NCBI RefSeq assembly: GCF_002197985.1
Contig: NZ_NBYK01000001.1
Location: 193,023 to 257,022 of the forward strand
DNA length: 64,000 nucleotides
Direction: 5' to 3'
From: Halopseudomonas aestusnigri
GTDB lineage: Bacteria > Pseudomonadota > Gammaproteobacteria > Pseudomonadales > Pseudomonadaceae
Shown: positions 1-64,000 of the stretch, one piece after another
Numbering within the stretch: position 1 is the first letter of the stretch
Layout of the letters: the number at the start of each line of letters is the position of its first letter
Notes under the pieces: generated by a model
What the model was told of the DNA's origin: nothing
Database searches by the model: none
What the model saw: the letters and a program-made list of their open reading frames with translations, nothing else
Translations under genes and position numbers: made by a program

Positions 1-51
1 ACGAAACCAGGGTGCGCACTCCACCATTCGAGCACGTTGCAAGTTGCTGAT

Positions 52-98
52 CGCTCCCACGCTCTGCGTGGGAGCGCTTGTACGGACGCTCTGCGTCC
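52..98. repeat. paired short hairpins with TCT loops (REP-like)
   Basis: Two perfect inverted repeats stand side by side. The first has an 11-bp stem (52-62 with 66-76) and the second a 6-bp stem (84-89 with 93-98). Both close on the same TCT loop, so both carry the core GCTCTGC. Paired GC-rich hairpins of this kind resemble the extragenic palindromic elements scattered through pseudomonad genomes. They lie just downstream of the CoA-transferase gene that ends at 147, so they may also act in transcription termination. No T-run follows. Bases 1-146 hold nothing else I can recognise. Confidence 0.6.
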
Positions 99-146
99 TC
101 GTGTTTACGGCACGGCGCTTATGGACATCCGGCGAAGAGCCTTCAA

Positions 147-1343
147 TCAGACCGCCCCGCGCCCACGCAGCTCGGCAATCTGTGCCTCGTCGTAGCCAAG
201 CTCGCGCAGAATGCTGTCAGTGTGTTCACCCAGGGCTGGCCCGGTCCATTCGGCGCTGCCGGGGGTGTCGGAAAGTTTAGGCACGATGCCCGGCATCTTG
301 AACGGTTTGCCGTCGGGCAGGGTGGCGTTGAGGAACATTTCGCGGGCCAGGTACTGCGGGTCGGTGAACATGTCGGCGGCTGAATAGATCTTGCTGGCGG
401 GGACTTCGGCCTGTTCCAGCACCTGCAATACCTGCTCCTGTGGCAGGCTGGCGGCCCAGCGGTCAATCAGCGTGTACAGCTCGTCGCGTCTGGCGTCACG
501 GCCGGCATTGTCGGCCAGGGTCGGGTCGGCGGCCAGATCATCACGGCCAATGGCGCGCATGAAACGCTGGAAGATGGCATCGCCGTTGGCGCCGATCTGT
601 ACTGCCTTGCCGTCGCTGCAGGTGTGGATGGAGGAGGGGGTGATGCCGGGCATGATGTTGCCGGTGCGCTCGCGCACGAAGCCCATTACATCGAATTCGG
701 GCACCATGCTTTCCATCATCGCGAAGACGGCTTCGTAGAGCGCGACGTCGACAATCTGGCCCTTGCCCTGATTGACCTCCCGGTGCCGCAACGCCATCAG
801 CGCGCCAATCACGCCCCAGAGCGCGGCGATGGAGTCACCGATGGAAATGCCGGTACGCACCGGCGGACGGTCCTCGAAACCGGTGATATAGCGCAGCCCG
901 CCCATGGATTCGCCAACGGCGCCAAATCCGGGCTGGTCCTTTTGCGGGCCGGTCTGACCAAAGCCGGACAGCCGTACCATGACCAGCCCCGGGTTGAGCG
1001 CGTGCAGGGTATCCCAGTCCAGCCCGAGTTTTTCCAGTGTGCCGGGGCGAAAGTTCTCGATCAGGATGTCGGCATCGCCGAGCAGTTGCTTGAGCACGTC
1101 GATGGCGTCGGGATCTTTCAGGTTGAGGGTCAGCGACTGCTTGTTGCGGGCCTGCACAAACCACCACAGTGAGGTGCCCTCGTAGAGCTTGCGCCACATG
1201 CGCAATGGATCGCCGCCATTTGGCGACTCGACCTTGATGACCTCGGCGCCGAACTCGGCGCAGATTCGAGCGGCGAAAGGGCCGGCGATCAGGGTGCCGA
1301 GTTCGATGACCTTGAGGCCGGCGAGGGGTTTGGCGGCGTTCAT
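147..1343 (-). CDS. CaiB/BaiF family (class III) CoA-transferase
   Basis: The 398-aa product matches the class III CoA-transferase family, which moves CoA between carboxylic acids (formyl-CoA:oxalate, carnitine and similar pairs) through a covalent aspartyl intermediate. The N-terminal segment GLKVIELGTLIAGPF and the later ENFRPGTLEKLGL and LSGFGQTGP motifs are family hallmarks. Asp170 in ISIGDSIAALWG is in the place of the catalytic aspartate. I start at the ATG at 1343 because GGAG lies just upstream and the family begins a few residues before GLKVIELG; an upstream start at 1385 would add 14 residues that look unlike the family. The substrate cannot be read from the sequence. No metabolic partner gene is adjacent. 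Confidence 0.88.
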   Translation of the reverse strand: MNAAKPLAGLKVIELGTLIAGPFAARICAEFGAEVIKVESPNGGDPLRMWRKLYEGTSLWWFVQARNKQSLTLNLKDPDAIDVLKQLLGDADILIENFRPGTLEKLGLDWDTLHALNPGLVMVRLSGFGQTGPQKDQPGFGAVGESMGGLRYITGFEDRPPVRTGISIGDSIAALWGVIGALMALRHREVNQGKGQIVDVALYEAVFAMMESMVPEFDVMGFVRERTGNIMPGITPSSIHTCSDGKAVQIGANGDAIFQRFMRAIGRDDLAADPTLADNAGRDARRDELYTLIDRWAASLPQEQVLQVLEQAEVPASKIYSAADMFTDPQYLAREMFLNATLPDGKPFKMPGIVPKLSDTPGSAEWTGPALGEHTDSILRELGYDEAQIAELRGRGAV

Positions 1344-1408
1344 GCGGGCTCCGGATGCGGTGGCTGGGCCGCCAGTGTAGGGCAAAGGCGGCGGCCGCGG
1401 AACGCTGC

Positions 1409-2725
1409 TCAGTGCTTGATCGCCTCTGCAAACTGGCCGATGGCATCGACCACCCGCTGCGCCTCGTCGCGGATCTCCAGCATCACCTCGCCGGCCCGGT
1501 TGGCCAGCACCACGCCCTGTTCCGACTTGCTGCGGCTGCCGGCCATGCCGTCGACCGCGCGATGGGCCAGCTCCATGTTCTGCTGCACCACCTCGTTGAT
1601 CTCCAGGGTGGCCTGGGCGGTGCGCGCGGCGAGGTTGCGCACTTCGTCGGCGACCACGGCGAAACCGCGCCCCTGCTCGCCGGCGCGGGCGGCCTCGATG
1701 GCGGCGTTGAGGGCCAGCAGGTTGGTCTGGTCAGCGATGCCGCGAATGACCTGAACGATGCTGTTGATCTGCTCCGATTGTTTGTTCAGCGCATTGATGT
1801 GGTCGGACACACTGTCCAGATCACCCGCGATTGAGCGCACCACCACGATTGCTTCCTGCACAGTGGCCGCGCCGGTGCGCGCGCTTTCATCCGTTTCTGC
1901 AGCGATCCCGAAGGCGAGTTGGGCAGCGGCGGACTCAGCGTTGCGCCGCTCGATCTGAGCGGTGATGTCACTGGCGAACTTGACGAAGCCATAGAGCCTG
2001 CCGTTGGCGTCGTAGAGGGGGTTGTAGGTGGCGCGTAACCAGATGACCTGGCCGCTGCGGGTAACGCGCTGGAAGACATCCGAGAGGAATTCACCCCGAT
2101 TCAGGCGCTGCCAGGCCTGCTCGTACTGTCTGCTGCCGGCGACCTCGGGGCTGCAGAATATGCGGTGGTGCTTGCCTTTGATTTCGTCCAGGCGGTACCC
2201 CATGGTACGCAGAAAGTTGTCATTGGCGGTGACGATCTCGCCGTCTTGGGTGAATTCAATCACCGCCATTGACCGATTGATGGCATTCAGCAGACTCTGG
2301 TGTTGCTGTTCGGCCTGTACTTCCCGGGTGATGTCAAAGGCCAGTTTCACTACCTTCGACACCCGGCCGTTAGCGCCAATGACCGGGATGTAGCTAGCCT
2401 CCAGCCAAACCTGTTTGCCGTCTTTGGCTATGCGATCAAAACGGTCACTGAAACTCTCGCCGCTGGCCAGGCGCTGCCAGAAGCGGCGATATTCGCTACT
2501 GTTGACCAGTTCCGGTGCGCAGAACAGGCTGTGCCTGCGGCCACGGACTTCCTCAAGCTGATAGCCGACAACGTTCAGGAACGCGGCATTGGCATCGAGA
2601 ATCTCGCCCTCTGGCGTGAATTCGATCCAGGCGATGTTCTTGCGGATTGCATTGAAGATGTGCGACTGGGTTGCGAGCAGTTGCTGACTTCGTTGAAGCT
2701 CTGCTTTAAGACGTGCTCCGAACAT
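1409..2725 (-). CDS. soluble PAS-PAS methyl-accepting chemotaxis protein (BdlA-like)
   Basis: The 438-aa protein has two PAS domains (about residues 25-133 and 145-255), each followed by a PAC-type end (LAFDIT, FASDIT). A receptor signalling domain fills the rest, with the conserved hairpin tip near 330-367 ([20 protein letters not shown]). There is no transmembrane segment and no HAMP domain, so it is cytoplasmic. This architecture and size match BdlA of P. aeruginosa, which links redox or energy state and cyclic-di-GMP to biofilm dispersal, and also Aer-like energy sensors. AAGAGG precedes the ATG with good spacing. It is close to diguanylate cyclase genes, which fits a BdlA-like role, but that function is inferred. 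Confidence 0.85.
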
Positions 2726-2886
2726 GACAACCTCTTGGTGGCGCGGATAGATGAGCGTGCTTGCAGGGTATAACTGAATCGGCCGACATGCGTTGGACTT
2801 GAACCAATACTCCGGCGTCTGGCCGTTTTTTTTAGCGCCTCAGGCCTGTGCTCGGGGCTGTGCATCGAATTGATCAGGAGGATGAA

Positions 2887-3798
2887 TTGGCTAGCAGTCT
2901 GCTTGTGTTACTGGATGATATTGCAACAGTGCTGGATGACGTCTCGGTCATGACCAAGGTTGCCGCCAAGAAGACCGCGGGCGTGCTGGGTGACGATCTG
3001 GCGCTTAACGCCCAGCAGGTTGCCGGTGTGCGGGCCGAACGGGAGCTGCCGGTGGTATGGGCCGTAGCCAAGGGCTCGTTTCGCAATAAGCTGATTCTGG
3101 TGCCGGCGGCGCTGCTGATCAGCGCGATTGCCCCCTGGGCTATCACGCCGCTATTGATGCTGGGCGGGGCATTTCTCTGTTACGAGGGCGCAGAAAAGCT
3201 GGCGCACCGCTTTCTGCATGACGCCGAGGCCGAGCACCGGCAAACGCTGCAGGCGCTGCAGGACGAGCAGGTGGATCTGGTTGAACGGGAAAAGGCCAAG
3301 ATTGCTGGCGCGGTGCGCACCGACTTTATCCTCTCCGCCGAGATTATCGCCATCACGTTGGGTACGGTAGCTGACGCTGATTTCGTCAAACAGTTGGTTG
3401 TACTGGCGGGGATTGCCGTGGTGATGACCATCGGTGTCTACGGGCTGGTTGCCGGTATTGTCAAACTGGATGACGGCGGGCTGGCGCTGACCCGCAAGGA
3501 CAGCCCGCTGCTGCAGCGACTCGGGCAGGGCGTCCTCGATATGGCACCCTGGCTGATGAAAACGTTATCGGTCGTGGGGACGGCTGCGATGTTTATGGTC
3601 GGCGGGGGTATCCTGACGCACGGCCTGTCGGTAGTGCATCACTGGATCGAGGACAGCGCCGAGCGGGCGGCGGACCTGCCCTATATCGGCACCGTGCTGG
3701 ATGGGCTGCTGCCAACCCTGCTCAATGCCGGTTTCGGTGTGGCCGCCGGTGCCCTGCTGGTGGGAGTGATTACGCTGGGTGGCCGTCTTCGGCGCTGA
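2887..3798 (+). CDS. yedI: YedI/DUF808 family inner-membrane protein
   Basis: The 303-aa protein matches the DUF808 (YedI) family almost motif for motif: [51 protein letters not shown] and [16 protein letters not shown]. Several hydrophobic helices follow, so it is an integral membrane protein. Its biochemical role is not established. I choose a TTG start at 2887 because a perfect AGGAGG (2876-2881) lies 5 nt upstream and family members begin with a short tail before [11 protein letters not shown]; an ATG at 2848 would add 13 atypical residues and swallow the ribosome-binding site. It converges on the following GGDEF gene with an 8-bp gap. Confidence 0.88.
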
Positions 3799-3806
3799 AC
3801 CTGATG

Positions 3807-5120
3807 TCAGGGCGCTAGGGTGTGGGCGTGGGTATTGAGGTCCTCGCCCAGCCGGTACTGGTTGTTGCCGCTGCGTTTGGCGCTGTACATGGCTAGGTGG
3901 GCGGCATGGATCAGCTTGTCCATGGTGGCGGCATGATCGGGGAACAGGGCAACGCCCAGACTGGCACCAATACGGTAGTCGCGCCCTTGCAGGGTGATCA
4001 CCGGCGCGAGACTGGCAAACAGTTTCTCGCTGATCTGGTGGGCCTCGTCAGTTACCCGGCTGCTGCGAGATAACTCCTCAAGCAGGACGACAAACTCGTC
4101 CCCGCCCAGTCTGGCGACCATATCAGAGCTGCGCACCGCGCTGCGCAGACGCTGGGCAACCGTCAGTAACACCTCGTCGCCACTGGCGTGGCCGAGTTGA
4201 TCATTGATTGCCTTGAACTGGTTCAGGTCGATGAACACGAGAGCCAGACGCGTTTGCCGGGCTCTGGCCCTGGCCAGGGCTTCAACCAGTCGCTGCTCCA
4301 GCATCAACCGGTTGGGCAGACCGGTCAGCGGGTCCTGGTGGGCGCGCTGTTCCAGCTCCCGAACCGAGCGCTTTTCTTCGGTAATGTCGCGTACGACACC
4401 CATCATCTTGACCGGCTGCCCCTGTTCGTTCTGGACCACGTTGCCGGTTTCCCGAACCCAGTGCACGCTGCCATCCGGCCAGATGACCCGGTACTCCTCG
4501 TCGTGGTTTTCGCCGGTGTCGATACAGCGCTGCTCGCCGATCTTGACCAGTTCCCGGTCATCGGGATGCACGCTGTCGCAGAACAGACTGTAGGAGGGCG
4601 TCACGTCTCCCGGCTGATAACCGAACATGCCATAGATGGCTTCCGACCAGTACAGTCGGTCGGTACCGATATCCCAATCCCAGGTGCCGATTCGGGCGAA
4701 GTACTGGCTGCGCTTGAAGCGCTCCATGGCCTCGCTGCCGGCTTGCTGCTCTGCCGTCGGGTGCAGCAGCAGTATCCGCTGGCGACCGATATCGGGCAGC
4801 CGGGTCAGGTCCTGCTGAGTTTGCTGGTCGCCCCTGCGCAGCAGTGTTTCCATGCGCTGCATCGGCGCCGGCAGCGTATCCAGCATCGGTAGCCAGCGGG
4901 TTATCGGTTGGCCGGTCGGGTCGGTTTGCTCAGCGGGGTCGAGCAGGAGTGCGGCGGCAGGATTGTGCCAGCGTACACGCTGACGGCGGTCCAGGATCAG
5001 CAGACCGTTGGGGGACAGTTCCAGCAACCGGCGAAAGGTCGTTGCGCGCCGTTGCTGTTGCCAGAGCGCCGCACCGGTCAGCAGGACAATGGTCGCAAGC
5101 GTGACGAGGAGTAGGAGCAT
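3807..5120 (-). CDS. membrane-anchored PAS-PAS-GGDEF diguanylate cyclase
   Basis: The 437-aa protein starts with one hydrophobic helix (about 1-20), then a PAS-like region (28-120), a PAS_3-type domain (about 140-247) and a GGDEF domain (about 260-425). The active-site loop is an intact GGDEF at 339-343. An RxxD product-inhibition site (RSSD, 330-333) sits exactly five residues upstream, so both synthesis of cyclic-di-GMP and allosteric feedback are expected. No EAL or HD-GYP domain follows. The N-terminal helix suggests inner-membrane anchoring with all domains in the cytoplasm. The ribosome-binding site is weak; the start is chosen for the membrane helix and length. Confidence 0.87.
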   Translation of the reverse strand: MLLLLVTLATIVLLTGAALWQQQRRATTFRRLLELSPNGLLILDRRQRVRWHNPAAALLLDPAEQTDPTGQPITRWLPMLDTLPAPMQRMETLLRRGDQQTQQDLTRLPDIGRQRILLLHPTAEQQAGSEAMERFKRSQYFARIGTWDWDIGTDRLYWSEAIYGMFGYQPGDVTPSYSLFCDSVHPDDRELVKIGEQRCIDTGENHDEEYRVIWPDGSVHWVRETGNVVQNEQGQPVKMMGVVRDITEEKRSVRELEQRAHQDPLTGLPNRLMLEQRLVEALARARARQTRLALVFIDLNQFKAINDQLGHASGDEVLLTVAQRLRSAVRSSDMVARLGGDEFVVLLEELSRSSRVTDEAHQISEKLFASLAPVITLQGRDYRIGASLGVALFPDHAATMDKLIHAAHLAMYSAKRSGNNQYRLGEDLNTHAHTLAP

Positions 5121-5273
5121 CGTTGGCTGTCGTGGCTTAGGGGTGCATCAAGTATACCCTCGGCAGCATCGCTGGCCAGTTTTTGTGGCGTTTTGCCATA
5201 TTGCGCTGCGCACGGCATTGGCGGGGTGAATACGCTACACTGCGTGCCCGTTTTTCTGATGGACACATTTGCG

Positions 5274-5813
5274 ATGGCCCTGCAGGCAACCCCTTACAAG
5301 GTTCAGCTGAATATCACCGACACCGACCTGGGTGTGTACGAGAGCGTGCGCATGACCGTTGCCCGTCACCCGTCGGAGACCGAAGAGCGGCTGGCGGTTC
5401 GCCTGTTGGCCTACGCCCTCTGGTACCACGAGCGTCTGACGTTCGGTCGCGGTCTGTCTGATGTTGATGAACCGGCGCTGTGGCTGAAAACCCTGGATGA
5501 CCGGGTCGAGCACTGGATTGAGGTTGGTCAACCCGATGCCGATCGCATGACCTGGTGTTCGCGCCGTGCCGAGAAGGTGTCGGTGCTGGTGTATGGCAAT
5601 ACTCGGGTATGGATCAGCAAGCAGCTGTCTGCAGTCGCCTCGCTGGCCAACCTGAATGTGGCGGCCCTGCCCGAGGAGCCTCTGCAGGCGCTGTCTACCG
5701 ATTTGCCGCGCAGCATCGACTGGGGTGTGATGATCAGCGATGGCGTACTTTACGTCAGCGATGGCGATCTGCAGCACGAGCTGCCGATCGAATGGTTGCA
5801 GGGCGAGCGTTGA
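5274..5813 (+). CDS. yaeQ: YaeQ family protein
   Basis: The 179-aa protein matches the YaeQ family: it begins MALQATPYK and carries RHPSETEERLAVRLLAYAL, ERLTFGRGL, EPALWLK and WIEVGQPD. YaeQ has a PD-(D/E)XK nuclease-like fold and was once reported to compensate for loss of RfaH; its true role is unknown. The ATG at 5274 gives the usual family N-terminus and length, while an upstream in-frame ATG at 5259 would add five residues. The stop lies 4 nt before the recJ start, so the two genes are very probably co-transcribed and translationally coupled. Confidence 0.9.
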   Translation: MALQATPYKVQLNITDTDLGVYESVRMTVARHPSETEERLAVRLLAYALWYHERLTFGRGLSDVDEPALWLKTLDDRVEHWIEVGQPDADRMTWCSRRAEKVSVLVYGNTRVWISKQLSAVASLANLNVAALPEEPLQALSTDLPRSIDWGVMISDGVLYVSDGDLQHELPIEWLQGER

Positions 5814-5817
5814 GCCG

Positions 5818-7548
5818 ATGCAGATAGAAACCCGCCCCTTACCGCCTGCGCTGCCCGCCCTGGGCAGTCTGCCGCCGTTGCTTACACGCCTGTATGCCGC
5901 CCGCGGCGTGCTGAACGAGGCAGAGCTGGACCGGAGGTTGCAGGCTCTGTTGCCGTTTAATGGCCTGCTTGGTATTGATCGGGCGGTCGCGGTGCTGGAG
6001 CAGGCGCTGCGTTCGCGCCAGTCGATCCTGATTGTGGGTGACTTCGACGCCGACGGCGCCACGGCCAGCAGCGTTGCCGTGCTGGCGCTGCGCATGCTGG
6101 GGGCGGCGCAGGTCGACTATCTGGTGCCCAACCGCTTCGAGTACGGCTATGGTCTGACGCCGGAAATTGTTGAGGTAGCGCTGACCCGCTCGCCGGACGT
6201 ACTGGTGACGGTCGACAATGGCATCTCCAGCATCGACGGCGTTGCCGCCGCCAAGGCGGCCGGGTTGCAGGTGGTGGTGACGGATCATCACTTGCCCGGC
6301 GAACAGCTGCCGGCAGCCGACGCCATCGTCAATCCGAGCCAGCCTGGCTGTGGCTTTGCCAGTAAGGCGATGGCCGGCGTCGGGGTGATTTTTTACGTCA
6401 TGCTGGCGCTGCGGGCGGCGCTGCGTGACAGTGGCTGGTTTGCCGAAACCGGGCGAGCGGAGCCGAACCTGGCCGAACTGCTGGATCTGGTGGCGCTTGG
6501 TACGGTGGCGGATGTGGTGCCGCTGGATGCCAATAACCGCATTCTGGTGCATCAGGGGCTGGCGCGCATTCGTGCCGGGCGCTGCCGCCCGGGGATTCTC
6601 GCGCTGCTGGAGGTGGCCGGGCGCCCGCGCGAGCGGCTGGTTTCGACCGATCTCGGCTTTATTGTTGGCCCGCGTCTGAACGCGGCCGGTCGCCTGGACG
6701 ACATGAGTCTGGGGATCGAATGCCTGCTGACCGATAGCGAGTCGCTGGCGCTGGATATGGCCCGTGAACTGGACGCACTCAACCGTGACCGCAAGGCAAT
6801 CGAGCGCGACATGCAGCAGCAGGCGCTGAAGACCCTGGAAAGCATGCAGCTGGACGAAACTGCGCTGCCGTTCGGGCTGTGTCTGTTCGATCCGGAATGG
6901 CATCAGGGGGTGATCGGCATTCTGGCCTCGCGCCTGAAGGACCGCTTTCATCGCCCGGTGATCGCCTTTGCCGATGCCGGCGATGGCATGGTCAAGGGCT
7001 CGGCACGTTCGGTCAGCGGGCTGCACATCCGTGATGCACTGGACGCGGTCGCGGCGCGTCACCCCGAGCTGATCAGCAAGTTTGGTGGCCACGCCATGGC
7101 GGCCGGATTGTCACTGCGTGAGGTGGATTTTCCGGCCTTTGCCGCGGCCTTTGATGCTGAAGTGCGACGTCAGCTGCAGGCTGAGGATCTGACCGGGCGG
7201 CTGCTCTCCGATGGCGAGCTGCAGGCAAGTGATCTGTCGATGGATATCGCCGCCTCCCTGCGCGAAGCCGGACCCTGGGGGCAGCATTTCCCCGAACCGC
7301 TGTTTCATGGCGAGTTTCAGGTGCTGCAGCAACGGCTGGTCGGCGAACGGCACCTCAAGCTGGTATTGCGCGTGCCGGGCGATGCGCAGCCTCTTGATGC
7401 GATTGCCTTCAACATTGACCCGCAGTGCTGGCCCAATGCATCCGTCAGTCGGGTGCTGCTGGCCTACACGCTGGATATCAATGAATTTCGCGGGCGTCAG
7501 AGCCTGCAACTGATGGTTCGTCATCTCGAACCGGTCAGCGACGTCTAG
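5818..7548 (+). CDS. recJ: single-stranded-DNA-specific exonuclease RecJ
   Basis: RecJ digests single-stranded DNA 5' to 3' in RecFOR recombination and mismatch repair. The 576-aa protein has the DHH phosphoesterase motifs in order: DFDADG (75-80), DNG (133-135) and DHH (156-158). The downstream DHHA1-type motifs GSARSVSGLHIRDAL and FGGHAMAAG and a C-terminal OB-type domain follow. The length fits the family (about 570-580 aa). The ATG at 5818 follows yaeQ by 4 nt; upstream in-frame codons run through yaeQ in another frame and are not family-like. recO, a partner in the same pathway, is elsewhere in this window. Confidence 0.96.
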   Translation: MQIETRPLPPALPALGSLPPLLTRLYAARGVLNEAELDRRLQALLPFNGLLGIDRAVAVLEQALRSRQSILIVGDFDADGATASSVAVLALRMLGAAQVDYLVPNRFEYGYGLTPEIVEVALTRSPDVLVTVDNGISSIDGVAAAKAAGLQVVVTDHHLPGEQLPAADAIVNPSQPGCGFASKAMAGVGVIFYVMLALRAALRDSGWFAETGRAEPNLAELLDLVALGTVADVVPLDANNRILVHQGLARIRAGRCRPGILALLEVAGRPRERLVSTDLGFIVGPRLNAAGRLDDMSLGIECLLTDSESLALDMARELDALNRDRKAIERDMQQQALKTLESMQLDETALPFGLCLFDPEWHQGVIGILASRLKDRFHRPVIAFADAGDGMVKGSARSVSGLHIRDALDAVAARHPELISKFGGHAMAAGLSLREVDFPAFAAAFDAEVRRQLQAEDLTGRLLSDGELQASDLSMDIAASLREAGPWGQHFPEPLFHGEFQVLQQRLVGERHLKLVLRVPGDAQPLDAIAFNIDPQCWPNASVSRVLLAYTLDINEFRGRQSLQLMVRHLEPVSDV

Positions 7549-7672
7549 ATTGACGTATTCAGGGGATTGACCTGCCGGGCGCTTTTGGTTTTCATGCAGT
7601 GATACAGAGATCACAAATGCATCACCATTCTTTTTGCCCGAGGATAAGTCGGGCGCGCTTGGGGGCAAGGAC

Positions 7673-9934
7673 GTGCCGGACCTGAAGCAGCAATTGCTGA
7701 ATATGCAGCGTCACCTTGGGCTGAACCCCAATGAGGTGAGGCAACGGCTGCGCCTGCTGCTGATTAATGACACCGGGTTCGACTGCCTGGGTGCCCACCT
7801 GCCGACGCTCGATCACTTGCATGCGGAATGCATCGAGGCGCTGCTCCAGCATCTGGAACAGTTTGACGAGCCGGCCAGGTTGCTTTCCCATCCCGGCCGC
7901 CTGACCGCTCTGAAGGGGCAGCAGCAAACCTACTTCCGGCAACTGCTGCGCGGCCCGTATGACCTGCAGTACGTGCGTCTGCGCCTGCTGGTGGGGCTGA
8001 CCCATGAGCGCCTGGGCGTGGACCTCAAGTGGTATCTGGCGGCCTTTCACTTCTATCTTGATTTCATGCATCGGGCCATTAACCGGCAGTGGCGTGATGA
8101 GCCGAAGCTGGCCGAACAGCTCTATGGCAGTCTGCTGAAGGTTGCCTTCTTTGATCTCAGTCTGACCGTCGATACCTACTCCAGTGCCGGCAAGATGGCG
8201 CTGCAGGCGAGTGAGGATCGCTACGCCCGCGCTGTTCAGGGTGCCAGTGACGGGCTCTGGGAGTGGCATGTCGAGGACGATCGGCTGCATCTATCGGAGC
8301 GCTGGCTGGCCATGCTCGGACTGGACGCGGGGCGTGCTCCACGTACCCTTGTCGATTGGGCGGCGTTGATTCCCGAGCTGCAGCGCGGCGGGTTCCTTGC
8401 GGCGGTACAGGCGCACCTTGATGGTCGTCAGCCGTATCTGCATGTCGAGTGCGAAATGCGTGACAGCTGGGGGCGCCTGCTCTGGGTAATGATCCGTGGC
8501 GTAGCGGCCACCGATCTGCACGGCGAGCACCTGCTGGCCGGGTCGCTGACCGATATCAGCCAGCGCAAGCAGACCGAGCAGGAGCTGGCGCACATGGTCT
8601 TGCACGACGAGCTGACCGGGTTACCCAACCGGCAGCAGGTCAGCCAGCTGCTGACCCAGGCGCTGCAGCGTCAGGCCAAGCCGGGGGCACGTCATGCGGC
8701 GGTGCTGTTTATCGACCTGGATCGCTTCAAGCTGATCAATGACAGCCTTGGACACCAGGTCGGTGATCAGGTGCTGATTCAGGTCGCCAAGCGGATTGAG
8801 CGCTGCCTGCGCCCGGGCGATCACCTGGCGCGCTTTGGTGGTGATGAATTTGTGGTGTTGCTGGATGACATGGCCGTGGCCGGCGATGCGGAAGTGGTGG
8901 CAAAGCGTATCATGCACGCATTGCAGTACCCGATCATCGCGGCCTCTCGGCGCTTGTCGGTCAGCGTCAGTATCGGCGTGGCTCCTCTCAAGGGCTATGG
9001 TGGCCAGCAGGATGTGCTTCGCGAGGCGGATCTTGCCCTGTATCGGGCCAAGGCGTTCGGCAAGTCGCAGCTGGCGCTCTACAGCGAGGCGCTGCAGGAA
9101 GAGGTGAATCAGCGCCTGAATCTTGAAAACGCACTCAGCGAGGCACTGGCGCAGCGTCAGTTCGAGCTGTTCTATCAGCCCATCGTGCAGGTTTCCGCCG
9201 GACGTGCCCATGCTGTCGGTGTTGAAGCATTGCTGCGCTGGCGGCAGGGCGCGCGGCTGGTGTCTCCGGACGAATTTATTCCGGTTCTGGAAGAGTCGGG
9301 CGAGATTGTCGAGGTGGGTGAATGGGTCCTGCAACAGGCTTGTGCCCAGGTGCGTCAGTGGCAGCAACAAGGGCTCAGCACCTTGCGCTGCTCGGTCAAC
9401 CTGTCCAGCCGGCAGTTGCAGGAACAGGGCTTCCCCAATCGGGTGGCGCAAATCCTGCGGGAAACCGGGTTGCCGCCGTCCAGCCTGGTGCTGGAAATCA
9501 CCGAGAGCCTGCTGATGCGCGACGTCCCCGATACCCTGGCCGCCCTGCGGGAGCTGGAGAGTATGGGGATCCGCATTGCGCTGGATGACTTTGGTACCGG
9601 TTTCTCTTCGCTCGGGTATCTGCACCGCTACCCGTTGCACATTATCAAGGTCGACAAGAGCTTTATTACCCGGGCGCCTGACGATGAGCGCCTCAAGGCG
9701 ATCAGCCGCGCCATCATCGGCCTGGGGCGAGGGCTGGATATGGATGTCATCGCCGAAGGTATCGAGACCCCGGAGCAGATGGATTTTCTGCACAACGAGG
9801 GCTGCAACTTCGTGCAGGGCTTCTGGTTCAGTCGGCCGCAGTCGGCGCTGGATATCTATCCGGTTCTGGAGCGGCTGTCGCTCAAGCCGCCTGTCGTCAA
9901 TGCGGCTGATCATCAGGCTGCTATAGTGCAGTAA
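7673..9934 (+). CDS. globin-coupled sensor: protoglobin-PAS-GGDEF-EAL
   Basis: Domains in order, counted from the GTG at 7673 (753 aa): a protoglobin-type sensor (about 1-160), PAS (about 185-300), GGDEF (about 305-470) and EAL (about 490-735). The globin region has the typical RGPYDLQYVRLRLLVGLTHERLG...KWY pattern, with His111 as the likely proximal heme ligand. GGDEF (389-393) is intact, with an RxxD inhibition site five residues before it. The EAL domain keeps EALLRW (EAL at 518-520), DDFGTG, KVDKSF and AEGIET, so it may both make and break cyclic-di-GMP. The distal-side tyrosine of globin sensors seems to be Leu. The start is uncertain: TTG at 7634 or ATG at 7703 are alternatives. Confidence 0.85.
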   Translation: MPDLKQQLLNMQRHLGLNPNEVRQRLRLLLINDTGFDCLGAHLPTLDHLHAECIEALLQHLEQFDEPARLLSHPGRLTALKGQQQTYFRQLLRGPYDLQYVRLRLLVGLTHERLGVDLKWYLAAFHFYLDFMHRAINRQWRDEPKLAEQLYGSLLKVAFFDLSLTVDTYSSAGKMALQASEDRYARAVQGASDGLWEWHVEDDRLHLSERWLAMLGLDAGRAPRTLVDWAALIPELQRGGFLAAVQAHLDGRQPYLHVECEMRDSWGRLLWVMIRGVAATDLHGEHLLAGSLTDISQRKQTEQELAHMVLHDELTGLPNRQQVSQLLTQALQRQAKPGARHAAVLFIDLDRFKLINDSLGHQVGDQVLIQVAKRIERCLRPGDHLARFGGDEFVVLLDDMAVAGDAEVVAKRIMHALQYPIIAASRRLSVSVSIGVAPLKGYGGQQDVLREADLALYRAKAFGKSQLALYSEALQEEVNQRLNLENALSEALAQRQFELFYQPIVQVSAGRAHAVGVEALLRWRQGARLVSPDEFIPVLEESGEIVEVGEWVLQQACAQVRQWQQQGLSTLRCSVNLSSRQLQEQGFPNRVAQILRETGLPPSSLVLEITESLLMRDVPDTLAALRELESMGIRIALDDFGTGFSSLGYLHRYPLHIIKVDKSFITRAPDDERLKAISRAIIGLGRGLDMDVIAEGIETPEQMDFLHNEGCNFVQGFWFSRPQSALDIYPVLERLSLKPPVVNAADHQAAIVQ

Positions 9935-9960
9935 CGTTCAGCGTATCGAGTGGGGGTCTC

Positions 9961-10377
9961 ATGCGTCACGGGGTGCTTGCGTTCATTGCCGGATTTCTTG
10001 CGGTATTCAGCTTTCATCAGCCTGCACTGGCGCTGCTGCATGCCGCCGGGGTGGTGCCTTTCCCTGCGTTTTCCCTCGAGCCGGTTGCGCCACTGGCAGT
10101 GCCTTCTGTGGTGTCCTCGGCATTCTGGGGTGGTATCTGGGGGATTGTTCTGGTGCTGGCGCTGGCGCGCATGGGCAAGCCGCTGGTCTGGCTCAAGGCG
10201 GCCCTGTTTGGCGGGATCGTGCTGACTCTGGTTGCCCTGTTGCTGGTATTTCCACTCAAGGGCTATGGTCTGGACTGGCAGCTGTTTGCGCCGCGCTTTG
10301 CCATCGGATTCATCCTCAATGCGCTCTGGGGCCTGGGCACGCTGGTTTATCTGCGGGCCTTTGCTCAGCGGGCATGA
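9961..10377 (+). CDS. small multi-pass membrane protein, unknown function
   Basis: The 138-aa protein is almost entirely hydrophobic, with about four predicted membrane helices (roughly 5-30, 50-70, 77-100 and 112-133) separated by short loops. The longer first loop is rich in Pro and Val. I do not recognise a named family. It begins 26 nt after the globin-coupled sensor gene on the same strand and could be co-transcribed with it. The ATG at 9961 is preceded by GTGGGGG. Base composition is like its neighbours. It ends 63 nt before prfB. Confidence is in the gene, not in a role. Confidence 0.75.
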   Translation: MRHGVLAFIAGFLAVFSFHQPALALLHAAGVVPFPAFSLEPVAPLAVPSVVSSAFWGGIWGIVLVLALARMGKPLVWLKAALFGGIVLTLVALLLVFPLKGYGLDWQLFAPRFAIGFILNALWGLGTLVYLRAFAQRA

Positions 10378-10440
10378 CGGCTGCACGCGGCGACTGAATT
10401 CCGCTACAATGGCGGCTTTTTCCTGCCGGGATTCGTCACC

Positions 10441-11536
10441 ATGGAAATCAATCCGATTCTGAACACCATCAAAGACCTGAGAAGCCGCTCTGAAACCATC
10501 AGGGGGTATCTTTGACTACGATCACAAGCGTGATCGTCTGACCGAAGTAGAGCGTGAGCTGGAAGATCCCGGTGTCTGGAACGACCCGGAGCGCGCCCAG
10601 AACCTGGGGCGTGAACGCGCTGCACTGGCGCAGATCGTTGAAACCCTGGATGAAATGAGCAGCGGCCTGGCGGATGCCGGCGAATTGCTGGAAATGGCCG
10701 CCGAAGAGGGCGACCAGGGCGCGGTGGATGATGTGGTAAGCGAGTTGCAGCGTCTGCAAGAGTCGCTTGAGAAGCTCGAATTCCGCCGCATGTTCAGTGG
10801 TGAGATGGACGCCAACAACTGCTACCTGGATATTCAGGCCGGTTCCGGTGGGACCGAAGCGCAGGACTGGGCCAACATTCTGCTGCGCATGTACCTGCGC
10901 TGGGCCGATCAGCATGGTTTTGATGCCGAAATCGTTGAACTGTCCGAGGGCGAAGTCGCCGGCATCAAGAGTGCGACCGTTCACGTACGCGGTGAATACG
11001 CCTTTGGCTGGTTGCGGACCGAGATTGGCGTGCATCGACTGGTGCGCAAGAGCCCGTTCGACTCCGGCAACCGTCGTCACACGTCGTTCTCTGCGGTTTT
11101 TGCTGCACCCGAGATCGACGACGATATCGACATCGACATCAACCCGGCGGATCTGCGGGTGGATACCTATCGCTCGTCCGGGGCGGGTGGTCAGCACGTT
11201 AACACCACCGACTCGGCGGTGCGGATTACCCATATTCCGACCAACACCGTGGTCAGCTGCCAGAACCAGCGTTCGCAGCACGCCAACAAGGACCACGCAA
11301 TGAAGATGTTGCGGGCCAAGTTGTACGAACTGGAAATGATGAAACGTACCGAGGCTGCGCAGGCGCTGGAAGACACCAAGTCCGATATCGGCTGGGGCCA
11401 CCAGATTCGCTCCTATGTGCTCGACCAGTCGCGCATCAAGGATTTGCGCACCGGTATCGAGAACAGCAACTGCAACGCGGTACTTGACGGCGATCTCGAC
11501 GAGTTTATCGAGGCCAGCCTGAAACAGGGCCTGTAA
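10441..11536 (+). CDS. prfB: peptide chain release factor 2 (programmed +1 frameshift)
   Basis: RF2 reads UGA and UAA stop codons and triggers peptide release. The gene is in two frames: codons 1-24 run from the ATG at 10441 to CTT at 10510-10512, then an in-frame TGA (10513-10515) blocks frame 0. Skipping base 10513 continues as GAC TAC GAT to 11536, giving 364 aa: join(10441..10512, 10514..11536). The catalytic GGQ lies in [17 protein letters not shown] and the anticodon-like SPF tripeptide in [15 protein letters not shown] at 10405-10410 could be a -10 box, though without a clear -35. lysS follows, as is usual. Confidence 0.95.
10501..10516 (+). promoter_or_regulatory. RF2 autoregulatory +1 frameshift site
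   Basis: AGGGGG (10501-10506), an internal Shine-Dalgarno-like run, is followed by TAT and then the slippery CTT TGA C. This is the classical prfB recoding signal: when RF2 is scarce the ribosome pauses at UGA, slips forward by one base on CUU and continues into the main RF2 frame. When RF2 is plentiful, translation ends at the 24-codon leader peptide. Confidence 0.95.
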
Positions 11537-11563
11537 GCCGAGCGCCGCACGGCAATCCGCCGA

Positions 11564-11580
11564 GGCCCGCGCTGCGGGCC
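11564..11580 (+). other. GC-rich hairpin between prfB and lysS
   Basis: A perfect 7-bp stem (11564-11570 with 11574-11580) closes on a GCT loop in the 80-nt gap between prfB and lysS. A run of six T lies about 12 nt further on, too far for a standard intrinsic terminator. It may attenuate read-through into lysS or protect the prfB mRNA end. Confidence 0.45.
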
Positions 11581-11616
11581 GCTAACTGAATTGATTTTTT
11601 CCGGGATTTCACTGAC

Positions 11617-13122
11617 ATGACCGACCAGCCGCAAGACCTGCAAGCCCATCACGAGGAAGAGAATCAGCTGATCGCCCAGCGCAAGGCCAAACTGGCCGCT
11701 GCTCGCGAACAGGGTATCGCCTTCCCCAACGACTTCCGCCGCGACAGCCTGTGCGCCGACCTGCAGAAGGCCTATGAGGGCAAGAGCAAGGAAGAGCTGG
11801 AGGCAGCAGCAATCCCGGTCAAGATCGCCGGACGTATCATGCTCAACCGCGGTGCCTTTATGGTGCTGCAGGACAGTTCCGGCCGTCTGCAGGTCTATGT
11901 TGACCGCAAGGGGCTGCCGGCCGAGACCCTGGAAGCGATCAAGACCTGGGATCTGGGTGACATCATCGCCGCTGAAGGCACTCTGGCGCGCTCCGGCAAG
12001 GGCGATCTCTATGTACACATGAAGGACGTGCGTCTGCTCACCAAGTCACTGCGCCCGCTGCCGGACAAGCATCACGGCCTGACCGATACCGAGCAGCGCT
12101 ACCGTCAGCGCTACGTTGACCTGATCGTCAACGAGGAAGCGCGTCATACCTTCCGCGTGCGTTCACAGGTGATCGCGCATATCCGTCGGTTCCTCAACGA
12201 CCGCGGCTTCCTGGAAGTGGAAACCCCGATGCTGCAGACCATTCCGGGTGGCGCGGCGGCCAAGCCATTTGAGACCCATCACAACGCCCTGGATATGCCG
12301 ATGTTCCTGCGCATCGCGCCGGAGCTGTACCTCAAGCGTCTGGTAGTTGGCGGCTTCGAGAAGGTGTTCGAGATCAACCGCAACTTCCGCAATGAAGGTG
12401 TCTCGACCCGTCACAACCCCGAGTTCACCATGCTTGAGTTCTATCAGGCCTACGCAGACTACCGCGACAACATGGACCTGACCGAGGAGCTGTTCCGCGA
12501 GCTGGCGCAGGCGGTGCTGGGCTCCACCGACGTGCCCTACGGCGACAAGGTCTTCCACTTCGGCGAGCCCTTCGTGCGTCTGTCGGTGTATGACTCCATT
12601 CTCAAGTACAACCCGGAGATAACCGCCGACGATCTCAATGACGTCGAAAAGGCCCGCGCCATCGCCAAGAAGGCCGGCGCCAAGGTGCTTGGTCACGAGG
12701 GGCTGGGCAAGCTGCAGGTAATGATTTTCGAGGAGCTGGTCGAGCACAAGCTGGAGCAGCCGCACTTCATCACCGAATACCCGTTCGAAGTCTCGCCGCT
12801 GGCGCGCCGCAATGACGACAACCCGAACGTCACCGATCGTTTCGAGCTGTTTATCGGTGGCCGTGAGATCGCCAACGCCTACTCGGAGCTTAACGACGCC
12901 GAAGACCAGGCCGAGCGCTTCCTCGCCCAGGTGGCCGAGAAGGACGCGGGTGATGATGAGGCCATGCACTACGACGCCGACTTCGTTCGCGCGCTGGAAT
13001 ACGGCATGCCGCCGACCGCCGGTGAAGGGATCGGTATCGACCGCCTGGTCATGCTGCTGACCAACTCGCCGTCGATCCGCGACGTCATCCTGTTCCCGCA
13101 CATGCGGCCAGAAACGGTATAG
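11617..13122 (+). CDS. lysS: lysyl-tRNA synthetase, class II
   Basis: LysRS charges tRNA-Lys. The 501-aa protein has the N-terminal anticodon-binding OB domain (about 60-165: [14 protein letters not shown] onward). The class II catalytic core follows, with motif 2 ([15 protein letters not shown]) and motif 3 ([13 protein letters not shown]), and it ends in the usual FPHMRPE. The length matches bacterial LysS (about 500 aa). It lies 80 nt after prfB in the same direction, the order found in many gammaproteobacteria, so the pair is probably transcribed together. Confidence 0.97.
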
Positions 13123-13136
13123 GCGGCTTCGCCGCC

Positions 13137-13266
13137 AGCTGCAAGCGTCAAGCGGCAAGTAGTTCGTGCTGTCCAGGACTATGATGAGCATCAGGTTGTC
13201 CGTGTGGTCTGCGAGATTGCGTGAATGCACGGACAGCTTGTAGCTTGCGGCTTAAGGCTTGAAGCT
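13137..13266. repeat. nested imperfect inverted repeat (about 130 bp) between lysS and the QEGLA gene
   Basis: The 23-base left arm at 13137-13159 (AGCTGCAAGCGTCAAGCGGC and on) matches the reverse complement of 13244-13266 with a few mismatches. Inside it, GTCCGTG (13198-13204) pairs exactly with CACGGAC (13228-13234). The arms are made of GCTTGC/GCAAG-type words seen in dispersed intergenic repeats of pseudomonads. The element fills almost the whole gap between two codirectional genes, so it could also work as a terminator or mRNA-stabilising fold. It encodes no protein that I can support. Confidence 0.5.
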
Positions 13267-13286
13267 GCGACCAAAGGGAGCCCCCC

Positions 13287-14567
13287 GTGAAACAGAGTGA
13301 GCAGTATCAGCTGGTCATCCGCAGTCTGTCTGATCGGATTGTCGAGGCGCAGGCGCCGATTCGGGTGCTGGATGCCATCAAGTGGGACGACAGTATCCGC
13401 GACACCTTCCTCAAGAAGCGCTGCAAGGCGCTTCCTGATGTCAATGCGGACTATTACGCCCAGCGTCCGCTGAGCTTTGATCCGGCTGAACGGCGGCAGA
13501 TTTTTCAGGATATCGAGCGTGATATCACTCGTCAGTTGGGCAGCTTCAACCCGGTTGGCCAGATCATGCGGCGCATGTGCCGGGAATACCGCATGGTCAT
13601 CCGCATGCTTGAGGCACGCGGTACCCAGGATTTTGGGCTGATCTCGCAGGAGCTCTATGGCGCGGCATCGGACGCTTTTCACGCCGGCGATCCGACCTTG
13701 ACCGACCTGGGCATCATGCTCAGCGAATCGCTGAAGAACATTGCCCGTACCGAACTGGCGCGCGACCCGAAAACCATCGCGGCGCCGGAGGCGGTGCAGA
13801 TTCTCCAGGCACGCATGAACGAGGCGTTTCCGGACGACCAGGCGGTGCGCGTGTTCGAGTCCGACGGTATCGTCGCTGATGCCGCCGCGGGTGCCGATTA
13901 CATCAAGATCCGCAGCGATGCAATGTTCAACCAGCGTGACCTGAACATTCTGGCTGTGCACGAGGGGATGGTGCATGTGGCGACCAGTCTCAACGGCCAG
14001 CACCAGCCGATCTGCACCTTCCTGGCCAAGGGGCCGCCGTCGTCCACGGTGACCCAGGAAGGGCTGGCCATTCTGATGGAGGTCCTGACGTTCAACTCCT
14101 ATCCGGCACGCCTGCGCAAGCTGACCGACCGTACCCGGGCGATTCAGATTGCCGAGACCGGTGGTGATTTTCTTGATGTCTTTCAGTTCTATCGGGACGA
14201 AGGCTATTCCCGTGACGACAGCTACAACAACACCAGCCGAGTGTTCCGGGGCTCGGCCAGTGACGGCCTGCCGTTCACCAAGGATCTGGTTTATCTGAAG
14301 GGCTTTATCCTGACTTACAACTACATCCAGCTGGCGGTGCGCAAGGGCAAGCTGCAGCAGATTCCGTTGTTGTTCTGTGGCAAGACCACGCTGGAGGATA
14401 TGCGTACCCTGGGGCAGTTGGTGGACGAGGGGCTGGTGGTTCCGCCGCGCTACCTGCCGGCGCCCTTTGCCGATCTCAACGCCCTGAGTGCCTGGATGTG
14501 TTTTTCAGGGTTTTTGAACAACCTCAGTCTGGATCGAGTCGAAGCCGACTACGCCAACATTCTGTAA
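13287..14567 (+). CDS. DUF1704/MATCAP-family protein (QEGLA motif)
   Basis: The 426-aa protein belongs to the family annotated as flavohemoglobin-expression-modulating QEGLA-motif proteins (DUF1704). It has HEGMVH at 225-230, an HExxxH metal site, and QEGLA at 257-261, whose glutamate can serve as third ligand. The same fold and motifs occur in the eukaryotic MATCAP tubulin carboxypeptidases, so a zinc-dependent peptidase is plausible, but no bacterial substrate is established. The C-terminal half is largely helical. AAGGGAG lies before the ATG. It stands 12 nt upstream of the next small gene, whose ribosome-binding site begins directly after its stop, which suggests an operon. Confidence 0.87.
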   Translation: MKQSEQYQLVIRSLSDRIVEAQAPIRVLDAIKWDDSIRDTFLKKRCKALPDVNADYYAQRPLSFDPAERRQIFQDIERDITRQLGSFNPVGQIMRRMCREYRMVIRMLEARGTQDFGLISQELYGAASDAFHAGDPTLTDLGIMLSESLKNIARTELARDPKTIAAPEAVQILQARMNEAFPDDQAVRVFESDGIVADAAAGADYIKIRSDAMFNQRDLNILAVHEGMVHVATSLNGQHQPICTFLAKGPPSSTVTQEGLAILMEVLTFNSYPARLRKLTDRTRAIQIAETGGDFLDVFQFYRDEGYSRDDSYNNTSRVFRGSASDGLPFTKDLVYLKGFILTYNYIQLAVRKGKLQQIPLLFCGKTTLEDMRTLGQLVDEGLVVPPRYLPAPFADLNALSAWMCFSGFLNNLSLDRVEADYANIL

Positions 14568-14579
14568 TTGGAGCAACCG

Positions 14580-14909
14580 ATGTCGCAAGCGCAGGAAATC
14601 AACAAGCTGCCGATCATTCTCACGGCCATTATCACCGTGATTGCCACGGTCGCCGTGCTGCATTTGTACGGCTATCTGAAGATCGTCAACCCGGAGGAAG
14701 GGCTGGAGCTTGCCGACTATCGGGTGGTAACGGTCGGTTCGGAGGAGGCGGGCAGTCTGCGCCGTAATCCGGCCAAGCACGAGGCCGAATGTGTCGACGG
14801 CATTCTGGTGCTGCACGCCAGCAATATGAACGGCCTTTCCGGGGTGCTCAGGGATAGCCGTGATCGCGTGGTCCGCTGCGTCAATCAGGCGGTACCGCTG
14901 GCGGAGTAA
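14580..14909 (+). CDS. small single-pass membrane protein, unknown function
   Basis: The 109-aa protein has one membrane helix near the N-terminus (about 10-31: LPIILTAIITVIATVAVLHL). A soluble 78-residue part follows that contains two cysteines (in AECVDG and VRCVNQ). With the short positive-poor N-tail, a periplasmic C-terminus is possible. I do not recognise a named family. The ATG at 14580 has GGAG six bases upstream; a TTG at 14568 is a poorer choice. It lies between the DUF1704 gene and ung, 3 nt before ung, so it is probably in the same transcript. Confidence 0.75.
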   Translation: MSQAQEINKLPIILTAIITVIATVAVLHLYGYLKIVNPEEGLELADYRVVTVGSEEAGSLRRNPAKHEAECVDGILVLHASNMNGLSGVLRDSRDRVVRCVNQAVPLAE

Positions 14910-14912
14910 CCC

Positions 14913-15608
14913 ATGACGGAACGGGCAGTGCAGTTGAAGCCAGACTGGCTTGATGCCCTTCAGGGCGAGTTCGCGCAGCCCTACATGCAGCAGCTGCGCG
15001 ATTTTCTGCAGGCCGAAAAGGCGGCGGGCAAGGCGATCTTTCCGCCGGGTGCGCTGATCTTCAATGCGCTCAATTCAACGCCGCTGGACAAGGTGCGGGT
15101 GGTGATCATCGGGCAGGACCCATATCACGGCCCCGGGCAGGCGCACGGCTTGAGCTTCTCGGTGCCGCCGGGGGTGCGTACGCCGCCGTCGCTGCGCAAT
15201 ATCTTCAAGGAAATCAATCGCGATCTTGGTCTGCCAATACCGCAGCATGGCTGCCTGCAGTCATGGGCAGAGCAGGGCGTATTGCTGCTTAACGCAGTGC
15301 TGACGGTCGAGCTGGGCCAAGCCGGGTCGCACGCCAAGCGGGGCTGGGAACGTTTCACCTCGAGGGTGATCGAACTCGTCAATGAGCGCTGCGAACACTG
15401 TGTCTTTCTGCTGTGGGGCAGCTACGCCCAACGCAAGGGTGAGCAGATTGATCGAACCCGGCACTGTGTGCTGACCTCGGTGCACCCCTCGCCGCTGTCC
15501 GCCCATCGCGGCTTCATCGGCAACGGCCACTTTTCCGCAGCGAACGACTATCTTGTCAGTAACGGACTGGCACCCATCGACTGGAGCTTGCCAGACCCTC
15601 CCCGGTAA
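14913..15608 (+). CDS. ung: uracil-DNA glycosylase
   Basis: Ung removes uracil from DNA to start base-excision repair. The 231-aa protein has the family-1 motifs: [18 protein letters not shown] with the catalytic Asp in [24 protein letters not shown], and the C-terminal [13 protein letters not shown] with the catalytic His. The length is typical (about 225-235 aa). The ATG at 14913 lies 3 nt after the preceding stop, within a likely operon. The crotonase gene follows 26 nt later. Confidence 0.97.
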
Positions 15609-15634
15609 CTGCCTGACGACTGCTGGAGATTGTC

Positions 15635-16450
15635 ATGGAACATGCTCTGCAACCCTATACCGCGCTGGTGCCGCGCACCGACAAGCTGGTGGTACAAAAG
15701 GCCGGCCATACGGCGCTGGTCACCATCGACAACCCGCCGGCCAATACCTGGGATTCCGATACCCTGCACGGGCTGCCGGACCTGCTCAGGCATCTCAACA
15801 ATGACCCGGATATCTATGCGCTGGTGCTGACCGGGCGCGGCGAGCGTTTCTTTTCGGCGGGCGCCGACCTGAAGATGTTTGCCGATGGCAATCCGGCCCG
15901 CGCCCGGGAGATGGCGCGGTTGTTCGGGCTCGCATTTGAGGCGCTGCGCGACTTTTCCGGGGTCACCATTGCCGCCATCAACGGTTACGCGATGGGGGGT
16001 GGACTGGAGTGCGCTCTGGCCTGCGATATTCGCATCGCCGAGCGGCAGGCGCAGATGGCGCTGCCGGAGGCGGGCGTCGGCTTGCTGCCCTGCGCGGGTG
16101 GCACTCAGGCGCTCGCCTGGCTGGTTGGAGAGGGCTGGGCCAAGCGCATGATCCTGTGCGGCGAGCGGGTCGATGGAGTGCGTGCCGAGCGCATTGGTCT
16201 GGTCGAGGAATGTGTTGAGCAGGGGCAGGCACTGGGCGTGGCGTTGCGCCTGGCGGCGCAGGTTGCACGGCAGAGTCCGGCGGCTGTGCGTTATTGCAAG
16301 GAGCTGATTCAAGGGGGCAGAGATCAGCCGATCAATACCCTGTTGGCGCGTGAGCGCGAGCGCTTCGTCGATCTGTTCGAGCTGGAGGATACGGTAGAAG
16401 GCGTAAATGCCTTTCTGGAGAAGCGACCGCCGCAGTGGACGCGGCGGTAA
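15635..16450 (+). CDS. enoyl-CoA hydratase/isomerase family protein
   Basis: The 271-aa crotonase-fold protein has the oxyanion-hole segments FFSAGADLKMF and NGYAMGGGLECALACDIRIA. Both catalytic glutamates expected for a hydratase are present, one in GGGLECAL and one in ALPEAGVGLLPCAGGTQ. It therefore probably hydrates a 2-enoyl-CoA. In P. aeruginosa the crotonase DspI, linked to the cis-2-decenoic acid dispersion signal, is encoded not far from ung. This gene could be its counterpart, but the sequence alone cannot show that. A GGAG (TGCTGGAG) precedes the ATG by a good distance. Confidence 0.87.
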   Translation: MEHALQPYTALVPRTDKLVVQKAGHTALVTIDNPPANTWDSDTLHGLPDLLRHLNNDPDIYALVLTGRGERFFSAGADLKMFADGNPARAREMARLFGLAFEALRDFSGVTIAAINGYAMGGGLECALACDIRIAERQAQMALPEAGVGLLPCAGGTQALAWLVGEGWAKRMILCGERVDGVRAERIGLVEECVEQGQALGVALRLAAQVARQSPAAVRYCKELIQGGRDQPINTLLARERERFVDLFELEDTVEGVNAFLEKRPPQWTRR

Positions 16451-16471
16451 CCGGAGGCTCGCACTGCTGGC

Positions 16472-17305
16472 TCAGCCCAGCAGCTGCATGGCGGCTTCCA
16501 TTTCGGCTGACAGGTCTTCGTCTTCCTGCTCGCCTGCAGGATCCAGCCCCAGCTTGGCGAACGAGGGGATGGTGCTCCAGTCCATCAGTGCGTAGGGGTG
16601 CTGGGTGCCTGCCAGTGACTGCAGCATGGCGACCTGAACAATGTCGGCGTAATCGACGCTGGACGAGTTGCGCTGAAAGTCCAGGTGCTCCGAGGGCACG
16701 TGACGCAGCGGTGCCGGAAAGTCCCAAGCCTGCAGGATGCGATCCCCGAGAACCGGATGGATGCGGTCAATGACCAGATTGAGGCTGATGGAGTCGCGCA
16801 GCAACTGCGAGTTTTCCTCGGCATACGACAGAATCGGCAGCACGCCAATCTGATGCACCAGGCCGGCAAGCGTGGCCTGGTCGGGCTTGAGTTTGGTGTA
16901 GTGACGGCAGAGCACGTGGCTGATGCCTGCTACTTCGGTACTGCGGGTCCAGACCTCACGCATCTTGCGATCAATGACGTCGGAGGTCGCCTGGAACATT
17001 TGTGACATCGCCAAACCGGTTGCCAGGTTGGCGGTGTAGGTAATGCCCATGCGGTTGACCGCCATGGCCAGATCGGTGATTTCCTGACGACTGCGCAGCA
17101 GCGGGCTGTTGACGACCTTGATGAGTCGGGCGCTGAGGGCCGCGTCGTTGCTGATTTCCTTCACCAGGTGGGGAATGCTGACATCCGGATCCTCAGCTGC
17201 CTCGCGTACTCGCAGGGCGACTTCCGGCAGTGTGGGCAGCACCAGTTGGTCTTTCTCGATGGCCTGTATCAGCTCGTCCTGGACGCGCTGGGCAAGATCT
17301 GTCAT
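16472..17305 (-). CDS. HDOD domain protein
   Basis: The 277-aa protein is mostly an HDOD domain (about 22-215), beginning LPTLPEVALRVREAAEDPDVSIPHLVKEISNDAALSARLIKVVNSP. HDOD resembles HD phosphohydrolases but usually lacks the metal-binding HD pair and works in signalling, often in cyclic-di-GMP, stress or DNA-uptake regulation. No second output domain is visible; the C-terminal 50 residues are acidic. It starts 21 nt after ygfZ on the same strand, so the two are probably one transcript. AAGGGA precedes the ATG. It converges on the crotonase gene with a 21-nt gap. Confidence 0.88.
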   Translation of the reverse strand: MTDLAQRVQDELIQAIEKDQLVLPTLPEVALRVREAAEDPDVSIPHLVKEISNDAALSARLIKVVNSPLLRSRQEITDLAMAVNRMGITYTANLATGLAMSQMFQATSDVIDRKMREVWTRSTEVAGISHVLCRHYTKLKPDQATLAGLVHQIGVLPILSYAEENSQLLRDSISLNLVIDRIHPVLGDRILQAWDFPAPLRHVPSEHLDFQRNSSSVDYADIVQVAMLQSLAGTQHPYALMDWSTIPSFAKLGLDPAGEQEDEDLSAEMEAAMQLLG

Positions 17306-17326
17306 CTCGTGTCCCTTGTTTCTCTG

Positions 17327-18316
17327 TTATTCGGCTTCTGCGCTGGTGAGTTCGCGTTCATAGGGCAGATCGGCAAGGCTGATCAGTGGTCCGTCGCTAT
17401 CGCCTGCACTCAATGTACTCAATTGTGCCGCATCTTTCTGAACAACAGCCAGCATTTCAATGGCCTTATGGCTGCGGGCGGCCATGACGACCTCTCCAAC
17501 CACCTTGCCGCTCTCGCGGTCGATGATCTCGGTACCGGGCGAGGGGGGTGCTTCTCCGGCCATCAGCAGACGGTACATCCGGCGTTTCAGCTTGCCCAGG
17601 TACTGCATGCGCGCCACGATTTCCTGACCGGTATAGCAGCCCTTGCGGAAACTTACACCGCCGAGCTGCTGAAGGTTGAGCATTTGCGGGATAAAGTGCT
17701 CCCGGGTTTCGTCACTGACCTGGCCGACCCCGCTGCGAATGCGCTGCAGCTGCCATTGGTTCAGGCTGACCGGATCGGCATGCTGGCACAGGGTGTCCAG
17801 CAGGTACTCGGCTTGCTCGGTCGGCACCCACAGGACGCAGGCGCCGCCGGGCAGCCCGATGGCAAACAGGTCATCCTTGTGCGCCACCGTGCCATTGGCT
17901 GGCATGTCGAGGCCACAACTCTGCAGGGCGGCATCGGCGGCTTCGCCCCAGATACCGAAGCCGACCCGGTTGTCACTCTGGTCGCTCAGTTCGCATTTGT
18001 AGAAGACGGCGTACTTGCCGAGATCGGCGAGCTGTGCGGCGATCAGCTGGCGATCAAGCCCCAGCATGACGCCCTGATTTGTTCGCCACAGGTAAAAACT
18101 CGACTGCATTCTGCCCTTGGGGTTGCAGCGAGCGCCCAGGGTGGCAGTGGTGCCGGTGACGGATTTCAGGTCGCAGGTGAGCTGGCCCTGGAGAAACTTG
18201 TCGGTATCGACGCCTTCAACGGCGATAATGCCTTCGTGGCTCAGCAAGCTGATGCAGGTGGCGCAGTCTGCCCGGTCGTCAGTAAAACGAGCGGCGAGGT
18301 CGGGTAGTTGAGTCAT
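17327..18316 (-). CDS. ygfZ: tRNA-modifying / folate-binding protein YgfZ
   Basis: YgfZ is a folate-binding protein related to the glycine-cleavage T protein. It supports assembly or repair of certain iron-sulfur enzymes, including the tRNA methylthiolase MiaB. The 329-aa protein has the signature [15 protein letters not shown] with its conserved Cys, and the early segment [16 protein letters not shown] typical of the fold. Length is as expected for the family (about 310-330 aa). It is divergent from sdhE and upstream of the HDOD gene. Confidence 0.93.
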
Positions 18317-18371
18317 GCCTGTCGTTGTTCCAATGGTTCAGGTGGTACATCATAGGGGCCATGGCAGGTGC

Positions 18372-18398
18372 TTGTCAGGCGTTGCCTGACGTTATAAT
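18372..18398 (+). promoter_or_regulatory. candidate sigma-70 promoter of sdhE-ygfX
   Basis: A perfect -10 hexamer TATAAT (18393-18398) is preceded by TTGTCA (18372-18377) with a 15-bp spacer, shorter than the preferred 17. It faces sdhE, which starts 43 nt downstream of the -10. The short spacer lowers confidence in the -35 assignment. Confidence 0.5.
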
Positions 18399-18441
18399 GC
18401 GGTTTTTACCGAGCAGTTCAATCCTCACTGTGGAGTTGCCG

Positions 18442-18696
18442 ATGTCGGCCGATATAGAAATGAAGCGCTTGTTCTGGCATAGCCGTCGCGGCATGCTGGA
18501 GCTGGATGTATTGCTGGTGCCCTTCCTGCAGGAAGCGTATCCGACGCTGGAGGCAGCCGATAAGCAGCGTTATCAGAAGCTGCTGGAATGTGAGGATCAG
18601 GATATGTTCGGCTGGTTCATGCAGCGCAGTAAGCCGGAGGACCCGGATTTGCAGCGCATCGTGGAGATGATTCTCGATCGTGTACAGCCCGACTGA
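18442..18696 (+). CDS. sdhE: succinate dehydrogenase flavinylation factor SdhE
   Basis: SdhE (YgfY/CptB) promotes covalent FAD attachment to SdhA and FrdA. The 84-aa protein has the family RGxxE motif in SRRGMLELD (Arg16, Gly17, Glu20), plus the helical core ending in [13 protein letters not shown]. The ATG at 18442 has GGAG six bases upstream and gives the usual 80-90 aa length. The 3' end overlaps the start of ygfX by 17 nt. It is divergent from ygfZ, which also serves cofactor assembly, and close to nadB, whose product is related to SdhA. Confidence 0.92.
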
Positions 18697-19132
18697 ATAC
18701 CTTTTGCTGCGTCGCCAGCCTTCACGCTGGCTGGCGCTGGCCCTGATGTTGATGGGCTTGCTGGCCTGTGTCGGTGTGCTGCAAAGCGCGCTGCCCCTTT
18801 GGCCGAGTCTGCTTTGTCTATTGCTGGTTGCCTGTTACTGCAGCTGGGTCTGGCCGCGCCAGATCAGTTTGAGTCATCCGCACTCGGTGACCGGCCTGCG
18901 TTTTGACAGCGATGGCTGGCATATCTTGCGGCGCGATGGCTCGGAGGTGACTGCCCGCCTGCTGGGTGACACCTACGTCAGTGCCATGCTGACGGTCGTT
19001 CGGTTGCGTGAGCAGGGGCGCTGGTGCCCGGTATCGGTCGTGTTGCCGGCCGACGCAGCCTCCGAGGAAAGCCTGCGGCGGTTGCGTCTGCGGCTGCGTT
19101 TCAGTCGCCAGCGCTGGGCGGCTGCAGAATAG
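18680..19132 (+). CDS. ygfX: YgfX family membrane protein
   Basis: The 150-aa protein begins at a GTG inside the end of sdhE. It has two adjacent membrane helices (about 16-35 and 38-56) followed by a soluble domain containing [23 protein letters not shown]. This position and layout match YgfX (CptA), the partner of SdhE/YgfY, which was described in E. coli as an inner-membrane protein that affects the cytoskeletal proteins MreB and FtsZ. Sequence conservation in this family is low, so the assignment rests mainly on context and topology. The 3' end overlaps the convergent nadB 3' end by 32 nt. Confidence 0.75.
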
Positions 19133-20714
19133 TATCCTGCGCTTCGTCCAGCTGCGCCGGGAAGTCCAGGGTGTAATGCAAGCCGCGGCTTTCACGGCGC
19201 AGCATGGCCGAACGGATGATCAGGTCGGCCACCAGGGCCAGATTGCGCAGCTCGAGCAAGTCGCGGCTGACCCGGTAGTTGCTGTAGAACTCATGAATTT
19301 CGGCGCGCAGCATGTCGACCCGGTGTTTGGCACGCTGCAGGCGCTTGGATGTCCTTACGATCCCCACGTAGTCCCACATAAAGCGCCGCAGCTCGTCCCA
19401 GTTGTGCGAAATGATGACGTCCTCGTCCGAGTCGGTTACCTGGCTTTCGTCCCAGTTGGGCAGGTTCTGAGGCATGGCGATGCTGTCGAGCTGCTCCAGA
19501 ATGTCACGACTGGCGGCGCGTCCGTAGACGATGCACTCGAGCAGCGAGTTGCTGGCCATGCGGTTGGCGCCGTGCAGGCCGGTAAAGCTGGTTTCACCGA
19601 TGGCGTAAAGCTGATCGATGTCGGTTCTGCCGCTGCTGTCGACCATCACGCCGCCGCAGGTGTAGTGCGCTGCGGGTACCACCGGAATCGGCTCCTTGGT
19701 GATGTTGATGCCGAAGGCCAGGCAGCGTTCGTGCACGGTCGGGAAGTGGCTGCGGATGAAGTCGGCCGGCTTGTGGGTGATATCCAGATAGACGCAATCG
19801 AGCCCGAGACGCTTCATCTCGTGGTCAATCGCCCGGGCCACGATGTCACGCGGTGCCAGTTCGGCGCGCTCATCGAAGCGCGGCATGAAGCGCTCACCGT
19901 TGGGCAGACGCAGTAGCGCCCCTTCACCTCGCAATGCTTCGGTAACCAGAAAGCTTTTGGCCTTGGGGTGATACAGGCAGGTTGGGTGGAACTGATTGAA
20001 TTCCATATTGGCTACCCGGCAGCCGGCCCGCCAGGCCATGGCAATGCCGTCGCCTGAGGCGCTGTCGGGGTTGCTGGTGTACAGATACACCTTGCTGGCG
20101 CCGCCGGTGGCCAGCACGGTGAAGCGCGCAGCAACGGTTTCGACGTGGCCCGTCGAGCGGTTCAGGATATAGGCGCCGAGGCATTGATTGCCGTCGCGGC
20201 CGAGCTTCTGGGTGGTGATCAGGTCAACTGCAACGCGGTTGTCGAGCAGTTCGATGTTGTCGTGCTGCTGGGCGCGCTGCAGCAGCGTATTGAAAATCGC
20301 GGCGCCGGTGGCGTCGGCTGCATGGATGATGCGCCGGTGGCTGTGGCCGCCTTCGCGGGTCAGGTGAAAATCGTCACTTTCGCTGCCGTCCTCGCGTCGT
20401 TCGCGGGTGAAGGGGACGCCCTGTTCGACCAGCCAGCCGATCGCATCGCGGCTGTCGCCAACGATCTGGCGCACGGCATCCTCATGGCACAAGCCGCCGC
20501 CGGCGATCAGCGTATCCTGAACATGTGCATCGACCGTGTCGGTGTCGTCAAGCACGGCAGCAACGCCGCCTTGCGCCCAGAACGTGGAGCCTTCCGACAG
20601 CTGCCCCTTGCTGAGCACGGCGACACGCAGGTCGCTTGCCAGGTGCAGTGCCAAAGTCAGGCCGGCAGCGCCGCTGCCGATGACCAGTACATCGTATTGC
20701 CGTTGTTGAGTCAT
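19101..20714 (-). CDS. nadB: L-aspartate oxidase
   Basis: NadB oxidises L-aspartate to iminoaspartate with FAD, the first step of de novo NAD synthesis. The 537-aa protein has the FAD dinucleotide fold at the N-terminus ([19 protein letters not shown]). It also carries the fumarate-reductase-type signatures [31 protein letters not shown] and [15 protein letters not shown]-terminal helical domain follows. The ATG at 20714 gives the usual start; an in-frame TTG at 20732 would add six residues. It is divergent from algU, the arrangement known in Pseudomonas. Confidence 0.96.
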
Positions 20715-20853
20715 TGCGTTCTTTGCGCTCAATGCTTGCGTCGAGGTGGCCTAGTATATAGAAGGCGAGTCGCTCACAATACTGCCACCCATGGGGGAGT
20801 GCCTGGGACATCACTGCGGTTGATATGAGTGATGGCTTATTGCATTCAAGGGG

Positions 20854-20881
20854 GAACTTTTTAACATCGCCCGTGCTCCTA
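20854..20881 (+). promoter_or_regulatory. AlgU(RpoE)-type promoter, distal
   Basis: GAACTT (20854-20859) is followed after 17 bp by TCCTA (20877-20881). This fits the envelope-stress sigma consensus (GAACTT, 16-17 bp, TCtgA). It lies about 90 nt before algU and implies autoregulation of the operon by its own sigma factor. Confidence 0.75.
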
Positions 20882-20903
20882 GTCCTGAACCTGAGTGAGG
20901 GGA

Positions 20904-20930
20904 GAACTTTTGGTTACATCTTGTGTCTAC
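20904..20930 (+). promoter_or_regulatory. AlgU(RpoE)-type promoter, proximal
   Basis: A second GAACTT (20904-20909) is followed after 16 bp by TCTAC (20926-20930). It lies exactly 50 bp downstream of the first -35 element, about 40 nt before the algU ATG. Two AlgU-dependent promoters ahead of algU are also known in P. aeruginosa. Confidence 0.72.
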
Positions 20931-20971
20931 GATAACAACGCTGATCGCGGACTCCGAAGAGTGGCAAGTCA

Positions 20972-21547
20972 ATGACGGGGCAGAGCGATCAACAGCTGGT
21001 TGAGCGTGTTCAGAAGGGCGACAAGCGTGCCTTTGACCTGCTGGTTCTCAAGTACCAGCACAAGATTCTCGCGCTGGTGACCCGTTTCGTGCATGACAGT
21101 CACGAAGCGCAGGATGTGGCTCAGGAGGCCTTTATCAAGGCGTACCGTGCGCTGCCGAATTTTCGCGGCGACAGTGCCTTCTACACCTGGCTGTATCGCA
21201 TCGCGATCAATACGGCGAAGAATTATCTGGTGGCACGCAATCGCCGCCCGCCGGACAGCGATATAGCCGCAGATGAGGCGGAGTATTACGACGGCGACAG
21301 CATTCTCAAGGATATTCACTCGCCCGAGCGCGACATGTTGCGTGACGAAATCGAGCAAGTAGTGAACCGAACGCTGCAACAGTTGCCTGATGATTTAAGA
21401 ACGGCTTTGACCCTGCGTGAGTTCGAAGGGTTGAGCTATGAAGACATTGCCAATGTGATGGACTGTCCGGTAGGCACAGTTCGATCCCGGATCTTCCGGG
21501 CGCGGGAGGCAATCGACAAAGCCCTGAAACCGCTGCTTGAAGCCTAG
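20972..21547 (+). CDS. algU: RNA polymerase ECF sigma factor AlgU (RpoE/sigma-22)
   Basis: AlgU directs the envelope-stress and alginate response. The 191-aa protein is very close to P. aeruginosa AlgU as I know it. Region 2 (about 20-92) includes DVAQEAFIKAYRALPNFRGD and FYTWLYRIAINTAKN. Region 4 (about 130-185) includes LPDDLRTALTLREFEGLSYE and CPVGTVRSRIFRAREAID. The nearby anti-sigma mucA starts 57 nt downstream. Two AlgU-type promoters precede it, so positive autoregulation is expected. Confidence 0.97.
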   Translation: MTGQSDQQLVERVQKGDKRAFDLLVLKYQHKILALVTRFVHDSHEAQDVAQEAFIKAYRALPNFRGDSAFYTWLYRIAINTAKNYLVARNRRPPDSDIAADEAEYYDGDSILKDIHSPERDMLRDEIEQVVNRTLQQLPDDLRTALTLREFEGLSYEDIANVMDCPVGTVRSRIFRAREAIDKALKPLLEA

Positions 21548-21604
21548 GTAGCAGGGTGGGGTGCAACGCAGTGAGCCCGATGGGCCAACAGCAGAGGTAA
21601 AGCA

Positions 21605-22228
21605 ATGAGAAGCGAAGTCTTGCAGGAGTCTCTTTCCGCGCTTATGGATAACGAGGCTGACGAGCTGGAAGTGCGCCGTGTTCTCCAGGCCGCTGAGCAG
21701 GACCCGGCACTGCGTAGTACCTGGTCGCGCTATCAGGTGGCACGTGCGGTGATGCACAAGGAGCCTTGGCAGGGGGCTGTTGATCTGTCTGCGGGTATTG
21801 CTGCCGCGCTGCGCGACGAGCCAGAGCTGCAGATGGCGCCGGCGCCAGCCGATGTCAAACCGGTCTCCACTATCTGGCGCAACCTGGGCCGTGTTGCAGT
21901 GGCCGCTTCGGTGACCCTGGCGGTACTGGTCGGTGTGCGCATGGTCAACCAGGGCGATGCGCCCGGCGGTGCCCAGATGACGGCCGGCACCATGACCGCG
22001 CCGTCGATGCTGCAGGCCAACCCGGCAGCGCGCTCCGGTGCGGTGCTGGCAGGGTACTCGCAGGCCGGAAACGCCGGTGCAGAGCCTCTTGCGCCTGCTC
22101 AAGCGCCGTCTGCGTGGCACGAACAGCGCATCGGTCGCTATCTGCGTGAGCATGCCGAATCCAGTGCGCAGATGGCGAGTCCGCAGCTCATTCCTTATGC
22201 CCGTGCAGCCAGCATGGAAGGTCGCTAG
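21605..22228 (+). CDS. mucA: anti-sigma factor MucA
   Basis: MucA is an inner-membrane protein that holds AlgU inactive until it is cut by regulated proteolysis. The 207-aa protein opens with the AlgU-binding part (EVLQESLSALMDNEADELEV, then STWSRYQVARAVMHKEP). One membrane helix follows (about 96-114: GRVAVAASVTLAVLVGV), then a periplasmic tail rich in Ala, Pro and Gln. It is slightly longer than the 194-aa P. aeruginosa protein. The reading frame is intact, so there is no sign of the truncations seen in mucoid isolates. mucB starts within its stop codon. Confidence 0.96.
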   Translation: MRSEVLQESLSALMDNEADELEVRRVLQAAEQDPALRSTWSRYQVARAVMHKEPWQGAVDLSAGIAAALRDEPELQMAPAPADVKPVSTIWRNLGRVAVAASVTLAVLVGVRMVNQGDAPGGAQMTAGTMTAPSMLQANPAARSGAVLAGYSQAGNAGAEPLAPAQAPSAWHEQRIGRYLREHAESSAQMASPQLIPYARAASMEGR

Positions 22229-23184
22229 TGGTCGGTTGTCGATGCTCGCTGAGCGGCCTGACCCTGGCCGCTCTGCTGATCTCGCCGCTGGTTCAGGCAC
22301 GCGATGCCGGCCAGTGGCTGCAGGGAATGGTCGATGCATCAGGGCAGCAAAGTTATTCGGGGTCGTTTGTCTACGAGCGCTCCGGCAGTTTCAGCACCCA
22401 CCATATCTGGCATCGCGCCGATGGTGATGGCGTCACCGAGCGCATGTTGCGCGCCGACGGCGAGCCGCAGGAATGGGTGCGACGTGACGGACAGATTCAA
22501 TGCGCCAGCTCCTTCGCCGCAGTGTCGGGCTGGCGCGGTGAGGCTCCTGCGACGCTGAATCCGGCTCAGCTGCAACGCTGGTATGCACTGGAGGTGCTGG
22601 GCACCACCCGGGTTGCGGATCGCCCGGTTACGGTGATCGCCATGAAGCCCCGTGACGCGTTTCGTTATGCCTATGAGCTGTATCTGGATGACCAGACCGG
22701 CATGCTGCTCAAGTCCCTGCTCATTAACGAGCGCAATGTGCTGCTCGAACGTTTTCAGTTTACTGATGTGCAGTTTGCCGAGTTGACGGACGAGCAGCTC
22801 GAACCGGGCGCGAGTTGCCTGACGCTGGCCGAGCACCCGCTGGAAAAGCGCGTGGATACCTCCGGCTGGGTGCCTGGCTGGATTCCGCCGGGTTTTGTTG
22901 CCGGCGAGCCGGTAGTTCGCACACTGGCGGTCAATGAACCGCAGGTCATGAGCCAGGCCTTCAGCGATGGCCTGGCTCGATTTACCCTGTTTGTCGAGCC
23001 TTTGGGTGATGGGGCTCTGGCGGAAGATTTGCTTGCTCAGCTGGGGCCGACCGTGGCTGTCAGTCGTCGATTGCAGGTCGAGGGTGTGGGTTATCTGGCA
23101 ACCATCGTCGGTGAAATTCCCCCGGCAACCGCCGAGCGTATCGCGGCGTCCTTTCCCTTTGCGACTGCGGAGATGGCCCAGTGA
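22228..23184 (+). CDS. mucB: periplasmic regulator MucB (RseB family)
   Basis: MucB/RseB binds the periplasmic part of MucA and shields it from the AlgW protease, coupling release to lipid or LPS signals. The 318-aa protein starts with a signal peptide (to about residue 24, cleaving near VQARDA). The RseB N-terminal domain follows (WLQGMVDASGQQSYSGSFVY), then the C-terminal domain (about 215-315). The GTG start at 22228 shares its first base with the mucA stop codon, so translation is coupled. No nearby in-frame ATG would preserve the signal peptide. Confidence 0.95.
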   Translation: MVGCRCSLSGLTLAALLISPLVQARDAGQWLQGMVDASGQQSYSGSFVYERSGSFSTHHIWHRADGDGVTERMLRADGEPQEWVRRDGQIQCASSFAAVSGWRGEAPATLNPAQLQRWYALEVLGTTRVADRPVTVIAMKPRDAFRYAYELYLDDQTGMLLKSLLINERNVLLERFQFTDVQFAELTDEQLEPGASCLTLAEHPLEKRVDTSGWVPGWIPPGFVAGEPVVRTLAVNEPQVMSQAFSDGLARFTLFVEPLGDGALAEDLLAQLGPTVAVSRRLQVEGVGYLATIVGEIPPATAERIAASFPFATAEMAQ

Positions 23185-23654
23185 TTGAAGAGCGCGGGCG
23201 TGTCCTCAGTGTTGAAGAGGGGGCGGTGTGGGTTGAAACGGTGCGCAGCAGCACCTGTGGCAACTGCGCCGCCAAGGCCGGTTGCGGTCAGGCATTGCTC
23301 GCACGGGTTGGAAGCGGTGCCAGGCGCGGATTTATCCGTGCCCTGACGGATCGCAGTTGGCAAATAGGTGATGAAGTCTTTATCGGTATTCCCGAGGACG
23401 CCGTCGTGCGCGGCGCGCTCTGGGTTTATCTGACTCCACTGCTCGGGTTGTTTGCGGCCGCTTTGCTGGCGCAGGCGCTGGAGGCGGCGGAGCCGATGGT
23501 GATCTTGGCTGCGGTATCCGGTCTGATCGCCGGTTTTGCAGTGGTTCGTTGGCACGGCCAGCAAGCGCAGCGTGACACGCGGCTGATGCCGCAGGTGTTG
23601 CGTTCTGCCGGGCAGATGATGCCCTTCGTCCAGGAGGGACGGCTGAACGGCTGA
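23181..23654 (+). CDS. mucC: RseC/MucC family membrane protein
   Basis: The 157-aa protein matches the RseC/MucC family: an N-terminal part with clustered cysteines (STCGNCAAKAGCGQALL, Cys motif near residues 24-34). Two membrane helices follow (about 74-96 and 101-117). RseC in E. coli acts with the Rsx complex to keep the iron-sulfur cluster of SoxR reduced; MucC in Pseudomonas modulates the AlgU response in a less clear way. The GTG start overlaps the mucB stop by 4 nt. The family assignment is firm, but the exact function is uncertain. Confidence 0.92.
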   Translation: MIEERGRVLSVEEGAVWVETVRSSTCGNCAAKAGCGQALLARVGSGARRGFIRALTDRSWQIGDEVFIGIPEDAVVRGALWVYLTPLLGLFAAALLAQALEAAEPMVILAAVSGLIAGFAVVRWHGQQAQRDTRLMPQVLRSAGQMMPFVQEGRLNG

Positions 23655-23701
23655 TGTCTTGCAAGATGGTCCTTGAGTACAGGTGAGGAGAATTCACGCT
23701 T

Positions 23702-25126
23702 ATGTTGTCTGTTCGACGTTGGGCCCTCGCAACTGCGAGCGTGCTGGTCCTGGGGTGGCAATCACTGGCAGTTGCCGCGGATTTGCCGGACTTTACCGAG
23801 CTGGTGGAGGAAGCCTCCCCGGCTATCGTCAATATCAGTACCCGTCAGAAGGTATCCAGCCAACCGGTTGCAGGCATGCAGGGTATGCCTGATCTGGAGG
23901 GCATGCCGCCGATGTTTCGTGAATTCTTTGAGCGCAGCTTCCCGCAGGCCCCAGCGCCACGCGAGCGAGAGGCTCCCCAGTCGCTCGGCTCGGGCTTCAT
24001 TATTTCCCGTGATGGCTATGTGCTGACCAATAACCATGTGGTGGCCGACGCCGACGAGATTTTCGTCCGGCTGTCTGATCGTCGGGAAATGCAGGCGGAG
24101 CTGGTCGGCGCTGATCCGCGTTCTGACCTCGCGTTGCTGAAAATTGATGCCGGTGACGACCTGCCGGTAGTCAAGATCGGCAAGTCGGCGGACCTCAAGC
24201 CGGGCGAGTGGGTATTGGCGATTGGTTCGCCGTTCGGCTTCGACTACTCGGTAACCGCCGGTATTGTCAGTGCCAAGGGGCGCAGCCTGCCGAACGAGAA
24301 CTATGTTCCCTTTATCCAGACTGACGTAGCGATCAATCCGGGTAACTCCGGTGGTCCGCTGTTCAACCTGGACGGCGAAGTGGTGGGCATCAACTCCCAG
24401 ATCTTCACTCGCTCCGGTGGCTTCATGGGGCTTTCGTTCGCCATCCCGATGGACGTGGCAATGGACGTGGTCGAGCAGATCAAGGATAGCGGCAGCGTCC
24501 AGCGTGGCTGGCTGGGTGTCGTCATTCAGGAGGTCAACAAGGATCTGGCCGAGTCGTTCGATCTGCCCAAGCCGGCCGGCGCCCTGGTGGCCCAGATCAT
24601 GCCGGGCGGTCCTGCCGACAAGGGCGGTTTGAAAGTCGGCGATGTCATCCTTGAGTTCAATGGTCACGAAGTTGTGCGCTCGTCCGACCTGCCCCATGCG
24701 GTAGGCCGGGTTCGTCCCGGAACCGACGCAACGCTGGTGGTGATGCGTGACAAGCAGCGCAAGACGCTGACCATGGAGATTGGCACGCTGCCGGATGATG
24801 ATGCGGTTGCGGCAACAGGCACCAATGAACAGGCGCCGAGCGTAGCGTCCAACCGTCTTGGTGTGACGGTCGTCGAGTTGACTGATGACCAGAAGAAGAA
24901 CCTGGATATTCACTCCGGTGTTGTGGTCCGTGAGGTGAGCCGGGGGCCGGGTGCGATGGTCGGGCTGCGGCCCGGCGATATCATCACCAACCTGGACAAT
25001 CGTTCGGTGGATTCGGTGGAAACCTTCACGCGTATTGCCCGTGATCTGCCGGACAATCGCTCCATCTCCATGCGGGTGATTCGTCAGGGCCGCGCCAGTT
25101 ACATCACCTTCCGCCTGGCGGAGTAA
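23702..25126 (+). CDS. mucD: periplasmic serine protease MucD (DegP family)
   Basis: MucD clears misfolded envelope proteins and dampens AlgU activation. The 474-aa protein has a signal peptide (about 1-26, ending AVAA). A trypsin-like domain follows with the triad His in LTNNHVVAD, Asp in RSDLALLKID and Ser in NPGNSGGPLF. Two PDZ domains come next (about 265-355 and 380-470). An AlgU-regulon protease in the same operon as its sigma factor gives negative feedback. AGGAG lies upstream of the ATG at 23702. Confidence 0.96.
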   Translation: MLSVRRWALATASVLVLGWQSLAVAADLPDFTELVEEASPAIVNISTRQKVSSQPVAGMQGMPDLEGMPPMFREFFERSFPQAPAPREREAPQSLGSGFIISRDGYVLTNNHVVADADEIFVRLSDRREMQAELVGADPRSDLALLKIDAGDDLPVVKIGKSADLKPGEWVLAIGSPFGFDYSVTAGIVSAKGRSLPNENYVPFIQTDVAINPGNSGGPLFNLDGEVVGINSQIFTRSGGFMGLSFAIPMDVAMDVVEQIKDSGSVQRGWLGVVIQEVNKDLAESFDLPKPAGALVAQIMPGGPADKGGLKVGDVILEFNGHEVVRSSDLPHAVGRVRPGTDATLVVMRDKQRKTLTMEIGTLPDDDAVAATGTNEQAPSVASNRLGVTVVELTDDQKKNLDIHSGVVVREVSRGPGAMVGLRPGDIITNLDNRSVDSVETFTRIARDLPDNRSISMRVIRQGRASYITFRLAE

Positions 25127-25143
25127 GTCGTCGCCACAGGCTT

Positions 25144-25178
25144 CCGGTCATCAGCGGTCTTGAGATGGCGATGACCGG
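25144..25178 (+). terminator. hairpin after mucD
   Basis: A perfect 9-bp stem (25144-25152 with 25170-25178, CCGGTCATC/GATGACCGG) and a 17-base loop stand 17 nt after the mucD stop. No T-run follows, so it may be a weak or Rho-aided terminator separating mucD from lepA. A second small hairpin (GGGGAG 25233-25238, CTCCCC 25243-25248) lies near the lepA start. Confidence 0.45.
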
Positions 25179-25289
25179 GGGCTGCAGCGATGGCGACATG
25201 GCTGCTAATCAGGTAAACTCGCGGGCTGTTTTGGGGAGTCGGCTCCCCGTCTCGCCATGTCTGGCAACCCTGTCTGGATGATCCGCGCT

Positions 25290-27089
25290 GTGAGTGACCT
25301 TAGCCTGATTCGTAATTTTTCCATCATTGCCCACATCGACCACGGCAAGTCGACGCTGGCCGACCGCTTTATCCAGATCTGCGGTGGTCTGAGCGAGCGT
25401 GAAATGGAAGCGCAGGTACTCGACTCCATGGATCTGGAGCGCGAGCGTGGTATCACCATCAAGGCGCACAGCGTCACGCTGTATTACACCGCCAAAGACG
25501 GCAAGACCTACCAGCTGAACTTTATTGATACCCCTGGTCACGTCGACTTTCACTACGAAGTCAGCCGCTCGCTCGCTGCCTGCGAGGGCGCGCTGTTGGT
25601 GGTGGACGCTGCGCAGGGTGTGGAGGCGCAGTCGGTAGCCAACTGCTACACCGCTATCGAGCAGGGCCTTGAGGTCATGCCGGTGTTGAACAAGATTGAC
25701 CTGCCCCAGGCCGAGCCGGAGCGGGTCAAGGCCGAGATTGAAAGCGTAATCGGCATTGACGCGACAGATGCGGTTGCCTGCTCGGCCAAGAGCGGCATCG
25801 GGGTCGAGGATGTGCTCGAAGCGCTGATTCACTCCATTCCTGCGCCTGAAGGCGAGATCGAAGCACCGCTGCAGGCATTGATCATTGATTCCTGGTTCGA
25901 CAACTACCTGGGCGTGGTGTCGCTGGTGCGCGTCAAGCATGGCCGGATCAAGAAGGGTGACAAGGTGCTGGTCAAGTCGACCGGCAAGACCCATCTGGTC
26001 GACAGCGTCGGCGTGTTCAACCCCAAGCATACCGAAACTGTTGACCTGAAGGCCGGTGAAGTGGGCTTTATTATCGCCGGTATCAAGGACATTCATGGTG
26101 CGCCGGTGGGTGATACCCTGACCCTGTCCAATACCCCGGATGTCGATCCGCTGCCGGGCTTCCAGAAGGTCAAGCCGCAGGTTTATGCCGGCCTGTTTCC
26201 GGTCAGTTCCGATGATTTCGAGGATTTTCGCGAGGCGCTGCAGAAGCTGACGCTGAACGATGCTGCGCTGCAGTTCGAGCCGGAAAGCTCCGAGGCACTG
26301 GGCTTTGGCTTCCGTATCGGCTTCCTCGGCATGCTGCACATGGAGATCATCCAGGAGCGCCTGGAGCGCGAGTACGATCTGGATCTGATTACCACCGCCC
26401 CGACCGTAGTGTTCGAGGTGGAGAAGAAGGGCGGTGAGGTTATCTACGTTGATAACCCGTCGCTGCTGCCCGACCCCTCGATGATCGAGGAAATGCGCGA
26501 GCCGATCGTGCGTGCCAACATTCTGGTGCCACAGGATCACCTCGGCAGCGTGATCACGCTCTGTATCGACAAGCGTGGCGTGCAGCACGACATGGTCTTT
26601 CTCGGCACCCAGGTTCAGGTTGTCTATGATCTGCCCATGAATGAGGTGGTACTCGATTTCTTCGACCGGCTGAAGTCGGTCAGCCGCGGCTATGCCTCGC
26701 TGGACTACAGCTTCGACCGCTTCCAGCCGGCAAAGCTGGTGCGTCTTGACGTGCTGATCAATGGTGAGAAGGTCGACGCGCTGGCGTTGATCGTGCACCG
26801 TGACAACGCGGCCTTCAAGGGACGCCAGTTGGTCGAGAAGATGAAAGACCTGATTCCGCGACAAATGTTCGATGTGGCGATTCAGGCTGCCATTGGTGGC
26901 CAGATCGTCGCCCGCTCAACCGTCAAGGCGTTACGCAAGAACGTACTTGCCAAGTGCTATGGTGGTGATGCCAGCCGGAAGAAAAAACTGCTTGAAAAGC
27001 AGAAGGCCGGCAAGAAGCGCATGAAGCAGGTGGGTAGTGTGGAGATTCCGCAGGATGCGTTCCTGGCGGTACTCAAAGTCGACAACTAG
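25290..27089 (+). CDS. lepA: elongation factor 4 (LepA)
   Basis: LepA is a ribosome-associated GTPase related to EF-G that helps translation initiation or back-translocation under stress. The protein is 599 aa, exactly the usual length, when started at GTG 25290 ([10 protein letters not shown]). GTPase motifs are in order: [28 protein letters not shown], and NKID in [13 protein letters not shown]. The LepA-specific C-terminal domain ends in [23 protein letters not shown] codons at 25257 and 25278 are alternatives that would add residues not usual in the family. lepB follows 18 nt later. Confidence 0.95.
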
Positions 27090-27107
27090 AGACGGTAAGC
27101 GCGAACG

Positions 27108-27989
27108 ATGATGCATATCAACTTTCCACTGGTGCTGGTGATTGCGGTTGCCGTCAGTGGGTTTCTGGCCCTGCTTGATCGTATCGTGCTCGCGCCACGT
27201 CGTCGTCGCGCGATTGCCACCTATGAAGCCCAGGTCGATGTTGCCGACCCTCAGACCATCGCTCGGCTGGACAAGGAGCCGCTGCTGGTCGAATACGGCA
27301 AGTCGTTCTTTCCTGTGCTGGCGGTAGTGCTGATCCTGCGTTCCTTCCTGGTTGAGCCGTTCCAGATTCCCTCCGGCTCAATGAAGCCGACATTGGATGT
27401 AGGCGACTTTATCCTCGTCAACAAGTTTGCCTACGGCATTCGCCTGCCGGTGATCGACACCAAGGTCATCCCGATTGGCGAGCCGCAGCGTGGTGATGTC
27501 ATGGTATTCCGTTACCCCAACGACCCTGCCATCAACTACATCAAGCGTGTTGTCGGCTTGCCTGGCGATCATATCCGCTATGCTGGAAAGCAGCTGTATA
27601 TCAACGGTCAGAAGATTGAACACGAACTGGTTGAGATCGTGCCGGATGACGAAGTGCCGGACGGTCATCCGCTGCAGGCAGTGGCAAAGGCGGCTATCTT
27701 CAATGAGCAGCTCGGTGAGGTGAGTCATCAGATCCGCCAGAAGCAGCTGTCGCAGACGCCCAGACCGAACGAGTGGGTGGTGCCCGAAGGGCACTATTTC
27801 ATGATGGGCGATAACCGCGACAACTCCAACGACAGCCGTTACTGGCAGTCTGCGGATATGCCCAGGGAGTTGTGGGGAATGGTTCCCGACAACTATATTG
27901 TGGGTAAGGCCTTCGCGGTCTGGATGCATTGGCCGGAACCGAAGCTGAGCAATCTGCCCAGTTTTTCGAGCGTCGCTCTGATCCATTGA
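27108..27989 (+). CDS. lepB: signal peptidase I (leader peptidase)
   Basis: LepB removes signal peptides from exported proteins at the outer face of the inner membrane. The 293-aa protein has two N-terminal membrane helices (about 4-24 and 63-81). The catalytic Ser is in QIPSGSMKPTL, the catalytic Lys in YIKRVVGLPGD, and the C-terminal box is GDNRDNSNDSRYWG-like. The length fits pseudomonad LepB (about 284-293 aa). A second ATG directly after the first gives a one-residue ambiguity in start. Confidence 0.96.
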   Translation: MMHINFPLVLVIAVAVSGFLALLDRIVLAPRRRRAIATYEAQVDVADPQTIARLDKEPLLVEYGKSFFPVLAVVLILRSFLVEPFQIPSGSMKPTLDVGDFILVNKFAYGIRLPVIDTKVIPIGEPQRGDVMVFRYPNDPAINYIKRVVGLPGDHIRYAGKQLYINGQKIEHELVEIVPDDEVPDGHPLQAVAKAAIFNEQLGEVSHQIRQKQLSQTPRPNEWVVPEGHYFMMGDNRDNSNDSRYWQSADMPRELWGMVPDNYIVGKAFAVWMHWPEPKLSNLPSFSSVALIH

Positions 27990-28035
27990 GTGCGCCGAAC
28001 AGGATATAACATCAACGACGGATTACGAGGTTCTC

Positions 28036-28413
28036 ATGCGCCACTCACAGCAAGGGGCATCCTTCTTCGGCTGGCTGGCCGTTATTGCGCTGATTGTCTT
28101 CGGCATGATCATTGCCATGAAGCTGACCCCGATCTACATGGATCATTACTCGCTGCGCAATATCATTACCACGGTCAATGAAGATCCGACCATCAAGATC
28201 AACTCGCTGCGTGACTTGAACAGCTACATTGACAAGGGCATGCAGCTCAACGGCATTCGCGACATCGACGCGAAGGAAGCCATCAAGGTGACGCAGAGCG
28301 GCCAGAACGCCTACACCCTGGTGCTCAAGTACGAAGTGCGAGCGCCGTTGCTGAATACAGTGGACCTGCTGGTCCACTTCGACGAAACATTCATTATCAG
28401 ACCGCTAAAGTGA
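28036..28413 (+). CDS. DUF4845 membrane protein
   Basis: The 125-aa protein has one N-terminal membrane helix (about 11-30: [20 protein letters not shown]) and a soluble domain of about 90 residues with [21 protein letters not shown]. It matches DUF4845, a family found between lepB and rnc in many gammaproteobacteria, with no known function. GAGG lies before the ATG. Its stop overlaps the rnc start by 4 nt, so it is translationally coupled to RNase III. Confidence 0.85.
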
Positions 28414-29099
28414 GCAACAAGCTAGACCGACTAGAGCGCAGGATAGGCTACCAATTCAAGGACCAGGACCTGCTGGTGCTGGCCTTGACCCACCGCAGTC
28501 TCGGTGGGCGCAACAATGAACGCCTGGAGTTTCTGGGTGATTCGATTCTCAATTTTGTTGCCGCCGAGATGCTGTTCCAACATTTTCCCCAGGCCCGAGA
28601 AGGCCAGCTTTCGCGGCTGCGTGCACGCCTGGTCAAGGGTGTAACCCTGGCCGAGCTGGCCAAGGGCTTTGAGCTGGGCGAGTACCTGCGCCTGGGTTCC
28701 GGCGAGCTGAAGAGCGGAGGCTTTCGCCGCGAATCGATCCTGGCGGATGCAACCGAGGCGATTATCGGTGCCATTTATCTGGATGCCGGGCTCGAACCGG
28801 TCCGCGAGCGGATTCTGCACTGGCTGGGCGAGCATATTGCGACCCTGACGCTGGTCGACAACAACAAGGATCCGAAAACACGGCTGCAGGAGTTCCTGCA
28901 ATCGCGTCAAAGCGAGCTGCCGCGTTACGAAGTGATCGAGAGCAGTGGTGAAGCCCACTGCAGAACATTCAAGGTGGACTGTCAGGTCGCATTGCTGGCC
29001 GAACGCACGTACGGCGTTGGCAGTAGCCGCCGCCTTGCAGAACAACAGGCAGCCCAGCAGGCGTTGATCGCCCTGGGTGTGGAGCGAGCCGATGACTGA
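28410..29099 (+). CDS. rnc: ribonuclease III
   Basis: RNase III cuts double-stranded RNA, including rRNA precursors. The 229-aa protein has the signature [14 protein letters not shown] with catalytic acidic residues, a second acidic cluster in [13 protein letters not shown], and a C-terminal double-stranded-RNA-binding domain (about 155-225: [12 protein letters not shown] onward). The GTG start at 28410 overlaps the preceding stop by 4 nt. The 3' end overlaps era by 8 nt. Confidence 0.97.
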
Positions 29100-29994
29100 T
29101 GCTGTTTCCCGCTGCGGTTACGTAGCCATTGTCGGCCGGCCGAATGTCGGCAAGTCGACCCTGCTGAACCATATTCTCGGCCAGAAGCTGGCCATCACCT
29201 CGCGCAAGCCGCAGACAACCCGTCATACGCTGCTCGGTATCAAGACCGAGGGAGCGGTGCAGGCGATTTATGTCGATACCCCCGGCTTGCACAAGGAAAA
29301 CGAGAAAGCCCTCAACCGCTTTATGAACAAGAGCGCCAGTCAGGCCCTGCGTGATGTTGACGTTGTCCTGTTTGTGGTTGACCGGCTGCGCTGGACCGAT
29401 GAAGACCAGATGGTGCTGGAGCGGGTGCAGTATCTGACCTGTCCGGTGCTGATCGTGGTCAACAAGCTCGATCGGATGGACGACAAGAACGAGCTGTTGC
29501 CGCATCTGGAATGGTTGACCAAGCAGTTGCCCAACGCCGAAGTTGTCCCAGTGTCTGCATTGCAGGGGCGCAATATCGACCGTCTGGAGTCGCTGATTGC
29601 CGAACGGCTGCCGGAGAGTGAGCACTTCTACCCGGAAGATCAGCTGACCGACAAGAGCTCGCGTTTTCTGGCTGCCGAGCTGGTGCGTGAAAAGGTCATG
29701 CGTCAACTGGGCGCCGAGATTCCCTATCAGGTCGCGGTTGAAATCGAACAGTTCAAGCAGGAAGGGCGCATTCTGCATATTCACGCGCTGATTCTGGTCG
29801 AGCGTGAAGGGCAGAAGAAAATCATCATTGGTGACGGCGGTGAGCGGTTGAAGAAGATCGGTCAGGAAGCGCGCCTCGACATGCAGAAGCTGTTCGGCAG
29901 CAAGATCATGCTCAACCTCTGGGTCAAGGTGCGTCGCGGCTGGTCTGATGATGAGCGCGCCCTCGGTTCGCTGGGTTACCGCTTCGACGACTGA
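29092..29994 (+). CDS. era: GTPase Era
   Basis: Era is a GTPase that helps mature the 16S rRNA 3' end and assemble the 30S subunit. The 300-aa protein has G1 [11 protein letters not shown]3 DTPGLH and G4 NKLD in the GTPase domain, and the C-terminal KH domain with [21 protein letters not shown]. The start at 29092 lies inside the end of rnc (8-nt overlap), the classical rnc-era arrangement. An ATG 15 nt earlier would add an atypical tail. recO follows 5 nt later. Confidence 0.97.
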
Positions 29995-29999
29995 CCTGC

Positions 30000-30707
30000 A
30001 TGCGCGAGCACCTGCAGCCTGCCTACGTCCTGCACAGCAGACCCTACCGTGACACCAGTGCACTGGTAGACTTGCTCAGCCTGCAGGGCGGGCTGCAGCG
30101 GGTTGTCTGGCGCGGCGCGCGGGGTAGCGGTCGCGGTGTTCGCCCTCAACCCTTCGTGCCGCTGCTGGTCAGCTGGCACGGCCGCGGTGACCTGAAAACC
30201 CTGCAGCAGGCTGAAGTGGCCGGTGCTCATGCACGACTGCAGGGGCAGGCGCTGTTCAGCGGTATGTACCTCAATGAATTGCTGGTTCGTCTGCTGTCAC
30301 CGGGCGACGCTCAGACGCTGCTGTTTGCCGGCTATCAGTCGGCGCTGGAGCGGCTGGCGTCGTCGCCGTCTTCGGTTGAACCGATTCTGCGTGAATTCGA
30401 GTGGCGTCTGCTGGAACTGCTGGGTTACGGTTTCAGTCTGACCGAGGACGCCGATCAGCAGCCGGTGCTGGCTGATACCCTGTACCGCTGGAGTCCGGAT
30501 CTGGGTTTGTATCCGGTGGTCGATACCACCTCAAGTGGTCTGTCCGGGCGAGGGTTGCTGGCGATGGCTGCGCTGGACTGGGCCAGCGTCGACGCGCTGC
30601 CGGTTGCCAAGGGGCTGATGCGCCAGGTGCTGGCTGTTCACCTGGGCGATCGTCCGCTGGTCAGTCGCCAATTATTTGCCGCGGGTCGCACGGGCGAACC
30701 GCGCTGA
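30000..30707 (+). CDS. recO: DNA repair protein RecO
   Basis: RecO works with RecF and RecR to load RecA on SSB-coated DNA. The 235-aa protein has the N-terminal OB-fold segment (AYVLHSRPYRDTSALVDLLS, then RVVWRGARG) and a helical C-terminal domain with LREFEWRLLELLGYG. Size is typical (about 230-245 aa). It follows era by 5 nt within the rnc-era-recO-pdxJ operon seen in many gammaproteobacteria. The helicase-paired nuclease gene recJ lies at 5.8 kb. Confidence 0.94.
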   Translation: MREHLQPAYVLHSRPYRDTSALVDLLSLQGGLQRVVWRGARGSGRGVRPQPFVPLLVSWHGRGDLKTLQQAEVAGAHARLQGQALFSGMYLNELLVRLLSPGDAQTLLFAGYQSALERLASSPSSVEPILREFEWRLLELLGYGFSLTEDADQQPVLADTLYRWSPDLGLYPVVDTTSSGLSGRGLLAMAALDWASVDALPVAKGLMRQVLAVHLGDRPLVSRQLFAAGRTGEPR

Positions 30708-30752
30708 GTCAAGGGCGGATCGCCGCCCGGCATAGTCAACGGAGAATCTTGC

Positions 30753-31493
30753 ATGAGCCAGTCTGATCGCGTGCTGTTGGGCGTCAACATCGACCACGTC
30801 GCTACTCTGCGTCAGGCCCGTGGTACCCGTTACCCGGATCCGGTCCAGGCGGCCATTGAAGCCGAGCAGGCCGGGGCAGATGGTATTACCGTGCATCTGC
30901 GTGAAGATCGTCGTCATATCCAGGAGCGTGATATTCACCTGCTGGCACAGGTGCTGCAGACGCGAATGAATTTCGAGATGGCGGTTACCGATGAGATGGT
31001 CGCCTTTGCCGAGCAGATTCGTCCGGCACATGTCTGTCTGGTCCCGGAACGTCGTGAAGAACTCACTACCGAGGGTGGGCTGGACGTCTGCGGTAACGAG
31101 GCGCGCGTTCAGGCGGCCATCGAGCGGCTGGCCGCGGCCGGCAGTGAAGTGTCGCTGTTTATCGACCCGGACCGGCGCCAGATTGAGGCGGCCAAGCGGC
31201 TGGGCGCGCCGGTGATTGAGCTGCACACGGGCCACTATGCCGATACCGAGGGGGCCGAGCAGCAGCAGGCGCTGGAGCGTATCCGCGAGTCCGTCACCTA
31301 CGCCCGCAAGCTTGGTCTGGTGGTCAACGCCGGGCACGGTCTGCATTATCATAACGTTCAGGCAATTGCTGCGATTCCCGGAATCAATGAGCTGAACATC
31401 GGCCACGCGATTATCGCCCGCGCCCTGTTTTCCGGTCTGGCCGGTGCGGTGCGTGACATGCGCCAACTGATCATGGAAGCATCTGGCCGATGA
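30753..31493 (+). CDS. pdxJ: pyridoxine 5'-phosphate synthase
   Basis: PdxJ condenses 1-deoxyxylulose 5-phosphate with 3-amino-1-hydroxyacetone 1-phosphate to make pyridoxine phosphate, the last ring-forming step of vitamin B6 synthesis. The 246-aa protein shows the signature [16 protein letters not shown] and later [17 protein letters not shown], then [11 protein letters not shown] near the C-terminus. GGAG precedes the ATG at 30753. The end overlaps acpS by 4 nt, the common pdxJ-acpS pair. Confidence 0.97.
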
Positions 31494-31870
31494 TCCGGGG
31501 TATCGGCACCGACCTGGTGCTGGTGTCGCGGATTGAGGCAGCGCTGGGGCGCCAGGGCGAGCGTTTTGCCCGGCGTATCCTGACGCCGGACGAGTTTGCC
31601 CGTTTTGCCGATCACGGTCAGCCGGCACGCTTTCTGGCCAAACGCTTTGCGGCCAAGGAAGCCATCATGAAAGCGCTCGGTACCGGGCTGGCCGGAGGGC
31701 TGTCCTGGCAGCACATGCAGATTGATCGTGATCCGCTGGGTGCCCCGGTCGTTGTGCTGAGCGGGGCCGCGGCCCAGCGAGTGGCGGACGGCGGCGGCGG
31801 GCGCATGCTGCTCTCGCTCAGTGACGAGCGGGAGCAGGCGCTGGCGTTTGCCCTCTGGTCACAGGACTGA
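31490..31870 (+). CDS. acpS: holo-[acyl-carrier-protein] synthase
   Basis: AcpS transfers the 4'-phosphopantetheine arm of CoA to a serine of acyl carrier protein. The 126-aa protein has the two metal-site motifs: [13 protein letters not shown] near the N-terminus and [14 protein letters not shown] in the middle. Length is normal. The ATG at 31490 overlaps the pdxJ stop (ATGA). The 3' end overlaps the convergent gacS 3' end by 12 nt. Confidence 0.96.
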
Positions 31871-34648
31871 CAGGCTGCCCTGCAGGCGGTCTACAGCTTC
31901 CAGCAGCCGTTCTATTTCTTCGCCGCAGGGCGCCTTTTCCTTCAGTCTGGTTTCGGCTTGCAGACAGCGTCTTCGCAGCTCGGGTACGCCGCAGTAGCGG
32001 GTTGCTCCGTGCAGGCGGTGCACCGTCTCCAGCAGCGCGTCGGTGTTGCCGGCCCGGTAGCTTTGCTCTATCTGCTCGCGGTCGCCGGGCAGGCTCTGCA
32101 TCAGCATATCCAGCATCTCCTGCGCCAGATCTGCCTTGCCAGCCGCCAGCCGCAACCCTTCGTCGTGATCCAGTATGCGCGGTTCGCTGTCTGCAGGTTG
32201 CTCCGGCTGCTCCTCCAACGTCGGTGCAGCGCCGGGTGACAGGTCGTGACCGGTCCATTTCAAGATACTGTCACGCAATTGCTCGGGGCTGATCGGTTTG
32301 CTCAGGTAGTCATTCATGCCGCATTTGAGCAGTTTGCGTCGTTCATCTGCGAGCGCGTGGGCGGTCAGTGCAACGACCGGCGTGGCCGACTGCTGACTGA
32401 TCTCTTCGCGAATACGCAGTTCCTCGGTTGTCTGGCGTCCGTCCATTCCGGGCATTTGAACATCCATGAAAATCAGATCAAAGCGCTGTTCATCAAGGAT
32501 ATCGAGGGCGTTTTCTCCGCTGGTGGCGGTACGCACCCGGGTGCCCATTTCCTGCAGAAAGGTTTCGACCAGTTTGAGGTTGGCCGGGTTATCGTCGACG
32601 CAGAGAATGCTGACGCTGTCCGGATTGCTGCGTCGCTCGGACAGCAGTGGGGTCGACGACTCCGCCGCTACGCCCGCGCGGGGTGACAGCAGACGGGTAA
32701 GGGTGCGATACAGCTTGCGCAGGCACAGTGGACGGGAAAGCACCGCGCAGTGTGCCGGCGGCAGTTGATCCAGCAAGTCCGGTTGCGCGACCGTGTCTAC
32801 CAGCAGAATACTCTGGCACTGCCCGGCGGCGGCCCAGCGCTGAGCTGCCTGAACGCTTTCGGTCCACTCGGAGTCATTGTTGCCGCTGCTGATCAGGGCA
32901 AGCGCAATGGTCTGGCCCCGCGCTGCGTTGAGGTCGCTATCAAGCTCGCTGAGTGAGGCGTACAGGCGTGCCTGCAGGCCAAGCCCCTCAAGTGAGTGGA
33001 GCAGAGCTTGCCGGGTCAGGTCGAAGGGCTCGTAAACAGCGACCTCAATGCCGGAAAATGGTCGCACGGGAAGGTCGTCGCTGGCCTGGCTGGATTTATT
33101 CAGGGTGATCGTCAACCAGAACTCGGAGCCTTCCCCGGGTCTGCTATTCAGGCCGATGTCGCCCTGCATTTCTTCGACCAGGCGCTTGGTGATGACCAGC
33201 CCCAGGCCGGTGCCGCCGGTCTGCCTGGTCAGCGAGTTATCGACCTGACTGAAGGCCCGGAACAGCGACTTCTGTTGTGCCTCGGAAAGGCCAACGCCGG
33301 TGTCAGAGACGCTGATGCGCAAGGTCGCCTCGCTGTCGTTTTCCTCTTCCAGCATAACCCGCAGGCAAACCGACCCCACGTGCGTGAACTTGATCGCGTT
33401 ACTCAGCAGGTTGGACAGAATCTGTTTCAGGCGCAGTGCATCGCCTTTGAGGCCCAGCGGGACGTCACTGTAGATCAGGCTGACCAGCTCGATCTGCTTC
33501 TGGTGAGCGGCCGGTGCGAGCATGGTCAGCGCTTCTTCGATCTGATCACGCAGGTTGAATGGCATGCTCTCGAGGGTCAGCTTGCCGGCTTCAATCTTGG
33601 AGAAGTCCAGAATTTCGTTGATGATCGCCAGCAGGTTGCTGGCCGACTTGCTGATGGTGTCCAGGTATTCGCTCTGGCGCGTTGTCATCTCGGTGCGCTG
33701 AAGCAGGTTGCTGAAACCGATAATCCCGTTAAGCGGTGTGCGCAGCTCGTGACTCATGTTGGCGAGAAATTCGGACTTGATCCGGCTGGCTTCCTGCGCC
33801 GCCTTGCGCGCCATATCGAGCTCGATATTCTGAACTTCGATGGTTTCCAGCGTCTGGCGCAGGTCCTCGGTGGCCTGCTCGACGTTCTGTTGCAGCTCGC
33901 CCTGCGCACTCTGCAGCGCCTGGGCCATGGTATTGATGCCCTCGACCAGATCGTCCAGCTCGCGCGCACCCTGCTTCGGCAGGCGCACATCGAGCTGGCC
34001 CCTGCTGATTCGGGCGATGGCCTGGTTGATGTCGGCAATCGGTTCGAGGATACGACGGCCCATGGTGCTGACCATCAGGCTGGTGATCAGCAGGCCAAGC
34101 AGAACCAGTACCAGGGTGCTGAGCAGGGTCTGGTAGGTACGCAGCTGGGTATTGCCGTGGCTGAGTTCGACTTCCAGCCAGCCGATCAGCGCATCCGGCT
34201 CAAGATCGGTGCGAGTGCTGTCTGACAGCAGCTCGGGGCTGGCCTGCAGCGGCAGGACGAAACGGGTACTGCGCTCACCGCTGCGGATCTGCAGGCCGGT
34301 ACCCGCCGCCAGCGGGGTTTCCGGTACGGGCTGATCGGCGATGAACATCTGCGGGCCGCTGTGTTCGAGTGGATGGTGATCGGCGTCATACAGCGTTACC
34401 GCGCGCACATCCTGATAATTCAGGGTGCTTGCCAGAGCGCTGCGCAGCCGCTCGGGCTGCCCGGCCAGCAAGGCCTCGGTGGCTGGTCTTTGCAGGTGTT
34501 CGGCGGTGAGCTGCCCGCGCTCGAGCAATTGCTGCTGCAGGTCACCAAGGTGCTGCCAGCTGAAATAGGCGCCAACAGCCGTGGCCAGAATCCCCGCGGG
34601 GATCAGGGTCATCAGCAGCAGCCTTGCCTTGATACCGATCTCGTTCAT
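31859..34648 (-). CDS. gacS: hybrid sensor histidine kinase GacS (BarA)
   Basis: GacS phosphorylates GacA, which activates small RNAs that relieve CsrA/Rsm repression. The 929-aa protein has a membrane helix (9-30), a periplasmic domain, and a second helix (about 173-195). HAMP (196-248), a dimerisation domain with phospho-acceptor His300 in MSHELRTPLNG, an ATP-binding domain (about 400-518), and a degenerate receiver-like segment (about 530-655) follow. A true receiver (about 679-797) has Asp729 in FMDVQMPGMDG, and the C-terminal HPt domain has His877 in VHRLHGATRY. The order and length are those of GacS/BarA. No gacA lies in this window. Confidence 0.94.
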   Translation of the reverse strand: MNEIGIKARLLLMTLIPAGILATAVGAYFSWQHLGDLQQQLLERGQLTAEHLQRPATEALLAGQPERLRSALASTLNYQDVRAVTLYDADHHPLEHSGPQMFIADQPVPETPLAAGTGLQIRSGERSTRFVLPLQASPELLSDSTRTDLEPDALIGWLEVELSHGNTQLRTYQTLLSTLVLVLLGLLITSLMVSTMGRRILEPIADINQAIARISRGQLDVRLPKQGARELDDLVEGINTMAQALQSAQGELQQNVEQATEDLRQTLETIEVQNIELDMARKAAQEASRIKSEFLANMSHELRTPLNGIIGFSNLLQRTEMTTRQSEYLDTISKSASNLLAIINEILDFSKIEAGKLTLESMPFNLRDQIEEALTMLAPAAHQKQIELVSLIYSDVPLGLKGDALRLKQILSNLLSNAIKFTHVGSVCLRVMLEEENDSEATLRISVSDTGVGLSEAQQKSLFRAFSQVDNSLTRQTGGTGLGLVITKRLVEEMQGDIGLNSRPGEGSEFWLTITLNKSSQASDDLPVRPFSGIEVAVYEPFDLTRQALLHSLEGLGLQARLYASLSELDSDLNAARGQTIALALISSGNNDSEWTESVQAAQRWAAAGQCQSILLVDTVAQPDLLDQLPPAHCAVLSRPLCLRKLYRTLTRLLSPRAGVAAESSTPLLSERRSNPDSVSILCVDDNPANLKLVETFLQEMGTRVRTATSGENALDILDEQRFDLIFMDVQMPGMDGRQTTEELRIREEISQQSATPVVALTAHALADERRKLLKCGMNDYLSKPISPEQLRDSILKWTGHDLSPGAAPTLEEQPEQPADSEPRILDHDEGLRLAAGKADLAQEMLDMLMQSLPGDREQIEQSYRAGNTDALLETVHRLHGATRYCGVPELRRRCLQAETRLKEKAPCGEEIERLLEAVDRLQGSLSVL

Positions 34649-34712
34649 TTGCTATATCCACTTCGCCGTTGCCGGTATCATAGGCCGACTTGTTAAAAAG
34701 CACAGCTTCGAC

Positions 34713-34730
34713 GACCCGGGTACCCGGGTC
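34713..34730. other. perfect 18-bp palindrome between gacS and cysM
   Basis: GACCCGGGTACCCGGGTC is fully self-complementary. It lies in the 104-nt divergent gap, 22 nt before the cysM ATG and 64 nt before the gacS ATG. It could be an operator for a dimeric regulator, or fold in mRNA; I recognise no named regulator site. Confidence 0.55.
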
Positions 34731-34752
34731 AACCGGCCCCCGAGGTAGAGTC

Positions 34753-35649
34753 ATGAGTTACCCAACCATTGCCGACTGCATCGGCAACACCCCGCTGGTT
34801 CGCCTGCAACGCCTGCCCGGCAATACCAGCAATACCATCCTGGTCAAACTCGAAGGTAACAACCCGGCCGGTTCAGTCAAGGATCGGCCGGCGCTGTCGA
34901 TGATCGAGCGGGCCGAGGCACGCGGGGATATCCAGCCCGGCGACACCCTGATTGAGGCGACCTCCGGCAATACCGGCATCGCCCTGGCCATGGCAGCAGC
35001 GATCAAGGGCTACCGCATGGTGCTGATCATGCCGAATAACATGAGTGCCGAGCGCAAGGCAGCGATGACGGCCTACGGCGCCGAGCTGATTGAGGTCACC
35101 CAGGCTCAGGGCATGGAGGGCGCGCGCGATCTGGCGTTGCGCATGCAGGCCGAGGGGCAGGGCAAGGTACTTGACCAGTTTGGCAACCAGGACAACCCCG
35201 AGGCGCATTACCGCGGCACTGGCCCCGAGATCTGGCGCGACACAAACGGTACCGTTACGCATTTCATCAGCTCGATGGGCACCACCGGTACCATCATGGG
35301 GACTTCCCGTTACCTCAAGGAACAGAATCCGTCGATTCAGATTGTTGGCCTGCAGCCTGTCGAGGGAGCGGCGATTCCCGGTATCCGTCGCTGGCCGAAG
35401 GAGTATCTGCCTACCATTTTTGACGACACCCGGGTCGATCGTGTGATCGATATGGGCCAGCAGGAGGCCGAGGTGACCATGCGTCGTCTGGCGCGTGAAG
35501 AGGGCATCTTCTGTGGTGTGTCATCCGGCGGGTCGGTGGCCGCAGCGCTGCGCATCAGTGCCGAGGTCGAGAACGCCGTCATCGTGGCGATCATCTGTGA
35601 TCGCGGCGATCGCTACCTGTCCACCGGCGTCTACGACGGTCCACTGTGA
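34753..35649 (+). CDS. cysM: cysteine synthase B (O-acetylserine sulfhydrylase)
   Basis: CysM makes cysteine (or S-sulfocysteine with thiosulfate) from O-acetylserine using PLP. The 298-aa protein starts MSYPTIADCIGNTPLVRLQR. PLP-binding Lys43 lies in NPAGSVKDRPA, the TSGNTG substrate loop is in EATSGNTGIALAM, and the glycine-rich phosphate loop SSMGTTGTIMGTSRYL follows. The ATG at 34753 has GAGGTAGAG just upstream; an earlier ATG would add 21 residues including the palindrome. The stop overlaps rlmD by 4 nt. Confidence 0.95.
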   Translation: MSYPTIADCIGNTPLVRLQRLPGNTSNTILVKLEGNNPAGSVKDRPALSMIERAEARGDIQPGDTLIEATSGNTGIALAMAAAIKGYRMVLIMPNNMSAERKAAMTAYGAELIEVTQAQGMEGARDLALRMQAEGQGKVLDQFGNQDNPEAHYRGTGPEIWRDTNGTVTHFISSMGTTGTIMGTSRYLKEQNPSIQIVGLQPVEGAAIPGIRRWPKEYLPTIFDDTRVDRVIDMGQQEAEVTMRRLAREEGIFCGVSSGGSVAAALRISAEVENAVIVAIICDRGDRYLSTGVYDGPL

Positions 35650-36989
35650 AACGCGGTCGCGGACGGCCGCGCACGACTGCTGCAGCCGATGCACCGGCTG
35701 CGGTCGGGCAGCGTATCGAGCTGACCCTGGAGCGTCTGACCCACGACGGGCGCGGTATCGGTCGCTGGCGTGGACGGACCACCTTTGTCGAGGGCGGATT
35801 GCCCGGTGAGCAGGTCACTGCCCGGGTGATTCGTGCGCGCAGCAAGCTGATTGAGGCGCGCCTGGAAAGCCTGCAGCAGGCCAGCCCTGATCGACAGCTG
35901 CCGCGCTGTCCGCACATCGAACTGTGTGGTGGCTGCAGCTTGCAGCACATGCCGCACTATCAGCAGCTGGAGATCAAGCAACAGGCGCTGGCCCAGCAAT
36001 TGCAGCATTTCGCCCAGGTTGAGCCACAGCAATGGGCGCCGGCATTGTCCGGGTCGGATTATGGCTATCGCCAGCGCACCCGTATCGCGCTGCGCTGGGA
36101 TCGGCAGCGGCGCGAGCTGGATGTGGGCTTTCGTCAACGCGCCAGCAATGAGCTGGTCAACGTAACGCAATGCCCCGTTCTGGTGCCGCAGCTGGAGGCG
36201 GCGCTCAAGGCCTTGCCAGCGCTGCTGCGCGGGCTGCGCTCTGTCGAGACGCTGGGGCATGTCGAGCTGATCGGCGCTGAGCATCCGGCGCTGGTGCTGC
36301 GTCATCTGCAACCGCTCCCGGCCGAAGATCAGCAACAATTGCTGGCCTTTGCCGAGCAGCATGGCATGGGCTGCTGGCTGCAGGGCGATGACGCTGCAGC
36401 GGTGCCGCTGGGCTCGGCTGCCGAGCCGGCGTACAAGCTGGCTGATCAGCAGTTGACGCTGGGTTTTGCGCCGGGTGACTTCACCCAGGTCAATCCGCAG
36501 ATCAATCAGGCCATGGTCAATCAGGCACTGGACTGGCTGGCGATTGAGCCGGGCGAAGCGGTGCTGGACCTGTTCTGCGGCGTCGGTAACTTCGCCCTGG
36601 CGCTGGCCCGGGCAGGCGCTTCGGTGGTGGGTATCGAGGGCAGTGAAGAGATGGTGGCGCGCGCGCAGGAAAATGCGCGCAAAAACCGCCTGGATGCGGT
36701 GCACTTTTTCTCGGCTGACCTGTCGAAGCCCCTTGAAATGTCGGCTGCGCCCCAGAGATATACGGCCGCGCTGCTGGACCCCCCGCGTGATGGCGCCGAT
36801 CAGCTGGTGGCCGATCTGGCAGCAATGGGTGTCGCGCGCATACTTTACATTTCCTGCAACCCGGCCACGCTGGCGCGGGACGCGGGAATTCTGGCTGGCA
36901 AGGGCTATACCCTGGTCAGGGCGGGCATCATGGATATGTTCCCCCAAACCGCCCATGTCGAAGCCATGGCATTGTTCCGGAGACAGTAG
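35646..36989 (+). CDS. rlmD: 23S rRNA (uracil-1939-C5)-methyltransferase
   Basis: RlmD methylates U1939 of 23S rRNA. The 447-aa protein has an N-terminal TRAM domain (about 18-75), then iron-sulfur cluster cysteines Cys88, Cys94 and Cys97 in CPHIELCGGCSLQ with a fourth in NVTQCPVL. A SAM-binding motif LDLFCGVGNFAL, DPPRDG, and the catalytic Cys in YISCNPATLARD follow. The GTG start at 35646 overlaps the cysM stop. relA follows after 25 nt, as known in Pseudomonas. Confidence 0.95.
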   Translation: MKRGRGRPRTTAAADAPAAVGQRIELTLERLTHDGRGIGRWRGRTTFVEGGLPGEQVTARVIRARSKLIEARLESLQQASPDRQLPRCPHIELCGGCSLQHMPHYQQLEIKQQALAQQLQHFAQVEPQQWAPALSGSDYGYRQRTRIALRWDRQRRELDVGFRQRASNELVNVTQCPVLVPQLEAALKALPALLRGLRSVETLGHVELIGAEHPALVLRHLQPLPAEDQQQLLAFAEQHGMGCWLQGDDAAAVPLGSAAEPAYKLADQQLTLGFAPGDFTQVNPQINQAMVNQALDWLAIEPGEAVLDLFCGVGNFALALARAGASVVGIEGSEEMVARAQENARKNRLDAVHFFSADLSKPLEMSAAPQRYTAALLDPPRDGADQLVADLAAMGVARILYISCNPATLARDAGILAGKGYTLVRAGIMDMFPQTAHVEAMALFRRQ

Positions 36990-37014
36990 ATCGCCTCCGG
37001 GCGAGGATAAGAAA

Positions 37015-39267
37015 ATGGTACAGGTCAGAGCAGCACACCCGATCAATCAGGACGGCAGCGTCAATATCGACGCCTGGATCAGCAGGATCGGGGAGCGCAC
37101 CCAGCTCAGCGACCCCCAGGTGCTTCATGAGGCATGCGAATGGGCATGTGATCTTGAGCAACAGGCGATCGCTGCGGAGAACATCTGGGCTGACGGCGCC
37201 AGCAGTTATCGCACCGGTCTTGAAATGGCCGAAATCCTGGCTGACCTCAAACTCGACCAGGATTCGCTGGTCGCCGCAGTCGTCTATCGCGCTGTGCGCG
37301 AGCGCAAGACCGATCTCACCGAGGTCGAGCACCGGTTTGGTCCGACTGTCACCCATCTGGTCGATGGCGTGCAGCGCATGGCGGCCATCAGTGTGTCGCA
37401 GAATCCCGGCAACAACGCCATGTTCAATACCCAGTCCCAGGTAGAGAATCTGCGCAAGATGCTGGTGACCATGGTCGATGACGTGCGCGTCGCCCTGATC
37501 AAGCTGGCCGAGCGTACCTGCGCCATCCGGGCGGTCAAGGACGCGCCGGAGGAGAAGCGCTACCGGGTTGCCCGTGAGGTGTTCGACATCTATGCACCGC
37601 TGGCCCATCGTCTCGGGATTGGTCATATCAAGTGGGAGCTGGAAGATCTGTCCTTCCGCTACCTGGAGCCGACCCAGTACAAGCAGATTGCCAAGCTGTT
37701 GGACGAGCGTCGGCTCGACCGGCAGGAATATATTGATGCGGTAATGGCGCAGTTGCGCGAGGCACTGGAAGAAGCGTCCATTCATGCCGACATTACCGGT
37801 CGGGCCAAGCATATTTACTCGATCTGGCGGAAGATGCAGCGCAAGGGCATCGATTTCAGTCAGGTATACGACGTGCGCGCAGTGCGGATTCTGGTGCCGC
37901 AGGTGCGTGATTGCTACACCGCTCTTGGGGTAGTTCACAGCCTTTGGCGGCACATTCCCAACGAGTTCGACGACTACATTGCCAACCCCAAGGAAAACGG
38001 CTATCGCTCGCTGCATACGGCGGTGATCGGCCCCGAGGGCAAGGTGCTGGAAGTGCAGATCCGTACCCAGGCCATGCATGAAGAGGCCGAGCTCGGTGTT
38101 TGCGCCCACTGGCGCTACAAGGGGACCGATCCGGACAGCAGCTCCAACGCCTACGAGGACAAGATCGCCTGGTTGCGACAGGTGCTGGAATGGCACGAGG
38201 AGATGGGCGATATCGGCGGGTTGGCCGAACAGCTGCGGGTGGATTTCGAGCCGGATCGTATCTACCTGTTCACCCCCGACGGCCACGTGCTGGACATGCC
38301 CAAGGGCGCGACCCCGCTGGATTTCGCCTATCGGGTACACACCGAGATCGGTCACAGCTGTCGCGGCGCCAAGGTCAACGGCCGCATCGTACCGCTCAAC
38401 TACCTGCTGCAGACCGGTGAGCAGGTCGAGATCATTACCGGCAAGCAGAGCGGGCCCAGTCGTGACTGGCTGAACCCCAACCTCGGCTACCTGAACACGT
38501 CACGCGCGCGGGCCAAGGTTCAGCACTGGTTCAAGGAACAGGCCCGCGAGCAGAACGTGCAGGCCGGCAAGCTGATGGTCGAGCGCGAGCTGACCCGTAT
38601 GGCCCTGAACGGCGCAGACTATGCGCAGTTGATTGACCGCCTCGGGCTGAAGAGTCAGGAAGATTTGTTCGTCGCTGTCGGAGCCGGCGACATGCGCCTG
38701 GCCCATGTGGTGACTGTGGCCCAGCAATTGGTCGAGCCGGATCGTCACAGCGAGCAGCTGGAGCTGATTCCGAAGAAGCCGAGCCGCTCTTCTGTCGGCC
38801 GCCGCGGCGATGTCTACATTCAGGGCGTCGGCAATCTGATGACCCAATTGGCCGGTTGTTGCCAGCCTGTGCCGGGTGACCCGATCATCGGCTATATCAC
38901 CCTCGGTCGTGGCGTCACTGTTCACCGCGCCGACTGTGCCAATGCGATGCAGCTGCAGGATCGTGACTCCGAGCGCCTGATCGAGGTGAGCTGGGGTGGC
39001 GCGCCGGTGCAGACTTACCCGGTGGAAATCTATATCAAGGCCTACGACCGCTCCGGCCTGCTGCGCGACGTGTCGCTGTTGCTGGCCAATGAGAAGATCA
39101 ACGTGCTGGAGGTCAATACGCGGACCAACAAGGACGATAACTACGCGGCCATGCTGCTGACCATCGAGATCCCGAGTCTGAGTCTGCTCAGTCGCCTGCT
39201 GACGCGGATCAGCCAGCTGCCGAACGTGATTGAGGCGCGGCGTAACCGCCAGGAAGGTCGTGGATGA
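37015..39267 (+). CDS. relA: (p)ppGpp synthetase RelA
   Basis: RelA makes (p)ppGpp on stalled ribosomes during amino-acid starvation. The 750-aa protein has an N-terminal pseudo-hydrolase domain, the synthetase domain with EFDD at 317-320 followed by NGYRSLHTAV, a TGS domain (YLFTPDGHVLDMPKGATPLDF), a zinc-finger part (AGCCQPVPGD) and a C-terminal ACT domain. The EXDD motif marks a RelA-type monofunctional synthetase rather than SpoT (RXKD). GAGGAT precedes the ATG at 37015. Upstream in-frame residues lie inside rlmD in another frame and are not real. mazG starts inside its stop. Confidence 0.95.
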   Translation: MVQVRAAHPINQDGSVNIDAWISRIGERTQLSDPQVLHEACEWACDLEQQAIAAENIWADGASSYRTGLEMAEILADLKLDQDSLVAAVVYRAVRERKTDLTEVEHRFGPTVTHLVDGVQRMAAISVSQNPGNNAMFNTQSQVENLRKMLVTMVDDVRVALIKLAERTCAIRAVKDAPEEKRYRVAREVFDIYAPLAHRLGIGHIKWELEDLSFRYLEPTQYKQIAKLLDERRLDRQEYIDAVMAQLREALEEASIHADITGRAKHIYSIWRKMQRKGIDFSQVYDVRAVRILVPQVRDCYTALGVVHSLWRHIPNEFDDYIANPKENGYRSLHTAVIGPEGKVLEVQIRTQAMHEEAELGVCAHWRYKGTDPDSSSNAYEDKIAWLRQVLEWHEEMGDIGGLAEQLRVDFEPDRIYLFTPDGHVLDMPKGATPLDFAYRVHTEIGHSCRGAKVNGRIVPLNYLLQTGEQVEIITGKQSGPSRDWLNPNLGYLNTSRARAKVQHWFKEQAREQNVQAGKLMVERELTRMALNGADYAQLIDRLGLKSQEDLFVAVGAGDMRLAHVVTVAQQLVEPDRHSEQLELIPKKPSRSSVGRRGDVYIQGVGNLMTQLAGCCQPVPGDPIIGYITLGRGVTVHRADCANAMQLQDRDSERLIEVSWGGAPVQTYPVEIYIKAYDRSGLLRDVSLLLANEKINVLEVNTRTNKDDNYAAMLLTIEIPSLSLLSRLLTRISQLPNVIEARRNRQEGRG

Positions 39268-40082
39268 GTTACCAGTTGGACGATCTGCTGTACCTAATGC
39301 AGCGCCTGCGTGACCCGCAGCACGGTTGCCCATGGGATCTGGAGCAGAGCTACGCGACCATCGTGCCGCATACGCTGGAAGAGGCCTACGAAGTCGCCGA
39401 TGCCATCGAGCAGGGCGACTTCGATCAGCTGCGCGGCGAGCTGGGTGATCTGCTGTTTCAGGTGGTGTATTACGCCCAGCTGGCCAGCGAGGAAGAGCGT
39501 TTCAGCTGGAACGAGGTGGTCGATGGCATTACCCGCAAGCTGGTGCGGCGTCACCCGCATGTGTTCCCCGACGGCAATCTGCGTACCCCGCCCGGCACCC
39601 TGACCCTGGCGCCCGAGCAGATCAAGCAGCGTTGGGAGCAGATCAAGGCCGAGGAGCGGGCCGAGAAAGCAGGCCAGCCTGAGCAGCTGTCACTGCTGGA
39701 TGATGTACCGGCGGCGCTGCCGGCCCTGAGTCGCGCGCAGAAGCTGCAGAAACGCGCGGCGTCGGCCGGCTTCGACTGGCCCGAGGCGGCCCCGGTGATC
39801 GACAAGATCAGTGAAGAGCTCGACGAAGTGCGTGAAGCGCTCGCGGCTGGCCAGCAGCAGGCCGTTGCCGAAGAAATGGGTGATCTGCTGTTCTGCGTGG
39901 TCAATCTGGCCCGGCACCTGGGTGTCGATGCGGAAAACGCGCTGCGCCAGGGCAATGCCAAGTTCGAGCGGCGCTTTCGCTTTATCGAAGATCAACTGCG
40001 TGCGCAGGGAACTACGGTGGCCGAGCGCTCGCTGGACGAACTCGACGCCCTGTGGGATGCCGCCAAGCAGCAAGGCTTGTAG
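39264..40082 (+). CDS. mazG: nucleoside triphosphate pyrophosphohydrolase MazG
   Basis: MazG hydrolyses NTPs to NMP and pyrophosphate, and it has been linked to ppGpp decay and nucleotide-pool cleaning. The 272-aa protein has two MazG folds: the first (about 10-110) with CPWDLEQSYATIVPHTLEEAYE and ELGDLLFQVVYYA, the second (about 155-260) with EELDEVREAL and EEMGDLLFCVVNLAR. The ExxE...ExxD metal motifs are present in both. The ATG overlaps the relA stop by 4 nt, so the pair is translationally coupled, which fits a functional tie to relA. Confidence 0.95.
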   Translation: MSYQLDDLLYLMQRLRDPQHGCPWDLEQSYATIVPHTLEEAYEVADAIEQGDFDQLRGELGDLLFQVVYYAQLASEEERFSWNEVVDGITRKLVRRHPHVFPDGNLRTPPGTLTLAPEQIKQRWEQIKAEERAEKAGQPEQLSLLDDVPAALPALSRAQKLQKRAASAGFDWPEAAPVIDKISEELDEVREALAAGQQQAVAEEMGDLLFCVVNLARHLGVDAENALRQGNAKFERRFRFIEDQLRAQGTTVAERSLDELDALWDAAKQQGL

Positions 40083-40102
40083 GGTCACGGCATGCCGTGA
40101 CC
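40083..40102. terminator. 20-bp perfect palindrome between convergent genes
   Basis: GGTCACGGCATGCCGTGACC begins directly after the mazG stop and faces the end of the convergent small gene at 40119. As RNA it could fold into the same strong hairpin from either side, so it may be a shared bidirectional terminator. No T-run is present, which leaves the termination role uncertain. Confidence 0.5.
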
Positions 40103-40118
40103 GTGCTTGTCGCCGCGC

Positions 40119-40463
40119 TTAATGCTGGGTTTCCTGCTGGCGCTCGAGCAACTCCTGCAGGTGCTTGCGGCTCAGCTCCAGATAGCGCGGTGTCGGGCCC
40201 TCGTCCTTGTACAGGGGGTCGCCCATTTCGTCGACCGCGATGACGTCCTTGCCGGCCTGGTAGGGCAGACTGGCTTCGAGTCCCTCCAGTGCGGCGCCGA
40301 GCAGGTCGGTAATCAGGTCCTCGATCTGGCGTTTCGGATACATCTCGTGCAGGGCTTCCAGGCGGGCCGCGTCCTCGAGTGACAGATGTACGCTGTAGCT
40401 GTTGCGGGTAACCCGGCCCTTGGCGGTTTTTTCCCAAGTCTGGGTGAGTTCACGGATCTTCAT
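40119..40463 (-). CDS. small conserved-looking protein, unknown function
   Basis: The 114-aa protein is acidic and mostly helical with no membrane segment or signal peptide. It begins MKIRELTQTWEKTAKGRVTR and contains a segment SYSVHLSLEDAARLEALHEM, then YPKRQIEDLITDLLGAAL. This could be a ribbon-helix-helix-like strand and two helices. That would suggest DNA binding, but I do not recognise a named family. AAGGGGG lies 6 nt before the ATG, so translation is likely strong. It stands alone between mazG and ppc, divergent from ppc. Confidence 0.75.
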   Translation of the reverse strand: MKIRELTQTWEKTAKGRVTRNSYSVHLSLEDAARLEALHEMYPKRQIEDLITDLLGAALEGLEASLPYQAGKDVIAVDEMGDPLYKDEGPTPRYLELSRKHLQELLERQQETQH

Positions 40464-40606
40464 GTTTTCCCCCTTGATGACTGACCGTCGCTTGTGGCGA
40501 CACCCTCAGCATAGACCATTCGCGCAGGCTTTCAGTGCCATTGGCCCCTTGTCAGGGACGGGCGGGCATCGCATGCTGTTCGCTCATACTGTTCGGAGGT
40601 AAGTCC

Positions 40607-43246
40607 ATGACCGATATCGATGCCCGCTTGCGCGAAGACGTCCACAATCTGGGAGCCCTGCTCGGGCAGACCATTAAGGCTCACCTGGGGGAGGACTTTC
40701 TGCAGCGCATCGAGCGCATCCGTCTGGGCGCCAAACAGGGGCGCAAGGCGGATCAGGCCGCCAATGAAGCGTTACTCAGCGCCCTGCAGGACTTGCCCGA
40801 TAGCCAGCTGCTGCCGGTCTGTCGTGCCTTCAACCAGTTCCTCAACCTGGCCAACATCGCCGAACAGCATCACCGCATTCGCCGCCGCCGGGCGGATGAG
40901 CCGCTCGGCTTCGAGTCGCGTTGCGTGAGTGATCTGCTGGCCCGACTCAAGCAGGAAAACTTCAGTGCCGAAGCCATCGTGCAGCAGGTCAATGATCTGG
41001 ACATTGAGCTGGTGCTGACCGCGCATCCGACCGAAGTGACCCGCCGCACCCTGATTCAGAAATACGACGCCATCGCCGCCGCCCTTGCCCGCGGTGATCA
41101 CGACGATCTGACTTCCAGCGAACGTGGTGAGGTGCGTCAGGATCTGGCCCGCCTGATCAGCGAGGCCTGGCATACCGATGAGATTCGCCGTACCCGTCCG
41201 ACGCCGGTTGATGAGGCCAAGTGGGGCTTTGCTGTCATCGAGCATTCGCTGTGGCAGGCTCTGCCGCAGTTTCTTCGTCAGTTTGACGCCGATGTGCATA
41301 AGGCGACAGGCGAGCATCTTGATCTGCGCGCCGCACCGGTGCGCATTGCCTCCTGGATGGGCGGCGACCGCGATGGCAACCCCAACGTCACCGCACCGGT
41401 AACCCGCGAGGTGCTGCTGCTGGGGCGCTGGATGGCGGCGGATCTGTACCTGCGCGACATCGAAGAGCTGACCAATCAGCTGTCAATGCACGCCGCCAGT
41501 GACGAGCTGCTGGCGCAGGCGAACTCGGTCGACGAGCCTTATCGCGCGGTGCTCAAGCAGTTGCGTACCCGGCTGCAGGCGAGCCGGCGCTGGGCGGAGC
41601 AGTCGCTGAGCGCCGATGTGCCCATGCCTGAGGAGGTATTGCACGATCTGGATGACCTGCGCGGCCCGCTGGAGCTGTGCTACCGGTCGCTGATGCAGTT
41701 TGGTCTCAAGCGCATCGCCAATGGCCCGCTGCTCGATACCCTGCGTCGGGTCAACGCCTTTGGGCTTGGGCTGGTGCGACTGGATATTCGTCAGGATGCA
41801 GCGCGGCACGCCGAGGTATTCAGCGAGCTGACCCAATACCTGCAGCTGGGCAACTACGCCGACTGGGACGAGGAGGCTCGCTGCCGCTTCCTGCTTGACG
41901 AGTTGCACAACCGCCGTCCGCTGCTGCCGCCGAGCTGGCAGCCGTCTGCGGACGTGGCTGAAGTGCTGGCGACCTGTCGGGTGGTTGCCCAGCAGCCGCG
42001 CGAGCTGCTCGGGTCCTATGTCATCTCCATGGCTTCGCATCCCTCCGACGTGCTGGCGGTCAAGCTGCTGCTCAAGGAAACCGGTGTCACCTGGCCGATG
42101 CGAGTCGCTCCGCTGTTTGAAACCCTCGATGATCTGGATCACGCCGCCGACGCCATCGACCGGCTGCTGGCGCTGGATCAGTATCGCGCGCTGGTTGGCG
42201 ACGAGCAGGAAGTCATGATCGGTTACTCCGACTCTGCCAAGGATGCCGGCACTCTGGCGGCGGGCTGGGCGCAGTACCGCGCCCAGGAGGCACTGGTGGC
42301 GGTTTGTCAGCGTCATGGCGTACACCTGCGTCTGTTCCACGGTCGTGGCGGCACGGTTGGCCGAGGCGGGGCGCCTGCGCACATGGCGATTCTGTCGCAG
42401 CCACCGGGCTCGGTATGGGGCCAGTTCCGGGTGACCGAGCAGGGCGAGATGATCCGCTTCAAGTTCGGTCTGCCCGGCATTGCCGTGCAAAGCATGCAGC
42501 TGTACGCCAGTGCGGTGCTAGAAGCCAGCCTGCTGCCGCCGCCAGCACCGCAACCGGCCTGGCGCGAGATGATGCAGCAGATGGCGGATCGTTCGGTCGA
42601 GGTTTATCGCGGCGTAGTGCGCGGCGAGCCACAATTCGTCGAGTACTTCCGTCAGGCCACGCCGGAGCAGGAACTTGGGCGTCTGCCGCTGGGCAGCCGG
42701 CCGGCCAAGCGGCGCAGTCAGGGCGGTATTGAAACCCTGCGGGCGATTCCCTGGATCTTCGCCTGGACGCAGACCCGGCTGATGCTGCCAGCCTGGCTGG
42801 GCGCAGGACAGGCGCTGCGTGAGATGCTGGATGCGGGCAGGCAGGACCAGTTGCGCGAGATGATGACGCACTGGCCGTTCTTCCTGGCACGGGTCGAGAT
42901 GCTGGAGATGGTGCTGTCCAAGGCCGATGTCGATATTGCCCGCTTCTATGAGCGGCGTCTGGCTAGCGAGGACCTCTGGCCGCTGGGCAAGCGTCTGCGT
43001 GACGCCCTGGAACAGGCCACTGCGGCAGTGCTGCAACTGCGTGACAGCGATGTGCTGCTGGCCCACAACCCGGCGCTCGGTGAGTCAGTTGCGATTCGCA
43101 ACCCCTACACCGATCCGCTGCATGTGCTGCAGGCCGAACTGATGGCGCGTACCCGCGCGCAGGGCGACAAGATTGATGCGGATCTTGAGCGTGCCCTGAT
43201 GGTGACCATGGCCGGCATCGCCGCCGGGATGCGCAATACCGGCTGA
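40607..43246 (+). CDS. ppc: phosphoenolpyruvate carboxylase
   Basis: Ppc carboxylates PEP to oxaloacetate to refill the TCA cycle. The 879-aa protein has the catalytic His140 in [26 protein letters not shown], the [15 protein letters not shown] loop, and the C-terminal AAGMRNTG end typical of bacterial PEPC. The ATG at 40607 has a perfect GGAGGT 6 nt upstream and gives the family length; an upstream start at 40535 would add 24 atypical residues. A 9-bp hairpin follows the stop. No adjacent gene is obviously related. Confidence 0.97.
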
Positions 43247-43254
43247 CGACAGAA

Positions 43255-43278
43255 AGCGCAGCCTTGATGGGCTGCGCT
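43255..43278 (+). terminator. hairpin after ppc
   Basis: AGCGCAGCC (43255-43263) pairs perfectly with GGCTGCGCT (43270-43278) across a 6-base loop, 8 nt after the ppc stop. Few T residues follow, so termination may be partial. The remaining gap to adk (43279-43486) holds no gene I can support. Confidence 0.6.
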
Positions 43279-43357
43279 GATCGTCAAGTATTTCAATGGC
43301 TTGTTTGCCTGCGACAATGGTCCGTCTTGTGCATGTCGGCGCGGGCGTGTATGTTGA

Positions 43358-44134
<777 letters not shown>

Positions 44135-44154
44135 GTCCTGCTCGCTTGACCACA

Positions 44155-44195
44155 AGACCCGTGCTGACTTCGGTCGCACGGGTCTTTGCATTTTT
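44155..44195 (+). terminator. intrinsic terminator after adk
   Basis: AGACCCGTGC (44155-44164) pairs perfectly with GCACGGGTCT (44176-44185) across an 11-base loop, followed by TTGCATTTTT. This is the clearest Rho-independent terminator in the window. TACAAT at 44197-44202 right after it may be a -10 box for tsaB. Confidence 0.85.
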
Positions 44196-44229
44196 GTACA
44201 ATGCCCGGCCCTGAATTCAGAATCCGACC

Positions 44230-44904
44230 ATGACTACACTGCTTGCTCTGGATACCGCCACCGAATGCTGTTCCGCCGCGCTGCTGCATGACGGCCGCGT
44301 CACTGCGCGCAGCGAAGTGATTCCGCGTCAGCACGCCCAGCGTCTGCTGCCGATGATTGAAGAGCTGCTCGGCGAGCGCGAGCTGCGTTTGCAGGATGTC
44401 GATGCGCTGGTGTTCGGCCGCGGACCCGGTGCCTTTACCGGTGTGCGTATCGCCACTGGCATGGTGCAGGGTCTGGCCTTTGCCGCCGACAAGCCGGTGA
44501 TTGCGGTGTCCAACCTGGCTGCGCTGGCCCAGCGCGCGTGGCGCGAACATGGCGCCGAGACCGTTGCAGCGGCGATTGATGCGCGCATGGACGAAGTCTA
44601 CTGGGGGCTATACGTCCTGCAGGACGGCGTCATGCAGTCACTGGACGACGAGCGGGTCTGCCCGCCGGAAGCCGTCAGCCTGCCTGACGGGGTAGCCAGT
44701 GTGGCCGGCGCCGGGACTGGCTGGCAGTACGCCGACCGGCTGGCGGTCTCGGCCGAGCGCAGTTGGTCGCAGATGCTGCCGGATGCCGTCGACCTGATTA
44801 CCCTGGCCCTGCCGCGCTGGCTGGCCGGTGAGGTGCTGGATGCGGCCGATGCCCAGCCGGTCTACCTGCGCGACAAGGTTGCCACGCCAAAAGGCCAGGC
44901 GTAA
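44230..44904 (+). CDS. tsaB: tRNA threonylcarbamoyladenosine synthesis protein TsaB
   Basis: TsaB pairs with TsaD and TsaE to place the t6A modification at A37 of tRNAs that read ANN codons. The 224-aa protein has the ASKHA-type start LLALDTATECCSAAL and the signature GRGPGAFTGVRIATGMVQGLA. Length is typical (about 220-230 aa). A candidate -10 box (TACAAT 44197-44202) lies just after the adk terminator, so it probably has its own promoter. The next small gene begins 30 nt downstream. Confidence 0.96.
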   Translation: MTTLLALDTATECCSAALLHDGRVTARSEVIPRQHAQRLLPMIEELLGERELRLQDVDALVFGRGPGAFTGVRIATGMVQGLAFAADKPVIAVSNLAALAQRAWREHGAETVAAAIDARMDEVYWGLYVLQDGVMQSLDDERVCPPEAVSLPDGVASVAGAGTGWQYADRLAVSAERSWSQMLPDAVDLITLALPRWLAGEVLDAADAQPVYLRDKVATPKGQA

Positions 44905-44934
44905 GCTGGCGGCATTATCTCTGGAGCTAATCTG

Positions 44935-45249
44935 GTGCGCCTGGACGGTTTCAACCCTTACTCATCGCTGCCTGACCGCAGCAGCCGCGCGGTTGCCAAT
45001 ACTACTGGCAGCAGCCCTGCTGCGTCCGTGCCCGGCAATGAGCAGGCCGGGGTAACCGCGACGCGTCTTCCGCCGGCACAGGTGGTCCGTACCTCCAGCC
45101 CGGCCGCCGAGTATATCCCTGCCCGGCGCGAGTCTTATGAGCCGATCTACGGTCGCGCCAATCAGGCACTCGCCAGCTACCAAAGCACCGCCAACATGCC
45201 GGTCGACAGCGGCGCTGACACCATCGTCGGCATCGACACCTACGCCTGA
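44935..45249 (+). CDS. small Ser/Pro/Ala-rich protein, unknown function
   Basis: The 104-aa protein has no signal peptide, membrane segment or recognised domain. It is low-complexity in the first 60 residues (Ser, Ala, Pro, Thr), then has YIPARRESYEPIYGRANQAL and ends in a Val- and Asp-rich tail. It is probably largely disordered. The GTG start at 44935 follows GGAG at a good distance. It sits between tsaB and the DUF72 gene in the same direction. Coding confidence rests on the ribosome-binding site and position. Confidence 0.65.
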   Translation: MRLDGFNPYSSLPDRSSRAVANTTGSSPAASVPGNEQAGVTATRLPPAQVVRTSSPAAEYIPARRESYEPIYGRANQALASYQSTANMPVDSGADTIVGIDTYA

Positions 45250-45268
45250 TGTCGTGACCGCACTACCC

Positions 45269-46141
45269 ATGCGTTTCATCACTGGCTGCCCGCTTTGGGC
45301 CGAGCCTGCCTGGGCGGGCAGCCTCTATACCTGCGGCAGCGACGCCGATGAGCGTTTGGCGCAGTACAGCCGGGTGTTTGGCGCGGTCGAGGGCAATACC
45401 ACGTTTTATTCCTTGCCGAGCGAGGCGCGTGTTGCCCGCTGGGCAGAGCTGCTGGCGCACGACTTTCAGTTCTGCGCCAAGCTGCCACGGGAAGTCAGTC
45501 ACGGCGGTCGACTGGACCCGGCGCACCCTGCGTTGGTGGCCTTCCTCAGCCGCATGGCGCCACTTGGGCAGCGGCTCGGGCCAATCTGGCTGCAGTTGCC
45601 GGAGCGCTTTGCGCCACAAGATATGGGTACGCTGGCGGATTTTCTCGATAGCTTGCCGAGCGAATACCGCTATGCAGTCGAAGTGCGCAATCCGGGCTTT
45701 TTCCGCAAGGATGACGCCGAGCGCCAGCTCAATCGTTTGCTGCATCAGCGCAGTATCGAGCGCATCAGCTTCGACAGCCGCGCCCTGTTTGCCAGTGCTG
45801 CGACCGATCCGTCGACGCTGGAAGCCAGGCAGCGCAAGCCGCGTCTGCCGGTGCACGCCATTGCGCTGAGTGAGCGCCCCAGCGTGCGCTTTATCGGTGG
45901 CATGGAGCAGGCTGCCAACTGGCAGGCACTGGCGCCCTGGCTCGACAAGTGTGCGCAGTGGCTGCAGGAAGGGCGTCAGCCGATGCTGTTTATGCACACC
46001 CCGGACAACCGGCTGGCACCGCAACTGGCCCGAGACTTTCACGCCGCGCTCTGCGAACGGCTGCCGACCCTCCCACCGATGCCGCTCTGGCCCGGTGAGC
46101 AGGAGGCCGTCGATATGCCGCAGCAGGGCGGCTTGTTCTGA
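45269..46141 (+). CDS. DUF72 (YecE family) protein
   Basis: The 290-aa protein matches the YecE/DUF72 family, a TIM-barrel-like group of unknown function. It has [17 protein letters not shown] at the start, then [39 protein letters not shown] and [13 protein letters not shown]. The ATG at 45269 gives the typical start; a GTG at 45254 would add five residues, and no clear ribosome-binding site decides between them. It begins 19 nt after the preceding small gene and ends 17 nt before rsmJ, so the run 44.2-46.9 kb may be one transcript. Confidence 0.87.
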
Positions 46142-46158
46142 TAGCAACAGGAAACCTC

Positions 46159-46947
46159 ATGACTGACGACATGCCCCTAACCCTGGCGGTCAACTGGCGG
46201 GATAGCCGCTTTCAGGTCGCTGCCCAGGCGCTGGCGGCGCGGCTGCAGTTGCCGGTGCTGGCGGATCTGCCGGACGGAGCGGGGTTGCTGTTGGAGTTCG
46301 ATGATGACGGGCTGGCGTTGCGCAGCACGGAAGATGGCGCACCGGGTGCGGTGCGGGTCGACTTTGTCAACGGGGCGATGGCGCACCGCCGTCAGTTTGG
46401 CGGCGGGGCCGGGCAAATGGTGGCGCGTGCGGTGGGTATTCGCGGCAGTATCCGGCCCACCGTGCTTGATGCCACCGCAGGCTTGGGGCGCGACGGCTTC
46501 GTGATTGCCTCGCTGGGCTGCGAGGTCACGCTGCTTGAGCGTCAGCCGGTGATCGCTGCGTTGCTTGAGGACGGCTTGCAGCGGGCCCGTGCGGCAGGGG
46601 GGGAGGTTGCGGAAATTGCCACGCGCATGCACCTGGTGCACTGCGATGCGATTGCCGCGATGGGGGATTGGCAGTTGGAGCTGCCTCAGGTCATTCATCT
46701 GGACCCGATGTTCCCGCACCGGGACAAGTCGGCGCTGGTAAAAAAGGAAATGCGCTTGTTCCGCCCGCTCGCCGGCGGTGACGATGACGCGCCCGAGCTG
46801 CTGGCGGCGGCGCTGCAGCTGGCCAGTCACCGGGTCGTGGTCAAGCGGCCGCGCAAGGCGCCAGCCATTGCCGGACAGCGGCCCAGCGCCGAGATGGCCG
46901 GCCAGTCCAGTCGCTACGATATCTACGGCAAGAAAAAACTCGAGTAA
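46159..46947 (+). CDS. rsmJ: 16S rRNA (guanine-1516-N2)-methyltransferase
   Basis: RsmJ methylates G1516 of 16S rRNA. The 262-aa protein has the SAM motif [19 protein letters not shown] and the second-half motif [20 protein letters not shown], both diagnostic of the YhiQ/RsmJ family, and ends in [13 protein letters not shown]. The length fits (about 250-265 aa). It is convergent with plsB, with a 7-nt gap between stops. Confidence 0.95.
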
Positions 46948-46954
46948 CGTACCG

Positions 46955-49447
46955 TCATGCCGCACTTGCCGGTTTGCCTGAGCCTTCGGCGCTGCGTGCC
47001 ACCTGTCGGATCGACAGTCGCACCTCTGCGCTCAGGACGCGTTTGGCGGTGTTTTCGGCAATATCTTCGAGTCCGGCTACATAACTCAGTCGGCCCTCGG
47101 CGTCGGCGCTGAGTACCTGTTCAGCGGTCAGGCGCTGGATGAATTGGCGGAACAGGGTCTTGTCGAAGAATTCCGGTGCGTTCAATCCGTGCAGGATCGA
47201 CAGCCGCTGCGCCATCACCGTACAGCGGGCCTCCAGCTGTTCTGCAGTCTGACTGCCATTGGGAAAGTTCAGCAGCAGCGCCGAAACCATGTAGAAACGC
47301 TCCAGAATCTGGATGATGCTGCGTGACAATAGGCTGAGCATGACAAACTCGGGTGAGCTCAGGTCCGGGCGCTGGATCTGGCCATCGGCCTCGCGCAGCA
47401 GTTGCTGCGCGATCAGGCTGTCGATCCATTGCTGAATTACCTCGGGTAGTTGCTCCTCCTTCCAGCGCAGAAACAGCTCGTTCTGCAGGTAGGGATAGAT
47501 CCCCGTAACCAGGCGCTCAATCTGCTCGCGGGTCATGCGCGGGTTGTTCTGGAACAGGCAGGCAATCAGCGCCGGCAACGCGACCAGATGCAGCACGTTG
47601 TTGCGGTAGTAGGTCATCAGTACCGCCTGTGGTTCGTCCAGCCGCATAATCTCGCCGAGGGCGTCGGACTGGCGATCAATCATCTGCATGGCCTCAACGT
47701 GCTCGATCATCTCCTGGCCCGAGATATTCGGCAGGGTCACGCCGCCACTGTAGGGCACCGCCTGCAGCAGCGCCTTGTAGTGATCCAGCGAGCTGGCCAG
47801 CGAGGTCTCGTCCAGCGCCAGACGCGCAGTGGACAGCATTACCAGCGCGACCATGTTGACCGGGTTGACGTCGGCGGCCGCGCTGATGCCGCTGGTCAGC
47901 TCACGGGCCAGGGTGTTGGTGGTGTCGTTCAGCCAGGCCGGGCGGTAGTCCGGCCCCATCGACTGGTTGCGCCAGCCGGGTTGCTCGCGGTCGAGGAAGT
48001 CGGCCAGCGCCAGTGGTTCACCAAAGTTCACCGCCACCTGGCCGAACGGCAACTTGAGGGCTGACAGCACGCGGAAGATATCGAAGACCGATTCTTTCTT
48101 CTTTGCCTGGCCGCGCAGCTCGCCAAGGTAGGTGCGGCCCTCCAGTACCCGCTCGTAGCCAATATAGACCGGTACGAAGACGATGGGGCGGCGCGAGGAA
48201 CGCAGGAAGCTGCGCAGGGTGATCGCCAGCATGCCGGTCTTGGGGCTGAGCATGCGCCCGGTGCGCGAGCGACCGCCTTCGATGAAGTATTCCACCGGGA
48301 AGCCGCGGCTGAACAGCGCGTGCAGATATTCGTTGAATACGGCGGTGTAGAGCTGATTGCCCTTGAAGCTGCGGCGCATGAAGAAGGCGCCACCTCGGCG
48401 CAGGATGCCGCCGATGACCGGCATATTGAGGTTGATGCCTGCGGCGATGTGCGGCGGCGTCATGCTGTTGCGGAACAGCAGGTAGGACAGCAGCAGGTAG
48501 TCGATGTGGCTGCGGTGGCAGGGCACATAGATGATTTCATTGCCGCGGGCGATGTCCTGGATCGGCTTGATGTTATTGACCCGAATGCCGTCGTACAGTT
48601 TATTCCAGAACCAGCTCAGTACTACCTCAAGGAAGCGGATGATGGTGTAGGTGAAGTCCGAGGCGATCTCGTTGGCATAGTGGGAGGCCATGGCTTGCGC
48701 CTTGCTCTCGTCAATCCCCTTTTCGCTGGCCTCGCGGGTGATCGCCTCGCGCACCAGCGGGGCATGCAGCAGCCCCTTGAGCAGAGTGCGGCGGTGAACC
48801 AGCTCAGGACCGACCACGGCGGCGCGTTGCTGGCGGAAGTGCACGCGCAGCACACGGTTGACTCGGCGTATCGCGCGCTGGCGGTCCATTCCCGGTTCAA
48901 GCAGGGTGTGCAATGGCACCTGCGGGCCGAAGTGCACGCGCACCTTGCGCCCCTGCAGCAGGATTGCGAGAAACTTGCGCAGGCGGCCGCCCACCCAGTT
49001 CCAGGCGAACAGTAACTTCAGCGGCGATGATTCACTGTCTGGTGACTGCCCCCAGAAGACAGTGACGGGTACCAGTTGCACGTCGGCAGCGCCCTGTAGC
49101 GCGCAGTCCAGCACCTTGCCGAGGCGTGGTGACTGACCTCGCGGATCCGGGCGGCCGACCCAGGAGCGTTCACGGCTTAAGAATACATAGGAATCACGCT
49201 CGTCGAGCGGTGGCAGCGGGGCACGCACCGGACGTGGCAGGCCGGCGCGCACGCATTCGCGGTCGGCGACGATAAGGTCACTCAGCGAGCGGTAGGGCAG
49301 AACATAGATTACCGGTCGCTGCGGGTCTATGCCGATGTCATCGCCTTCGCCGATCCGGCGCGAGCGGGCCCACAGATACAGCAGGCGGCGAGCCATACCG
49401 AAACGCAGGCGACCGAACAATGAGGAATAGGAAGCGGACATGGACAT
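46955..49447 (-). CDS. plsB: glycerol-3-phosphate 1-O-acyltransferase
   Basis: PlsB acylates glycerol-3-phosphate at sn-1, the first step of phospholipid synthesis, at the inner membrane. The 830-aa protein has the HX4D catalytic motif in [16 protein letters not shown], the substrate motif [21 protein letters not shown], and [13 protein letters not shown]. The N-terminal part has amphipathic helices ([18 protein letters not shown]). The ATG at 49447 is chosen for its Pseudomonas-like short N-terminus; 49483 and 49441 are alternatives. It is divergent from the ABC cassette. Confidence 0.94.
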
Positions 49448-49771
49448 CTCTGTGGCAGCGTGGGCGGTAGCCGGATTTCGCAAGGCGGTTTGAGGTGAAT
49501 TTTAGCGGGTTTGGCGGCCGCTCGCAGCCTGTCATGGCGGTGGCGGCACCGCCCGGCAAATGGTTGCTTGAAATGCACCGGGGGGATTCATATAGTCACT
49601 GCCTCGTGCGCATCCTTATCCGGCCGGAGACGGGGCATTTTGCCTCTCGCGATTGTGAACCACTGCACAGTTGCATTGTCGTAAACCGACATGGGTATCA
49701 GGGGCGATCGCTGGCCGCAGAAGCCAGCCGCAGACCGCGCGAAAGACCATTCTGGGGGAATAATAAAAGGC
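49448..49771. other. gene-free divergent region between plsB and the ABC cassette
   Basis: This 324-bp gap must hold the promoters of both plsB and the ABC operon, but I see no confident -35/-10 pair. It contains a 7-bp GC hairpin (49536-49542 with 49547-49553), and AAAAGG as the ribosome-binding site just before 49772. No open frame here has family-like protein. Confidence 0.6.
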
Positions 49772-50701
49772 ATGATAAGCATAAACAGCCTGACCAAACG
49801 CTTCGGCGATCACGTCGCCGTCGACAATCTGTCGTTTGACGTCAAGCCGGGTGAAGTGCTCGGTTTTCTCGGGCCCAACGGGGCCGGCAAGTCCACCACC
49901 ATGAAGATGCTGACCGGATTTCTGACGCCTGATGGCGGTTCGGCGTCGGTCTGCGGCTTCGATATTCAGACCCAGACGCTGCTGGCGCAGCAGAAGATGG
50001 GCTATCTGCCGGAAGGTGCGCCCTGTTACGGCGACATGCGCGTCAAGGGCTTCCTTGAATTTATCGCCAGTGTTCGTGGCTTGGCTGGTGCCGAGCGCCA
50101 GCGTCAGGTGCAGCGCGCCGTTGAGCAGGTCGAACTGCAGGACGTGCTCGGCCAGCGCATCGAGACGCTGTCCAAAGGGTTCAAGCGCCGGGTCGGTCTG
50201 GCCCAGGCCATTCTGCACGACCCGCAGGTGCTGATTCTGGACGAGCCCACCGATGGTCTGGACCCAAACCAGAAGCATCAGGTTCGCCGGCTGATTCAGC
50301 AACTGGCCGAAGGCAGCAACAAGATTGTTGTGATTTCCACCCATATCCTCGAAGAAGTCAGTGCAGTCTGCTCGCGCGCCGTGATTATCGGCAAGGGCCG
50401 GCTGCTGGCTGACGGTACGCCTGACGAGCTGGAAGCGCGCTCGCGCTATCACCAGGCGGTGACCCTGTCGCTCGCTGCGCCCGCTGACAGCGCAGCGCTC
50501 GAATCGCTGCCCGGTGTGGTCGCGGTTGAGCGCTCGGCAGACGGTCTTGCGTTGACCGTACTGGCCAAACCGGGTGAGGTGATCTTCCCGGCGGTCGGTC
50601 AACTGGCGCGTGAGCAGCAGTGGCAGGTCAATGAGCTGTCGGTGGAGCGCGGTCGTCTGGACGACGTGTTCCGCAGTCTGACCTCGGGGGAGTCGGTATG
50701 A
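49772..50701 (+). CDS. ABC transporter ATP-binding protein (GldA-like)
   Basis: The 309-aa protein is an ABC ATPase: Walker A GPNGAGKST, the Q loop region, the signature LSKGFKRRVGLAQ (a variant of LSGGQ) and Walker B LILDEPTDGLD, followed by the switch His in ISTHILEE. A C-terminal extension of about 75 residues fits the CcmA/GldA type. It heads a tightly packed four-gene cassette with a permease, a GldG-like protein and a DUF4340 protein. The ATG at 49772 is preceded by AAAAGG. The substrate is unknown; GldA homologs in Bacteroidetes belong to the gliding machinery. Confidence 0.9.
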   Translation: MISINSLTKRFGDHVAVDNLSFDVKPGEVLGFLGPNGAGKSTTMKMLTGFLTPDGGSASVCGFDIQTQTLLAQQKMGYLPEGAPCYGDMRVKGFLEFIASVRGLAGAERQRQVQRAVEQVELQDVLGQRIETLSKGFKRRVGLAQAILHDPQVLILDEPTDGLDPNQKHQVRRLIQQLAEGSNKIVVISTHILEEVSAVCSRAVIIGKGRLLADGTPDELEARSRYHQAVTLSLAAPADSAALESLPGVVAVERSADGLALTVLAKPGEVIFPAVGQLAREQQWQVNELSVERGRLDDVFRSLTSGESV

Positions 50702-51432
50702 ACAATCTGGGTGTAATCTTCCGCCGCGAGCTGGGCAGTTACTTTGCCACGCCGCTGGCCTATATCTTCATCGTCATCTTTCTGGTCATGGCGTCGCTGT
50801 TTACCTTTGACGTCGGTGGCTTCTATGAGGCGGGTCAGGCTGATCTGATCGCCTTCTTCAACTTCCATGCGGGCCTGTACCTGTTCCTGATCCCGGCGGT
50901 CGCCATGCGGCTGTGGGCGGAGGAGCGCAAGTCGGGGACCATCGAATTGCTGATGACCCTGCCGGTGTCCCGAGCCGCGATGGTGCTGGGCAAGTTTCTC
51001 GCCGCCTGGGTGTTCGTCGGTATCGCGCTGTTGCTGACCTTCCCGATGGTGTTGACCGTCAATTACCTTGGCTCGCCGGATAACGGCGCGATCCTGACCG
51101 GCTATATCGGCAGCTGGCTGATGGCTGGCGGCTATCTGGCCATCGGCTCCTGCATGTCGGCACTGACCAAGAACCAGGTCATCGCCTTTATTCTCAGTGT
51201 GGTGGTGTGCTTCCTGTTTGTTGTCAGCGGGGTATCCATGGTGCAGAACGCCTTCAGTGGCTGGGCACCGCAGTGGGTGCTCGATACGCTCGCCTCGTTC
51301 AGCTTTCTGACCCGCTTCGAAGCGATCAGCAAGGGTGTGCTGGATTTGCGCGATTTGCTGTATTTCTTCTCGCTGATGGGCGCCTGGTTGCTCGCGACGG
51401 CGGTTGTCATCGACCTGAAAAAGGCCGACTGA
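50698..51432 (+). CDS. ABC-2 type permease (GldF-like)
   Basis: The 244-aa protein has six hydrophobic helices (near 17-40, 58-78, 98-122, 133-155, 164-186 and 218-240) and the motif AEERKSGTIELLMTLPVSR, which marks ABC-2/CcmB-type permeases that pair with GldA/CcmA ATPases. It starts inside the stop of the ATPase gene (ATGA overlap), so the two subunits are probably made in step. The next gene begins 12 nt after its stop. Substrate unknown. Confidence 0.9.
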   Translation: MNNLGVIFRRELGSYFATPLAYIFIVIFLVMASLFTFDVGGFYEAGQADLIAFFNFHAGLYLFLIPAVAMRLWAEERKSGTIELLMTLPVSRAAMVLGKFLAAWVFVGIALLLTFPMVLTVNYLGSPDNGAILTGYIGSWLMAGGYLAIGSCMSALTKNQVIAFILSVVVCFLFVVSGVSMVQNAFSGWAPQWVLDTLASFSFLTRFEAISKGVLDLRDLLYFFSLMGAWLLATAVVIDLKKAD

Positions 51433-51444
51433 GGAGCTGACTCT

Positions 51445-53286
51445 ATGAAACGTCTAATGTATTCCGGTGCCGGCCTGCTGGTGCTGCTGCTGGCCTTCTT
51501 TGCATTCAATATGGCAACCAACGTGCTGCTGCCCGGCGCGCGACTGGATCTGACCGAACAGAAGCTGTTCACCCTGTCCGATGGCACCAAGCAGATTCTT
51601 GACGAGCTGGATGCGCCGATTGATCTGTACTTCTTTTTCTCCGATTCGGCGAGCAAGGACCTGACCGTGCTGCGCAACTACCAGCGTCGGGTTGAGGAAA
51701 TGCTCAAGGAGTATGAGCGCCGCGCCAATGGCCAGATTCGTCTGCACATTATCGACCCCGAGCCGTTCTCCGAGGCCGAGGATCGCGCTGCCGAGTTCGG
51801 CCTTCAGGCGATTCCGCTGAGCGACAGCGGTGAATCGCTGTACTTCGGTCTGGCCGGTACCAACGAGTTGGCCCAGCGTGAGGTGATTCCGTTCTTCGCA
51901 CTCGAGCAGGAAGGCATGCTCGAGTATGAGCTCAGCCGTCTGGTCAGCACCCTGGCCAAGCCCGACAAGCCGGCAATCGGTCTTATCTCCGGCCTGCCGG
52001 TGGATGGCGGCATGAACCCCTACACCCAGCAGCCCGCTGCTCCCTGGATGTCGATTGAGCAGGTGCGGCAGGTGTTCGAGGTCAAGCCGCTGGCCGAGGA
52101 TATCGACAGTATTCCCGAGGATATCGGCGTGCTGTTGCTGATCCATCCCAAGGCACTGACCGAATCGGCGCTGTACGCCATTGACCAGTTTGTGCTGCGT
52201 GGCGGCAAGCTGCTGGCTTATGTGGATCCCTTCGCCGAGGCCGATCAGGGCATGGAGGCGATGATTCAGGGCATGGCGGACGGCAAGGCATCTGATCTTG
52301 GGCCGCTGCTGCAGGCCTGGGGTGTGGCCTATGATCCGACCAGGGTTGTGGTCGACGCCCAGCAGGGCATGGCGGTTGGTCGTGGCCCTGGTCAGCGCCC
52401 GGCCCGTCACATCGGCTGGCTTGAGGTGGAAACCGCGCAAATCGATGCCGACGATACCATTACCGCCCCGCTGCAGTTGTTGACCTACGCGACCGGTGGC
52501 GCGCTGGTGCCGGTCGAGGGCAGTGAGACCCGCTTTACTCCGCTGTTGCAGAGCACTAAAGACAGTGCGTTGCTACCGAGCGATGCCTTCGCCAACCTGC
52601 AGGACCCCGAGGACCTGCTCAAGGCGTTCACGCCGGACGACAGCGTCTACACCCTGGCTGCACGTCTGCACGGGCCGGCCAAATCGGCCTACCCGCAGGG
52701 GCTTGAAGGGTATGAACCCGGCTTGACGCAGGCAGATAACATCAATGTGGTGGTCATCGCCGACACCGATATGCTGACCGACCGCATGTGGACCCAGGTA
52801 CGTGATCTGTTCGGTCAGCGTATTGCCCAGCCATGGGCGGAGAACGCCGGTCTGCTGGTCAACGCACTGGATAACCTGTCCGGGTCGGAAGCGCTGATCA
52901 GTGTGCGTTCGCGTGGCGACTTCAGCCGTCCGTTCACCGTGGTTGAAGAGCTGCAGCGCAAGGCCGAAAGCCGCTTCCGTGCCAGCGAGGAGCGCTTGCA
53001 GCAACGGCTGGCCGAGACCGACCAGAAGCTCGCGCAGTTGCAGCAGAGCCAGGATCCCGGCCAGTTGACCGAGCTGACCACCGAGCAGCGCGATGCGATC
53101 CAGGCCTTCCTCGACGAGAAGCTGGCCATTCGCAAGCAACTGCGTGATGTGCGCTATCAGCTCAATGCCGATATTGACGAGCTGGGTAGCCGGCTGAAGT
53201 GGCTCAATACCGCAGCTGTGCCAGCCCTGCTGACCCTGGGTGTGCTGTTCTGGTGGCTGCTGGGTCGCGCCCGCCGCAAACGCTGA
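51445..53286 (+). CDS. GldG-like ABC auxiliary protein
   Basis: The 613-aa protein has an N-terminal membrane helix (about 5-28), then a large periplasmic region with ATNVLLPGARLDLTEQKLFTL and LDELDAPIDLYFFFS, the mark of the GldG / DUF4350-like family. A coiled-coil (about 500-580: FRASEERLQQRLAETDQKL and on) and a second membrane helix near the C-terminus (about 590-608) follow. Such proteins couple to GldA/GldF-type ABC pairs. Its role outside gliding bacteria is not settled. It lies between the permease and the DUF4340 gene with 12- and 9-nt gaps. Confidence 0.88.
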   Translation: MKRLMYSGAGLLVLLLAFFAFNMATNVLLPGARLDLTEQKLFTLSDGTKQILDELDAPIDLYFFFSDSASKDLTVLRNYQRRVEEMLKEYERRANGQIRLHIIDPEPFSEAEDRAAEFGLQAIPLSDSGESLYFGLAGTNELAQREVIPFFALEQEGMLEYELSRLVSTLAKPDKPAIGLISGLPVDGGMNPYTQQPAAPWMSIEQVRQVFEVKPLAEDIDSIPEDIGVLLLIHPKALTESALYAIDQFVLRGGKLLAYVDPFAEADQGMEAMIQGMADGKASDLGPLLQAWGVAYDPTRVVVDAQQGMAVGRGPGQRPARHIGWLEVETAQIDADDTITAPLQLLTYATGGALVPVEGSETRFTPLLQSTKDSALLPSDAFANLQDPEDLLKAFTPDDSVYTLAARLHGPAKSAYPQGLEGYEPGLTQADNINVVVIADTDMLTDRMWTQVRDLFGQRIAQPWAENAGLLVNALDNLSGSEALISVRSRGDFSRPFTVVEELQRKAESRFRASEERLQQRLAETDQKLAQLQQSQDPGQLTELTTEQRDAIQAFLDEKLAIRKQLRDVRYQLNADIDELGSRLKWLNTAAVPALLTLGVLFWWLLGRARRKR

Positions 53287-53295
53287 GGAGATGAC

Positions 53296-54288
53296 ATGCG
53301 CAAGATCATTCTTATCGCATTGGCCCTGATCGCGGCGGCGCTTGTAGCGGTCGCCCTGCAGGTACGCAACAGTGATCGGGTGACCGATCTGCAGAGCCAG
53401 CCGTTGCTGGACGAGGCGAAACTGTCGCAGCTGGCGGCGGTTGAACAGATCGAGCTGGCACGCGCCGGACAGCAGGTAGTGCTGGAGCGTGATGGTGAGG
53501 CCTGGACGGTCGCCAATCTTGACCAGTTCCCGCTCCAGCGCGAGCGTCTGGCAGCCCTGCTGCTGGCGCTGCGCGAGGCGCGGGTGATCGAGGCCAAAAC
53601 GGTCAACGCCGATTACCACGCGCGCCTTGGTCTGACCGAGGGCGAGGGCAACGACAGCGCCCTGAGGGTCAGCGTCAAGGCCGCTGAAGGCGGGTTTGGC
53701 CTGCTCTTCGGCAACAAGGTTGGCAGTGATCAGCTGGTGCGTTTCGCCAATGAGGATCAGGTCTGGCTGGTTAATCGGGCGCTCAGCATGTCGGCCAACC
53801 CGCAGGACTGGCTCGATCTGCAGGTCAGCCAGATTCCACTTGAGCAGGTCGCCACCGCGCACTGGCGTTATGCCGATGGCGAGGAGCTGCAGCTCGACAA
53901 GGCCAGCGAGGGTGATTACAACTTCAAGCTGGCGGACGGCGAGGGTGCCGGTCAGGAGCGCAAGCTGAACTCGATGGTGCTGGCGCTGGCCGATCTGCGG
54001 GCGCAGAACGTGTCCCTGCGCACTGCCCTTGAGCTGGGTGAGCCGGTGCTGGTCATGCAGCTCGGCAGCTGGTCCGGTGCCACGCTGGATGCATCGCTCT
54101 ACGAGGTCGGCGGTGCCTACTGGCTGACTATCGACCAGCTCGACCAGAGTGAGGAAAATCCGCTGACGGTCAACGCGGATGCACGCTGGGCGTTTCAGTT
54201 GGGTGTGGCTCAGCATGATCGCATGGTGCTGCGCCATGCAGACCTGAAAACAGCTGACGATGCCGCCGGGCAACCGGAACAGAACTGA
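53296..54288 (+). CDS. DUF4340 domain protein
   Basis: The 330-aa protein has one N-terminal membrane helix or signal anchor (about 4-23: IILIALALIAAALVAVALQV) and a periplasmic region of repeated beta-rich segments. EAWTVANLDQFPLQRERLAALLLALREAR is typical of DUF4340, a family often placed last in GldA-GldF-GldG cassettes. Function unknown. A hairpin terminator follows 10 nt after the stop, closing the cassette. Confidence 0.87.
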   Translation: MRKIILIALALIAAALVAVALQVRNSDRVTDLQSQPLLDEAKLSQLAAVEQIELARAGQQVVLERDGEAWTVANLDQFPLQRERLAALLLALREARVIEAKTVNADYHARLGLTEGEGNDSALRVSVKAAEGGFGLLFGNKVGSDQLVRFANEDQVWLVNRALSMSANPQDWLDLQVSQIPLEQVATAHWRYADGEELQLDKASEGDYNFKLADGEGAGQERKLNSMVLALADLRAQNVSLRTALELGEPVLVMQLGSWSGATLDASLYEVGGAYWLTIDQLDQSEENPLTVNADARWAFQLGVAQHDRMVLRHADLKTADDAAGQPEQN

Positions 54289-54298
54289 CCTCCCCCCT

Positions 54299-54322
54299 GC
54301 AGCCGCCTGATTGGGCGGCTGC
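54299..54322 (+). terminator. terminator after the ABC cassette
   Basis: GCAGCCGCC (54299-54307) pairs perfectly with GGCGGCTGC (54314-54322) across a 6-base loop, 10 nt after the DUF4340 stop. The stem is very GC-rich and is followed by TGCCTTG only, so the T-tract is short. Confidence 0.6.
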
Positions 54323-54462
54323 TGCCTTGCCGCGCTACTTGCGGCTCCCAATCTCTGAACTAGACTCGAAAAACGACCACCGGGTGAATGCCTACGGTGG
54401 GCGCGCACGCGTTGTCCGCAGGCGGATAACGGAATTGATCAGGTATGACGAGGATTGCGGTA

Positions 54463-54672
54463 ATGGCAGAGCGGGAGCAGGGGACCGTCAAGTGGTTCAA
54501 CGATGCCAAGGGGTTTGGTTTTATTCAGCGTGAGTCCGGTCCGGACGTGTTTGTGCACTTCCGCGCCATTCGCGGTGACGGTCACCGCACGTTGGTAGAG
54601 GGGCAGAAGGTCGAGTTCAGCGTTTCGCAGGGCCAGAAGGGCCTGCAGGCGGACGACGTTACCAAGCTGTAG
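54463..54672 (+). CDS. cold-shock domain protein (CspA/CspD family)
   Basis: The 69-aa protein is a single cold-shock domain that binds single-stranded RNA and [21 protein letters not shown] carries RNP1 and DVFVHFRAI carries RNP2. Length is normal. The ATG at 54463 is chosen because AGGA lies 9 nt upstream and the family starts close to GTVKWFN; an in-frame ATG at 54445 would add six residues. The 140-nt leader between the previous terminator and the start could carry temperature-sensitive structure, which is usual for csp genes but not demonstrated here. Confidence 0.95.
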
Positions 54673-54729
54673 CCGGTTTTTGTCCTGATGGCGCGGCTGC
54701 GGTGGCAGCTGCGCAGCACAACACCTGCA

Positions 54730-54770
54730 GCGCGGGTTTGTCCGCGCAGAAGGGTTTTTGTGTCTTTTTT
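54730..54770 (+). terminator. terminator after the cold-shock gene
   Basis: GCGCGG (54730-54735) pairs with CCGCGC (54742-54747) across a 6-base loop, followed by GTTTTTGTGTCTTTTTT. The T-rich tail supports intrinsic termination for the cold-shock gene. It lies directly at the 3' end of the convergent trxC. Confidence 0.7.
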
Positions 54771-55201
54771 CAGGCTGGCGCAGGCAGCTGGCTGCGCAGC
54801 CAGCGATCAAATTCGCCCGCCGGCAGTGCGCCGTTTATCCGCGCGACTTCCTTACCCTGATGCACGATCAGCAGTGTCGGAATGCTGCGGATACCGAAAC
54901 GGGCGGCCAGGTCGGGTGCCGCTTCGGTGTCAACCTTGAGAAAGCGCGCACGGGGTTCGTGTTGGCTGCAGCTTTGGCTGAAGGTCGGCGCGAACTGACG
55001 ACATGGCCCGCACCAACTGGCCCAGAAATCGATGACCAGCGGCAGGTCTGCGCCGGCATGACGGGCAAAGCCGGCGGCGTCCACCTCTGTGGGCTTGCCG
55101 TTGAATAGCGGCTGCTTGCAGGCACCGCACACGGGTGCGGCGGACAGGCGACTGGCGTCCAGTCGGTTCTTGCGGTGGCAGTGGGGGCAGCAGATCAGCA
55201 T
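54770..55201 (-). CDS. trxC: thioredoxin 2
   Basis: TrxC is a zinc-containing cytosolic thioredoxin that reduces protein disulfides and is tied to oxidative stress. The 143-aa protein starts with two CxxC pairs that hold zinc (CPHC at about 5-8 and CGAC at about 25-28). The thioredoxin fold follows with active site WASWCGPCRQF and the cis-proline region IRSIPTLLIV. GGAGG lies 8 nt before the ATG at 55201; an upstream ATG at 55219 would put that site inside the gene. Confidence 0.95.
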   Translation of the reverse strand: MLICCPHCHRKNRLDASRLSAAPVCGACKQPLFNGKPTEVDAAGFARHAGADLPLVIDFWASWCGPCRQFAPTFSQSCSQHEPRARFLKVDTEAAPDLAARFGIRSIPTLLIVHQGKEVARINGALPAGEFDRWLRSQLPAPA

Positions 55202-55250
55202 TGGGAAGTCCTCCGACAATAGCGTATTGATGGGGGCCGATGGTGCCGTT

Positions 55251-55718
55251 TCAAGGATGCCGGCGTCGCCCCTGCCATTGTCTTTGCAGCTCGATAAAGG
55301 TCAGTGAGGCGGACCAGGTAATCAGCACCAGCCCGGTCAGCGACTCGGTTCCGTAGAGAAAGCGGATGTGTCCGGTCGGCGTCAGGTCACCGTAGCCAAG
55401 CGTGGAGTAAGTGGTAGCGGAGAGGTAGATGGTATCGAACAGGGTGATGGTATCCAGACCGTTGATGCCGCCTTGTTCCGGCATCTGCAGCAGGAAAAAG
55501 GCGCTCAGCCCGAATAGCCAGATTTCGGCGATATGGGTGAACAGCAATACGAAAATCAGGGTCAGGATACGGGGCCGCTCACCCATGGTGGTATCGTCGA
55601 GAAAGCGGTGCAGCCGTGACAGGACCTCATAGTGCAATACGACCGCCAGCGCCACAATGACGCAGCTGCACGCCACCATGATGATGTGGAAGCGGTCGAT
55701 CTCCGGCAGATAGCTCAC
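55251..55718 (-). CDS. small two-pore-helix potassium channel-like protein
   Basis: The 155-aa protein has membrane helices at about 10-30, 50-77 and 118-140. The pore loop between the last two carries the selectivity filter TLGYGD in ATTYSTLGYGDLTP, the signature of the ion-channel (Ion_trans_2) family. No regulatory RCK domain is present. The GTG start at 55718 follows the stop of the upstream gene with no gap, so the two are translationally coupled. Ion selectivity for K+ is inferred from GYG. Confidence 0.85.
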   Translation of the reverse strand: MSYLPEIDRFHIIMVACSCVIVALAVVLHYEVLSRLHRFLDDTTMGERPRILTLIFVLLFTHIAEIWLFGLSAFFLLQMPEQGGINGLDTITLFDTIYLSATTYSTLGYGDLTPTGHIRFLYGTESLTGLVLITWSASLTFIELQRQWQGRRRHP

Positions 55719-56096
55719 TTACTGCGCCCAGAGAAATTCGTGTTCGCCGTCGGCGTTGATCTTCAGCCAGCGGTCGGCATCGGCTTCGCCGTCCGCTTCC
55801 TCCCAGCCGCCCACCGAACAGCGTACTTCGTGACCAAGTGCGGCGTGAACGGCCCGTGCGCAGTCGCGGTCGCTTTCCCACGGGGTCACGTCGCTGTCGA
55901 ACCAGATACTCGCCCATTTTCCCGCAGCCTTGCGTACCACCATCAGCGGAATGGTCTGGTCCGCGTGCAGGGCACCATGCTGGGTGAGGCCCTTGGGTTC
56001 ATCCAGGGTCAGCGGTCCCATGACCTTGTGCAGCCAGTCCAGCAGGTCAGCGACGTGATCGTCGCGCAGGTAGATCTCGATATCGGGTTGGCGCAC
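55719..56096 (-). CDS. small soluble protein, unknown function
   Basis: The 125-aa protein is acidic, without a signal peptide or membrane helix. It contains QPDIEIYLRDDHVADLLDWL near the start, then VVRKAAGKWASIWFDSD and a Trp-rich C-terminus (GGWEEADGEADADRWLKI). I do not recognise a named family. AAGGAG lies 5 nt before the GTG at 56096, so that start is preferred to an in-frame ATG at 56129. It abuts the channel gene and follows rlmA by 26 nt, in the run dapE-rlmA-this-channel. Confidence 0.78.
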   Translation of the reverse strand: MRQPDIEIYLRDDHVADLLDWLHKVMGPLTLDEPKGLTQHGALHADQTIPLMVVRKAAGKWASIWFDSDVTPWESDRDCARAVHAALGHEVRCSVGGWEEADGEADADRWLKINADGEHEFLWAQ

Positions 56097-56122
56097 GGCT
56101 ACTCCTTGGCGTGTTCTTGGTA

Positions 56123-56925
56123 TCAGCAACGTTCCAGCATGATCATTTGCATGGCCACTTCGAGGCCCTCAATACCTTGCTCGGCGATGGCCTGCTGGCG
56201 TTCGGGGCGGCTGCGTACGCCGTGCGGCGTCATGCCGATCAGATTGCCCAGATCTTCGCTTGTCAGCTGAAGAGGATAGCGCAGGGTCTGCTCCGAGGCG
56301 ATGCGCAGTCCGACCGGCAGGGCCTTGATCAGCGCCGGTGTCGGGTGGATCTGATCATACAGATGTTCGCGCAGGGCCAGCAGGTGGTCGCTGTGCGGGC
56401 CGACGATGAGGATGCGTCCGCCTGGCTTGACGGTGCGCAGGCATTCGTCTGCAGACCACGGACTGAACACGCTCAAGGCTGCATCCAGACTCTGGTCGGC
56501 AACTGGCAGGCGAGCACTGGAGGCTACCATCCAGCGGATGCTGCGGCTGCGCCGGCAGGCCTTGATGATGGCGTCCTTGCTGATGTCGAAGCCACCGATG
56601 GCGGTGTCTGGCAGGGCGCGGGCGAGGCGCTCGGTGTAGTAGCCCTCACCGCAGCCCATATCGAGCAGGGTCTGGGGGCTGAATTCGGCGAATAGCTGAT
56701 TGATTGCATCGCTCACCGGCTGGTAGTGCCGGGCGTCGAGGAACGCCTGACGACAGGCCAGCATTTGCGGCGTGTCGCCGGGCTGCTTGCTGTTCTTGAA
56801 TTGCACCAGCAGCAGATTCAGGTAACCCTGGCGGGCCTGATCGTAGCTATGGCCGGCCGGGCAGCGCCATTGGCGCTCAACGTTGCTCAGCGGGGCACGG
56901 CAGTGTGGGCAGATCAGTTGCAGCA

Positions 56926-56926
<1 letters not shown>
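56123..56926 (-). CDS. rlmA: 23S rRNA (guanine-745-N1)-methyltransferase
   Basis: RlmA methylates G745 in 23S rRNA. The 267-aa protein starts with a zinc-binding part (CPHC at about 6-9, then CPAGHSYD), then YLNLLLVQFKNSKQPGDTPQM, the SAM motif LLDMGCGEGYYTERLA, and a C-terminal methyltransferase half. All are diagnostic of RlmA(I). The ATG at 56926 overlaps the dapE stop by one base, so dapE and rlmA are co-transcribed. Confidence 0.93.
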
Positions 56927-58194
<1,268 letters not shown>

Positions 58195-59151
58195 TCAGAT
58201 TCGCGTGTCGGGCCAGCGTGCCCGTCGCCACGCCCGACGCTGCTTCTTGTTGAGGAAGGTCCAGGCCAGCAGCCGACTGCGCTTGCTGCCCTGACCCATG
58301 TCGATGATGCGTACGTCGGTGGCGCCGAGATCGCGCAACTGCTCGGGCAGTGCTTTCAGGCTGGATGCGCTGGCGACCAGCGTCGTGAACCAGAATACCT
58401 GCGACGCGCAGGTCCTGCTCTGCTCGGCCATGCGGCGAAGGAAGCCTGCCTCGCCGTCGGCGCAATACAGCTCGTTGGCGCGGCCGCCGAAATTGCGCCC
58501 GCCGGGTTGCTTGCCCAGGCCCTGCCACTTGCGCTCGTTGGCCTGCCGGGCCTCGTCGGCGCTGGCATAGAACGGCGGGTTGCACAGGGTGAAGTCGAAC
58601 TGCTCGTCGGCGCCGATGATGCCAGTGAAAATGCACGCGGGGTCCGCCTGCCGGCGCAGCTCGATCCGGGACTGCAGGGTCGGATTGGCCGCGAGGATCT
58701 GCGTGCCGTTGCGCAGGGCGTCGGCATCAATGTCGCTGCCGACGAATTGCCAGCCATATTCGGCGTTACCGATCAGGGGATAAATCAGGTTGGCACCGGT
58801 GCCAACATCCAGCCCGCGCAGGCTCGCGCCCTTGGGGATAACGCCATCGTGGCTGCTTGCAAGCAAATCCGCCAGGTGGTGGATAAGATCGGCGCGGCCG
58901 GGGATGGGCGGGCACAGGGCGTTGTCCGGGATCTGCCAGCCATTGATGTCGTACCAGTGCGTGAGCAGGGCACCGTTGAGGCAGCGCAGGGCGGCCGGAT
59001 CTGTAAAGTCGATGGTCGTCTGTCCATCCTTGCCCTGGCGGATAAAAGCCTTTAGTGGCGGGCACTTGCGGGCCAGAAGGGGGAAGTCGTAACGGCCCTG
59101 ATAACGGTTGCGTGGATGCAGTGCTGGTGGCTTGGATGAGCGGCGCGACAT
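58195..59151 (-). CDS. rlmF: 23S rRNA (adenine-1618-N6)-methyltransferase
   Basis: RlmF methylates A1618 of 23S rRNA. The 318-aa protein begins LHPRNRYQGRYDFPLL after a short basic tail and has the SAM motif LRGLDVGTGANLIYPLIG, and the catalytic tetrapeptide in LCNPPFYASADEA, typical of N6-adenine methyltransferases. CAGGAG lies 5 nt before the ATG at 59151; the in-frame ATG at 59184 would add 11 residues. It is separated from dapE by 132 nt that hold no gene. Confidence 0.93.
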   Translation of the reverse strand: MSRRSSKPPALHPRNRYQGRYDFPLLARKCPPLKAFIRQGKDGQTTIDFTDPAALRCLNGALLTHWYDINGWQIPDNALCPPIPGRADLIHHLADLLASSHDGVIPKGASLRGLDVGTGANLIYPLIGNAEYGWQFVGSDIDADALRNGTQILAANPTLQSRIELRRQADPACIFTGIIGADEQFDFTLCNPPFYASADEARQANERKWQGLGKQPGGRNFGGRANELYCADGEAGFLRRMAEQSRTCASQVFWFTTLVASASSLKALPEQLRDLGATDVRIIDMGQGSKRSRLLAWTFLNKKQRRAWRRARWPDTRI

Positions 59152-59309
59152 GTTGACTCCTGAGCTGGAGGGGGAGCTTCCCACGCCGATGTGGGGCTTG
59201 TCATCTGTTGTGCACAGAAGCTGGGGATGATGCTGTGGATAAGTTCAGGATATCCACCTCAACTCCAGCAGGGCTGGCGGCTGCGCAAGACTGGTTGTTT
59301 TCTGATCGA

Positions 59310-60389
59310 TTACAGCGCTTGCAGGAAAGCCTCCAGTGCGGCCAGCTCATCGCTGTCCAGCCCCAGCGGTTGCAGCAGCTCTGAGGTTTGTGGAAACAGC
59401 GGATCATTCTGTTGATGCGCTGCTGGATGCGGGCGGGGCATGCCCGCGTTGTACATGCGTAACACCCCGCTCAGGTTGGGGAACAGGCCGTTGTGCATCC
59501 AGGGGCCGGTCTGGCTGACCAGGCGTAGTGAGGGAGTTCGGAACTTGCCGACGTCGCTCGGATCAGCGGTTACCTGATAACGGCCGGTGTCTTCGTACTT
59601 GCGGCCGTAGTAGGTGAGGCCCAGATTGTGGAAGCGCTGGTCGGTCAGTGCTGCACCCTGATGGCAGTTAAGGCAGCGCGCCTTGGTGCGGAACAGATGT
59701 AGTCCCTGCAGTTGCTGGTCGCTCAGTGCCGTGGTGTCGCCACGCAGAAATCGATCCAGCGGACGGTCCCTGGGGATCAGGCTGCGCTGAAAATCGGCCA
59801 GGGCGCTGGCCAGCTGGCCGGAGTCGATGGGCGAGTGGTCGAACACGTCAGCAAAGCGCTGGCGGTAATCCGGATTCTGATTGAGCCGCTGCAGCACTTC
59901 GGGCAGCCGGGCGGCCATCTCATGCGGAGCCTCAATTGGCTTCAGCGCCTGATCCTCAAGGCTATCGCTGCGGCCGTCCCAGAACAGGTGCTCGATTAGC
60001 GCAGCGGCCACAACGCTTGGCGTATTGCGCGTACCGAGTTGTTGTTGATGCCCGGGAGAGACGCGCAGCCCGTCGGCAAATGCCTGCCGTGGATCGTGGC
60101 AACTGCTGCAGGCAATGTCGCGTGCCTGCGACAGCAGCGGCTCACTGAACAGGGCTGCGCCCAGCGCCACACGTGCAGGGTCCAGAGCAGGAAGGACCGG
60201 CAGCGGGGCCAGGTCCTGCTGTGGTTGCCCGGCGTCAATCTGCGCCGGTGGCCATTGCGCCTGCGGTGCGCTGTAGTGCGCTCGCAGACAGGCGGCTGTG
60301 CTCAGGTCGCAGGGTTCGGCGGCGCGGGACTGCCCGGAGCCCAGCACCGCAAGCAGGGCTGCGACAATGAAACCTGTGTGCATAAACAT
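59310..60389 (-). CDS. MauG/cytochrome c peroxidase-family di-heme protein
   Basis: The 359-aa protein has a signal peptide (about 1-23) and two c-type heme motifs, CSSCH (94-98) and CLNCH (239-243), as in di-heme cytochrome c peroxidases and MauG. The conserved LFWDGR (135-140) lies between them, and the N-terminal half contains an extra cysteine pair (Cys27, Cys34) before YSAPQAQWPPAQID. It should be periplasmic and either reduce peroxide or oxidise a partner. The start lies 3 nt after the receptor stop, so it is translated from the same transcript. The real electron partner is not visible. Confidence 0.88.
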   Translation of the reverse strand: MFMHTGFIVAALLAVLGSGQSRAAEPCDLSTAACLRAHYSAPQAQWPPAQIDAGQPQQDLAPLPVLPALDPARVALGAALFSEPLLSQARDIACSSCHDPRQAFADGLRVSPGHQQQLGTRNTPSVVAAALIEHLFWDGRSDSLEDQALKPIEAPHEMAARLPEVLQRLNQNPDYRQRFADVFDHSPIDSGQLASALADFQRSLIPRDRPLDRFLRGDTTALSDQQLQGLHLFRTKARCLNCHQGAALTDQRFHNLGLTYYGRKYEDTGRYQVTADPSDVGKFRTPSLRLVSQTGPWMHNGLFPNLSGVLRMYNAGMPRPHPAAHQQNDPLFPQTSELLQPLGLDSDELAALEAFLQAL

Positions 60390-60392
60390 GGC

Positions 60393-63197
60393 TCAGAATC
60401 GATAGCCCAGTTCCAGCCAGAATTGCCGTCCGGTTTCGTAGGTAACGGTGTTGTTGCTGGATACCTCTGCGGCGCTACGTTCGTTTAGCACGTTGAACAC
60501 GTCGACGTTGACGAACACCTCCTGCTGTTTTGGCAGATCCAGCGCCCATGCCAGACGCATATCCCAGGTCAGCGCGCCGCCGTAATCCTGTACTTCCCAG
60601 ACGTCGACAGAGACGCCCTGATAGTCGATGTTCTCGCCGGTATCGGCCACTTTGCTGTAGTCGGCACGGTAGCGGAAGAAGTTGCTCCAGATCAGGTTGG
60701 CCTGCGGTACCTGAGTGATGGTGGTCAGGCGTGCGGTCCAGGGGCGGGTAAAGTTATCGGCCGGGCGGTCAGCATAGCGGATGAACTTGCCCTGGTAGGA
60801 GATATACGGGTTCTCGAAGTACAGCTCGCCGGCGCTGTCATCGAAATAGGTGGGAGCGCTGCTCTTGCTGTTGGTCCAGTCCAGTGCCAACTGGCCGCTG
60901 GTGCTGGTGCCCCAAAGCGAATAGGCCCGCAGCGGCGTGACCATCAGCGTGAAGATGTCGGTTTCGCTTTTGCCTTCGTTAGCCCAAGTGGTGTAGTCGT
61001 CATCCAGCGTCGGATCGGTGGACGGCTCACCGAGGGTTTCGCCGCTGACCTGAACGACCTGATCGCGCCCCTTGCGGTTGACGTACTTGAGGCCGAACTC
61101 CAGATTATTCCAGCGCTGTACCACGCCGAGCATCAGCTCATCGTCGTAGGCAATATTCAGCTGACTGAAGCTGACCTGGTTTTGTGCCTGGGTGCCGACG
61201 GTCCAGTCGTCGTCAATCGACGCCCGGGTTTCGCTGTTGTAACGCAACTGATTGCGGCCTTCCTGCAGGCGCCAGGCGGCGATATTACGGCCGTAGTAGC
61301 GGTTGGCACCGGCCTGCAGCAGGGTATTACCGTTGGCGAACAGGTCGTACTCTGCGGCAAAGCGCGGAGCGATGGTGGTCTGGTCCATGTAGTTGTCGCT
61401 GTCTATCCGCACGCCCGGGCGGATGCGCAGCTGTTCGATCTGGATATCGTCTTCAAGCCAGGCGCCCCAGCTCAGGGTGGTAAAGCTGAAGTCGCCGGCG
61501 GCATATCGGGTACGGCGGCTCATGTACTGGCCGGCCCAGCCGTTGTTGGTCAGGCCCATGGAACAGGCGTCGACTTGCTGGCCGGCGCTGTTGGTACAGG
61601 TGTCGGTTTCGCGGGGGGTGACATAGGTACTGCTTTCGCTGGTGCGTTCGTAGAAGACCTCGTCTTCGCCGATCTCTAGGCCGCCGCGCAGACGGTGTTC
61701 GCTGGCCAGCCAGTTGATGGGTTTCGCTGCGGCGTCGAGCTTGTACTGCCAGCCGGACTGCTGCTGTTCGATATCGCCAAACTCGCCTTCCAGCGTGCTG
61801 TTTCCGGTGCCCCACCATTTGCTTTCCGAGGTGCGCCAGGCGTAGTAATCGTCAAAGTCCGGGTTGCGAGACTGCTCCAGCTGGTTCCAGCCCAGACTCT
61901 GGGTGAGGGTGAGGCTGTCTCCCTGCCAAACCCCTTCTAGGTTGAGTTGAGTGCCGCCAGACTCTATGTAGATGTCCGAGTTGGCAATGTTTGAGCGGAA
62001 GTACTGTGCCTCTTCTGGCGCATAGGCGACGCTGCCACGCAGGGTCAGGCGGTCGGAGGCATGCCAGATACCTTTGAGAAAGTAGTTGTCGATGCTGCGA
62101 GTCTGTTCTTCTTCGCGGTAGCCGTAGGTATCGACCAGGTGTGAGGAATAGAAGCTGAGCGGGATCTCCGAACGCTTCTGACTGAAGCTGGCGAGCAGGC
62201 CGAAGTCGTCGTTCAGGTAGCCTTCCAGAGTACCGCGCACGGTCGTTTTCTCGAACTCCGGCTGGCCGTCATCCCAGGAGGAGGCGTTTTCAACGTCGTC
62301 GGCTTCCACTGGGTCAATGTGGTATTCGGTCCACTCCGAGCGGGTGATCTGGTAGGACAGGCTGCCGGACAGCTCGCGCTTGGGGTCGCGGGTGCGGGCA
62401 TTGACTACGCCGCCGTTGAAACCGCCGTATTCGGCGGACACGTTGCTGTCGAGTACTTCGATCTCTTCCAGCAGGTCGGTATCCAGGGCCAAACCCTGGC
62501 TGCGACCGGGTACGGCAAACAGGCGATAAGGAGTGTCTTCTTGGGCCGGGTCGATGTCGTTGTTCATGTTCATACCATCGACGATAAAGGCGTTCTGATA
62601 GAACTGAGCACCGTTGATGCTGATATCGGCCGGGCTGATTTCCCCCGGAGTGCGGCTGCTTTGTTGGCTGTTGTCGAACTGCACCGCCGGGTTGGTTTTC
62701 AGCAGGCTGGTGATATCGCCATTGCCTGCAGGCAGCGCCTCGATTACTGAACGGGGCAAGGTGTTGCTGCTTTGGTAGGGGCTGGACGTGTGTTCGGCAA
62801 GGACCTGCAGGGTGGGCAGGCGAACGTCACCGGCGGCGTCGGATTGAATCAGTTGTTGCGGAAGAATAATGACAGTGTCGTCATCGCTGAGTTGCCAGCT
62901 CAGGCCACTGCCTTCCAGCAGCATGCCAAGCACAGTCAGAACCGACAGCTGCCCCTGAATGGCTGGCGCCTGATGATCAGCCAGCAATTCCGACGGCGCG
63001 CTGACCTGCAGGCCAGACTGGTTGCTAAACGCCAGTAAAGCAGTTGCCAGAGGTTGTGCCGGGATGTCGTAGATGTAAAAGCTTATTTGCTTGTCGCTGG
63101 CAGTGTTGGCCTGACTGGCAAGCGGGATAAGTCCCAGAGCAATCGCGCACGTAAGTGCGCAAGGGCGGAGTGACCGCAGGGTGGGTTGGTTGGGCAC
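60393..63197 (-). CDS. STN-containing TonB-dependent receptor (FecA-type transducer)
   Basis: The 934-aa outer-membrane protein has a signal peptide (about 1-30), an STN signalling domain (about 38-113: FYIYDIPAQPLATALLAF and on), and a likely TonB box (LPTLQVLAE, about 127-135). A plug follows (about 145-290), then a barrel ending in aromatic YRF. An STN domain means it can signal to a FecR anti-sigma, which is present just upstream. The substrate is unknown. Two cysteines in one loop (DTCTNSAGQQVDACSMG) may form a disulfide. AGGGAG lies 8 nt before the GTG at 63197; a GTG at 63203 is too close. Confidence 0.9.
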   Translation of the reverse strand: MPNQPTLRSLRPCALTCAIALGLIPLASQANTASDKQISFYIYDIPAQPLATALLAFSNQSGLQVSAPSELLADHQAPAIQGQLSVLTVLGMLLEGSGLSWQLSDDDTVIILPQQLIQSDAAGDVRLPTLQVLAEHTSSPYQSSNTLPRSVIEALPAGNGDITSLLKTNPAVQFDNSQQSSRTPGEISPADISINGAQFYQNAFIVDGMNMNNDIDPAQEDTPYRLFAVPGRSQGLALDTDLLEEIEVLDSNVSAEYGGFNGGVVNARTRDPKRELSGSLSYQITRSEWTEYHIDPVEADDVENASSWDDGQPEFEKTTVRGTLEGYLNDDFGLLASFSQKRSEIPLSFYSSHLVDTYGYREEEQTRSIDNYFLKGIWHASDRLTLRGSVAYAPEEAQYFRSNIANSDIYIESGGTQLNLEGVWQGDSLTLTQSLGWNQLEQSRNPDFDDYYAWRTSESKWWGTGNSTLEGEFGDIEQQQSGWQYKLDAAAKPINWLASEHRLRGGLEIGEDEVFYERTSESSTYVTPRETDTCTNSAGQQVDACSMGLTNNGWAGQYMSRRTRYAAGDFSFTTLSWGAWLEDDIQIEQLRIRPGVRIDSDNYMDQTTIAPRFAAEYDLFANGNTLLQAGANRYYGRNIAAWRLQEGRNQLRYNSETRASIDDDWTVGTQAQNQVSFSQLNIAYDDELMLGVVQRWNNLEFGLKYVNRKGRDQVVQVSGETLGEPSTDPTLDDDYTTWANEGKSETDIFTLMVTPLRAYSLWGTSTSGQLALDWTNSKSSAPTYFDDSAGELYFENPYISYQGKFIRYADRPADNFTRPWTARLTTITQVPQANLIWSNFFRYRADYSKVADTGENIDYQGVSVDVWEVQDYGGALTWDMRLAWALDLPKQQEVFVNVDVFNVLNERSAAEVSSNNTVTYETGRQFWLELGYRF

Positions 63198-63225
63198 AGA
63201 CACGGCTCCCTGTTGAATTTTGAAT

Positions 63226-63240
63226 TGATAATGATTCGCG
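63226..63240. promoter_or_regulatory. partial Fur-box-like site
   Basis: TGATAATGATTCGCG holds a perfect left half (TGATAAT) of the Fur 7-1-7 consensus; the right half keeps only ATT. It lies 29 nt before the receptor start, where iron control is common in FecIRA-type systems. The weak half makes this a candidate only. Confidence 0.35.
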
Positions 63241-63293
63241 TTTGCAGGGGTGTGACGTGTGAGTGCCGCGTTTTTTCAGCAATGCGGGGAAAA

Positions 63294-64000
63294 TTAGTCG
63301 CTGATGATGGTCAACCAGGGTGAAACGCTGTTGATGCGGGCATTGTAGGGGCCTAAAACGGCACGTAAGGCTGCATCCGGAGTGTCTAGTTTGAAGCGGC
63401 CTGTGACCCGCTTCTGGGCAAGCTCCGGGCTGCGCAGCCACAGGTATCCGGATCGATATCGGCCCAGTTCCACCAGCACGCTGGTCAGAGGTTGGTCCTG
63501 AACTGTCAGGTAACCGGTTTGCCACTCGGCAATGTGTGTGCTGTCTACCGCGCTGATGCAGTCGTTCCGGCAGTCATTGGCTGCAAGCTGCTGGCCTGCA
63601 TTGAGCACAACCTCTGGACCGTCCGGGTAGGCCACCCGGACTTGCCCCTCGCGAACCTGAACAGCATTGCGCCTGCTATCGGTATCTACCAGAAAGGCGG
63701 TGCCGGTGACGGTGACGGTCAGATCATCCGTGAACACTTGAAACGGGCGGCTGGCGTCTGGGCTGACTTGCAGGAACACTCGGCCCTTGTGCAGATCGAG
63801 ATGGCGGCTGTCGTTGGCCATGCTGACATCCAGCTCGGTGCCAGCATCCATAAATACGCGGGTGCCGTCGGTCAGAGTAATCTGCTCGGGTTGGTTATCG
63901 CTGCGATATTGCGGGTGCTTGTGCAGCAGACTATGACCGATGACTGTGGACAGCAGAACGCTGGCCGCAAGTGCTGACGGATAACGCCAGCGGCGTTGTC
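63294..64000 (-). CDS. fecR: FecR-family anti-sigma / signal transducer (5' end off window)
   Basis: The reading frame is open to the right edge, so the start lies outside. The 235 residues seen include a membrane helix (YPSALAASVLLSTVIGHSL), a FecR domain (ITLTDGTRVFMDAGTEL, then LDLHKGRVFLQV, VTVTGTAFLVD, VQVREGQVRV), and a C-terminal STN/DUF4974-like part (GYLTVQDQPLTSVLVELGRY onward). FecR binds the STN domain of the receptor in the periplasm and controls an ECF sigma factor, which is expected beyond the edge. It is 96 nt upstream of the receptor. An odd CRNDC cysteine pair lies in the middle. Confidence 0.88.
   Translation of the reverse strand, partial: QRRWRYPSALAASVLLSTVIGHSLLHKHPQYRSDNQPEQITLTDGTRVFMDAGTELDVSMANDSRHLDLHKGRVFLQVSPDASRPFQVFTDDLTVTVTGTAFLVDTDSRRNAVQVREGQVRVAYPDGPEVVLNAGQQLAANDCRNDCISAVDSTHIAEWQTGYLTVQDQPLTSVLVELGRYRSGYLWLRSPELAQKRVTGRFKLDTPDAALRAVLGPYNARINSVSPWLTIISD

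Follow-up and report, generated by a model that had tools for sequence, protein, structure and literature searches.

Organization of the operon

The window analysed here, a stretch of 64,000 nucleotides, carries at its right edge three minus-strand genes: a gene for a di-haem c-type enzyme (59310-60389, 359 amino acids), one for a TonB-dependent receptor with an STN domain and a FusA/YddB-type barrel (60393-63203, 936 amino acids), and one for a FecR-like anti-sigma regulator (63294..64000), which is cut by the edge. Sequence past position 64000 supplied the complete fecR-like gene, which extends to window-equivalent position 64211 (305 amino acids, with DUF4880 and FecR domains). It also revealed, outside the window and on the same strand, a predicted ECF sigma gene (fecI, window-equivalent 64204-64707, probable ATG at 64707), in which sigma-70 regions 2 and 4 are recognised and which shares 8 bases with fecR. 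The gene order is therefore fecI-fecR-receptor-enzyme, in a single minus-strand operon where ECF sigma factor, FecR and STN receptor stand consecutively, as in FecIRA-type systems. Exactly 3 nt (GCC) separate the receptor stop from the enzyme ATG, and the Pfam matches are all above cut-off (CCP_MauG 166 bits, STN 34, Plug 34, and FecR 68.6 for a cut-off of 24).

An earlier note on this DNA had taken the three co-directional genes, with their 3-nt receptor-to-enzyme spacing, for one unit, and had suspected an ECF sigma gene just beyond the edge; coordinates and domains agree with the former claim, and the extension recovered the sigma gene, overlapping fecR. A further gene of the same strand (58195-59184) lies 3' of the enzyme gene after a spacer of 125 nt, and a terminator scan of the operon strand found none.

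A predicted Fur site upstream of fecI

The sequence TGATAATAATTATCA, a perfect 7-1-7 Fur palindrome, lies over a sigma-70-like promoter, 41 nt 5' of the ATG at which fecI probably starts. It is the single match in the genome (3.83 Mb), and its 13-base core, with at most one mismatch, occurs at one place in the genome. Scoring upstream regions by their best match to a 19-base Fur consensus, we found a Fur-like match of at least 13/19 before 25 of 47 related operons (window excluded), versus 34 of 399 gene starts taken from these loci as controls. The corresponding Fisher P-value (1e-12) serves as a guide only, given the relatedness of the loci and the presence of uncertain gene calls among the controls. 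From the predicted Fur box over the promoter we infer that the operon is probably Fur-regulated, and this lone perfect palindrome before the sigma gene points to iron rather than copper as the metal involved. The gap between fecR and the receptor gene (63204-63293) contains AATCATTATCAATT, which resembles part of a Fur site.

A receptor of the FusA/YddB family

Residues 145-935 of the receptor match 4zgv (listed as a ferredoxin receptor, and which we take to be FusA) with an E-value of 2e-96, and the receptor also matches 6ofr with an E-value of 2e-78; a profile built from 23 receptor sequences brings these values to 2e-174 and 4e-158, respectively. Structure 6ofr is E. coli YddB (762 of 790 YddB residues match, E-value 0). 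Sixteen other solved sequences, among them HasR, FecA, FoxA, CntO, FpvA, FemA and PupB, align with the N-terminal, STN-holding part only. As judged from these alignments, the receptor is a member of the FusA/YddB family, its barrel matching no further solved receptor. A FecA-type barrel was also considered, and is ruled out because the homology to FecA is confined to the STN part; among NCBIfam models, FecA and siderophore-receptor models do match the receptor, every one of them far under its cut-off. At the class level, a search with this receptor (E-value of 1e-50 or less) reached 3 of 370 genomes, the genome under study being one of them.

A di-haem enzyme with the axial tyrosine of MauG and MbnH

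The enzyme contains two CxxCH motifs and an N-terminus that resembles a signal peptide by eye. Its Tyr313 aligns with position 294 of the solved MauG (for MauG's remaining compared residues, the numbering is presumed). In the window and the best 80 of 359 loci retained in our wider search (described below), W137, Q147, E157 and Y313 are present in 81 of 81 sequences and P151 in 78 of 81. Seven paralogues, labelled CCP-like in this analysis, keep the W, Q, P and E positions in all cases and have a gap in the tyrosine column, also in all cases. As W, Q, P and E are common to both types, the tyrosine alone separates the enzyme from the CCP-like type. The same axial tyrosine is found in the one MauG, both MbnH and all 12 other Tyr-type enzymes that we aligned, and is thus not specific to the receptor-linked clade.

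Could the enzyme be a plain hydrogen-peroxide scavenger, guarding the cell during iron intake? In favour are its CCP_MauG family membership, the fact that cytochrome c peroxidases are the best matches of the full-length protein among solved structures, and the W, Q and E residues that it has in common with the CCP-like paralogues. However, the MauG tyrosine that is invariant in the 81 sequences is replaced by a gap in the seven paralogues, and PMC7567364 describes the axial tyrosine as kept in all MauGs, with Met or His in its place in cytochrome c peroxidases. Moreover, Actinobacillus represses a cytochrome c peroxidase in iron shortage, as reported in PMC3091793. We regard the scavenger as very unlikely. 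As to class, Tyr313 at the ligand position and the gap in 7 of 7 CCP-like paralogues disfavour a canonical bacterial cytochrome c peroxidase. PMC6405878 gives an account of the family's sequence network and of the bis-Fe(IV) state.

We derived an N-terminal signature, Y...W[PQK], which occurs in 80 of 81 sequences (window plus best 80 of 359). All three additional receptor-linked enzymes carry it too, and none of 22 other di-haem enzymes does (L151 left out). The figure of 80 of 81 is descriptive, since this relaxed motif was fitted on those very sequences and the 22 other di-haem enzymes are its sole control; a strict first form of the motif was present in 34 of 81 only. In an enzyme tree computed without the N-terminal region, 84 receptor-clade sequences, 80 of them picked by similarity to the enzyme, fall on one side of a branch with an SH-aLRT of 94, just below the 95 mark, the outgroup being 22 sequences (MauG, MbnH, other Tyr-type and CCP-like). 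The curated models for MauG (TIGR03791, 189.2 bits for a cut-off of 443.85) and MbnH (TIGR04039, 191.1 bits for a cut-off of 362.85) score the enzyme well below their limits. Taken at the level of sequence, the enzyme is a di-haem c-type protein in a clade of its own, with a MauG/MbnH-type axial tyrosine.

The earlier note had likened the operon to part of a methanobactin cluster. The order sigma factor, anti-sigma factor, receptor, di-haem enzyme is indeed identical to that of a methanobactin-type copper uptake set, in which MbnIRT is accompanied by MbnH; the tyrosine di-haem enzyme and a locus combining a TonB receptor with a sigma/anti-sigma pair are common to both. MbnH and MbnP are defined by TIGR04039 and TIGR04052 in PMC3621798. 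The window enzyme scores 191 of the 363 bits required of MbnH, the genome yields no match to MbnP (TIGR04052, which was detected in the positive control G036, of the same genus), the receptor is of the FusA type by comparison with solved receptors, and the Fur palindrome before the sigma gene indicates iron. These differences rule out the methanobactin reading as a description of this locus, and we give it almost no chance. What stood of the note's interpretation is the single operon, the ECF sigma factor, and metal uptake with an oxidative enzyme of the MauG/MbnH kind. In G036 a genuine MbnP-MbnH pair is encoded at C26:356219-358122 (L143, L184), both proteins scoring above the curated cut-offs.

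Such a pair in another genome of the genus, together with the MauG-type axial tyrosine, would also suit a different role, in which the enzyme matures a partner, either the receptor or a carrier in the periplasm, through Trp or Tyr modification, like MauG and MbnH, and leaves the cargo untouched. The operon shows no small gene for such a partner, however, and the exchange with a protease described in the next section suits cargo processing better. Maturation of a partner thus appears quite unlikely.

Enzyme and protease alternate in the same slot

To follow the gene pair among relatives we sampled 398 genomes from the family. Receptors of this kind occur at no fewer than 49 places in 45 genomes (E-value of 1e-50 or less, best two candidates per genome). 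Close homologues of the enzyme (E-value of 1e-60 or less) number 22, in 22 genomes, and all 22 adjoin a receptor of the window's family: 19 adjoin receptors among the 49 listed and three (G002:C13, G016 and G029) adjoin receptors found at a weaker limit. This adjacency rules out a chance linkage. The earlier note had raised the case of genes scattered in related genomes; the pair turned out to be linked in each of the 22.

What follows the receptor when the enzyme does not? Among the 49 listed places, the next gene is the enzyme in 19 and directly an M16 protease in 24; an SbmA/YddA-like ABC gene and then an M16 gene follow in two (G694, G697), and one lies at a contig end (G519). Of the 24 direct M16 loci, none has the enzyme; an ABC gene follows the protease in 23, and fecI/fecR lie upstream in 23. 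Conversely, no M16 gene was found in the fetched stretch of the 22 enzyme loci, one of which (L191, G532) ends with its contig right after the enzyme. The M16 protease of G002:C2, from the same genus, matches 6b03/6brs (listed as putative zinc protease, presumably FusC) over its full length with an E-value of 2e-159, and PqqL with an E-value of 2e-39; the other 23 direct M16 proteases are 42-48% identical to it, and it alone was compared with solved structures. The operon itself contains no FusC-type M16 gene, and elsewhere in the genome a FusC-like query gave three M16 matches, weak and partial.

With the enzyme at 19 and M16 at 26 of the 49 listed places, and never both where the contig shows, the enzyme occupies the slot of a cargo-processing protease. 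The order fecI-fecR-receptor-FusC-like protease-ABC is thus sister to that of the window's operon. Three operons of this type, each with a different processing gene, are present in genome G002. When a shorter region 5' of fecI was scored, a Fur match of at least 13 was reached in 21 of 23 protease-slot loci and in 25 of 40 enzyme-slot loci, where some contigs are doubled because they came from two collections; these counts have no length-matched control.

Two of the 49 listed places, L130 (G002:C45, 6051-7567) and L178 (G549), show fecI-fecR-receptor and, next in order, an orphan lipoprotein (about 206 amino acids, no Pfam match) and a rhodanese; the receptor gene of L130 has an in-frame stop. 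Lipoprotein and rhodanese would make up a third kind of processing slot. One more of the 49, L131 (G041:C3, 4650-5630), has, after a receptor of the window's family, a haem-binding lipoprotein of the ChaN type (PF04187), a hint that the cargo of some members may bear haem.

A receptor tree, obtained by a quick method with SH-aLRT support only, places the 24 protease-slot receptors in one clade (SH-aLRT 100) and the window within a clade of 34 enzyme-slot receptors (SH-aLRT 96), beside Pseudomonas fluvialis; further enzyme and protease rows sit on long branches where their placement is unsure. At least three changes between enzyme and protease are needed on this tree. Since the protease rows form one clade and the minimum is three changes, the exchange is mostly one switch with few independent repeats.

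Is the cargo necessarily a protein? FecI/FecR/STN control is typical for siderophore and citrate receptors. A small ferric chelate or peptide might be taken up, the enzyme breaking or altering the ligand by oxidation and so freeing the iron; the presence of FecI, FecR and STN in the operon and the sub-threshold FecA and siderophore-receptor matches would be consistent with this. Among solved receptors, however, the barrel matches FusA and YddB only, and the M16 protease of the sister operons, FusC-like in the one case compared, fits a protein cargo. We consider uptake of a chelate or peptide unlikely.

The enzyme clade beyond the family

The wider set consists of the best 80 of 359 confirmed stretches in genome_contigs. 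Among these 80, a FusA-type receptor adjoins the enzyme in 48, another TonB receptor lies downstream in two (L080, tested, and L091, by cluster), and no receptor was seen or the contig ended in five (L084, L103, L108, L110 and L116). The other 25 (within L078-L125) have a Bacteroidetes order, TonB receptor-DUF4876 protein-DUF6850 protein-enzyme, assigned by sequence clusters with Pfam run on the genes of L089, L113 and L082 only. An example of this operon is L089 (1819-9050); DUF4876 and DUF6850 have no assigned function in Pfam, and the receptor of L089 matched none of the solved structures at an E-value of 0.01 or less. In Bacteroides thetaiotaomicron, the genes BT3625-BT3633, encoding DUF4876 proteins and a TonB receptor, are reported in PMC10434189 to rise 36.7- to 128-fold in iron shortage; their likeness to the Bacteroidetes enzyme loci rests on DUF4876 and the TonB receptor. 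In Helicobacter (L085, L086 and L093, about 5350-9100), receptor and enzyme form a pair with an almost zero intergenic gap. A single enzyme clade extends to Helicobacter and Bacteroidetes.

Enzyme and M16 protease occur together in Azonexus and Candidatus Accumulibacter, with a receptor in L076, L077, L090, L100 and L102 and on a contig without one in L116. The M16 protein of L090, the only one tested, resembles other zinc proteases (4nnz, E-value 5e-29) more closely than PqqL (4e-21) or 6b03 (2e-13) and is not clearly of the FusC type. Since these loci hold both, the enzyme is not always a substitute for the protease, and a universal mutual exclusion of the two is ruled out.

Do the signalling genes travel with the receptor? 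Taking STN length from the start of the BLAST match on the receptor rather than from Pfam, 23 of the 48 receptor-enzyme loci (from the best 80 of 359) have both an STN-length receptor and fecI/fecR, 23 have neither, and two have the STN length alone (L051 and L062, the contig of the latter being too short to judge fecI/fecR). STN-length receptors and FecI/FecR go together. Within the family receptor set, L155, L179 and L181 show an STN-length receptor with no fecI/fecR in the upstream stretch searched. Three receptor-enzyme pairs, L136, L137 and L138 (records L047 Pseudomonas saudimassiliensis, L048 Halopseudomonas pertucinogena and L055 Halopseudomonas pelagia), are without fecI/fecR and have a receptor too short for an STN domain.

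A possible oxidative route to the iron of imported proteins

The explanation we favour, to which we give a little less than an even chance, is a protein piracy of the Fus kind under Fur and FecI/FecR control, in which a periplasmic enzyme of the MauG/MbnH type does the cargo processing of the FusC-type protease. Iron shortage would lift Fur repression of fecI-fecR, the Fur site being observed and the regulation presumed. Receptor-bound cargo would then signal from STN to FecR and on to FecI, which would transcribe the receptor and enzyme genes; the parts are all present, and the signalling is modelled on FecIRA. By analogy with FusA, the receptor would import a small iron- or haem-containing protein, whole or in part, into the periplasm. 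There the enzyme, with hydrogen peroxide and high-valent haems, may oxidise the cargo at a distance, as the slot exchange and the chemistry of MauG suggest. The cargo or its Fe-S or haem centre would be destabilised, and the iron freed for ordinary uptake across the inner membrane. Counting against this explanation, in 25 of the best 80 of 359 loci the enzyme travels with a non-FusA Bacteroidetes receptor and two DUF proteins. Also weighing against it are the occurrence of the tyrosine outside this clade, the retention of W, Q and E in the CCP-like paralogues, the loci that hold both enzyme and protease, the small number of independent exchanges on the receptor tree, and the reduction proposed by Grinter et al. 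(2019).

A broader proposition, possible but doubtful, is that there exists a second route to the iron of imported proteins, by MauG-type oxidation at a distance and not by FusC cutting, and that the Y...W[PQK] clade serves TonB uptake systems of Proteobacteria, Helicobacter and Bacteroidetes as their processing unit. If true, this would provide a widespread clade of di-haem enzymes with a function, and would account for an iron-starved cell spending two haems on such an enzyme. Because protease and enzyme are swapped in one slot, with the same receptor family and regulators, the way in which such systems release iron can be tested by removal of a single gene. Iron release of the Fus kind without a protease has one printed suggestion (Grinter 2019), of which we found no test in the literature.

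Comparison with known systems

Grinter et al. (2019, PMC6793856) already reported that FusA homologues without FusC can have a cytochrome c peroxidase gene as neighbour, and suggested that the enzyme reduces the cargo and thereby releases its cofactor. This is the one paper stating the combination of receptor and di-haem enzyme in the literature we searched, subscription papers lying outside that search. Its coverage of the subject consists of two sentences in one Results section plus one on the Achromobacter cluster; its main text has no mention of FecR, a sigma factor or MauG, and FecI/FecR may appear in its supplement. As presented in that main text, the loci are of the same kind as ours, with a FusA-type receptor, a gene of the di-haem peroxidase family and no FusC. 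They differ in that the enzyme is called a cytochrome c peroxidase and a reduction is proposed, whereas the MauG-type ligand argues for an oxidative enzyme. New here are the Tyr-type enzyme, the FecI-FecR-STN and Fur control, the slot exchange, and the clade reaching Helicobacter and Bacteroidetes.

Compared with MauG itself, the window enzyme shares the axial tyrosine and the W, Q, P and E positions, but it reaches 189 of the 444 bits needed for TIGR03791, belongs to its own clade and lies in a locus without mau genes. With the Fus system of Pectobacterium and YddA-YddB-PqqL of E. coli (in K-12, pqqL, yddB and yddA lie side by side), the operon has in common the receptor barrel family, a processing gene right after the receptor, and iron control. 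Unlike them, it has a di-haem enzyme where the M16 protease stands, has no TonB-like or ABC gene, and possesses FecI/FecR and an STN domain. We therefore describe it as a putative Fus-like iron uptake operon whose processing slot is taken by a Tyr-type di-haem enzyme, probably a variant of the kind already sketched in print.
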